From Syntrophaceae bacterium (GTDB taxonomy: Bacteria > Desulfobacterota > Syntrophia > Syntrophales > Smithellaceae), in assembly GCA_003139775.1 (NCBI GenBank), contig PLGI01000086.1, positions 1-36,707 on the forward strand: 36,707 nt of DNA, in the 5' to 3' direction. Positions 1 through 36,707 of this stretch are shown here, piece by piece. Position numbers and translations under genes: made by a program. Every line of letters begins with the position of its first letter. The first letter of the stretch is position 1. Under the pieces are notes generated by a model. That model was not told where the DNA came from, ran no database searches, and saw nothing but the letters and a program-made list of their open reading frames with translations.

Positions 1-81
1 GCTTGCTGCGGGGTAGTTCATTGTCTTCTGTGACTCATCTGAAGTAAATATTTAAATTAAATTTGATGTTGGCGTAGTCTT

Positions 82-1278
82 GTGAACGTAATTAAAATAA
101 AAAATTTAGAAGAAGCTGCGGCGATATTTAAAAAAATTGGTGTTGATCCTTATGGCATTGACGCTATGGCTTCAAAGACAATAAACATCAATATTTTATT
201 GGAAGATCAACCATGTAAAATAGCAAATATTATCAAACAGGAGATGTTATCAGTCGGCGGAGATGCCGCTGTTGCCAGGGGAAGTGTTTCCTGCAGCGTT
301 CCTGTAAGCGACATTTTGATAATGGGTACACTAAAGCAAATATCGGCGCTGGCAAGAAAAATTGAGAAACAGCCCTTCGGCTTGAATTTAATTGCCGGCA
401 GTATATTGAAAATATTAGGAAACATCGGTCAAAACGAATATGTCTTAAAAACATTTCGACGCGAAATTCATTTAGGCAAAAAAACCCTAATCATGGGGAT
501 TTTAAATGTTACACCCGATTCGTTTTCCGATGGAGGCCTATATTGCAGTCAACAAAAAGCTGTTGAACGCGGATTACAAATGGTAGACGAAGGTGCGGAT
601 ATTATAGATATTGGCGGAGAATCCACTCGTCCCGGAGCTGTATCTGTAGAGGCAAGCATTGAATTGAAACGAGTCCTTCCGGTAATTGAAAGCTTGGTAA
701 AACAGGTAAAAATACCGGTATCCATTGATACGACAAAAGCAAAAGTTGCAAAGCAGGCGATTGTTGGCGGCGCCGAGATAGTAAATGATATAAGTGCTCT
801 CCTTGGAGATAAAAAAATGACCAAAACAATCAGGGATGCGGGCGCTGCCGTGATTCTTATGCACATGCGGGGAAATCCCCGAAACATGCAACAAGGTAAT
901 TTGGTTTATAATAATCTAATGGGAGAGGTTACGGATTTTTTGAAGAAGAACAGTGAAAAAGCACTGAAGGCAGGTATAGAAAAAGATTGTCTGGTTATAG
1001 ATCCCGGAATCGGTTTTGGGAAAACTCCTGAAGACAATTATAAGATTATTAAAAATCTTTCGCAGCTAAAAGAGTTGGGAATGCCGGTAATGATCGGAAC
1101 ATCCCGGAAATCTTTTATCGGTAAAGTAACCGGCGGCGAACCTGAGCAAAGATTGGAAGGTACGGCGGCAACTGTCGCCGCGGCAATAATGAATGGATGC
1201 CATATTGTCCGGGTGCATGATGTTGCGGCAATGAAAAAAGTTGTCGCAATTACGGATGCTATTGTCCACACACATTAG
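82..1278 (+). CDS. folP: Dihydropteroate synthase with N-terminal extension
   Basis: Condenses p-aminobenzoate with hydroxymethyl-dihydropterin diphosphate to make dihydropteroate in cytosolic folate synthesis. The TIM-barrel DHPS domain runs from about residue 133 to 398. It shows NVTPDSFSDGG (142-152), DIGGESTRPG (176-185), SIDTTKA, HMRGNP, the IDPGIGFGKT segment, GTSRKSFIG and a terminal RVHD. The start is GTG at 82, because a stop lies in frame at 64-66 and no other start codon falls between. The Shine-Dalgarno is weak. At 398 residues it is about 120 longer than the usual 270-290. The first 130 residues form a separate domain, seen in some longer family members, that I cannot assign a function. 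acpS starts 8 bases downstream, so the two are probably co-transcribed. The family call is secure. Confidence 0.95.
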   Translation: MNVIKIKNLEEAAAIFKKIGVDPYGIDAMASKTININILLEDQPCKIANIIKQEMLSVGGDAAVARGSVSCSVPVSDILIMGTLKQISALARKIEKQPFGLNLIAGSILKILGNIGQNEYVLKTFRREIHLGKKTLIMGILNVTPDSFSDGGLYCSQQKAVERGLQMVDEGADIIDIGGESTRPGAVSVEASIELKRVLPVIESLVKQVKIPVSIDTTKAKVAKQAIVGGAEIVNDISALLGDKKMTKTIRDAGAAVILMHMRGNPRNMQQGNLVYNNLMGEVTDFLKKNSEKALKAGIEKDCLVIDPGIGFGKTPEDNYKIIKNLSQLKELGMPVMIGTSRKSFIGKVTGGEPEQRLEGTAATVAAAIMNGCHIVRVHDVAAMKKVVAITDAIVHTH

Positions 1279-1286
1279 GCGAAATA

Positions 1287-1667
1287 ATGATTTTCGGTAT
1301 TGGAATAGACCTGGTCGAAAATGGCCGTTTAGAAAAGATCATTGAAAAATGGGGTATTAAATTTTTAAATAGAGTTTTTTCTGCTGGAGAAATACAATAC
1401 TGTGGAAAGCATATCCAATCATCACCCCATTATGGAGCCAGATTTGCGGCCAAAGAATCTTTTTTGAAAGCGTTAGGCATTGGTTTAGGCCGGGGTGTTA
1501 AATTAAGCGATATTGAAGTTGTGCATGATAAAAATGGAAAACCTGTTCTTGCGCTATGCGGTGGAGCCAAAGTTCAAATTGAAAAAAGGGAGATTACAAA
1601 AATTCATTTGAGTTTGACACATACGAAAAAATACGCCACAGCTATTGTATTATTGGAGAAAAAATAG
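1287..1667 (+). CDS. acpS: Holo-[acyl-carrier-protein] synthase
   Basis: Transfers 4'-phosphopantetheine from CoA to a serine of acyl carrier protein in the cytosol, activating it for fatty acid synthesis. The 126-residue length is normal for AcpS. The N-terminal GIGIDLVE supplies the magnesium-binding Asp (D8), and FAAKESFLKALG (about residues 51-62) supplies the conserved Glu and Lys. The C-terminal LSLTHTKKYATA is the usual last strand. It lies 8 bases after folP and is probably in the same transcript. Its stop codon TAG (1665-1667) is also the first three bases of a dispersed repeat (TAGTGAGTCCC...), so this repeat either inserted at the gene end or acts as its 3' end. Confidence 0.95.
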   Translation: MIFGIGIDLVENGRLEKIIEKWGIKFLNRVFSAGEIQYCGKHIQSSPHYGARFAAKESFLKALGIGLGRGVKLSDIEVVHDKNGKPVLALCGGAKVQIEKREITKIHLSLTHTKKYATAIVLLEKK

Positions 1668-1694
1668 TGAGTCCCAAATTTCAGAAGCGTAGCG
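1665..1694 (+). repeat. Dispersed repeat family A (TGAGTCCC type), copy 1
   Basis: The segment TAGTGAGTCCCAAATTTCAG followed by AAGCGTAGCG begins at the acpS stop codon. Related copies occur at 4471-4522, 8897-8924 and, inverted, at 23570-23590. Confidence 0.8.
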
Positions 1695-1929
1695 TATAAC
1701 CTAAATACCCTAAAGGGCACCATGGGGTCATCTATGACTGAAATTTGTTGAACGTAATGAGGCTAAAACTTCAAAAGCAAAGCGCAATGAAGTTTTTTAG
1801 CCGAATTATCCAATAGCCAAAGGCTATTGGAAACAATATCAGGAGTGTAGCGACGTAGGATAATGAGCACCTTAAAACTATCCTAGGAACGAAGGTGTTT
1901 GGTATTAAAGCTATTTATCGATATTTTAA
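1695..1929. repeat. Intergenic mosaic of palindromes between acpS and tsaE
   Basis: No open gene of credible length is present. The stretch contains the palindrome AATAGCC-AAA-GGCTATT (about 1812-1828) and a stem formed by CTAAAACTTC with GAAGTTTTTTAG (about 1764-1801). It also contains a 30-base module at 1841-1870 whose reverse complement recurs at 4437-4466 with only two differences by eye. In many relatives a NAD(P)H-hydrate repair gene sits between acpS and tsaE; none is seen here. Confidence 0.7.
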
Positions 1930-2418
1930 ATGAATCAGAAAAACACAAAGATTGAAATAATATCTGTAAGTGCTGAGCAGACTTGGGAAATAGCGCGCTT
2001 CATTGGGGGGAAGTTAAGAAAAGGTGATGTCTTAGCGTTATCGGGAGAGCTTGGTTCCGGCAAAACTTGTTTTACCGGCGGATTAGCCCGTGGACTGGGA
2101 GTTGACGAAAAATATCAGATTACAAGTCCGACTTTTACTTTGATTAATGAATATCCAGCCCGCTGGAAACTTTATCACTTTGATGTGTATCGGCTAAACA
2201 GTTATTCTGAATTCGAAGATCTAGGTTATGAAGAATATTTTTGCTCAGATGGCATTGTTGTCATCGAGTGGGCAGAAAAAATAGTTAAAATTCTTCCCGC
2301 GGATACTTTTTTTATTAGTTTTGAATATCTTGATGAAAACAGGAGAAAAATTATTATAAAAGCACCTAAAAGCAGGCTGAAGGAATTGGCAATAGATACA
2401 AAAATGGAGGTTGGTTAA
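1930..2418 (+). CDS. tsaE: tRNA threonylcarbamoyladenosine biosynthesis ATPase TsaE
   Basis: ATPase partner of TsaB-TsaD in the cytosolic complex that makes t6A at position 37 of ANN-decoding tRNAs. The Walker A motif GELGSGKT is at residues 39-46. [17 protein letters not shown] and the Walker-B-like region ending IEWAEKI are all typical of the family. The length of 162 residues is normal, with a charged tail. The start is ATG at 1930. The stop (2416-2418) lies one base before the preferred lysC start, so the pair is translationally close. The lysC Shine-Dalgarno GGAGG (2406-2410) is inside the last tsaE codons. Confidence 0.95.
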
Positions 2419-2419
2419 A

Positions 2420-3640
2420 ATGGCCTTAGTTGTTCAGAAATTCGGCGGAACATCGGTTGCGGATATTGATAAAATAAAAAATGTGGCCGCAAAAGCAATC
2501 TGGGAGAAAAAAGCAGGCAATGAAGTCGTCGTGGTTTTATCGGCAATGGCCGGTGAAACGGATCGTCTCATCGCTCTGGCTCATAAGGCTGCGGAATCGC
2601 CCAATGAAAGAGAATATGACTCATTAATTTCCACAGGTGAACACGTTACCGTGAGCTTACTGGCTATAGTTTTAAACGCCATGGGTTATCGGGCAAAATC
2701 ATTTTTGGGATTTCAGGTCAAGATATTAACAGATAAAGCATATAAGAAAGCAAGAATTTCACTTATCGATACGGAAGCAATTAAGAAAGAACTCAAGCAT
2801 GGAACAATAGTTATTGTAGCCGGTTTCCAAGGTGTTGATGAAGACAACAATATTACGACTCTCGGTCGTGGTGGTTCCGACACAAGCGCAGTTGCTCTTG
2901 CCGCCGCTTTAAACGCGGATCAATGCGACATTTATACGGATGTCGACGGCGTCTATACAACGGATCCGAATGTCTGCAATAATGCGCGGAGGCTGGATAA
3001 AATTTCTTACGATGAAATGCTGGAAATGGCTATGACCGGCGCGAAGGTTTTACAACCCCGTTCCGTAGAAATGGCTAAAAAATATAATGTTCCTGTTTAC
3101 GTGAAATCAACATTTTCCGATAAAGGAGGAACTCTTGTGACTAAGGAGGATAAGGATATGGAAAAAGAAATAATTTCAGGCATAACTTATGATCGTGATC
3201 AAGCTAAAATCACTGTAGTGCATGTCCCGGATAAGCCGGGCGTGGCAGCCAGTTTGTTTACGCCTTTGTCCGAGCACAATATCAGCGTCGATATGATTAT
3301 TCAAAATGTCAGCGCGGAAGGCTTTACCGACCTTACTTTCACTGTATCCAAAAAAGAAATGAAAGAAGCTCAGAAGATAGTAAATGCCACGGCTAAAGCA
3401 GTTGGAGCAAAAAAAGTTGAAGTTGACGATGATGTGGCCAAGGTATCTATAATCGGCGTAGGAATGGTGAGTCATTCCGGTGTTGCGGCTAAAATGTTTA
3501 CGACATTAGCCAATGAAGGCGTAAATATTATCATGATTAGCACATCGGAAATTAAAATATCCTGTATTATTCAACGAAAATATACAGAGCTTGCTGTAAC
3601 TGCTCTGCATGATGCTTTCGGGCTGGAAAAGAAAAAATAG
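2420..3640 (+). CDS. lysC: Aspartate kinase, ACT-domain regulated
   Basis: Phosphorylates aspartate in the first step of the lysine, threonine, methionine and diaminopimelate pathways. The N-terminal kinase domain (about 1-245) shows [26 protein letters not shown] and [12 protein letters not shown]. Two ACT domains follow (about 260-406) and are the usual site of feedback by lysine and/or threonine. The start is placed at ATG 2420, with GGAGG at 2406-2410 nine bases upstream; an in-frame TTG at 2411 has no such signal. Product length is 406 residues. Near the domain boundary are two in-frame internal starts, GTG 3137 and ATG 3158, each behind a strong AAGGAGG-like site. These could produce a separate regulatory beta subunit as in Bacillus lysC. 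No lysine riboswitch is visible upstream. Confidence 0.95.
3143..3160 (+). promoter_or_regulatory. Internal ribosome binding site and in-frame start inside lysC
   Basis: AAGGAGG (3143-3149) is followed after 8 bases by ATG 3158, in frame with lysC. A similar AAAGGAGGA (3122-3130) precedes an in-frame GTG at 3137. The product would be about 160-167 residues, almost exactly the two ACT domains. An internal beta-subunit start is established for some aspartokinases; use of this one is inferred. Confidence 0.55.
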
Positions 3641-3744
3641 TTATACCAAGTTGCTTTCAAAAATTAATCTATGAATATTTGAAAGCTTACTTGGTATTAT
3701 GCCCGGTAAATCAATCTTTTAATATCCGATAGCTAATGGGTATT
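3641..3744 (+). repeat. Dispersed 104-bp repeat family B, copy 1
   Basis: It fills the whole gap from the base after the lysC stop to two bases before the ComEA-like start. The first 60 bases form a long hairpin: ACCAAGTTGCTTTCAAA pairs with TTTGAAAGC-TTACTTGGT. The reverse complement of 10111-10215 matches it at roughly 90% of positions by eye. Confidence 0.85.
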
Positions 3745-3746
3745 CT

Positions 3747-4310
3747 ATGACTATTTCTGAAGGTCAAATAAAGGGGCTAATTGCTATTTGCTTAACTTTG
3801 GTGATTATCCCCTTTTTTAGTTTATTTTACAGTTTATTCAACAGCTACAAAATTCCTGTTTTTATCGATCAATCAGATAATTCACTGGCAATAGAAGTCG
3901 TGGAAAATGATCAGCCAAAAGGAATTTATTTCGTTGGTCCTGAAACAACCTCCGGACAGTTATTGAAAACTGCCGGTATCGGAGAATTTTTATATTCAGA
4001 CTTTAAGCTTAACGATGGAATGAAAATTACGATCAATTCTGTTTCAAGGAAGAATGATATTGTTGTTACGAAAATAGCTTCTGCCGAAAGGCTAGCTTTG
4101 GGTATGCCGCTTGATATTAACCAAGTCGTGGAAGATGATTTGCTCTTGGTAAAAGGAATCGGGGAAGCAACGGCCGAAAAAATATTAGACTTACATAATA
4201 AATTAGGCCGGTTCCGTAATATTGAGCAATTGATGGAAATAAAAGGAATTAAAGAAAAGAAATTGGCGGAAATCCGAAAATATTTATATGTCGAAAAGCG
4301 TCAGAAATAA
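3747..4310 (+). CDS. ComEA-like helix-hairpin-helix protein, membrane anchored
   Basis: Probably a DNA-binding protein tethered to the inner membrane, as in DNA-uptake ComEA, though its role here is unproven. A single transmembrane segment lies near residues 9-31 (GLIAICLTLVIIPFFSLFYS). The middle region (about 50-120) resembles an SLBB-type beta-grasp fold. The C-terminal two helix-hairpin-helix motifs are clear: DLLLVKGIGEATAEKILDL and FRNIEQLMEIKGIKEKKLAEI. The order TM-SLBB-HhH fits ComEA, and 187 residues is usual. The start ATG 3747 follows the family B repeat immediately, so its ribosome binding site would lie in repeat DNA. No other competence gene is nearby. Confidence 0.8.
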   Translation: MTISEGQIKGLIAICLTLVIIPFFSLFYSLFNSYKIPVFIDQSDNSLAIEVVENDQPKGIYFVGPETTSGQLLKTAGIGEFLYSDFKLNDGMKITINSVSRKNDIVVTKIASAERLALGMPLDINQVVEDDLLLVKGIGEATAEKILDLHNKLGRFRNIEQLMEIKGIKEKKLAEIRKYLYVEKRQK

Positions 4311-4522
4311 ATCCTACGTCCCTGCCAATCCTGACAAATCGTGGATTGGCGGGATTGTTCCTCTTGCGCTTCGAGCTTCACTTTATTCGCTCTCAGCGAG
4401 AGTCACGATCGCTTTGCTCCTGGGATAATTTATGGGGTGCTCATTATCCTACGTCGCTGCGCTCCTAGGATAGTGAGTCCCAAATTTCAGTGCGCTACGC
4501 TTATGAAACTGGGGACTCACTA
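4311..4522. repeat. Composite intergenic repeat region with a 52-bp palindrome
   Basis: It contains CCAATCC...GGATTGG (4325-4348), CTCTCAGCGAGAG, a 30-base module at 4437-4466 that recurs inverted at 1841-1870, and family A copy 2 at 4471-4522. In copy 2 the arm TAGTGAGTCCC...TTTCA pairs with TGAAACTGGGGACTCACTA. The right end supplies the TAG stop of the lytic transglycosylase read on the - strand. A 61-codon open frame across this DNA is regarded as chance. The palindrome could end transcription from both sides. Confidence 0.8.
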
Positions 4523-5149
4523 TTGATTGCTGTATGACTTGTAAAAACTATAAACACGCTTTACATAATTTTGAGTTTCCCGATAAGGAGGAACGTTGTA
4601 ATTATATTTGGCGACAGCCTTTTCTCCGGCATTGTAGGCGGCAAGGGCAAGAGTTAAATCCCCTTTGTAGGTGTTGAGAAGATAACGCAGATAGCGCGCT
4701 CCGCCTTCAATATTTTTTTCCGGATGAAAACTGTCTTCGACTTTTAGATCAGATGCCGTTTTCGGCATCAATTGCATTAAACCCTGGGCTCCTACCCGTG
4801 AAACAGCTCGATGATTAAAGTTAGATTCCGCTTTGATGACCGCCTTAATCAATGCTGAATCAAGTTTAAATTTATTGGCGGCTTTCGTAATAAGACCATC
4901 GTACTTGTTTACGTCAAGATTGGGCTGGAAAAGAATTCGTTTTTCTCTGAGGATCATAACATATTTGGCGTTATGATCGGTAGGCGTGTTGGTCAAATGC
5001 AGAACGCCTTCCTTATCCACATACTTGTAAATATCGGCATGAGCAAAATTGACTGCCGTAATTATAAATGCAGCTAAAACTGCAATAACTGTCCGTAGAA
5101 ATAAAATATCGTTTAATTTAATGAAATATATGTTCGAATCTGTTTTCAT
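4520..5149 (-). CDS. Periplasmic lytic transglycosylase (SLT domain) with DUF4124-like N-terminus
   Basis: Cleaves peptidoglycan glycan strands between MurNAc and GlcNAc. A hydrophobic N-terminal segment (about 19-36, ending NFAHA) should be a signal peptide. Residues 39-65 (IYKYVDKEGVLHLTNTP) match the DUF4124 pattern often found before SLT domains. The SLT domain occupies about 83-205 with the likely catalytic Glu108 in IKAESNFNH. GAQGLMQLMPKTA, NIEGGARYLRYLL and ALAAYNAGEKAV are all classic family signatures. Length is 209. The gene is separated from the SDR gene upstream by 138 bases with no obvious gene. Its stop codon coincides with the end of a palindromic repeat. Confidence 0.92.
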   Translation of the reverse strand: MKTDSNIYFIKLNDILFLRTVIAVLAAFIITAVNFAHADIYKYVDKEGVLHLTNTPTDHNAKYVMILREKRILFQPNLDVNKYDGLITKAANKFKLDSALIKAVIKAESNFNHRAVSRVGAQGLMQLMPKTASDLKVEDSFHPEKNIEGGARYLRYLLNTYKGDLTLALAAYNAGEKAVAKYNYNVPPYRETQNYVKRVYSFYKSYSNQ

Positions 5150-5287
5150 ATCTATATGTTACTTCATCTGTAGTATTAGTTCAATGATTTTTTAAAACAT
5201 AAATTAGCTAAAATATCTGATGTAAATACAATAATGCAGGGTGTAATACGACTTAAAGAAACATACATAGATAAATCATCATTGACG

Positions 5288-6040
5288 CTAGATAGTCATT
5301 CCGCCGTCTATGGCTAATACCTGTCCTGTTACATAGCTTGACGCGTCCGAAGCCAGATAAATGACAGCGCCCACCATTTCTTCCGGTTCGGCTGGCCGCC
5401 CCAATGGAGTCCTACTCATTGCTATGTTAAGAATGTCCTGATTTTTCCAAATGGGCTCGCTGAAGCGGGTTTTGGTTAATCCCGGAGCGATAGCGTTCAC
5501 CCTGATATTGTATATGGCCCATTGTTGAGCCATCACCTTTGTGGCCATAATTACACCAGCTTTGCTTATGGAATAAACAGGCAGTATGTCGGGAGTAATT
5601 CCGGCGATTGATGCAACATTGATAATCTTGCCTCCGCCTTTTTCTTTCATTATCCGGGCCACTGCCTGACTTAAGAAAAATAAACCCTTAAGATTAAGGT
5701 TCATAATGGAATCCCAGGCGCGATCGTCTATATCAATAGCCGAGGCCATTGAGGGATTTGTTGCGGCATTGTTTACCAGAATGTCGATTGTTCCGAACTC
5801 ATCTATGACTTTCTTAACAAGATTATTTATTTCTTCTATTTTTCCTATATGGGCCGCTACAGTCAGGCATTTCCGTCCCATTTTTTTTATTTCTACCGCT
5901 ACTTTTTCTAAGTCGGGCAGTTTCCGGCTGGCAATGGCAATGTCGGCGCCAGCCTGGGCTAATCCCATAGTGATTGCTTGACCTATTCCGCGGCTGGCTC
6001 CGGTGATTAGGACAACCTTATTCTCTAAAGATAGTTCCAT
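5288..6040 (-). CDS. Short-chain dehydrogenase/reductase (FabG-like)
   Basis: Cytosolic NAD(P)-dependent oxidoreductase of the classical SDR family; the substrate cannot be told from sequence. The Rossmann signature TGASRGIGQA is at about residues 14-23, NNAA at about 91, the active-site Ser in NVASIAG, YSISK (YxxxK) at about 156-160, and the C-terminal SSYVTGQVLAIDGG is typical. Length is 250 residues. The ATG at 6040 is preceded by GGGAGG, a strong site. It follows ybeY by 38 bases and probably shares the phoH-pgpH-ybeY transcript. It could be a 3-oxoacyl-ACP reductase or a glucose/alcohol dehydrogenase-like member. Confidence 0.9.
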   Translation of the reverse strand: MELSLENKVVLITGASRGIGQAITMGLAQAGADIAIASRKLPDLEKVAVEIKKMGRKCLTVAAHIGKIEEINNLVKKVIDEFGTIDILVNNAATNPSMASAIDIDDRAWDSIMNLNLKGLFFLSQAVARIMKEKGGGKIINVASIAGITPDILPVYSISKAGVIMATKVMAQQWAIYNIRVNAIAPGLTKTRFSEPIWKNQDILNIAMSRTPLGRPAEPEEMVGAVIYLASDASSYVTGQVLAIDGGMTI

Positions 6041-6078
6041 TTTTATTTCCTCCCATGAGAAATGAATTTTTTTACATT

Positions 6079-6537
6079 TTAGATAAAAGCTTTGTTACAG
6101 CAATTAATTTTATTAAATAGCTCCTTCTCTTTTTGCCGCATTTTAGTTGCTTCTTTTTTAGTCGTATTTTCGTGATTATAACCCAACAGATGTAAAATTC
6201 CGTGGATTATGAGAAAATCAATTTCCTGCGCAATATTAAGTTTGCCGTAAAGAGCGTCCCTCTGAGCCGTCTCGACAGAAACAATAATGTCACCCAGGAT
6301 TTGAGGATTTATATCGCCGTATTCACCTTCCTGCAAAGAAAAAGAAAGAACGTTAGTCGCCTGATCCTTTCCCAGATATTGCTTGTTTAATTGTTTAATA
6401 TATTCATCGTCAACAAAAGAGAGACTGATTTCTTTATCAGGACAATCAAGAGTCTTCAGAACTTTTAAGACCGTGTTGCGAATCTTGCGCTTATCTATTT
6501 TAATTTTATTTTGACTGTTTTCGATCTGTAGTTTCAT
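6079..6537 (-). CDS. ybeY: Endoribonuclease YbeY (16S rRNA 3'-end maturation)
   Basis: Zinc-dependent single-strand RNase used in 16S rRNA maturation and ribosome quality control. The diagnostic metal motif HGILHLLGYNHE (HGxLHxxGxxH) is near the C-terminus, preceded by ILGDIIVSVETAQRDA. The start is placed at the internal ATG 6537 (MKLQIENSQ), giving 152 residues, the family's usual size. An upstream in-frame start at 6591 would add 18 basic residues and a deeper overlap with pgpH. Even from 6537 the gene overlaps the pgpH 3' end by 32 bases, which points to coupled translation. The order phoH-pgpH-ybeY is widely conserved. Confidence 0.93.
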   Translation of the reverse strand: MKLQIENSQNKIKIDKRKIRNTVLKVLKTLDCPDKEISLSFVDDEYIKQLNKQYLGKDQATNVLSFSLQEGEYGDINPQILGDIIVSVETAQRDALYGKLNIAQEIDFLIIHGILHLLGYNHENTTKKEATKMRQKEKELFNKINCCNKAFI

Positions 6538-8869
6538 TAATTTCTTTTTTGCCGTTTGTTTCTTTATGCGCCGATTCCGGATAATCAACACGATGGTGAA
6601 AAATTCCGGTAAGAATTTTAGTAAATGTCTCCGCTATGGTATTAAGATTTTTTAAAGTTAACTCACATTCATCAAGTTGCCCATCCATATAGATGCGTTC
6701 AATTCTTTCTCTGACTAAGGAATGAATTCTGGCCGGGGTTGGATTAGACAGGGTGCGCGAAGACGCTTCAATAATGTCCCCCAGCATTACCAGGCCCGCT
6801 TCTTTCGTCTGCGGTTTTGGTCCCGGATACCGGAAATCACTTTCCGATAAAGAACGGATCGATTCATCTTTATCTTTTTTGGCTTTGTCATAAAAGTAAC
6901 TGACAATATTATTGCCGTGATGTTGGCGGATGATGTTAATAATCTGCCGGCCTAGTTTGACTTGAGATGCCAGTTCGCAGCCATCCTTTACATGAGAAAT
7001 TATGATCAAACTGCTCATTTTAGGAGATAACTTGTCATGTCTGTTATCAGCGTTGGGCTGGTTTTCGATAAAGTACTGAGGTTTTGTCAGTTTGCCTATA
7101 TCATGATAGTAGGCGCTTACTTTTGCCAGTAGAGAATTGGCTCCGATAGCTTCTGCTGCCGCCTCCACCAAAGAGGAAACGATGATGCTGTGATGATAAG
7201 TGCCCGGCGCTTCGATGATCATTCTTTGGAAAAGAGGTTGATTGAGGTTGGCCAGCTCCAGCAGCTTAATATCAGTTATAAAACCGAAAGTGCTTTCAAA
7301 AATGGGTGCGATTCCGGCAACAAGAATTCCAGTAAAAACTCCTCCGGCAAATCCCATCATTAACCTTAAAAACAAATCATTGAAAATATTTCCTGTGATA
7401 AGGTTTAAGCAAATAATCGCGGCCATATTTATAATTCCCAAAAAGATACCGATTCTTAAAAAAACAGAACGCTGACGGATGCGTACAATTTGATAAGACG
7501 CGGCAATTGACCCTAAAAAGGAGAAAAGAGGGAGAATAATATTTTCATCAAAGATGAAACCAATCAGGAAAGATGTGAGCACGCTTATAATTAAGGCAAC
7601 GTTTCTATTAATCAAAATGGCGATAATCATTGCTCCCAGCGCAAAGGGTATAGCAAAATAGCAGGCATCGGTTGATATAGAGGGGAATGCTCTGTTGACC
7701 GCGAGGGAAATGAAGATTCCTGCTTTAATAAATAATATTTGTAATAAGGCAATAATGCCGAAAACAAACAAATCAACGTTTGAGCGAACAGAAACTTTAG
7801 CTTTAATCCAGTTTCTTGTGCGCCAAAGATACAAAGCAATAGAAAGAAAGAGGGCTGTGAAGAAAAATCCCAGAAAGACTGTAAATCTGGAAAATTTATT
7901 ACTTTCGGTAGATTTAAAATAAGCATTTAACTTGGCTAACTCCAAATAACCGATTTTTTCTCCTTCTCGAACGATCATTTCATTTTTTTGCACCTGGAAA
8001 AATGCCGGATTTGTATCTGCCATAAATGCCATCTTTTTCTTTTCCATTAACTCTTTATTAAAGGTCAAATTCGGTTCGATTAGTTTTTTAGCTACGGAAA
8101 AGGCCACTTCTCTTAGAGAATAGTCGTCACCCTTAAAAATCACATTAACTTTTTTTAAAAGCGCCGCATCAATTTTCTGAATATATAAAAATGAAGAAGT
8201 ATCTTTAATTTCTTCTTCCATTTGAGTTTCTAAATTTCTAATAGTAATACCTTTTCTCTTTTCTGATTTACTAAAAATATTATTGGTAATGAATTTGTTT
8301 GCATAGAAAGAAACGATTAACTGGGAAAGTTTTTGTTGCAGTTCATTAGAAAATTTGTATTCCTTTAAAATGTGAAATTCTTCCGAACTTAAAGAAACCC
8401 CTAAATTCACCTCCAGGCGCTGTTTCTCTTTTTGTGATTTACTTACATCAATATGGCTGCCATCCGGTGGTTTTTCCATAAGCGAACTTTTATAATCTTC
8501 AGCCGCGGATAAAAGAGCTTCAGCTAACTTTGTTTTGATGTTGACGGCAACTTTACTGTCATAGTCATAAACCGGTTTTATATTTTCCGCGTCATCGTTT
8601 ATTTTCTGTTGGGTTGCCTGTTGATCTTCAACCAGGAAAGAATGGTCGGCTTTAATATTTCTGGTGGCAATCATTCCTTGTTGAAATTTCGGCGCAAAGA
8701 TATTAATTTCAGGCGCCAGGATCATAGCTAAAATTAAGCAGAGAATGACAGCGATAGCCCATTTTTGAAAAACACTATTTTCCAAAAAACCAAGAAGAAA
8801 ATTATTTTTCTCCAGTAAATTCTTGAAAATATTTGCCGCTTTATTTTTCGTTGATTCGAGAAAATTCAT
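6506..8869 (-). CDS. pgpH: PgpH-type 7TM receptor with cytosolic HD phosphodiesterase domain
   Basis: The family hydrolyses cyclic di-AMP at the membrane. There is an N-terminal TM (about 33-52), a large extracytoplasmic 7TMR-HDED-like region (about 53-320), a cluster of seven TM helices (about 325-540) and an HD domain (about 560-710). The HD domain shows TYHHSIIVSSL, the paired AYYHDIGKL and a later RQHHGNN. The C-terminal tail is highly charged. Length of 787 is in the expected range. The start ATG 8869 has no strong Shine-Dalgarno; GGAG lies about 16 bases upstream. No c-di-AMP cyclase gene is in the window, so the substrate is inferred from the family. Confidence 0.92.
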   Translation of the reverse strand: MNFLESTKNKAANIFKNLLEKNNFLLGFLENSVFQKWAIAVILCLILAMILAPEINIFAPKFQQGMIATRNIKADHSFLVEDQQATQQKINDDAENIKPVYDYDSKVAVNIKTKLAEALLSAAEDYKSSLMEKPPDGSHIDVSKSQKEKQRLEVNLGVSLSSEEFHILKEYKFSNELQQKLSQLIVSFYANKFITNNIFSKSEKRKGITIRNLETQMEEEIKDTSSFLYIQKIDAALLKKVNVIFKGDDYSLREVAFSVAKKLIEPNLTFNKELMEKKKMAFMADTNPAFFQVQKNEMIVREGEKIGYLELAKLNAYFKSTESNKFSRFTVFLGFFFTALFLSIALYLWRTRNWIKAKVSVRSNVDLFVFGIIALLQILFIKAGIFISLAVNRAFPSISTDACYFAIPFALGAMIIAILINRNVALIISVLTSFLIGFIFDENIILPLFSFLGSIAASYQIVRIRQRSVFLRIGIFLGIINMAAIICLNLITGNIFNDLFLRLMMGFAGGVFTGILVAGIAPIFESTFGFITDIKLLELANLNQPLFQRMIIEAPGTYHHSIIVSSLVEAAAEAIGANSLLAKVSAYYHDIGKLTKPQYFIENQPNADNRHDKLSPKMSSLIIISHVKDGCELASQVKLGRQIINIIRQHHGNNIVSYFYDKAKKDKDESIRSLSESDFRYPGPKPQTKEAGLVMLGDIIEASSRTLSNPTPARIHSLVRERIERIYMDGQLDECELTLKNLNTIAETFTKILTGIFHHRVDYPESAHKETNGKKEINETTDRKQSK

Positions 8870-8896
8870 AAAATTTATTGTTGAAACTCCAATTTA

Positions 8897-8924
8897 ATGA
8901 GACCCGAGTTTCAGAAGCGAAGCG
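8897..8924 (+). repeat. Dispersed repeat family A, copy 3
   Basis: ATGAGACCCGAGTTTCAG followed by AAGCGAAGCG lies in the 128-base phoH-pgpH gap. It differs at only a few bases from the copy at 1665. A second weak palindrome, TCCCATGTGCGAAGCTAAGTGGGA (about 8949-8972), adjoins it. The unit interrupts what is normally a tight operon. Confidence 0.75.
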
Positions 8925-8997
8925 CGCTAAAACTTGCTGGTCAAATTATCCCATGTGCGAAGCTAAGTGGGACTATTTCTAAATCTTGCTTTAGTTT

Positions 8998-10002
8998 TCA
9001 TACCCGTGATTTACTGGAATTAGTTATTTTTTCTCTATCTAAACGCGCATAAGCCTTGATGACATCCTGAACTAATGGGTGCCGGACAACGTCAATTTCC
9101 GAAAAATGAACAAAGCGAATACGCTCTATTTTTTTTAAAATGTGTTCCGCTTCGATTAATCCAGAAACTTTTTCCTGAGGCAAATCAACCTGGGTAATAT
9201 CTCCGGTAATTATTGCCCTAGAACCGAATCCGAGCCGCGTTAAAAACATTTTCATTTGTTCGGATGTAGTATTTTGCGCCTCATCCAAAATAACAAAAGA
9301 ATCATTAAGCGTTCTACCCCGCATAAAAGCTAGAGGAGCAACTTCAATCAAACCTTTATTGATGAGGGCTGTTGCTCTTTCCATATCGATCATATCATAA
9401 AGCGCGTCATACAAGGGGCGCAGATAAGGATTAACTTTTTCGGCCAGATCCCCCGGTAAAAAGCCTAATCTTTCACCGGCCTCCACTGCGGGACGTGCCA
9501 GAATGATGCGCTGGACTTTCTTTTCCAGCAAATGCGATACGGCCATGGCCATGGCCAGATATGTTTTTCCCGTTCCGGCAGGACCGATGGCAAAAACCAT
9601 GTCAAAATTTCTCATGTATTCAATATAAAGTCTTTGGGCGATACTTTTGGGAGTAATTATACGTTTTTTGGAAGAAATAAAAACAGTGTCGAGAAAAATG
9701 CGCGCTAATTCGAAAGTTACATCTTCGGAAAGAATACGATGAGCGTAGTCGATATCGGAAGAGTGAATATGCCACCCTTTTTCCATTATCGAATAAAGCT
9801 GCTGCAGCATAGCGCTGATCTTGCGAACGTTGGCATTTTGGCCGGAGACAGTAATATTATTTCCCCAGGCTTTTACCTTAACCGGTTCCAGATTTTCGAT
9901 AAGTTTTAGATGCTTATCATGTTCGCCGCAGAGATTTTTTAGTAAATTATGATCCGCAAAGGAAATTTTCTCTATGGATACACTATTGGGTGCCTGTTTC
10001 AA
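8998..10002 (-). CDS. PhoH-family ATPase
   Basis: Cytosolic P-loop ATPase, often called PhoH-like or YbeZ, which works with YbeY in RNA metabolism. A KH-like region occupies residues 1-75. The Walker A motif GPAGTGKTYLA is at about 139-149, and Walker B with sensor residues is FVILDEAQNTTSEQMK followed by IITGDITQVDLP. Length of 334 is normal. The start appears to be TTG at 10002, with GAGG about 11 bases upstream; no better start keeps the KH-like region. It is the first gene of the phoH-pgpH-ybeY set, with a repeat-containing gap before pgpH. Confidence 0.93.
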   Translation of the reverse strand: MKQAPNSVSIEKISFADHNLLKNLCGEHDKHLKLIENLEPVKVKAWGNNITVSGQNANVRKISAMLQQLYSIMEKGWHIHSSDIDYAHRILSEDVTFELARIFLDTVFISSKKRIITPKSIAQRLYIEYMRNFDMVFAIGPAGTGKTYLAMAMAVSHLLEKKVQRIILARPAVEAGERLGFLPGDLAEKVNPYLRPLYDALYDMIDMERATALINKGLIEVAPLAFMRGRTLNDSFVILDEAQNTTSEQMKMFLTRLGFGSRAIITGDITQVDLPQEKVSGLIEAEHILKKIERIRFVHFSEIDVVRHPLVQDVIKAYARLDREKITNSSKSRV

Positions 10003-10110
10003 TGAGTTTTCAGCCTCTAAAAAGAGATATCACTCAAATCCTAAAACCATGGTTAGTTACGATTTCAAGGGCAGGTTTCTATCACTTTGATTTGTCCAAT
10101 GCAACACAAT

Positions 10111-10215
10111 TTATACCAATTAGCTATCAGATATTAAAGGTTTGATTTACCGGGTATAATACCAAGTAAGCTTTCAAAAATTCATATTTTAATTTTTGAA
10201 AGCAACTTGTTATTA
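10111..10215 (-). repeat. Dispersed 104-bp repeat family B, copy 2 (inverted)
   Basis: On the - strand it reads TAATAACAAGTTGCTTTC..., beginning with the TAA stop of the M20 hydrolase gene (10213-10215). It matches 3641-3744 at about 90% of positions, including the hairpin and the downstream CCCGGTAAATCAA block. It lies between the M20 gene stop and the phoH start, both read leftward. Confidence 0.85.
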
Positions 10216-11454
10216 ATACTGCAAAAACAGGTGTGCGAATACCTTGGCATTGCCCAGCATATTGTCAATTGGACAGTTTTCGTCCGGCTGATGGGCTGTT
10301 TGGTTGGTTTTAGACCAGACAGCTACTGGACAATCCTTTTTGCGGACATAGGAAGCAACCGTTCCGGCGCCCACGCCGCCGGCAAATGCCTTTATATTAT
10401 ATACCGTTTGAATGGCTTCTGTAAGCGCTTTGACGACTGGAGCGTCCGGTGAAGTCGGTTTTACTGATTGCACATGTTGTGCGGTCGATATTTCTATCTG
10501 AACCTTGAATTTCTTTTCAATTTTATGAACAATATTTTTTATCGCCGACATAACATTCTTTAAATCATAATCCGGCAGAATACGGCAATCCATACAAAAA
10601 ACATCTTCGCCGGGAATGGTGTTGATATTGCCTACATTCGCTTCTTTCTTCGTTGGTTCAAAAGTGCTTTCCGGCGGATCAAAAAGGGGATCAATCTTGG
10701 GAAATAATTTTTTAAGTTTGGCTAATTTTGTTACCAGATGCGATGCCGCAAAGAAGGCATTATTGCCTAATTGCGGATTACTGCCGTGACATTGCTTTCC
10801 TTTTGTTTTAAAGCATAGCCAGAGAATACTCTTTTCGGCGACCTCAATTAATGATCCTTCAGGATTTCCCGAATCAGGAACGACAATCAAATCATCATGC
10901 TTAAAAAGATTATCCTTAGAATCTATCATGTAATAGAGTCCCATACTGCTGGATGTTTCTTCGTCGGAAACGAAAGCAAGATTAATCGAATTAGCCGTTG
11001 TTATTCCCTCATCAATGAGAGCCTTGGCGGCAAAGATAGAAGCCACCATGTCCTGTTGATTGTCTTCCACACCGCGGCCGAAAATATGGCCGTCTTTTAC
11101 ATAAGCGCTGTAAGGATCATGGCTCCAGAGGCGCAATTCACCCGGTGGAACAATATCCAGATGAGTAATAATCCAGGTAAACTTATTTTTATTCTTGCCT
11201 TCTATTGTCGTAATAAAATTTGGCCGGATGCCGGAAGAGACTCTATTATCCGGCGCATCATAATTCCGGAAATATTTAAAACCCATTTGGATAAGGCGGT
11301 CTTTCAATAAATCAGCTTTTAGCAATTCACCATCACCGCCGTTTTCCGGGCCTACCGCAGAAACGGCGCTTAGAGCAATTTGCAATTCAATCATTGCTTC
11401 GCGGTAAGAATCAATTCGTTGAGTAATCCGTTTGAATATATCTGCATCAATCAT
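10213..11454 (-). CDS. M20-family metallohydrolase (ArgE/DapE/acylase type)
   Basis: Di-zinc amidohydrolase or peptidase; the exact substrate is unclear. Metal and catalytic residues are visible in ITHLDIVPPGE (His and Asp), GRGVEDNQQ (bridging Asp), SDEETSSSMG (catalytic and metal Glu pair) and VVPDSG. A late His in TAHQPDEN is also present. A dimerisation insert lies at about 200-310. The start ATG 11454 is preferred over the adjacent in-frame TTG, with AGGTG about 9 bases upstream; product length is 413. It follows the M16 gene by 23 bases and ends the operon. Together with the two M16 proteins this suggests peptide processing. It could also be a succinyl-diaminopimelate desuccinylase paralogue. 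Confidence 0.88.
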   Translation of the reverse strand: MIDADIFKRITQRIDSYREAMIELQIALSAVSAVGPENGGDGELLKADLLKDRLIQMGFKYFRNYDAPDNRVSSGIRPNFITTIEGKNKNKFTWIITHLDIVPPGELRLWSHDPYSAYVKDGHIFGRGVEDNQQDMVASIFAAKALIDEGITTANSINLAFVSDEETSSSMGLYYMIDSKDNLFKHDDLIVVPDSGNPEGSLIEVAEKSILWLCFKTKGKQCHGSNPQLGNNAFFAASHLVTKLAKLKKLFPKIDPLFDPPESTFEPTKKEANVGNINTIPGEDVFCMDCRILPDYDLKNVMSAIKNIVHKIEKKFKVQIEISTAQHVQSVKPTSPDAPVVKALTEAIQTVYNIKAFAGGVGAGTVASYVRKKDCPVAVWSKTNQTAHQPDENCPIDNMLGNAKVFAHLFLQY

Positions 11455-11477
11455 CAAAATTCACCTTTAATGATAAA

Positions 11478-12908
11478 CTAGTCTTCAGGAGTTATCAAAA
11501 TATGCTGGCCTGTTGTCCAAGATTTGTCAAACTTTTTGCCATCACCTAAAATTAAGACAACGTTCTTTGTTTTATCCAGATATTTTACGGCAATCTTGTT
11601 CAAATCTTTAAGGGTGACGTCTTCTATTTTATTCCGGTAATTAAGGAGAAAATCCGCGGGCAACTTTTCATATTCGATATTCATCTGTTGCCAGGCAATT
11701 TGTTCGGGAGTAACAAAAGAAAAGATAAAACCATTTTTAATCGATTTTTTGGCCCAATCGATTTCTTTGTCTGTGATCGTATTGGACTGAATATTTTCTA
11801 AAACAGAATTGAGCAGGGAAAGAGTTTTTAGAGTTGAGGATGTTTTCGTAAAGGCATAAGTGCCAAAAACTCCGTAGGCAGGTTTAGGGCGGTAAAAGCT
11901 TCCGGCGCTGTAAGCCAGGCCTGCATTATTGCGCACGACACTAAAAATTCGAGAGGGAAAACCGCCGCTGCCGATAATAAAGTCAAGAACGGTAAATGCA
12001 TAAAAATCAGGATCATTTTTACTTGCGGCAAACTGGCCGCTGATAATAGTAGATTGAGAAATTTCTTTATCGATGTAATAAACCCCGGCATTTGATTTTT
12101 GAGGAGGCGAAGGAACCATGGACGGAATAGCGTTTGCCTTCCAATCACCAAAATACCGGCGGAATTTATTTATAGCTTCCTCTTTGGTAATATCTCCGCT
12201 TACGGCAAACATAATATTATCGGGCTGGAAAAACCGGCCGTGAAATTTGATTAAATCATCGCGTTCAATATTGGCGAGTGATTTATGCGAGGGAAAGCGT
12301 CCGCGCGGGTCTCCGCGATAGATAAGGCGATTGAATTCACGGAAAGCGAGGCTTTGCGGTTCGTCTTTCAGTCTTCTTAATTCTTCGTTCTTTAATTGCC
12401 TGGCCAACTCAAATTTATTTTGTTCAAAAGCAGGTTGGATAAGTATTTGCGCCAGCAGATCGAGGCCCTGGTCAAGGTCTTTGTTTAAAACAGAAAAATT
12501 AACCTGCGCCGATTCCATCGACATGGCAATTGCCGCGGAAGCGGCCATGAAATCAAATCGAGAGTCAATTTCCGCGCTGTTTAATTTTGCTGTCCCACCG
12601 GTTCTCATGACATAGGCGGTCAATTCAGCAACACCTTCCTTGTTGTCCGGGTCATACATTGTTCCGGTTTTAATCAGAGCCTTGATATTAACTAAAGGCA
12701 ATTCGTGGTCTTCCAGAATGTAAAGGATGATTCCGTTTTCCAGAACCACACGTTGAGTCTGCGGCAGATTAAATTGCAGCGGCGGATAATTAATTTTATC
12801 CGGGGAGGGCAATTGAGAACTAGACGCTTCTGCTGCGGGGAGAGCGCCTCCGGTAATTATGAAGACGGTCAGCAGTAAGAAAGTAAAAAATTTAATTGAT
12901 GTATTCAT
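11478..12908 (-). CDS. M16-family peptidase homologue, apparently non-catalytic subunit, secreted
   Basis: The fold matches the M16 (pitrilysin/processing peptidase) family: VLENGIILYILEDHELPLVNIKALIKTG, DNKEGVAELTAYVM, the GDITKEEA strand and NAGLAYSAGSFYRP. The usual HxxEH zinc motif is replaced around AELTAYVMRTGG, so this copy should not bind zinc itself and likely pairs with the HxxEH protein encoded just upstream. A signal peptide spans about residues 7-28. The start is set at ATG 12908, with GGCAGGT upstream; an in-frame ATG at 12923 adds five residues. Length is 476. Paired active/inactive M16 genes are common in proteobacteria. Periplasmic location is inferred. Confidence 0.88.
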   Translation of the reverse strand: MNTSIKFFTFLLLTVFIITGGALPAAEASSSQLPSPDKINYPPLQFNLPQTQRVVLENGIILYILEDHELPLVNIKALIKTGTMYDPDNKEGVAELTAYVMRTGGTAKLNSAEIDSRFDFMAASAAIAMSMESAQVNFSVLNKDLDQGLDLLAQILIQPAFEQNKFELARQLKNEELRRLKDEPQSLAFREFNRLIYRGDPRGRFPSHKSLANIERDDLIKFHGRFFQPDNIMFAVSGDITKEEAINKFRRYFGDWKANAIPSMVPSPPQKSNAGVYYIDKEISQSTIISGQFAASKNDPDFYAFTVLDFIIGSGGFPSRIFSVVRNNAGLAYSAGSFYRPKPAYGVFGTYAFTKTSSTLKTLSLLNSVLENIQSNTITDKEIDWAKKSIKNGFIFSFVTPEQIAWQQMNIEYEKLPADFLLNYRNKIEDVTLKDLNKIAVKYLDKTKNVVLILGDGKKFDKSWTTGQHILITPED

Positions 12909-12949
12909 TATTTTACCTGCCATATAAGTTTGTGTTTTAATTTCTCATA

Positions 12950-14443
12950 TTATTTGTGATTAAGAACAGCTATCGTGCGGTTTTCTTTATTCAGGTAAAG
13001 TTCTGCCGCCTTTTGAATATCTCCAGCTGAAACCTTATCAGTGATGTTTAGATAATTGGATATATATCTGTAATCGCCCAGCAGTACTTCGTAGTAAGAT
13101 AACGTTGCGGCAAGTTCACCGTTGGAATCAAGATTTTTTATATAATCCATTCTTAACTGATTTTTAGCTTTGGCCAATTCCATATCTGTTACCGGTTGAG
13201 TTTTAATTTTTTCTATTTCGCGAAGAATAACATCTTCGAGTTCCGCGCTTGTATGAGGATAACGGGGCTTGGCAAATATCGTAAAAAGGTTCGGGTATCT
13301 TGTTGCCGGCACACCGTTGGAAGCGCTCACGCTTTCCGCGATCCCCATTTCCGTTACCAGTAAATTATATAATCTGCTCGTTCTGCCTTTAGTCAGGATT
13401 GTTTCCAGAACATCGAAGACATAGTCATCGTAGGCGGGAGCTGTGGGTTTGTGATAGCCGATAATCATCATCGGATTGGCATCGAACAGCACTTCCACTT
13501 TTCTTTCTTCGGTTTGCGGAGGCTCCGCCGGGACCACATTTTTCTTTTTATTGTTCACGGGAATCCGGCCGAAATATTTTTCGATCAACTTTAATGTTTC
13601 CGGAGGGTTGATATCGCCGACGACAGCAATCACAATGCTTTCCGGTGCTCTATATTCGGCAAAGATTTTCTTTACCGCGTCCGGACTTAAATTCATTATA
13701 TCCTGAGTCCAGCCCAGTATCGGCCTTCCATAGGGATGTACTTTATAAGCAGCGCTTAAAAATTGTTCGTATAATTTACCATCGGGGTCGGCCTCCACAC
13801 GCTGTCTTCTTTCTTCCATCACCACATCGCGTTCCGTGTAAAACTCGCGAAAGACAGGATTGATGAGGCGATCCGATTCAATTCTTGCCCATAGTTCAAT
13901 TTTGTTAGCAGGCAGGCTGACCTGATAAGTAGTTATATCCTGGCCGGTGGAGGCGTTCATATCCAATCCGCCGTTTTCCGTGTAGAGGCGATCAATTTCG
14001 TTGGGGATGGAATATTTTTTCCCCTGGTCCTGTAGTTTTTTTAGCTTTTCGGATAGCTCTTGAATAATTTTTGGATCGGCCTTTTGGCCTTTTCGTTTTT
14101 CATTATCCAAGGCGTTGCCTGTTTTTTCGATATCATCCAGAATCTTTTTTTCCAGAGAGTAATTTCTGGTGCCGATGGTTGTGGTGCCCTTAAACATCAT
14201 GTGTTCACAAAAATGGGCGGCGCCGTATTCGCCAGCCGTTTCATCCGCAGCGCCGATACGATGCCGGATATAGAGGGAAACAGTCGGACTTAAATGTCTC
14301 TCGAGCATCAGCACTGTTAAGCCGTTTTTCAGCTTGGCTTTAACAACCTTCTTTTCCAGATCAAAACCGTAAGAATGGCCGGAAATTAAAAAAACGGCCG
14401 CCAACGCAAAAACAAGTCGGGCAATATTAATTCGTTTCATCAT
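12950..14443 (-). CDS. M16-family zinc metallopeptidase, secreted
   Basis: Zinc endopeptidase subunit of the M16 family, probably periplasmic. The inverted zinc motif HFCEH is in AAHFCEHMMFKGT, with the third ligand Glu expected in the ERDVVMEERRQR helix. Downstream, GDINPPETLKLIEKYFG and a typical C-terminal half (RLYNLLVTEMGIA) complete two M16 domains. A signal peptide (RINIARLVFALAAVFLISGHSYG) follows the start. The start is placed at ATG 14443 (MMKRIN), giving 497 residues. An upstream in-frame start at 14506 would prepend 21 residues and lie far inside the previous gene. It overlaps the small membrane protein gene by 17 bases, indicating coupling. Confidence 0.92.
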   Translation of the reverse strand: MMKRINIARLVFALAAVFLISGHSYGFDLEKKVVKAKLKNGLTVLMLERHLSPTVSLYIRHRIGAADETAGEYGAAHFCEHMMFKGTTTIGTRNYSLEKKILDDIEKTGNALDNEKRKGQKADPKIIQELSEKLKKLQDQGKKYSIPNEIDRLYTENGGLDMNASTGQDITTYQVSLPANKIELWARIESDRLINPVFREFYTERDVVMEERRQRVEADPDGKLYEQFLSAAYKVHPYGRPILGWTQDIMNLSPDAVKKIFAEYRAPESIVIAVVGDINPPETLKLIEKYFGRIPVNNKKKNVVPAEPPQTEERKVEVLFDANPMMIIGYHKPTAPAYDDYVFDVLETILTKGRTSRLYNLLVTEMGIAESVSASNGVPATRYPNLFTIFAKPRYPHTSAELEDVILREIEKIKTQPVTDMELAKAKNQLRMDYIKNLDSNGELAATLSYYEVLLGDYRYISNYLNITDKVSAGDIQKAAELYLNKENRTIAVLNHK

Positions 14444-14666
14444 TATCAATTCCATTTTGTTGTTTTTTAGTAAAAAAGCGTGAAAAAAAATATATGATTC
14501 CAACAATACAAACTAAAATTAAAAGAGAAGCGGAAAAAAAATACATGACGAATTCCATGGGATTCTTTAAGTTATATGAACCTAATAAAGTATTGACGCC
14601 GATAATTAAAAAAAGCAAAGATAGAAGTAAGACGGCAACATTTTTAACCCAGATTAGAACATTCAT
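14427..14666 (-). CDS. Small two-helix inner-membrane protein, unknown function
   Basis: A 79-residue protein with two predicted membrane helices: about 7-27 (VKNVAVLLLSLLFLIIGVNT) and about 38-62 (FVMYFFSASLLILVCIVGI). A short polar charged tail ends in DNDETN. The layout recalls small LapA/DUF1049-like proteins, but I see no motif that proves this. It lies 22 bases after the radical SAM gene and overlaps the M16 peptidase start, so it belongs to that operon. The function is not recognisable from sequence. Confidence 0.7.
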   Translation of the reverse strand: MNVLIWVKNVAVLLLSLLFLIIGVNTLLGSYNLKNPMEFVMYFFSASLLILVCIVGIIYFFSRFFTKKQQNGIDNDETN

Positions 14667-14688
14667 GCAAGACGACCTGTTTTGTCCC

Positions 14689-16035
14689 CTAATTATTTTT
14701 AAGCTCCGTCTTTAATTCTTCATAAACGGCAAAACTAAACTCATTGTTCCGGCAAGGGAGCAATGAATTGTTATGATATACCGGTTCGCTTTGAATGTCA
14801 AAGGTGGATGCAATTACCGCTTCCGCCCACATCTTTGTGCCCGGGATAGGCGAATATTCGGCCAGTATCGGCTTGGCGCCGCATTCCCGGACAAATTCAA
14901 TGCTAGCGCTGACTTCCGCGGCGCTTTGACCGGGCAGGCCGCAGAGAAGATAAATTCCTATATCATCAGTTTTATAACCCGCATTTTTTAAATGACGCAC
15001 GCCTTCAAACAATTCTTCATTTATAACTTTTCCTCCTGTTTGCTTCTGCCTTTGGAAATCCGCTGTTTCAAAGCCGAAGCGAATTGTCTTGAATCCCGAA
15101 TCGTAGAGTAATTTACTTAACTCTTTGTCTATTTCCCGCAGATGCAGTCCGTTAGGGCAGTGGAACTGGCAGGACAGATTTCTTTTTCGGACTTCGTGCA
15201 GCAGAGGTATAATCATTTCCCGAGGATTAACAAGCAAGGCGTCATCGTAAAAACTAAAATTCTTCACACCGGATTTTTTTTGCCAGTGTTCGATTTCGTC
15301 AACAACTTTTATGGGATTTCGCCGCCGGAATCTGTCATTAAAAATATGCGAAGCGCAGTAACTACAGCTATACGGACAGCCGCGGGAAGTGGTAATCGGC
15401 AGTTGATCAATTTTGCGGATTAAGTCGAAAGCGGGGTAGGGCAGGGAATCAAGGTCTTCGCTATCGGGCATGAAGAAAGGTTCTTCACCAAATAAATCTT
15501 GCAACAACTGAAGAACTTGTTTTTCTCCCGCGCCGGAAATTACAAAATCAGCGCCGGAATATTTTATAGCATGATCGTAACAGAGAGTCGCGTATTTGCC
15601 GCCCAGCACAATGGGAACGGAGGGCAATGCTTCTTTGATGATTTTAATCGCTTCAAAAACTCCGGGATACCAGTAAGTCATCATCGAAGTGATTAAAACG
15701 ATGTCTGTATCCTGATGGTTTTTTAATTCCTCGCGAAATATTTCCGGTGTAATCCCATAGCGGCAATAATTTTTTGAGATCATTTTCAGGCTGTTGGGCT
15801 TGGGAATAACCTGCCGGAAAAATTTGCCCCGGCCGTAAGAATGACGCTGCGGCCGCTTGTGACCTTCTTTGAGCATTTCCGGGTGATAAGGATCAAGGCA
15901 ATCGATAAAGTTAATCTGGTGGCCGTTTTGACGCAGCAGACCGCCTAAATATAGTAGTCCCAGAGGTTTCAGCCAGAAATCATAGGCAGCGAAATCGTGA
16001 ATCCAGGGGTTTATCAAAAGAATCTTTTTACTCAT
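14689..16035 (-). CDS. B12-binding-domain radical SAM protein
   Basis: Cobalamin-binding plus radical SAM architecture; the substrate is unknown. The N-terminal B12-binding-like Rossmann region (about 1-180) includes KILLINPW, LGLLYLGGLLRQNGH and IVLGGKYAT. The radical SAM domain starts near 212, with the cluster motif RGCPYSCSYC (Cys220, Cys224, Cys227). Downstream are SFYDDALLVNP and FGFETADF. The Asp-x-His-x-x-Gly B12-ligand motif is not obvious, as in many family members. Length is 448. It heads the operon continuing into the small membrane protein and peptidases. Its ATG (16035) overlaps a fragment of repeat family B and lacks a clear Shine-Dalgarno, which is odd. Confidence 0.88.
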   Translation of the reverse strand: MSKKILLINPWIHDFAAYDFWLKPLGLLYLGGLLRQNGHQINFIDCLDPYHPEMLKEGHKRPQRHSYGRGKFFRQVIPKPNSLKMISKNYCRYGITPEIFREELKNHQDTDIVLITSMMTYWYPGVFEAIKIIKEALPSVPIVLGGKYATLCYDHAIKYSGADFVISGAGEKQVLQLLQDLFGEEPFFMPDSEDLDSLPYPAFDLIRKIDQLPITTSRGCPYSCSYCASHIFNDRFRRRNPIKVVDEIEHWQKKSGVKNFSFYDDALLVNPREMIIPLLHEVRKRNLSCQFHCPNGLHLREIDKELSKLLYDSGFKTIRFGFETADFQRQKQTGGKVINEELFEGVRHLKNAGYKTDDIGIYLLCGLPGQSAAEVSASIEFVRECGAKPILAEYSPIPGTKMWAEAVIASTFDIQSEPVYHNNSLLPCRNNEFSFAVYEELKTELKNN

Positions 16036-16094
16036 ACCAAGTTACTTTCAGATAATAGTCATTGCGAGGAGCGCCTCGCGCGACGTGGCAATCT
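16034..16094. repeat. Repeat family B fragment plus a GTCATTGCGAGG-type palindromic repeat
   Basis: ATACCAAGTTACTTTCA (16034-16050) matches the left end of family B. It abuts GTCATTGCGAGGAGCG...CGACGTGGCAATCT (16058-16094). I recognise that second sequence as a widespread type of bacterial intergenic repeat with TTGC/GCAA arms. Confidence 0.7.
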
Positions 16095-16365
16095 AAATAA
16101 TATTTCTCACAGTCGAGATCATTTATCATAGTGGCCAATTATTTACAAAAGTAATAAGAGTATCTCTATACTAATGCATAAATTTGGATAATGCCTTTTA
16201 TTAATAAGTGCAAAAAAAGAATTGAAATAAAGAAAATTGCGAGTATATTTAAATACATTATTTTAAAAAGGATTATATAATTGTAAACTATAATTAAGTA
16301 AGAAAAGTCCGGTGGATTGAGGGCGAAAAGCGGAGCATTGGTAAGGTGAATGTTAAAGGAATCGT
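16095..16365. other. AT-rich intergenic region upstream of the OLD-family gene
   Basis: Between divergent genes. A 73-codon open frame on the - strand (16166-16387) has no family features and is rejected. A TATAAT at 16289-16294 could be the -10 of the OLD gene, but no convincing -35 accompanies it. AAGGA lies about 8 bases before the ATG at 16366. Nothing else is recognised. Confidence 0.4.
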
Positions 16366-18033
16366 ATGATGATAGATGGAATTTCAATTAAGGGCTTCAG
16401 AAGCTTCGGCGCTTCCGAAGAAAAGATCGGGGATCTAGCGCAGATCAATATTTTTATAGGAAAAAACAATTGCGGCAAGTCAAATGTGCTTAGATTTCTC
16501 GAATTGATGGGTCATTTGCGGGAGCCTGATCCCTTACTGGATTATTCCATGGCTACCGCCGATAAAACTATTACAGTTGGGCTTCAAGTTAAGCGGACAG
16601 GCTACACCGCCGATCTATTCAAGGCTATAACAAAACCATTCGGACCAGAGTGGGTTAAGTCTTTTCCTGAATTTGCCGAAGCTGTTTGGTTCTACTTTTC
16701 AGTTAAAAAAGAACTGCGCCCGACTAATAGGGGCCTAGATGACTTCCGTGACCTGATCCTCCAAAGATGTTCTCCGGCATATACGAATGCGTTGACAAGC
16801 CAAATGTGCAATTATACAGGTGGTGCTCCGGAACAACGTGCTAAGGATATTTCCGAGAGAATCCACGCGCTGGTTAGACTGCAGTTCCCAGTTCATCTCG
16901 TGGGTGCCTTTCGCAGGATTTCTGATGGCGGAAACCAACCACTTTCGGGAAGTGGTCTCATTAACGAACTGCGGAAGTTACGAGATCCTGAACTCACTAA
17001 CTATACCTCAGGAAAGCAGCGTTTTGCCAAAATCATCAGTTTTGTCGGGAAGATTCTTGGAGAACCTGACGCAGTTTTGGAAATACCGGCGGGTAAGGAC
17101 GAGATATATGTCTCAATTCGCGGCAAGGTTCTCCCGCTCGAATCGCTTGGTACGGGAATCCATGAATTAATAATACTTGCCGCGGCTGTCACCATCATCG
17201 ATGGGGCTCTCTTCTGCATTGAAGAGCCTGAGATCCATTTGCATCCGGAACTTCAGAAGAAGTTCGTGCAGTATATATCCCAAAACACAACCAACCAATA
17301 CTTTATCTCTTCTCATTCGAATGCTTTTTTCGACATGCCTGGCGTAAACATCTATCGCTGCGCGCTAGATGAGCAAGAATCAACTAAGTGCCAGCTCGTT
17401 TTGTCAGCAGCAGAAAAACACGCCGTTCTAATGGATTTAGGTTATCGTCTCAGCGATCTACTTCAGGCCAACTATATTGTTTGGGTTGAAGGTCCCTCGG
17501 ATCGAATTTATATAAATCATTGGCTAAAAACGAAGGCACCTGAATTTGTCGAGGGTTTACATTACGCTATCATGTTCTATGGTGGTCGACTTCTAGCACA
17601 TCTTTGCTATGATGATTCGCTGATCGATGATTTTATTCATCTCTCTTGCTTAAATAGAAATGCATGTATCGTCATAGATAGTGATCGTAAAACTGCCCAT
17701 ACCCACCTGAATGAAACTAAGAAACGAATAGTCAGGGATTTTAGGTCTTTCTCATGCTTTACTTGGGTTACCTCTGGGAGAACAATTGAAAATTATATTC
17801 CAGAGACACTTTTAAACCAATCAGTAGCTACTGTCCATGAGAGAACGCATCGAGCCGTTAAATGGGAGAGATTCGGAGATTTAACACGGATAAGATCCAA
17901 CAAACCCATCGACAAGGTTGCCGTTGCTAAAGTTGTGACGTCCAGTCCCGCTGATTTTAGTTTGCTCGATCTTGATCACATTACTGATCAGTTGGTTACA
18001 GAGATCAGACGGCATAATACATTGATAAAATAA
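16366..18033 (+). CDS. OLD-family ATP-dependent nuclease (AAA/SMC-like ATPase plus TOPRIM)
   Basis: The OLD family couples an ABC/SMC-like ATPase to a TOPRIM nuclease and is linked to phage exclusion (P2 Old, Gabija GajA). The ATPase part (about 1-335) has GIKGFRSFG-type start residues, Walker A GKNNCGKS (32-39), the signature region LGTGIHELIILAAA, Walker B FCIEEPEIHLHPE near 283-295 and the H-loop YFISSHSNAFFD. The TOPRIM part (about 365-555) shows WVEGPSDRIY (acidic residue near 374), VIDSDR (near 437) and GRTIENYIP. Length is 555, full size. No GajB helicase or other partner lies next to it, so it is a single-gene class 1-like OLD. It is flanked by repeats and a broken gene, consistent with a defence islet. 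Substrate and role are inferred. Confidence 0.88.
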   Translation: MMIDGISIKGFRSFGASEEKIGDLAQINIFIGKNNCGKSNVLRFLELMGHLREPDPLLDYSMATADKTITVGLQVKRTGYTADLFKAITKPFGPEWVKSFPEFAEAVWFYFSVKKELRPTNRGLDDFRDLILQRCSPAYTNALTSQMCNYTGGAPEQRAKDISERIHALVRLQFPVHLVGAFRRISDGGNQPLSGSGLINELRKLRDPELTNYTSGKQRFAKIISFVGKILGEPDAVLEIPAGKDEIYVSIRGKVLPLESLGTGIHELIILAAAVTIIDGALFCIEEPEIHLHPELQKKFVQYISQNTTNQYFISSHSNAFFDMPGVNIYRCALDEQESTKCQLVLSAAEKHAVLMDLGYRLSDLLQANYIVWVEGPSDRIYINHWLKTKAPEFVEGLHYAIMFYGGRLLAHLCYDDSLIDDFIHLSCLNRNACIVIDSDRKTAHTHLNETKKRIVRDFRSFSCFTWVTSGRTIENYIPETLLNQSVATVHERTHRAVKWERFGDLTRIRSNKPIDKVAVAKVVTSSPADFSLLDLDHITDQLVTEIRRHNTLIK

Positions 18034-18186
18034 TAGCGTGAATGAGAATGGATTTTGTGGATAATATCGCCATATTTATCATGAACAAATGAATAAAAGG
18101 GATGATTCGATTTATTTGATAATCTTTGCTATTACTAATTTTCCTGATGATAGTTAATTATTCTACTACAAATTATTAGAGTAATC

Positions 18187-18414
18187 ATGCCAGACAAATT
18201 AAAACTAAACGAACTCGAAAAGCAAAAACAAATGAACAGGAACCTGTTTAATGTTGTGCTGAGTTTTATCTTGAATATGTCTAAGACCCGCGCCAAACAC
18301 TGGTCATCTCATCATCTCATTCATCACCGCCATACTGACGCTAACTTTGGTGTTACCACGCCCGTGTGGGATGTATTGTTGGGTATGAGGTATGCGTATG
18401 ATCGTAAAAGATAG
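18187..18414 (+). pseudogene. Remnant of a fatty-acid hydroxylase/sterol desaturase gene (3' end only)
   Basis: The 75-residue frame ends in HHLIHHRHTDANFGV followed by TTPVWDVLLG. This is the C-terminal signature of the FA_hydroxylase family (histidine cluster, then NFG/NYG and WDxLFG). The remaining ~200 residues, including the other histidine clusters and membrane helices, are missing. The first 35 residues do not resemble the family. I read it as a truncated gene fused by chance to an upstream frame. No Shine-Dalgarno is clear. Expression as a short protein cannot be excluded. Confidence 0.5.
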
Positions 18415-18488
18415 GTATTGGGAGCGATTCTATGAATCGATATGATTTTACCACTAAAACAGGCACACTAATTATAAGGGGGTAGGTT

Positions 18489-18857
18489 ATGAAAAAAAAT
18501 ATGTTTCGGTCAAAATTTTTGCAGGCTGTTCTTTTTATCTTTTTCTTCTTGTGTTTTAGTTCGCAGTTTTCTTATGCAACTGCGCCAAAATCTGTAGACT
18601 TGGTTTATGATATGAATACGCAAACGTTGTCGGTCACAATAAATCACTACACGTTATCCGCCGGCATGCATTATATTAAAAATGTTGAAATCAAGAAAAA
18701 CGGGACGACAATCAGCATAAATAAGTACAGCACTCAGCCGAAAAGTTCGATTTTCACCTATACTTATAACATACCGGCTGCAAAAGGAGATGTTTTCGAG
18801 GTCACAGCGACCTGTAGTCTCTGGGGCCACAAGACTGCAACATTAACTGTACCATGA
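18489..18857 (+). CDS. Small secreted protein with a superoxide-reductase-like (desulfoferrodoxin) fold
   Basis: A 122-residue exported protein with signal peptide about 1-30 (hydrophobic core FLQAVLFIFFFLCF, cleavage near SYA). The mature part has alternating strands and the pattern VTINHY...MHYIKNVEIKKNG...FTYTYNIP...FEVTATCSLWGHK. This mirrors the C-terminal half of superoxide reductases, where HYI-x-x-IEL and a Cys-x-x-His segment carry iron ligands. The ligands are incomplete: the Cys is present, one His is shifted, and the N-terminal His is absent. It may therefore be a divergent, possibly metal-free relative. GGGGGTAGG precedes ATG 18489. It lies 46 bases before the dienelactone-hydrolase-like gene and may share its transcript. 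The function is uncertain. Confidence 0.55.
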   Translation: MKKNMFRSKFLQAVLFIFFFLCFSSQFSYATAPKSVDLVYDMNTQTLSVTINHYTLSAGMHYIKNVEIKKNGTTISINKYSTQPKSSIFTYTYNIPAAKGDVFEVTATCSLWGHKTATLTVP

Positions 18858-18903
18858 TTAAAAATTTCTTCTTTTTAGGTCAGACATTAAAAGGGAGGTC
18901 GTT

Positions 18904-19710
18904 ATGAAAAGAATATTTATCGTATTGGCCGCTGCCGCACTGGTATTAGCCATTTGCCTTCCTGCTTTTGCCGCAACCATGATTAAAGGCAAGGTTGTAA
19001 CTTACAAATCCGGAAATGTGGTTATGAAAGGTTACCTGGCCTTTGACGAAAATATTAAAGGCAAACGGCCGGGCGTGCTTGTTGTTCATGAATGGTGGGG
19101 ACAAAATGAATATGTCCGCAAACGTGCCCGGATGTTAGCCGGAATGGGCTATACAGCGCTCGCCCTTGATATGTATGGAAATGGTAAACAGGCCAATCAC
19201 CCTGACGATGCCGGGAAGTTTGCCGCTGAAGTTATGAAAAATGCCGCTGTAGGAGAGAGCAGATTCATGGCGGCTCTGGAATTCCTGAAAAAACAAAAAA
19301 CCGTTGATCCGGAAAGAATAGCCGCCATTGGTTATTGTTTCGGAGGCGGAGTTGTTCTGCATATGGCTAGGCTGGGCATTGATCTCAAAGGGGTGGCGAG
19401 CTTTCATGGAAGCCTTGCTACGGCAAAGCCTGCCGAGGCCGGTGTAATTAAAGCAAAGATTCTTGCTCTTAATGGTGATGCGGATAAATTCACAACACCC
19501 GAACAAATCGAGTCGTTTAAGCAGGAAATGAAAAACGTAGGGGCTGACTTTCGGTTTATTTCTTATCCAAAAGCAATGCACAGTTTTACGAATCCCGATG
19601 CCGATATGTATGCGAAAAAATTTAACATGCCTGTAGGGTATAACGCTGACGCTGATAAAAAATCATGGGCTGAACTGGATAAATTTCTTGCCGAAATATT
19701 TAAAAAATAA
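18904..19710 (+). CDS. Dienelactone hydrolase family protein, exported
   Basis: An alpha/beta hydrolase of the dienelactone hydrolase family; the natural substrate is unknown. A clear signal peptide ends at AFA (about residue 23), so it acts outside the cytosol, unlike classical DLH. Motifs include VVHEWWGQNEYVR, ALALDMYGNGK and the nucleophile elbow GYCFGGG. The catalytic triad is Cys145, Asp192 (LNGDADK) and His226 (AMHSFTNP). The Cys nucleophile and WWG motif are diagnostic. Length is 268. GGGAGG precedes ATG 18904. The thioesterase gene follows with a 22-base gap. A detox or hydrolytic role is inference. Confidence 0.9.
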   Translation: MKRIFIVLAAAALVLAICLPAFAATMIKGKVVTYKSGNVVMKGYLAFDENIKGKRPGVLVVHEWWGQNEYVRKRARMLAGMGYTALALDMYGNGKQANHPDDAGKFAAEVMKNAAVGESRFMAALEFLKKQKTVDPERIAAIGYCFGGGVVLHMARLGIDLKGVASFHGSLATAKPAEAGVIKAKILALNGDADKFTTPEQIESFKQEMKNVGADFRFISYPKAMHSFTNPDADMYAKKFNMPVGYNADADKKSWAELDKFLAEIFKK

Positions 19711-19732
19711 CCAATCAGAGGAGGCTACACTA

Positions 19733-20173
19733 TTGAAAAACGAGCATTACCGGAAACTGGAAAATATGATGCATTCAGCGCCGATTGTAAAACTGGCCGG
19801 CGCGCGTGTGGAAATCAGCCAGGGGCAGGCCGAAATTACATTGCCCGTTAAGCGGGAACTTTTTCATGCGGCGGGCGCACTGCATGGCGCCATGTATTTT
19901 CTGGCGCTGGATAACGCGGCTTTTTTTGCCGTCAATTCGCTGGTCGAAGATGTTTTTGTATTAACCGTAAGTTTTAATGTCTATCTTCTTCGGCCTGTTG
20001 ATCGAGGAGTTATAAAAGCAATCGGAAAAGTCGTTAATTCTTCAAAAACACAATATCTGGCGGAGTCCATTCTCTATGATGCGGAAAACAGGGAGATTGC
20101 CAGAGGTAGTGGTGTTTTTGTTAAAGGCAGGGTTAAGCTGACGCCGGAGATAGGCTACAAATTGGGCTGTTGA
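19733..20173 (+). CDS. PaaI-type hotdog thioesterase
   Basis: A hotdog-fold acyl-CoA thioesterase-like protein; the substrate is unknown. The core AAGALHGAMYFLALDNAAFFAV matches the PaaI pattern (HGG/HGAxxxxLxDxAxxxA), followed by VSFNVYLLRPVDRGVIKAIGKVV. The start is set at TTG 19733, because AGAGGAGG (19717-19724) lies 8 bases upstream. This avoids the overlap that the longer in-frame start at 19688 would create with the preceding gene. Product length is 146, normal for the family. The last codons and TGA stop (TTGGGCTGTTGA) are the left end of a 210-bp repeat, so the native C-terminus may have been altered by the insertion. Confidence 0.85.
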   Translation: MKNEHYRKLENMMHSAPIVKLAGARVEISQGQAEITLPVKRELFHAAGALHGAMYFLALDNAAFFAVNSLVEDVFVLTVSFNVYLLRPVDRGVIKAIGKVVNSSKTQYLAESILYDAENREIARGSGVFVKGRVKLTPEIGYKLGC

Positions 20174-20373
20174 AAAACGCTCATCCGCTGTGTTGCGCTG
20201 CAAACCGCACCGCTCAACGTATTTTCATATACGCCTCGCGGTTCGGTTTTTTGCCCCCTGAAGGGGACAGTTCAACTAACGAATTCCAGTTTACTGCGTA
20301 ACTGTAATTCGAGTTTCACTGCGCGCCTTGCATCTGAACATTCGGTGTGCCCCTTAAGGTATTTGAACAGCCC
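20164..20373. repeat. 210-bp intergenic repeat with inverted ends (GGGCTGTTGAA / TTGAACAGCCC)
   Basis: The terminal inverted repeats match at 10 of 11 positions. The left end includes the stop codon of the thioesterase gene. Internal features include GCTCATCCGCTG, CTCAACGTATTTTCATATACGCCTC (shared core with the repeats at 26275 and 28002) and GCGCGCCTTGCATCTGAACATT. I recognise the GGGCTGTTGAAAAACGCTCA type as a common Deltaproteobacterial intergenic repeat. No transposase is encoded. Confidence 0.75.
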
Positions 20374-20588
20374 CCCAAACATAAGGTTTTTAATCGACCC
20401 CACAATATCCATATATTTCTACGAAGCCAATCCTATACAGCGATTCCGCCGACAAATAAGCCAAAATTTACAATGTCTTACTTGTGCCGTCATTAAATTG
20501 ACTTCACCAATCTTTTATGTTAATTAGTCAACTCGTATATAAAAGTTATTAAAAATATTTAGTTATTTGTTTCTGAGGCCTGAAAAGC
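20374..20588. other. Intergenic DNA upstream of the PTS genes
   Basis: AT-rich, with no credible gene. A weak GAGG lies at 20575-20578, about 10 bases before the GTG start of the EIID gene. No riboswitch or clear promoter is seen. In relatives EIIA, EIIB and EIIC genes would be expected here; no trace of them is visible. Confidence 0.5.
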
Positions 20589-21341
20589 GTGAAAAAGACT
20601 ACTCTGGCTAAAATTTTTTTGAGGTCTTTTTTTATCCACGCAACACTTAATTTTCGGCGGATGCAAAACTTAGGTTTTACCATGGCGATAATTCCCCTTA
20701 TTCGGGAATTGCAGTTACAACAAAGGGATTCAGAAAGGATGCTGACCATGCACTTGCAGATGTTTAATACCAATCCCTATTTTTCTGCATCGGTAATCGG
20801 TTCCGTTGTCCGTTTGGAAGAAGAACAGGCCGGTAAAGGTGACGCCTTTGATATCCCTCCGATTAAACAAAGTCTGATGGGATCTTATGCCGCGATAGGC
20901 GATATTTTTTTTTGGGGCGCCCTGAGACCTTTTGCCTCGATTATTGCCGTTATTATAGCATATATGGGGTTAATACTTGCTCCTGTTGCTTTCTTGTTAA
21001 TTTATACACCAGCTCACGTTTGGATAAGGTTAAAGGGTTTTATCGAAGGTTACCGGCAAGGAAAGAAGGGCTTTGAATTTATTCGCTCTTTGGATTTGCC
21101 CCGTGTTGCCGTAAAAATTCGCTGGCTTTCTTTGATTATACTGGCAGGTTTGGTTATTTGGCTGTCGTATAATGGATATTGGCCATTTATAAAAACCTAC
21201 AACGTTATCATGAAATTAACAGCAATGGCGGTTGTTTTGCTTTGCCTCTTATTGATTAAAAAAGGTATATCACAAGTTTATATTATTTATGGCGCTGTTG
21301 TAATATTTTTTCTAATTTTGTGGACGGGATTTTTTAATTGA
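20589..21341 (+). CDS. PTS mannose-family EIID component
   Basis: Inner-membrane component of the mannose/fructose/sorbose-type phosphotransferase permease. The N-terminal motif LRSFFIHATLNFRRMQNLGF and segments FNTNPYFSASVIGSVVRLEEEQ and MGSYAAIGDIFFWGALRP are hallmarks of EIID. Hydrophobic helices lie at about 117-140, 176-195 and 210-248. Length of 250 is slightly short. The start appears to be GTG at 20589. The 3' end overlaps the HPr start in the sequence TTGA. No EIIA, EIIB or EIIC gene is adjacent, so sugar transport by this set alone is unlikely. A regulatory or remnant role is inferred. Confidence 0.92.
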   Translation: MKKTTLAKIFLRSFFIHATLNFRRMQNLGFTMAIIPLIRELQLQQRDSERMLTMHLQMFNTNPYFSASVIGSVVRLEEEQAGKGDAFDIPPIKQSLMGSYAAIGDIFFWGALRPFASIIAVIIAYMGLILAPVAFLLIYTPAHVWIRLKGFIEGYRQGKKGFEFIRSLDLPRVAVKIRWLSLIILAGLVIWLSYNGYWPFIKTYNVIMKLTAMAVVLLCLLLIKKGISQVYIIYGAVVIFFLILWTGFFN

Positions 21342-21607
21342 CAGAAACCAGAACCTTAAAATTAAAAAATAAACTGGGAATGCATGCGCGGTCGGCGGCA
21401 GCTTTTGTAAAAGTAGCTCTACAGTTTAAAGCAAAAATTTATATCGAACGCAACGGACAAACTGTCAATGGAGACAGCATTTTGGATATACTTACCCTTG
21501 GTTGTCCCTATGGCGGGCTGCTGACGATAAAGGCCGAAGGGGTTGATGCTTCCATGGCCATAAAGGAATTGGAAAAGCTCATCGAAAATAAATTTGGAGA
21601 AGATTAA
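21338..21607 (+). CDS. Phosphocarrier protein HPr
   Basis: Small cytosolic phosphocarrier of the PTS. The active-site histidine is His16 in LGMHARSAA, equivalent to His15 of the model proteins. A serine at about 48 in NGDSILDILTLG occupies the regulatory Ser46 position recognised by HPr kinase, though hprK itself is not in the window. Length of 89 is normal. It starts with TTG 21338, overlapping the EIID stop by four bases (TTGA), so translation is probably coupled. The EI gene starts 8 bases downstream. Confidence 0.95.
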   Translation: MTETRTLKLKNKLGMHARSAAAFVKVALQFKAKIYIERNGQTVNGDSILDILTLGCPYGGLLTIKAEGVDASMAIKELEKLIENKFGED

Positions 21608-21615
21608 AAGATAAA

Positions 21616-23400
21616 ATGAGAGCTGATCAGACAGATAAGACATTTGTTCTTAAGGGCATTGGAGTTTCTCCCGGCGTTGCTATTGGCAGGGTTTACCGTT
21701 TTGATCCTCTCGACAGCAAGATTGCTTTTTATAAACTCAAAGATGATTCGTTGATTCCCAAAGAAGTTCTTCGTTTTAAAAAAGCCTTAACAGAATCGGA
21801 ACAGCAACTGTTGGAAATTCAAAAAAATCTCAAAAAAGCGAAGGTTACCGAACCGCTTTATGTAATTGACGTTCATATTCTAATTTTAAAAGACAAAATA
21901 TTCACCAATCGCACAATTAAATATATACGCAGATTAGGAATCAACGCTGAATGGGCTTTGCGCATGACGCTGGATCATTACAAACAGATATTTGAGGGAG
22001 TTGAAGACGCCTACATAAGCAGTCGCGTCAGCGATGTGCAGTATGTAGTTCAGCGGGTACTGCGTAATTTATCCGGTGAAAAGCAGGAAAACGTATGGGA
22101 AACAGGTCAGGACGGTGTGATCATCGTTTCTCACGATCTGTCTCCGGCCGATACGGCTCAGATGAAGTTGGATAAGATCTTAGGTTTTGCCACGGACAGC
22201 GGCGGCCGCACATCGCATACGGCTATTGTTGCCCGGTCAATGGAATTACCGGCTGTCGTCGGACTGGATAATATCACCCGCTCTGTCCGGACCGGCGATG
22301 AGATTATCGTTGATGGCACGTCTGGTCTGGTCGTGATCAATCCCTATCCGGATATGCTCAAAAGATACGAAGAAAAGAAACGTCATTATGACGCCGCCAG
22401 AGATGAGTATCTCAAATATGCGAAACTGCCTGCCATGACGCTTGATAATTACCATGTGCAGATAGGATGCAACATAGAATTTATCGAAGAGATTCCTTCG
22501 GCAATTGTTCACGGTGCTGAAAATATAGGGCTTTACCGGACGGAGTTTTTGTATATCTATCGTGATGAATTGCCGACTGAAGAAGACCATTTCAATAACT
22601 ACCGTCAGGTGGTTACCGAGAAAAATTTATCGTGGTCAACCATCCGCACGTTTGATTTAGGCGGTGATAAATTTCCCAACTACCAGAAGCAGAGCAAGGA
22701 ATTGAATCCGCAGATGGGGTTGAGGGCGATTCGTTTTTGTCTAAAGGAAGTGGAAATATTCAAGACACAACTAAGAGCCATCTGGCGTGCAAGTGCTTTT
22801 GGAAAAACAAAAATTCTGTTTCCGATGATTTCGAGTGTGGATGAAATTCGTGAAGCGAAGAAATTGCTGGAAGAAACCCGTCAGGAACTTTTGTCGCGAG
22901 GGGTGAAAATTGCTTCGGAGATGGAAATAGGCGCGATGATTGAAGTGCCTGCCGCGGTTATTATTGCCGATAAGCTGGCGCAGGAGGTAGATTTTTTCAG
23001 CATCGGCACAAACGATTTAATCCAGTATTCTCTGGCGATTGACCGGGCCAATGAACGTTTGACATATTTGTATGAACCTTTGCATCCGGCTGTTTTGAGA
23101 TTGATAAAGAGAGTAGTGGACATGGCTCATGAGGCAAAGATTCGTACGGCGATGTGTGGTGAAATGGCTGGAGATCCCCTGTGCGCATTGATTCTTCTGG
23201 GAATGGAACTGGATGAATTAAGTATGAACCATTTGGCCATTCCGCGGATTAAAAAAATTATAAGGGAATCAACGATAAAGGAATCCAAAATATTGTTGGA
23301 AAAAGCCCTTTCTTTTAACACGGCGTCTGAAGTGCGGGCGTATGTGGTTGATTATATGATGGGACGTTTTCCTGACGAATTTCAAAATGAAGAAGATTAG
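21616..23400 (+). CDS. ptsI: Phosphoenolpyruvate-protein phosphotransferase (enzyme I)
   Basis: Transfers phosphate from phosphoenolpyruvate to HPr. The N-terminal HPr-interacting and swivelling domain (about 1-230) carries the active-site His201 in GGRTSHTAIVARS. The C-terminal PEP-binding barrel (about 260-575) shows IGLYRTEFLYI, TFDLGGDK, NPQMGLRAIR, EIGAMIEVPAAV, FFSIGTNDLIQYSLAIDR and the Cys-containing TAMCGEMAGDP. Length of 594 is full. There is no N-terminal GAF domain, so this is EI rather than the nitrogen-type PtsP. It forms a tight operon with EIID and HPr. Confidence 0.95.
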   Translation: MRADQTDKTFVLKGIGVSPGVAIGRVYRFDPLDSKIAFYKLKDDSLIPKEVLRFKKALTESEQQLLEIQKNLKKAKVTEPLYVIDVHILILKDKIFTNRTIKYIRRLGINAEWALRMTLDHYKQIFEGVEDAYISSRVSDVQYVVQRVLRNLSGEKQENVWETGQDGVIIVSHDLSPADTAQMKLDKILGFATDSGGRTSHTAIVARSMELPAVVGLDNITRSVRTGDEIIVDGTSGLVVINPYPDMLKRYEEKKRHYDAARDEYLKYAKLPAMTLDNYHVQIGCNIEFIEEIPSAIVHGAENIGLYRTEFLYIYRDELPTEEDHFNNYRQVVTEKNLSWSTIRTFDLGGDKFPNYQKQSKELNPQMGLRAIRFCLKEVEIFKTQLRAIWRASAFGKTKILFPMISSVDEIREAKKLLEETRQELLSRGVKIASEMEIGAMIEVPAAVIIADKLAQEVDFFSIGTNDLIQYSLAIDRANERLTYLYEPLHPAVLRLIKRVVDMAHEAKIRTAMCGEMAGDPLCALILLGMELDELSMNHLAIPRIKKIIRESTIKESKILLEKALSFNTASEVRAYVVDYMMGRFPDEFQNEED

Positions 23401-23646
23401 CTTTTGTTAAAAAATGGTCACGACTGCACTCGGTATTTTTAATCCCGCGGTTTGGAATCTCCCAGCTTTATGCGGTGTAACCCGCGGGAGGTCGCGTTAT
23501 CCTCTGCTTCGCGTGATAATTCGACCTGCAAACTTCAGTCGCAGATGCCCTTCCAGGGTATGCACTCTGTTTCTGAAGCTTGGGTCTCATTATTATAGGG
23601 AGCCTTCGGCTCCTTGCCGTGGGGGGCTCCACAAAGGAAAGAAAAA
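23401..23646. repeat. Intergenic palindromes between ptsI and plsB
   Basis: An 8-bp inverted repeat, TCCCGCGG (23443-23450) with CCGCGGGA (23482-23489), follows the ptsI stop and could end that transcript. Family A copy 4 lies inverted at 23570-23590 (TTTCTGAAGCTTGGGTCTCAT). A hairpin GGAGCC-TTC-GGCTCC (23599-23613) sits just before plsB. A 78-codon open frame here is not credible. Confidence 0.65.
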
Positions 23647-26265
23647 ATGAATTCAGCCAAATCAGATAAAGATAAAGAATATTATTCCGGACGTCTTTAT
23701 GATGAGCAAAATTTTTTGCAGTTCCGGCTGGCGAAAACGTTCCTTTCGCATGTTTCCATCGCCGATGAATATGTTGAAGCCATCAAAAAACTTTCGACCG
23801 AGGGAGTTGTGGTTTACGCTTTAAACCAAAGGAGTGAACTCAACAGCCTCATCATTTCTGAACTTGTTAAGCGCAAAGGACTTCCTGCTCCTGTATTTTG
23901 CCACGGAATGAATATGTCCTTTTGGCAGCCATTGCCCAAAATGATGAAATTTCTGTGGTCTTCTTTTCTACGCCGTTTTGGGAAAGAACAGAAAGCTTGG
24001 CTGGACAAATTGGTTTATCTCGAGAGAATAGTTAATGAGAAAAAGAGCGTTGTTATTCATTTAGGCGAATCGGAATTTATTGAAAACAGATCTGCGGAAA
24101 GTGCGATAGTAAGCTTGATTAATGTGCAAAAAAGAGTTGATTTTCCAATATTTATCGTGCCGGTTTTGGTCTCCTATGGGCGAAGGCGCGAAAAAGAGGA
24201 TGAAAGCCTGATTAATATTCTTTTCGGACAAACGGAGTATACAGGCTCATTGCGCCGTTTAATTACGTTTATACGTTATTCCAGTAATGCTTTTGTTATT
24301 CCCGCGGAACCGGTTAAATTATCCGAATATTTAAATAAAAGTAACGGTATTTCCGAGGGATCGATTGTTCACGAACTGCGGGGGGAATTAATCGACCGTA
24401 TTGAAAAAGAAAAAAACACTGTGGTTGGACCGGCTTTAAAATCTCGTGAAGAACTCATCGGTATGGTTTTAAGCGACGAATCCCTGAGAAAGTTTATTAC
24501 TGATTATGCGGCGAGAGAAAAAAAGGACAAGGCGATTGTGGTAAAAGAAGCCCGCCGTTATCTTTATGAGATTGCCGCCGATTACAGTGAAACAGTCATT
24601 GGGATATGGCGAATACTGCTCGCCTGGCTGTGGAACAATATTTACGATGGTTTATCGGTTGATTTGGAAGGCATGGCCAAGATAAGAAATATTTCCAAAA
24701 AAATGCCTTTTGTTATAGTTCCCTGCCACCGAAGTCATATTGATTATCTTTTGATTCATTACGTTTTTTATAAAAACAATATTCAACTGCCTTTCATTGC
24801 TGCCGGAAACAATTTATCTTTCTTCCCTATGGGTTATATTTTTCGCAAGTCCGGCGCTTTTTTTCTGCGACGGAGTTTCAGAGGAAACAAAATTTATTCA
24901 GAAGTATTCACCAAGTATTTGGCGATATTGTTAAAAGAAGGATTGCCTCTGGAATTTTTTATTGAAGGTGGACGAAGCCGAACCGGGAAAATGGTCATGC
25001 CCAAATATGGTCTGCTTTCCATGGTTATTCAAGCCTATCAGGAAAAGTATTGCGATAATTTTGCCGCTATTCCTGTTTACATCGGCTATGACCGCGTGAT
25101 TGAAGAGAAGTCGTATCTTAAAGAACTGTCGGGAGCGACCAAAACTCCGGAAAATACTGCGGAGATAATCAAAACCAGTAAAATATTGCGCAAACGGTTT
25201 GGTCGCGTTTACGTGAATATCGGCGAGCCGATTGTTATGAAATCGTATCTGGAGGCGCAGGAAAAGCCGATAGATCAAATGACCATTGATGAACGGCAGA
25301 GCCTTTACCGGAAAATAAGTTATGAAATAGTTTTGGAAATAAACAATGTCTCGGTAGTCACGCCTTTTTCCCTTGTTGCCGCCGTGATTTTGAGCCATGA
25401 CCGGCGGGGGATATCTCACGATGATTTGCTGAATATTTTGAATGAATTCTATGAATACCTTTCCATGAAGAAAGTCAGGATTGCCGAAACATTCGCCAAC
25501 CGGGAGAAGGCGATAGCCGAAGCCCTCAACATGTTTGTGCAGGCGGGGTTCATCTCCAGAATTGAAGCCGAAGAAGACGAAGATGAAGAAATGCAGGAAG
25601 TTGTTTATTCGCTGAAAGAAGAAAAAAGGCTCAATCTGGAATATTATAAAAATAACATTTTGCATTTTTTTGTGCCCCTTTGTTTTGTCGCTACATCCAT
25701 GATTAAAAGCAGTGAAGATATGACTTCTCTTGCCCGGATCATGGGAGATTATAAATTTCTCAAGAAGCTTTTGTGGAATGAGTTTATTTTTGATGAACGC
25801 AAGGATGACGTCCAGGAGGTCAATGATGTGCTCACTTATTTGTATGATAGAAAAATGATCACGTCTGTTGAACGCGAAGGTCAGGTCTGGATTGAAATAA
25901 AAGGCAGCGGCAGTAAAAAACTGAAACCTTTTGCTGATTTAATTCACAATTATCTGGAATCCTTCTGGATTGTCATCAGAAGCTGTTTGTATTTGAAGAA
26001 GAATCCGCTGACAAAAAAGGATTGGCTGAAAAAAATCCGGACACTCGGAGACAGAATGTATCGAAAGGGCGAAATTTTACGTCCGGAAGCGCTCTCGCAA
26101 TCAAATTATCTTAATATCATAACATTCCTGCAGGACGCGGAACTTATAACCGAAATAAAAGATGAAAAAAGCGAAAAGAAAGAAAAGAAAGAAGTTTCTT
26201 ATGCCCTAACCGAAAAAAGGGCGGAAATGGAAGTTTTGCGCCGCCGTCTGTTCAAACTGCTGTAG
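23647..26265 (+). CDS. plsB: Glycerol-3-phosphate 1-O-acyltransferase
   Basis: Membrane-associated enzyme that acylates sn-glycerol 3-phosphate with acyl-ACP or acyl-CoA, the first step of phospholipid synthesis. The four acyltransferase blocks are visible: CHRSHIDYLL (His361 and Asp366 of the HX4D motif), GAFFLRRSFRGN, FFIEGGRSRTGK and the later IPVYIGYDRVIEEKSY. Length of 872 is the large PlsB type, not PlsY. The start is ATG 23647, with AAAGGAAAG upstream; an in-frame start at 23614 would only add a repeat-derived leader. The C-terminal region contains charged segments (EAEEDEDEEMQE and KKEKKE). Confidence 0.95.
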   Translation: MNSAKSDKDKEYYSGRLYDEQNFLQFRLAKTFLSHVSIADEYVEAIKKLSTEGVVVYALNQRSELNSLIISELVKRKGLPAPVFCHGMNMSFWQPLPKMMKFLWSSFLRRFGKEQKAWLDKLVYLERIVNEKKSVVIHLGESEFIENRSAESAIVSLINVQKRVDFPIFIVPVLVSYGRRREKEDESLINILFGQTEYTGSLRRLITFIRYSSNAFVIPAEPVKLSEYLNKSNGISEGSIVHELRGELIDRIEKEKNTVVGPALKSREELIGMVLSDESLRKFITDYAAREKKDKAIVVKEARRYLYEIAADYSETVIGIWRILLAWLWNNIYDGLSVDLEGMAKIRNISKKMPFVIVPCHRSHIDYLLIHYVFYKNNIQLPFIAAGNNLSFFPMGYIFRKSGAFFLRRSFRGNKIYSEVFTKYLAILLKEGLPLEFFIEGGRSRTGKMVMPKYGLLSMVIQAYQEKYCDNFAAIPVYIGYDRVIEEKSYLKELSGATKTPENTAEIIKTSKILRKRFGRVYVNIGEPIVMKSYLEAQEKPIDQMTIDERQSLYRKISYEIVLEINNVSVVTPFSLVAAVILSHDRRGISHDDLLNILNEFYEYLSMKKVRIAETFANREKAIAEALNMFVQAGFISRIEAEEDEDEEMQEVVYSLKEEKRLNLEYYKNNILHFFVPLCFVATSMIKSSEDMTSLARIMGDYKFLKKLLWNEFIFDERKDDVQEVNDVLTYLYDRKMITSVEREGQVWIEIKGSGSKKLKPFADLIHNYLESFWIVIRSCLYLKKNPLTKKDWLKKIRTLGDRMYRKGEILRPEALSQSNYLNIITFLQDAELITEIKDEKSEKKEKKEVSYALTEKRAEMEVLRRRLFKLL

Positions 26266-26274
26266 AGGTTTTTA

Positions 26275-26480
26275 ATACCAATCCGCTTTCTTTGGCTAAC
26301 TTTGTTGGCTTTGTCGTCGGCTTCCTCAACGTATTATTAATACGCCTGTGGAGCCTCCTCCTTGCCGCCGCGTTATCCTTTGACCGGATGCGCAACCAAA
26401 GGGCGCGCAATAAAAATAAAACTTTTTACCTTACCGGGAAATGACGCCGAACAGGCGGCAGCTTCCAATTGAAATGGTAT
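26275..26480. repeat. Dispersed repeat family C, copy 1 (ATACCAAT...ATGGTAT)
   Basis: It starts 9 bases after the plsB stop and is bounded by ATACCAAT (26275-26282) and ATGGTAT. Its core TCCTCAACGTATTATTAATA followed by CGCC (about 26324-26346) and the block GCCTCCTCCTTGCCGCCGC recur in the element at 28002-28126. Across about 75 bases the two agree at most positions. The centre CGTATTA-T-TAATACG is a perfect palindrome. It fills most of the 316-base plsB-eno gap. Confidence 0.8.
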
Positions 26481-26522
26481 AAAAAATTGAGAGAATAATT
26501 CCCTTAGAATGGAATTTAAAAT

Positions 26523-26558
26523 CTATGGGCTGACCTTTGAAAAAAGGCCAGCCCATAG
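26523..26558 (-). terminator. Likely intrinsic terminator of the enolase gene
   Basis: A perfect 10-bp stem CTATGGGCTG / CAGCCCATAG (26523-26532 with 26549-26558), extended inside by CCTT/AAGG. On the - strand it lies 24 bases after the enolase stop and is followed by ATTTTAAATT. The T tract is imperfect. Confidence 0.7.
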
Positions 26559-26581
26559 TAAGTAGTTAATGGAAATATTGT

Positions 26582-28126
<1,545 letters not shown>

Positions 28127-28159
28127 AAGACATAAGAAGACTTTGGGGAAAATAAAAAA

Positions 28160-28948
28160 ATGAATACAGATATGATTAAAAAAGATAAAAATACAAAACT
28201 TTTTCTGCATTTAAAAAAGTGGCTGGAAAAAGCCGTGCTGGATTATAAAATGATCGAAGAGGGAGACCGGGTTCTGGTTGGCGTCTCTGGTGGGGCGGAT
28301 AGTTTTGCTCTGCTGGACTTGCTGGATTCACAGATGATTTTTATTCCCCGGTTTTCTTTTATCGCTGTCAATATCGATATGGGTTTTGATCCAATGTGTA
28401 GGGCCTATGAAGCGCTGGAGAAATATTTTCAGAAAAATAATTATCGCTACATTATGGAAAAGACGGATATTGGCAATCTGGCTCACTCTGATTTTAATAA
28501 AAAAAATCCCTGTTTTTTGTGTTCGCGGCTGCGACGCAAAAGAATATTTGAGATAGCTGACGCCGAAGGCTGTAATAAAATAGCTTTTGCCCATCACCGG
28601 GACGATATTATTGAAACACTGCTGATTAACATGTTTTATGGACGGGAAATCAGCACAATGATGCCCAATCAGAGAATATTCGGCGGTAAGCTGCACATTA
28701 TTCGTCCGTTGGCTTATTTGCGGGAGGAACTGGTAAAAAAATACAGCAAGGAGCGGCAATTCCCCACGGTGAAAAACGATTGCCCGACAAGCCGTACATC
28801 GAAGCGGGTTTATGTTAAAAATCTTTTAAATGAACTGGAGCGAGACAATAAAGAAATCCGCGATAACATTTACAAGGCAATGAGCCACGTAAAACCTGAT
28901 TATTTATTGCCAAGAAAGAAAATTCGAAGCGATAATGACACTCGCTGA
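28160..28948 (+). CDS. ttcA: TtcA-family tRNA 2-thiocytidine synthetase
   Basis: An ATP-dependent, iron-sulfur sulfur-transfer enzyme of the TtcA/TtuA family, which in TtcA thiolates C32 of certain tRNAs. The PP-loop VGVSGGADS is at residues 40-48. Cluster-type cysteines are Cys118 and Cys121 in PCFLCSRLRRKRI and Cys208 in KNDCPTSR. AHHRDDIIETLLINMFYG and IRPLAYLREE match the family. Length of 262 is a little short of the usual 280-310. ATG 28160 is preceded by a weak GGGGAAAA. Individual specificity (C32) is by family resemblance. Confidence 0.9.
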   Translation: MNTDMIKKDKNTKLFLHLKKWLEKAVLDYKMIEEGDRVLVGVSGGADSFALLDLLDSQMIFIPRFSFIAVNIDMGFDPMCRAYEALEKYFQKNNYRYIMEKTDIGNLAHSDFNKKNPCFLCSRLRRKRIFEIADAEGCNKIAFAHHRDDIIETLLINMFYGREISTMMPNQRIFGGKLHIIRPLAYLREELVKKYSKERQFPTVKNDCPTSRTSKRVYVKNLLNELERDNKEIRDNIYKAMSHVKPDYLLPRKKIRSDNDTR

Positions 28949-29117
28949 CTATAGGGAGCGTAAGTTGAATCAATAACATTCGTTGAAAACGAGTGTAACG
29001 AAATTTGAAACGTAAATGGAATTGTCCTTTGTGCGAAGCACATAAGGATATCCCGCTAATTTAATCGGCAGGGAAAAAATAAATGGCTTTAAGCGCATTT
29101 TAATGTAAAATTGAAAT
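28949..29117. other. Intergenic region with two hairpins upstream of smpB
   Basis: CATTCGTTGAAAACGAGTG (28978-28996) and TCCTTTGTGC-GAA-GCACATAAGGA (29031-29055) can form stems. They resemble the other short repeats of this genome. No gene is seen. Confidence 0.5.
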
Positions 29118-29594
29118 ATGGCAAAAGAAAATACAGCACAAAAACTGATTGCTTCCAACAAGACTGCGCGCCTCAATTATGACATCGGAGATACATATGA
29201 AGCCGGTATGGTCTTATCCGGAACAGAAGTTAAAGCATTGCGCGCCGGTAAGGCCAATCTCAAAGACAGTTATGCCGTCGTCAAGGATGATGAAGTCTAC
29301 CTGCGCGAGATGCATATCAGCCACTATGATCACGGCAATCGCTTTAATCATGAACCATTGCGGCCGCGCAAACTACTTCTGCATAAACGGGAGATTAAAA
29401 AACTCTATGGCAAGTCGCGGGAAAAAGGTCTCGCGCTTGTTCCACTGAAGTTATATTTCAAAAACGGCAAAGTGAAGGTGGAAATCGGTATCGGTAAAGG
29501 CAAGAAATTGTATGACCGCCGTGAGGATATCAAGGAACGTGAAGAGCGGCGCACACTAGCCCGGGATTTTAAATCAAAGCTGATAAAGGTTTGA
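29118..29594 (+). CDS. smpB: SsrA-binding protein SmpB
   Basis: Binds the tRNA-like domain of tmRNA and brings it to stalled ribosomes for trans-translation. Conserved stretches are [58 protein letters not shown], and [29 protein letters not shown] followed by a basic tail [10 protein letters not shown]. Length of 158 is standard. The ssrA gene follows about 100 bases later with its own promoter. Co-location with ssrA is common. Confidence 0.97.
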
Positions 29595-29649
29595 TAAGAA
29601 TCTGGAATTAAGTGTGGAATCTTGGAATATTCTTTGTTAATTCTTTCCT

Positions 29650-29678
29650 TTGACAAAAGCGCGGTAAGTGTCTATATT
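29650..29678 (+). promoter_or_regulatory. Sigma-70-type promoter of ssrA
   Basis: TTGACA (29650-29655) and TATATT (29673-29678) are separated by exactly 17 bases. The -10 ends 19 bases before the mature 5' end at 29698, which leaves a short leader to be removed by RNase P. Confidence 0.8.
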
Positions 29679-29697
29679 ATAAACAAATCAAATTTAA

Positions 29698-30047
29698 GGG
29701 GGCGTCACGGTTTCGACGGGGACATTTGAAGTTGTAGAAGCGTACCGAGGTTCCTACAGGCCTCGTTAAACAGGTAGGAAACATATAATCGCAGAAAACT
29801 ACGATTACGCTTTAGCCGCTTAGACGGCTAACGTTCTACCCGGTTCTCCTGTTGGTTGGGATAGAACGTCATTAAGACAGGATAGCCAAACTTCTTGCCT
29901 GGGGGAGGGCGGCGAATACTTACAGGATAGCACGGGGCGATCCGGCCTTAGGGAGCAAACCAGCGCGAAGGTTCTAAAACGAAGGCTACGTACGTAGAAG
30001 CTCCAGCGGAAGGTTTTCGGACGCGGGTTCGACTCCCGCCGCCTCCA
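29698..30047 (+). ncRNA. ssrA: Transfer-messenger RNA (tmRNA)
   Basis: Rescues stalled ribosomes and adds a degradation tag. The 5' end GGGGGCG (29698-29704) pairs with CGCCTCC (30040-30046), including the G3-U wobble needed for alanyl-tRNA synthetase. The T arm is CGGGTTCGACTCCCG. The conserved 5' segment CACGGTTTCGACGGGG is present. The tag frame begins at GCA 29791 and stops at TAG 29821-29823, encoding AENYDYALAA after the resume context TAATC. The CCA end is not encoded; the bases after the discriminator A are AAA. The 3' end is also the insertion point of the downstream mobile element. Confidence 0.96.
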
Positions 30048-30060
30048 AAAAAAGACAATC
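30035..30060 (+). mobile_element. Probable attL of the integrated element at the 3' end of ssrA
   Basis: The tRNA-like 3' end of ssrA is a known target of tyrosine recombinases, and a P4-type integrase gene begins 190 bases further on. The exact crossover cannot be fixed, because the matching attR lies outside the window. The left junction is placed around the terminal CCGCCGCCTCCA. Confidence 0.6.
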
Positions 30061-30093
30061 CAGTAAAATCCAAAGAAGTCCGAGGAAATCCAA

Positions 30094-30121
30094 AAACCCG
30101 TTAGAAATAGCGGGTTTTTTG
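30094..30121 (+). terminator. Intrinsic terminator after ssrA
   Basis: A stem AAACCCGTTA / TAGCGGGTTT with a GAAA loop is followed by TTTTTTG. It lies about 47 bases past the tmRNA end and probably on the element side of the att site. Confidence 0.85.
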
Positions 30122-30174
30122 TTGCTTTTAGTCCAAAGATGTGTTATAAGATTTTACATAAGCCGGTTGTTTTA

Positions 30175-30225
30175 GGTACCCAAATCAAGTAAAAAGGTAC
30201 CCAAAATATTTCGCGGGTACCCAAA
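30175..30225 (+). promoter_or_regulatory. Three phased direct repeats GGTACCCAAA upstream of the integrase
   Basis: Copies lie at 30175-30184, 30196-30205 and 30216-30225, spaced 21 and 20 bases, or two helical turns. The last copy touches the integrase ribosome binding site AAGGAGG (30225-30231). Likely arm-type integrase or excisionase sites, or an operator for integrase expression. Confidence 0.7.
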
Positions 30226-30238
30226 AGGAGGTATAACC

Positions 30239-31468
30239 ATGCCAAGGCGTATAATTCCATTGACGGATATGAAGGTTCAAAAAGTAAAACCAAAGGATAA
30301 GCCATTTTCATTATTTGATGGAGGTGGCTTATATCTTCTTATAACACCTTCCGGCGGCAAGTTATGGCGGTTTAAATATCGTTTTAATAATAAAGAAAAG
30401 AAACTTGCTTTTGGCTCGTACCCCGAGATCAGTCTTCTTGATGCGCGTCGAAGACGTGATGATGCTAGAAGGTTGCTGGCAAATAGTGTTGACCCGGGTG
30501 ATGTTCGCAAAGCTCAAAAACAGGCTAATATCCAAGAAACAGAAACCTTTGAGGTTATGGCCAGAGAGTGGCATGCTAGATTTATTTCAACATGGACAAT
30601 AGGACATGCAGAAACAATTATGAGCCGCTTGGAACGTGACCTTTTTCCATGGATTGGCAAACGTCCAATTGCAGCGATAAAAGCTCCAGAGTTGTTGGCT
30701 GTGTTACGGCGTGTTGAATCAAGAGGTGCTTTAGAATCCGCTCATCGTATAAGAACTATTTGTGGCCAGGTTTTTAGGTATGCAGTTGCAACCGGTCGTG
30801 CCGAACGTGATCCGGCAGCAGATTTAAAGGGCGCACTGCCACAACCCGCAGAAAAGCACATGGCGGCCATTACTGAACCTAAAAAAGTGGCGGAATTATT
30901 AAGAGCAATTGACAGTTATCAAGGCAGCTTTGTCGTTAAATATGCTCTGCAGCTTGCGCCTTTAGTTTTTGTCCGACCGGGCGAACTTCGTCATGCGGAA
31001 TGGGCTGAAATAGATTTTGAAAATGCACAATGGAACATTCCGGCTGGAAAAATGAAAATGAAAGAGCCGCACCTTGTACCATTATCAAGGCAAGCAATAG
31101 AGATATTGACGGAGCTTAAAGAATTGACAGGCGCAAGCCGCTATATATTCCCTTCTGGCCGTTCTTTTGATCGGCCAATGTCAAACAATGCTATTTTAGC
31201 AGCATTACGGCGTATGGGATATACAAAAGATGAAATGTCTGCGCATGGCTTCCGGGCAATGGCGCGAACAATGCTTGATGAAATTTTGCAGATTAGACCT
31301 GATTTTATTGAACATCAATTGGCACACGCAGTCAGAGACCCAAACGGCCGCGCTTATAATAGAACAGCGCATCTAAATGAAAGAATTAAAATGATGCAAA
31401 TATGGGCGGATTATCTTGACGGGTTAAGAGTCGGAGCCAAGGTGCTACAATTTAAGAAAACAACATGA
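30239..31468 (+). CDS. P4-type tyrosine integrase
   Basis: A site-specific recombinase that inserts and excises the element, here at ssrA. The N-terminal DUF4102-like arm-binding domain (about 1-90) includes KPFSLFDGGGLYLLITPSGGKLW and FGSYPEISLLDARRRRDDARRLL. A core-binding domain (about 100-185) follows. The catalytic domain has Arg246 (RPGELRHAEW), Lys274 region, His336 and Arg339 (HGFRAMART), His363 (HQLAHAVRD) and the nucleophile Tyr373 (AYNRTAHL). All key residues are present and length of 409 is full, so it should be active. ATG 30239 is behind AAGGAGG. The three GGTACCCAAA repeats directly upstream suggest self-regulation. Confidence 0.96.
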   Translation: MPRRIIPLTDMKVQKVKPKDKPFSLFDGGGLYLLITPSGGKLWRFKYRFNNKEKKLAFGSYPEISLLDARRRRDDARRLLANSVDPGDVRKAQKQANIQETETFEVMAREWHARFISTWTIGHAETIMSRLERDLFPWIGKRPIAAIKAPELLAVLRRVESRGALESAHRIRTICGQVFRYAVATGRAERDPAADLKGALPQPAEKHMAAITEPKKVAELLRAIDSYQGSFVVKYALQLAPLVFVRPGELRHAEWAEIDFENAQWNIPAGKMKMKEPHLVPLSRQAIEILTELKELTGASRYIFPSGRSFDRPMSNNAILAALRRMGYTKDEMSAHGFRAMARTMLDEILQIRPDFIEHQLAHAVRDPNGRAYNRTAHLNERIKMMQIWADYLDGLRVGAKVLQFKKTT

Positions 31469-31584
31469 TAGAAAAAAAGTAAACATTCCGTGGATAGACC
31501 AACATGGTGATTTGAGATAAAAAACCTTTCAGGGATAAATTTCAGAAGTGGTTAAATACAATTACCTGTAATGCTTGAGTGGAT

Positions 31585-31608
31585 GTTGGAACTTCTCCAA
31601 TCTTTTTT
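31585..31608 (+). terminator. Possible terminator downstream of the integrase
   Basis: A short stem TTGGA-ACTTC-TCCAA (31586-31600) is followed by TCTTTTTT. It overlaps the 3' end of the converging AlpA-like gene. The stem is weak. Confidence 0.4.
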
Positions 31609-31828
31609 AACGAGCACGTTCAATAAAATTGATGATGTCCTTTAGATGCCAGACGGCTGTTCGCTGACTTAGCTTTATAGGTTTGGGATAGCGCCCGGAT
31701 TTAATTCCCGCATACCATGCTGACCGTGATATGGGAATCATTGGAGGAATTTTGGGATGAGCCTTGGCGTCGCCAATGATCTGTTTCAACCTTAAAAAAC
31801 CAATTTCCGGCAAAGAATCCTGAGTCAT
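31607..31828 (-). CDS. AlpA-family transcriptional regulator / excisionase-like protein
   Basis: A 73-residue MerR-like winged helix-turn-helix protein. FLRLKQIIG, IPISRSAWYAGIKSGRYPKPIKLSQRTAVWHLKDIINFI is the AlpA pattern, with recognition helix near SRSAWYAGI and the wing at RTAVWHLKDI. AlpA proteins activate integrase or act as excisionases in P4-like islands. It is convergent with the integrase and has the same orientation as the XRE-type regulator upstream. Probably controls excision. An expected DNA target is the GGTACCCAAA cluster, but this is inference. Confidence 0.88.
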   Translation of the reverse strand: MTQDSLPEIGFLRLKQIIGDAKAHPKIPPMIPISRSAWYAGIKSGRYPKPIKLSQRTAVWHLKDIINFIERAR

Positions 31829-31851
31829 ATTATTATATAATGAACCTCTTC

Positions 31852-32649
31852 TTATTTTTCTTTTAGCATTTTTGATACTTTTTCTATAGCAATGTCCTTC
31901 GTTCGAATCTCATTAATAAACATGAGTTCATAGCGGGAAAGACTTTCTATTCCCATAGTCCGCTGGAGTTCGAGTTGAAAAATTTCAGCTTCGGTCGGTT
32001 CAAACAACTTCGTGAATGTGGTTTCTTCATCAATTAGATACTTAATGTCTGCTATTGAAAGCGAATTCCACTCGCGTATTTTGTCAAAAACATTCCTCGA
32101 TAATTCTTTTTGAGCAAAGGATATGACAGATTTATTTTCCTGAGATATCTTTGTCAATTTCACGATGGGGCTGGGATAATCAGCTGACAGATTAAAGATG
32201 TCTTTTTCTTTTTTCCGTCTAAACAGAAAAATATTATTATGATCATCCTTTATTAGGATTGCGTATATCAATGGCAATCCTATATTAGAAAATCTTTTTA
32301 ATTCAGGAAAAGGAGCGATAAGAGTAATCATACGGAGTTGTTTGTTGAGTTTCGATAATAAATATAATGGTTCGAGATTATCAAAGATAAGACCATCCGG
32401 CATAAACATTTTTATTAAAAGGCCGTTGCTTCTGAACGGATACAATGAAGTATCATCTATATACTCAGGATTTATATATAGCGCCCTGGCCATCATCTTT
32501 AAAGTTTCTTTGGAAAGACTTGCCTGTGCTTTTTCGAATTGCTGCAATGATTGATAAGTAATTTTCGCACTTGCCGAGACCTCAGGCTGAGTTTTTCCGG
32601 TCAATTCCCTAACTAATTTAAATAGCTTGTTGACTGCTAACTTATTCAT
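31852..32649 (-). CDS. XRE-type helix-turn-helix regulator with uncharacterised C-terminal domain
   Basis: A DNA-binding regulator of the mobile element. The N-terminal lambda-repressor-like HTH is at about residues 3-65 (KLVRELTGKTQPEVSASAKITYQSLQQFEKAQASLS). The remaining 200 residues have mixed alpha/beta character and match no domain I recognise; no Ser-Lys LexA-type protease pair is evident. The start is ATG 32649, with AAGGA five bases upstream; an in-frame TTG at 32664 is less likely. Length is 265. It is divergent from the small HTH gene at 32767, and the shared 117-base gap contains several palindromes. Probably the switch controlling transfer genes. Confidence 0.8.
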   Translation of the reverse strand: MNKLAVNKLFKLVRELTGKTQPEVSASAKITYQSLQQFEKAQASLSKETLKMMARALYINPEYIDDTSLYPFRSNGLLIKMFMPDGLIFDNLEPLYLLSKLNKQLRMITLIAPFPELKRFSNIGLPLIYAILIKDDHNNIFLFRRKKEKDIFNLSADYPSPIVKLTKISQENKSVISFAQKELSRNVFDKIREWNSLSIADIKYLIDEETTFTKLFEPTEAEIFQLELQRTMGIESLSRYELMFINEIRTKDIAIEKVSKMLKEK

Positions 32650-32666
32650 AATATTCCTTGACACAA

Positions 32667-32714
32667 GTATATTACCTGTTATATTTTAATATACATTGAT
32701 AAGCACAAGTTGTG
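32667..32714. promoter_or_regulatory. Operator-like palindromes between divergent regulators
   Basis: GTATATT (32667-32673) pairs with AATATAC (32688-32694), a perfect 7-bp inverted repeat. CACAA-G-TTGTG (32704-32714) is a perfect palindrome around one base. A further TGCT...AGCA follows. They lie between divergent regulator genes and fit binding sites for the XRE protein. Promoter elements are not clear. Confidence 0.6.
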
Positions 32715-32766
32715 TGCTGGTATTTAGCATACATAATATAAAAATAAAAAGCAAGGAAAAAAAGCA

Positions 32767-32970
32767 ATGGAGAAATTATTAATTACAGAATCCGAGGCTG
32801 CCAAACTCTTAAGCGTTTCTACCAATACATTGCGCACCGATCGTGCCTGTTCTCGCGGGTGCGCATACGTTAAAATACTCAAAGATGGCAAAAGCCGCGG
32901 CAGTATCAGGTACAAGATGACCGATATTATGGAATATATAGAAAAAAATACAATAAAGCTGGAAGAATAA
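32767..32970 (+). CDS. Small helix-turn-helix (excisionase-type) protein
   Basis: A 67-residue protein with a helix-turn-helix of the MerR/excisionase type: LLITESEAAKLLSVSTNTLRTDRAC followed by a wing ILKDGKSRGSIRYKMTDIMEYIEK. This is the domain used by excisionases and by element-encoded regulators. GCAAGGAAAA precedes ATG 32767. It is 15 bases upstream of the ParA-type gene and probably in one transcript with it. It may regulate the parA-rep-relaxase operon. The exact role is uncertain. Confidence 0.8.
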   Translation: MEKLLITESEAAKLLSVSTNTLRTDRACSRGCAYVKILKDGKSRGSIRYKMTDIMEYIEKNTIKLEE

Positions 32971-32985
32971 AACCAGAGGCGGACA

Positions 32986-33810
32986 ATGAGACCGATTATC
33001 AGCGTTATCAATAATAAAGGCGGCACAGCGAAAACTACAACAGTAATCAATACCGGAGAAGCATTATCAAGGCTTGGGAAAAGGGTTCTAATCATCGATA
33101 TGGATAATCAGTGCAATGCAACTGACATCCTGCAGGATGGTATTGGAAGACCGATTGTCAAAAGTCTGTATGATATTTTAGACCCCCGGAGCAACATTGA
33201 AGATGCAAATATAGAAAGCTGCATATACCAAGCCGTCAAGAATGGGTTGCATTTTATACCCAATATTCCTGATTCCGCTATTCTCGGTCCCAGGATTATC
33301 CTGGGAGGCGAAGCCACCCTCTTTCTCCTGCGGGAACGTGTGCGCAATTATGCCTTGAATAATTTCGATTTCACGTTCATTGATTGTCCCCCTAACCTTG
33401 ATGTATTCGTTATTGCGGCGATGATCGCATCTGATCTTGTGATAGTCCCCACCATGGCGGGCAGCAAATTTTCTCTCAACGGCCTCGTGAAAACAAAATC
33501 CTTTATAGATGATATAGGCGACCGCTATAATCCTGATCTCAAATTTTTAAAGCTTCTGATTACCATGGTAGACAGCCGTACATCAATCTGTAAAACAGTT
33601 GTCAACGCTATTAAAAAGACTTTTTTGGAAGAAGAAGTCTTCTGTCAGACCATTCCTATGAACACCGATTTTCAAAAAGCAGAAGTTTTTAATCAATCTA
33701 TTTTTGGTTACAGAAACGGCGCCCCTGGCGCCGGCGCATATATGAATGTTGCCGAAGAAATCATCAATACAATAACGAGTAAAAACGACACATCCTTAAC
33801 CCCTGATTAA
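32986..33810 (+). CDS. ParA-family partition ATPase
   Basis: A deviant Walker-type ATPase of the ParA/MinD class, usually working on plasmid or ICE segregation and bound to DNA in the cytosol. The deviant Walker A KGGTAKTT is at residues 11-18, IIDMDNQCNAT (switch I type) at about 36-46 and Walker B FTFIDCPPNLD at about 128-138. Length is 274. It has no N-terminal DNA-binding extension (type Ib-like). No ParB homologue follows; the next gene is the 451-residue repeat-bearing protein, 12 bases downstream. That protein or its repeats may provide the partition site. Confidence 0.92.
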   Translation: MRPIISVINNKGGTAKTTTVINTGEALSRLGKRVLIIDMDNQCNATDILQDGIGRPIVKSLYDILDPRSNIEDANIESCIYQAVKNGLHFIPNIPDSAILGPRIILGGEATLFLLRERVRNYALNNFDFTFIDCPPNLDVFVIAAMIASDLVIVPTMAGSKFSLNGLVKTKSFIDDIGDRYNPDLKFLKLLITMVDSRTSICKTVVNAIKKTFLEEEVFCQTIPMNTDFQKAEVFNQSIFGYRNGAPGAGAYMNVAEEIINTITSKNDTSLTPD

Positions 33811-33822
33811 GGAAAAGCATTT

Positions 33823-35178
33823 ATGCAGACTAAAAGTTCGACCGGAAAATCCAACATTATGGGCAGGCTCGTTGACGAAATGGTTACAAACGTATCCGGC
33901 CAGTTTCGTGGAGTCGACTCTCCCTCTGAACACACAAAAGAACAGACAGAGAAACAGACACTCGGAAGAACAGACGGAAGGACAGACAAAAGAACAGACA
34001 GTCGGACAGACAGTCAGTCAGTCGGACAGTCAAACAGACACACAGAAGATCACACAGAAGGGCACACAGAAGAACAGACAGTCAAACAGGTAAAAGGACA
34101 CACAGAAGGACACACAGAAGGACAGTCTGCAAAACGGGATTCCTCCTCAACTCACGTTTTGACTACGTTGGACAGGTCAGATCCTCCTTTTGCTCATTTT
34201 ACGGAAAGACAAAGCGCCGTCCTGGCTTTTATGATCCATAGCAAGGATAAGTATATTACACTTGATTATATTGCTTATGCCACTGGCCTGACATTTGCCT
34301 CAGTCCGCACTGCCATCAGGGCTCTTCGCCAATACAACTGCGTTTTAAATACAGGCCGTCTCCGGCATCTCAATACACAATATCTTTATTACGAACTCGA
34401 CGAGATTCGCTGTGAACAATTTTGGAAAGAAAAAGGTATTTTCTATGATTTCAGCAGACCGTTGAAATGGGACAAGAATGGTATTAATCGGTCTGCGGAC
34501 ACAAAATCCATACAGACAAAAGGACACACAGAAGGACAGTCAGAAGGACACACAGAAGAACAGACACTCGGTCGGACAGACAGTCGGACAGACATATATA
34601 GTAGTAGTATTAGTATATATAATAATAAACTACTACTAACTAAAGTCGCAGAAATTTTTGCAACGCATCCGGATTTTGCATTTTGGATAGAAGAAAAGCT
34701 TAAGCCTGATACCGTGCTCAGATGGATAGAGGAATTCAGCGACGTTCCGATAAAAGTTGAGGATATGCTGCTGTATCTTTCCCGCTGCAGTTACGATCTG
34801 ACAACACTAAACAAAAAGGCATCCCTTAAAAACACGCCGGTAAACTATTTTTACGGCTGTATCAAACGGAACAAAACATATTTGCCCCCGCACGGGTTTA
34901 AAACTCTCGAAGAAAGAATTTTGGAAGATAAACGCAAGATCGTGGAGGAAATGGAGAACAGGGTTCGTGAGCTCCAGGAATTGGAAGAAAGAGAGAAACA
35001 GGCAGAGATCGAAATTAGATTCCGCGAAATGATGGGCGAAGAAACCTGTGAGCTCTACAGGGCATGCTTAAATAATATTCCGTCTCTGTTCAGAGACAGT
35101 GATCGTTCCGGACAGGGATTCAAAACCGCCATGAAACAAGCTTTTATGAAAATCCCAATAATTGATCATAAAAATTAA
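33823..35178 (+). CDS. Repeat-bearing winged-helix-like protein (putative replication or partition protein)
   Basis: A 451-residue protein I cannot assign to a named family. Residues 37-102 are 17 perfect-phase tetrapeptides of the form [H/Q/R]-[T/S]-x-x (for example HTEG, RTDS). Residues 115-215 contain a helix-turn-helix-like segment (FTERQSAVLAFMIHSKDK, LDYIAYATGLTFASVRTAIRALRQYNCVLNTGRL). Residues 231-257 are seven further tetrapeptides, followed by a Ser/Ile-rich stretch encoded by AT-rich DNA. The C-terminal part (about 270-451) has a long charged helix (about 361-405, coiled coil likely). The order parA-this gene-relaxase suggests replication initiation or partition. The DNA repeats inside the gene may be binding sites. 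ATG 33823 follows AAGGAAAAGC. Confidence 0.6.
   Translation: MQTKSSTGKSNIMGRLVDEMVTNVSGQFRGVDSPSEHTKEQTEKQTLGRTDGRTDKRTDSRTDSQSVGQSNRHTEDHTEGHTEEQTVKQVKGHTEGHTEGQSAKRDSSSTHVLTTLDRSDPPFAHFTERQSAVLAFMIHSKDKYITLDYIAYATGLTFASVRTAIRALRQYNCVLNTGRLRHLNTQYLYYELDEIRCEQFWKEKGIFYDFSRPLKWDKNGINRSADTKSIQTKGHTEGQSEGHTEEQTLGRTDSRTDIYSSSISIYNNKLLLTKVAEIFATHPDFAFWIEEKLKPDTVLRWIEEFSDVPIKVEDMLLYLSRCSYDLTTLNKKASLKNTPVNYFYGCIKRNKTYLPPHGFKTLEERILEDKRKIVEEMENRVRELQELEEREKQAEIEIRFREMMGEETCELYRACLNNIPSLFRDSDRSGQGFKTAMKQAFMKIPIIDHKN
33931..34128 (+). repeat. Array 1 of a 12-bp periodic repeat inside the coding sequence
   Basis: Seventeen units of exactly 12 bases, typically CACACAGAAGGA or AGAACAGACAGT. They run without indels from the HTKE unit (residue 37) to the end of the QS unit (residue 102). 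The strong base-level similarity goes beyond the need to keep amino acids, so it may be a protein-binding array. Confidence 0.85.
34510..34596 (+). repeat. Array 2 of the same 12-bp repeat
   Basis: About seven further units (ACAGACAAAAGG, ACACAGAAGGAC and similar) in the same reading frame, 380 bases from array 1. The pattern is nearly identical to array 1. Confidence 0.85.
34594..34641 (+). other. AT-rich block with TAGTAGTAG/CTACTACTA arms directly after array 2
   Basis: Almost pure A/T with scattered G/C: TATATATAGTAGTAGTATTA then GTATATATAATAATAAAC. The arms TAGTAGTA and TACTACTA can pair. Its position next to repeat units fits a DNA-unwinding element, although it also encodes IYSSSISIYNN of the protein. 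Confidence 0.55.
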
Positions 35179-35197
35179 AAATGGAGGAGTTTAATTT

Positions 35198-35431
35198 ATG
35201 AAAAATGCTACGAAGGAGAAAAAGAAATTAAAGCCAAGTTTTAATGAGCAAATGGATGTGCTGAAGAAAAAAATGAAATCAGTAAAGATGGAAGCTAAGG
35301 CCGATAAAGCAAAAAGAATTAATGTCCAGAGAATTAAATTGCATAAGTTAATCACTTCTTTTGTTTCCAACGGCTGGCCGGAAGATTACGAAACGCTGAA
35401 ATCAAATATCACAACCATATTCGAGGAATAG
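35198..35431 (+). CDS. Small lysine-rich protein preceding the relaxase
   Basis: A 77-residue very basic protein (many Lys in the first 45 residues), probably a single coiled coil (KKKMKSVKMEAKADKAKR) followed by a short amphipathic C-terminal part (LHKLITSFVSNGWPEDYETL). GGAGG precedes ATG 35198. It is 19 bases after the previous gene and 4 bases before the relaxase start, so it is in the same operon. A relaxosome accessory or nucleic-acid-binding role is plausible from position and charge, but the family is unknown. Confidence 0.65.
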   Translation: MKNATKEKKKLKPSFNEQMDVLKKKMKSVKMEAKADKAKRINVQRIKLHKLITSFVSNGWPEDYETLKSNITTIFEE

Positions 35432-35435
35432 TTTT

Positions 35436-36707
35436 ATGATGGGTCCGGTGTCTCAATCTGCAACAGCAGCGAGTAAATATTATTACGAAAAAGATCCCCT
35501 TTGTGAAAAAAATAACAGCAGGTGGCTGGGCGGGGGTTTAGAAGCTATCGGCTTGGAGACAGGCGCTACTGTCTTGAAGGATGATTTTAATAATATTATT
35601 AACGGAAATGATTTAAGCGGCGGGAAGGTCGTTCAGGATACTTATACCGCGGCAGGGCGAGCAGAACATCGTGCCGGTGTTGATTTTGTTTTTTCCGATC
35701 CCAAGAGCGTTTCCATCATGGAACATCTTGCCGGAGATGAAAGAATCAAGGCCGCCAGATCAGCCGCTATTGCAGATGTCGTCAAGCATATTGATGATAA
35801 TTACATCGCCTACCGCGAAACAGTAAACTACCAGGTAAATTTTGTCCATGTTCAGGGAAGGGGTATTTTTTCCGCATATGAACATTCAACCAGCCGCGAA
35901 AACGATCCTAATTCCCATACTCATGTTCTGATATGCAATATGGTGCAACGCGATGACGGTTCCTACAGGGCTTTGTACAATGATGAAATATTCAAAAATC
36001 AAAAAGAGATAACTGCCGTCTATAACGCCGGTATGGCTAAAGGCTTATCGGAGCTTGGTTATGCAATAGAAATCAAACCAAACGGATTATACGAGGTAGC
36101 AGGGGTACCCAAAGAGCTGATTGACACGTTTTCCAAGAGAACGGCCAATATCAAACAGGCTGAAGCTGAATTTTTGGATAACAACAATGTCCTGGAAACC
36201 AATCCCAAAATACAGGTAATTGCGACTCTGGAAACCAGGCCGGAAAAATCAGACTTAACAAAAGAATTTCTATTAGATTCCTGGAATAAGCAAGCCTCCG
36301 ATATCGGTTATTCTCCGGATAAATTGATGTCTCTGGTTACAGCAGCGTTTAATAATAAAGTTGTAAATGATATTTCCGTAAACAGCGTCATTCGTCATGT
36401 TGTCAATGATCTTACCTCCACCGAATCTACGTTTACAACTTCTGATTTAATTAAGCACAGTCTGGCTCTTTCAATGGGTAAATATAACAAAAATGACATC
36501 GTAAATGAGATCGATAAAAATATGACCGGGGATAAACTTTTTACCGAAATAGCGCCTGGAATCTTCAGCACGGACAAAATGATCGAGACGGAAAAAAATA
36601 TATTACGGATGTTGGAATCAGGAAAAGAGAAGGTGAATCCCTTAATGAATAAAGAGGAAGCGGAAAAGTTTATCATCAATTTTGAAAATAATAATCAAAA
36701 TATCGTA
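35436..36707 (+). CDS. MobF-family (TrwC/TraI) conjugative relaxase, cut by window edge
   Basis: Nicks oriT and covalently holds the transferred DNA strand. The open frame runs from ATG 35436 to the last base of the window without a stop (424 residues seen). Catalytic tyrosines sit near residues 15-17 (SKYYYEKD). GVDFVFSDPKSVS is the family motif (Asp83). The metal-binding histidines are His150, His161 and His163 in EHSTSRENDPNSHTHVL, the same spacing I recall for TrwC. NMVQRDDGSYRALYND and GLYEVAGVPKELIDTFSKRT also match. A C-terminal helicase domain, typical of MobF proteins of about 900-1700 residues, would begin beyond the visible part. The start codon has an alternative at ATG 35439. Confidence 0.93.
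   Translation, partial: MMGPVSQSATAASKYYYEKDPLCEKNNSRWLGGGLEAIGLETGATVLKDDFNNIINGNDLSGGKVVQDTYTAAGRAEHRAGVDFVFSDPKSVSIMEHLAGDERIKAARSAAIADVVKHIDDNYIAYRETVNYQVNFVHVQGRGIFSAYEHSTSRENDPNSHTHVLICNMVQRDDGSYRALYNDEIFKNQKEITAVYNAGMAKGLSELGYAIEIKPNGLYEVAGVPKELIDTFSKRTANIKQAEAEFLDNNNVLETNPKIQVIATLETRPEKSDLTKEFLLDSWNKQASDIGYSPDKLMSLVTAAFNNKVVNDISVNSVIRHVVNDLTSTESTFTTSDLIKHSLALSMGKYNKNDIVNEIDKNMTGDKLFTEIAPGIFSTDKMIETEKNILRMLESGKEKVNPLMNKEEAEKFIINFENNNQNIV

Follow-up and report, generated by a model that had tools for sequence, protein, structure and literature searches.

Probable arm-type sites of a P4/SXT-like integrase in the leader of its own gene, and a candidate code relating them to its arm domain

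The leader of a tyrosine integrase gene (int) from a Syntrophaceae mobile element carries three copies of the short repeat GGTACCCAAA. We consider it very likely that these are the arm-type sites of the P4/SXT-like integrase encoded just downstream, placed at attL between promoter and Shine-Dalgarno sequence and doubling as an operator. From sequence comparisons we infer that the integrase binds the repeats, represses itself through them and uses them in recombination. The array itself is beyond chance, and among relatives the sequence of the repeat follows the N-terminal arm domain of the integrase, not its catalytic part; it appears to be largely readable from a few integrase amino acids. 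Both the identity of the integrase that assembles on an element and the direction of recombination depend on arm-type sites, which are usually mapped element by element. If the relation described here is true, each integrase carries its own target sites, and the arm-site specificity of many mobile elements could be predicted from sequence.

The repeats in the integrase leader

The window analysed here is a stretch of 36,707 nucleotides, the entire contig C3 of its source genome, in which the mobile element begins at the 3' end of the tmRNA gene (Table 1). The tmRNA gene and int are co-directional, and the int leader with its promoter (the latter identified by eye) lies inside attL. A good -35 box was not seen in the promoter region, and a consensus promoter scan found no promoter there. 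The integrase contains an Arm-DNA-bind_3 domain (Pfam, 90 bits at a cut-off of 27) with Ser24, Arg44, Lys46, Glu53 and Lys55 at the positions that matter below.

Table 1. Features at the start of the element and in the int leader (window coordinates)
Feature	Position	Strand	Basis
tmRNA (ssrA) gene; 3' end is the integration site	29698..30047	+	ARAGORN; Rfam RF00023, 183.9 bits
attL core GTTCGACTCCCGCCGCC, common to the probable right end C133:972-988	30027..30043	+	deduced from the repeat
RTCC direct repeats at exact 10-bp spacing (30058, 30068, 30078, 30088)	30057..30092	+	candidate directionality-factor sites, putative role
Intrinsic terminator between tmRNA and int, kept in relatives	30092..30119	+	seen in relatives' leaders too
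Probable int promoter, extended -10 (TGT TATAAG)	30142..30150	+	by eye; similar in relatives (TGCTATAAG)
Probable arm-type site 1 (TTTAGGTACCCAAA), inverted relative to sites 2 and 3	30171..30184	-	orientation from relatives
Probable arm-type site 2 (GGTACCCAAA)	30196..30205	+	sequence
Probable arm-type site 3 (GGTACCCAAA), shares first Shine-Dalgarno base	30216..30225	+	sequence
int Shine-Dalgarno AAGGAGG	30225..30231	+	sequence
Tyrosine integrase: Arm-DNA-bind_3 (residues 8-93), Phage_int_M, Phage_integrase	30239..31468	+	Pfam
AlpA-like protein, candidate directionality factor	31607..31828	-	Pfam PF05930, 27.4 bits (cut-off 21); putative role
HTH protein	31852-32664		

An earlier note on this DNA had described three repeats spaced by 21 and then 20 bp, the last touching the ribosome-binding site, and all of this was found exactly where it had been placed: the exact copies are 30175-30184 and sites 2 and 3 of Table 1, and base 30225 is at once the last base of the third copy and the first A of AAGGAGG, ahead of the int ATG at 30239. 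A 10-mer present three times was obtained in one of 5000 dinucleotide shuffles of the 120-nt leader (30130-30249). In the rest of the window, the only other 10-mer with at least three different letters to occur three times within 120 nt falls in a repetitive ORF at about 33.8-34.2 kb. This ORF (33823-35178, 451 amino acids) is built of runs of short TEGQ/TDRT-like repeats and matched no Pfam family and at most a sub-threshold NCBIfam entry.

The fuller form of copy 1, TTTAGGTACCCAAA, is near-palindromic, with its reverse-strand match at 30171-30180, and relatives with non-palindromic repeats place copy 1 in inverted orientation to copies 2 and 3. The impression of three direct repeats is an accident, because GGTACC is its own reverse complement. 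A fourth exact GGTACCCAAA at 36104-36113 was rejected as an attachment site: it lies within a TrwC/MobF relaxase ORF, and a near-identical stretch recurs on contig C165, so it is coding sequence.

In the mechanism we propose, the promoter in the leader gives rise to integrase, which would then bind to sites 1-3, immediately downstream of where transcription probably starts; as the protein accumulates, it would occupy the leader and block transcription of its own gene. In excision and integration, these arm contacts would also link to the core and to the site pair just inside attR, and the AlpA-like protein may act on the RTCC array. A bound protein had been proposed to block either translation or transcription of the integrase; we retain transcription and drop translation, as a protein sitting on the DNA would interfere with transcribing the leader.

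Arrays beside related integrases and the arm domain that would read them

The search covered 60 genomes from the same order and lower ranks, counting that of the window, and 26 of them had an integrase match. Two sets of loci, with 20 of 30 kept in the first (the others were fragments or distant) and 76 of 80 in the second (L059 and L066 were duplicates, L121 had no leader, L130 was incomplete), gave 96 leaders that span Syntrophaceae, Geobacteraceae, Beta- and Gammaproteobacteria, Legionella, Nitrospirae, Acidobacteria, Chlorobiaceae and others. A site could be curated in 88 of them; the remaining eight had no curated site or a two-gene frame. The viral test set comprised the 57 of 80 viral-contig loci with enough leader, less 9 without an array and 12 redundant ones, leaving 36.

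An array (score of at least 2.6) was found just upstream of int in 81 of the 96 leaders as against 60 of 1440 shuffles (4.2%). No clear array was seen in 15 of the 96 leaders and in 9 of the 57 viral ones, and more than 100 relatives bear their own version. The proposal to look for the same repeat upstream of related integrases thus held for the array and not for its exact sequence, which is present in just 9 of the 88 relatives with a curated site. Close relatives share a common order (tRNA or tmRNA 3' end, RTCC-rich stretch, terminator, TATAAG resembling a -10 box, three repeats, Shine-Dalgarno sequence, int) with differing repeats: GGTACCCAAA; TATACCCAAA or TACACCCAAA; ATACCCCCA; AAGCCCCCA; and others. 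The copies inside one such leader change in concert. The suggestion that the repeats are arm-type sites also used for self-repression gains computational support from the frequency of arrays, from the covariation described below and from the annotation of phage P4.

Two unusual arrangements were seen. At L298 (G054:C106, about 2050-2450) an intact leader and integrase are directly preceded by a truncated integrase start that has an array too, a tandem duplicate of leader and arm domain. In a two-gene variant (L065, whose protein is identical in L295, L088, L090, L122, L176, L293, L294, L296 and L297, and probably also L300, G295:C74), the gene for a protein of about 150 amino acids with an Arm-DNA-bind_3 domain (Pfam was run on two) stands immediately ahead of int, and the two genes have one leader in common; the visible arrays precede the first of them. 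The protein's short C-terminal segment reads, by eye, approximately DGxLxIxxGxxxLxLTxxExxxLRxFL, and a dedicated integrase regulator is one possible role for it.

The integrases have a mosaic build. Outside the arm domain L013 and L035 share 96% identity, inside it 87%, and their sites are TACACCC and GGTACCC, respectively; L037 (GGTACCC) and L023, whose array is of another type and placed before a standalone gene, are 93% identical outside and 71% inside. Across 88 leaders, site similarity correlated with identity of the arm domain (r 0.335) as against 0.068 for the core-binding and 0.095 for the catalytic domain. With core-binding and catalytic identity fixed, the partial r of the arm domain (88 of the 96 leaders) was 0.324, the maximum of 1000 permutations being 0.186; that of catalytic identity was -0.029.

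When alignment columns were ranked by how well they follow the A/G split of the site (AGC scored as G, GTACC types as A), column 55 was the strongest, followed by 34, 36, 24 and 19. The arm domain makes up 95 of 400 columns and supplied 11, 10, 14 and 17 of the 20 best for four labels; counting against it, the 20 best also held 9, 10, 6 and 3 non-arm columns, and for C-run length the N-terminal columns 14 and 11 ranked first and third.

Three-stranded arm domains insert their sheet into the major groove. Residues 1-99 were modelled with AlphaFold2 from 41 sequences (pLDDT 93.7), giving strands at 23-28, 31-35, 41-49 and 52-60. Of the covarying positions, 24, 34, 44/46 and 53/55 fall within strands of this model and 36 directly follows one; the leading columns alternate (34/36, 44/46, 53/55) as would be expected of one face of a sheet. 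In Foldseek the model matched 3jtz, 3ju0 and 3rmp with E-values of 3e-7 or better, and the next DNA-binding match, an AP2 domain at E 0.3, was not significant. The first three are arm domains of HPI and HAI7 integrases, with the same fold as the arm domain of the window's integrase and 50-52% identical to it in sequence; 3rmp, compared by title, is 'Structural basis for the recognition of attP substrates by P4-like integrases'. Ten face columns gave 0.427 in-sample, with 0 of 100 random sets as good, and on the 36 unseen viral loci their partial r of 0.281 lay above all 2000 permutations. Out of sample, 40 of 500 random ten-column arm sets equalled them and the remaining arm columns carried more (0.445), so the claim for the face columns rests mainly on the in-sample test and on single-residue rules.

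Arg55 went with TGC in 22 of 22 cases, Lys55 with GTACC (11) or AGC (5) in 16 of 16, and Ala, Gly, Leu, Met, Thr or Val55 with TAC, TATAC or TACAC in 47 of 47; Gln55 was mixed (two TGC, one TAC). With an automatic register (11 loci without array and 8 unaligned omitted, 11 unclassified), Arg55 had 20 TGC and no TAC, and other residues 3 TGC and 43 TAC. Asp46 with Arg53 coincided with TACCG, TACCT or TACTG sites in the same 11 of 114. Among the unseen viral loci, the T-R-C rule classified 26 of 36, leaving 10 unclassified, and the residue-55 rule held in 25 of the 26: Arg55 predicted TGC in 8 of 8 and other residues TAC in 17 of 18, L213 being the exception. Asp46/Arg53 went with TACCG in 5 of 5, a sixth locus (L192) having no array, and Lys46/Glu53 with CCC or CTC in all 16 that could be read, two being unread. 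The unclassified loci include misfits: L194 (Arg55, Phe44) has TTCCCCC, and L139 combines Lys55 with Arg44, yet carries AAGGCCCC.

Taken together, we lean towards a readable residue-to-base code for Arm-DNA-bind_3, with arm domain and leader sites swapping as one specificity module while the catalytic part stays. In such a code the beta-sheet of the arm domain would read each site, residues 44 and 55 reading its 5' end (T-R-C or equivalent) and residues 46, 53 and 24 its C-rich part. Arg55 would call for T-G-C, an aliphatic or small residue 55 for T-A-C, Lys55 with Arg44 for GTACC and Lys55 with His, Tyr or Asn44 for AGC; Lys/Glu at 46/53 would call for CCC, Asp/Arg for CG, CT or TG, and Ser/Gln, from few cases, for CAA. 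By eye, the phages S1 (Leu55; ATACCCC) and AchV4 (Asn44, Ala46, Gln53, Lys55; AGCCAACA) fit, and YeP4 and DinoHI were not interpretable with the code. Literature searches, mostly in papers readable without subscription, found no report of such a code or of its co-inheritance with the repeats. Should the relation hold at the bench, sequence could suffice to give the arm sites of genomic islands, integrative elements and prophages that have this domain, the search for right ends would be easier, and one could predict whether co-resident elements are independent.

Right ends of the elements and comparison with known systems

Searches for the right end of the window's element by two routes were given up. 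The 22-nt end of the tmRNA gene had a single occurrence in the genome with up to 3 mismatches allowed, and none of the 7 genome matches to exact GGTACCCAAA marked a second attachment site. A tandem-pair pattern, which found 14 pairs in 9 of 16 genomes compared with 1 for the reversed pattern, located a probable attR on contig C133. The repeat had been expected beside the right attachment site as well; this was not borne out in exact form, and the probable right end carries TTTGGGGATATTTTTGGGGGTATG, a TTTGGGG-type pair at the expected place, instead of GGTACC.

Further right ends came from a direct-repeat scan (31 stretches; 10 elements accepted with an arm pair inside the repeated core) and from the pattern search, which gave five more, tied to their integrase by eye through the core (that of L020 is imperfect). 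The weaker of the ten scan assignments are L092, with a core of 12 nt, L070 and L111, identified via a tandem leader, and L134, just 1.6 kb away from the start of int. Left out of the counts were L279, L286, L287 and L289-L292, which have no integrase tie, and G063b, which had a repeated core but an integrase outside the data set.

For TAC- and TGC-type elements, 19 of 20 attR copies share the site class of the leader (10 elements, some assignments being weak). With Arg55 (3 elements) there were five TGC copies and one TAC, and with other residues (7 elements) TAC in 14 of 14, an agreement with residue 55 at p 0.0004 when copies are taken as independent and GGTACC-type elements are omitted. 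Such copies are found at distances of 1.6-53 kb from the start of int, or on a different contig. The GGTACC-type elements with a located right end (that of the window, its G014 relative, L018, L022 and L037) behaved differently: 0 of 10 copies was GGTACC, two of the elements, with the near-identical attR pairs of the window and G014, being near-identical. Their pairs are TTTGGGG-type, with the readings GTACCCCC, ATACCCCC, TGCCCCC, TATCCCC and GACCCC. This may mean that the Lys55 domain accepts two forms, one short (GGTACCCAAA) and one long (NNACCCCCAAA), or that the leader triplet of this subtype serves mainly as an operator. One copy of each form occurs at the attR of L013, a TACACCC-type element, which favours a domain that accepts both.

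On C133 (L283, 895-1160) the probable right end is followed by a scar, a leader with terminator and TACCCGC-type array and with no integrase seen. In the window's genome, C9:66444 (L289) and C57:961 (L292) hold near-identical tandem arm-like pairs, TTTGGGGGTATGTTTGGTGGTA, after which no tRNA core was recognised by eye. Leader-like sequence stands right after the attR of a first element at G031:C45 (L285), and also around L070 and L111, which suggests tandem insertions at one attachment site.

Phage P4 offers a close annotated parallel. Its Int has the same arm domain as the window's integrase, and both have arm repeats in the int leader. Six features of the P4 record (NC_001609) bear the label 'attP arm sequence repeat', and each is TGCCCCC-type. 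A tandem pair precedes int, an inverted copy overlaps the ATG at the annotated int start, another copy falls inside int, and a further tandem pair, spaced by 12 bp, lies beyond the core; leader and far copies are annotated alike. P4 Int reads KKEDRLAFG, which by eye puts Arg at the place of residue 55 and fits TGCCCCC. The sites of the window differ: GGTACCCAAA is short and palindromic, its one inverted and two direct copies are 20-21 bp apart and all precede the Shine-Dalgarno sequence, and the attR pair differs in sequence from the leader sites.

An unlikely alternative is that the integrase binds the leader triplet solely as an operator and that recombination of the GGTACC subtype uses other arm sites. 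It would account for the TTTGGGG-like attR pairs in 5 of 5 such elements and for the two-gene variants, in which the array precedes the first arm-domain gene and not int. It is opposed by the shared site class of leader and attR in TAC and TGC types and by P4, where copies in both places are annotated as attP arm repeats.

Arm-type sites that also serve as operator would make the window a variant of a known arrangement, an int gene autoregulated at attL. According to PMC2951348, KplE1 (CPS-53) IntS represses its own gene, the arm sites overlap its promoter within attL, and the leader holds arm sites and sites of the recombination directionality factor (RDF), reported as GTTCG/GATCG/GTCCG. Single arm-site mutations did not derepress intS there, and P'1 was inseparable from the promoter. 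The same paper predicts autoregulation of int genes overlapping attL in 61.5% of 1273 tRNA-associated cases. By eye, E. coli IntS has Ile at the place of residue 55 and a leader with TTTTACCCA/GGGTAAAA, which agrees with the TAAA arm motif reported in that paper. The window differs from KplE1 in the sequence of its sites, in its RTCC(A/G) every 10 bp, and in its insertion at ssrA as opposed to argW.

Other regulators, RNA structure and linkage

It is improbable that the repeats are the operator of another regulator of the element, be it the AlpA-like or the HTH protein. Nothing seen here points to the AlpA-like protein as their ligand. Directionality factors can repress int, as TorI does in PMC2951348 and Vis in P4, where int is also self-repressed (both as cited in PMC7286903). 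The repeat sequence, however, tracks the arm residues of the integrase, and the RTCC array suits a directionality factor better; the TorI sites in the PMC2951348 text include GTCCG. Across 93 leaders, RTCC pairs numbered 82 at 10 bp, 49 at 20 bp and 23 at 30 bp, compared with 1.8, 1.6 and 1.3 in shuffles, and the array was found across arm-site types. We regard it as a candidate set of sites for an AlpA/Vis/TorI-type recombination directionality factor, and it looks a better candidate than the three repeats for the sites of the AlpA-like protein, for which no NCBIfam match was found. The window has an additional RTCC at 30131.

Action in the mRNA, with site 1 forming a hairpin with site 2 or 3 that controls translation, is most improbable: site 1 is complementary to sites 2 and 3 and the predicted fold pairs sites 1 and 2, but the fold energy is ordinary (z -1.37, with 18 of 200 shuffles folding at least as well), the attR copies are tandem and direct and so cannot form the hairpin, pairing in RNA leaves the link to the arm residues without an explanation, and the tmRNA is the sole Rfam family to reach threshold. 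On the same z-score and the lack of an Rfam leader family at threshold, a cis-regulatory RNA leader was rejected.

Linkage had to be considered because the leader and the arm-coding DNA adjoin: the two could recombine as a block, and the covariation would then be hitchhiking without binding. In a tree built from the integrase outside its arm domain (114 rows, 88 with both traits, with only the 26 classified viral loci included), Arg55 changes 26 times and site class 27 times, as a block swap would give, and a block swap would also suit the mosaic integrases and the equal signal that arm columns other than the face ones carry out of sample. On supported branches, seven independent pairs had Arg55 and site changing together in 6.9-7.0 (mean of 200 pairings; median p 0.016) and never apart, and all branches offered 26-27 pairs; Asp46/Arg53 had three independent pairs on supported branches (p 0.25) and nine on all. 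We judge hitchhiking very unlikely. The attR copies far from int or on other contigs follow the same residue-55 rule, the best columns for the A/G split are 55, 34 and 36 and not those nearest the leader, and a pairing of arginine with guanine is chemically sensible. Where a standalone gene parts leader and int (L090 and L122, by eye), Arg55 is still found with TGC.
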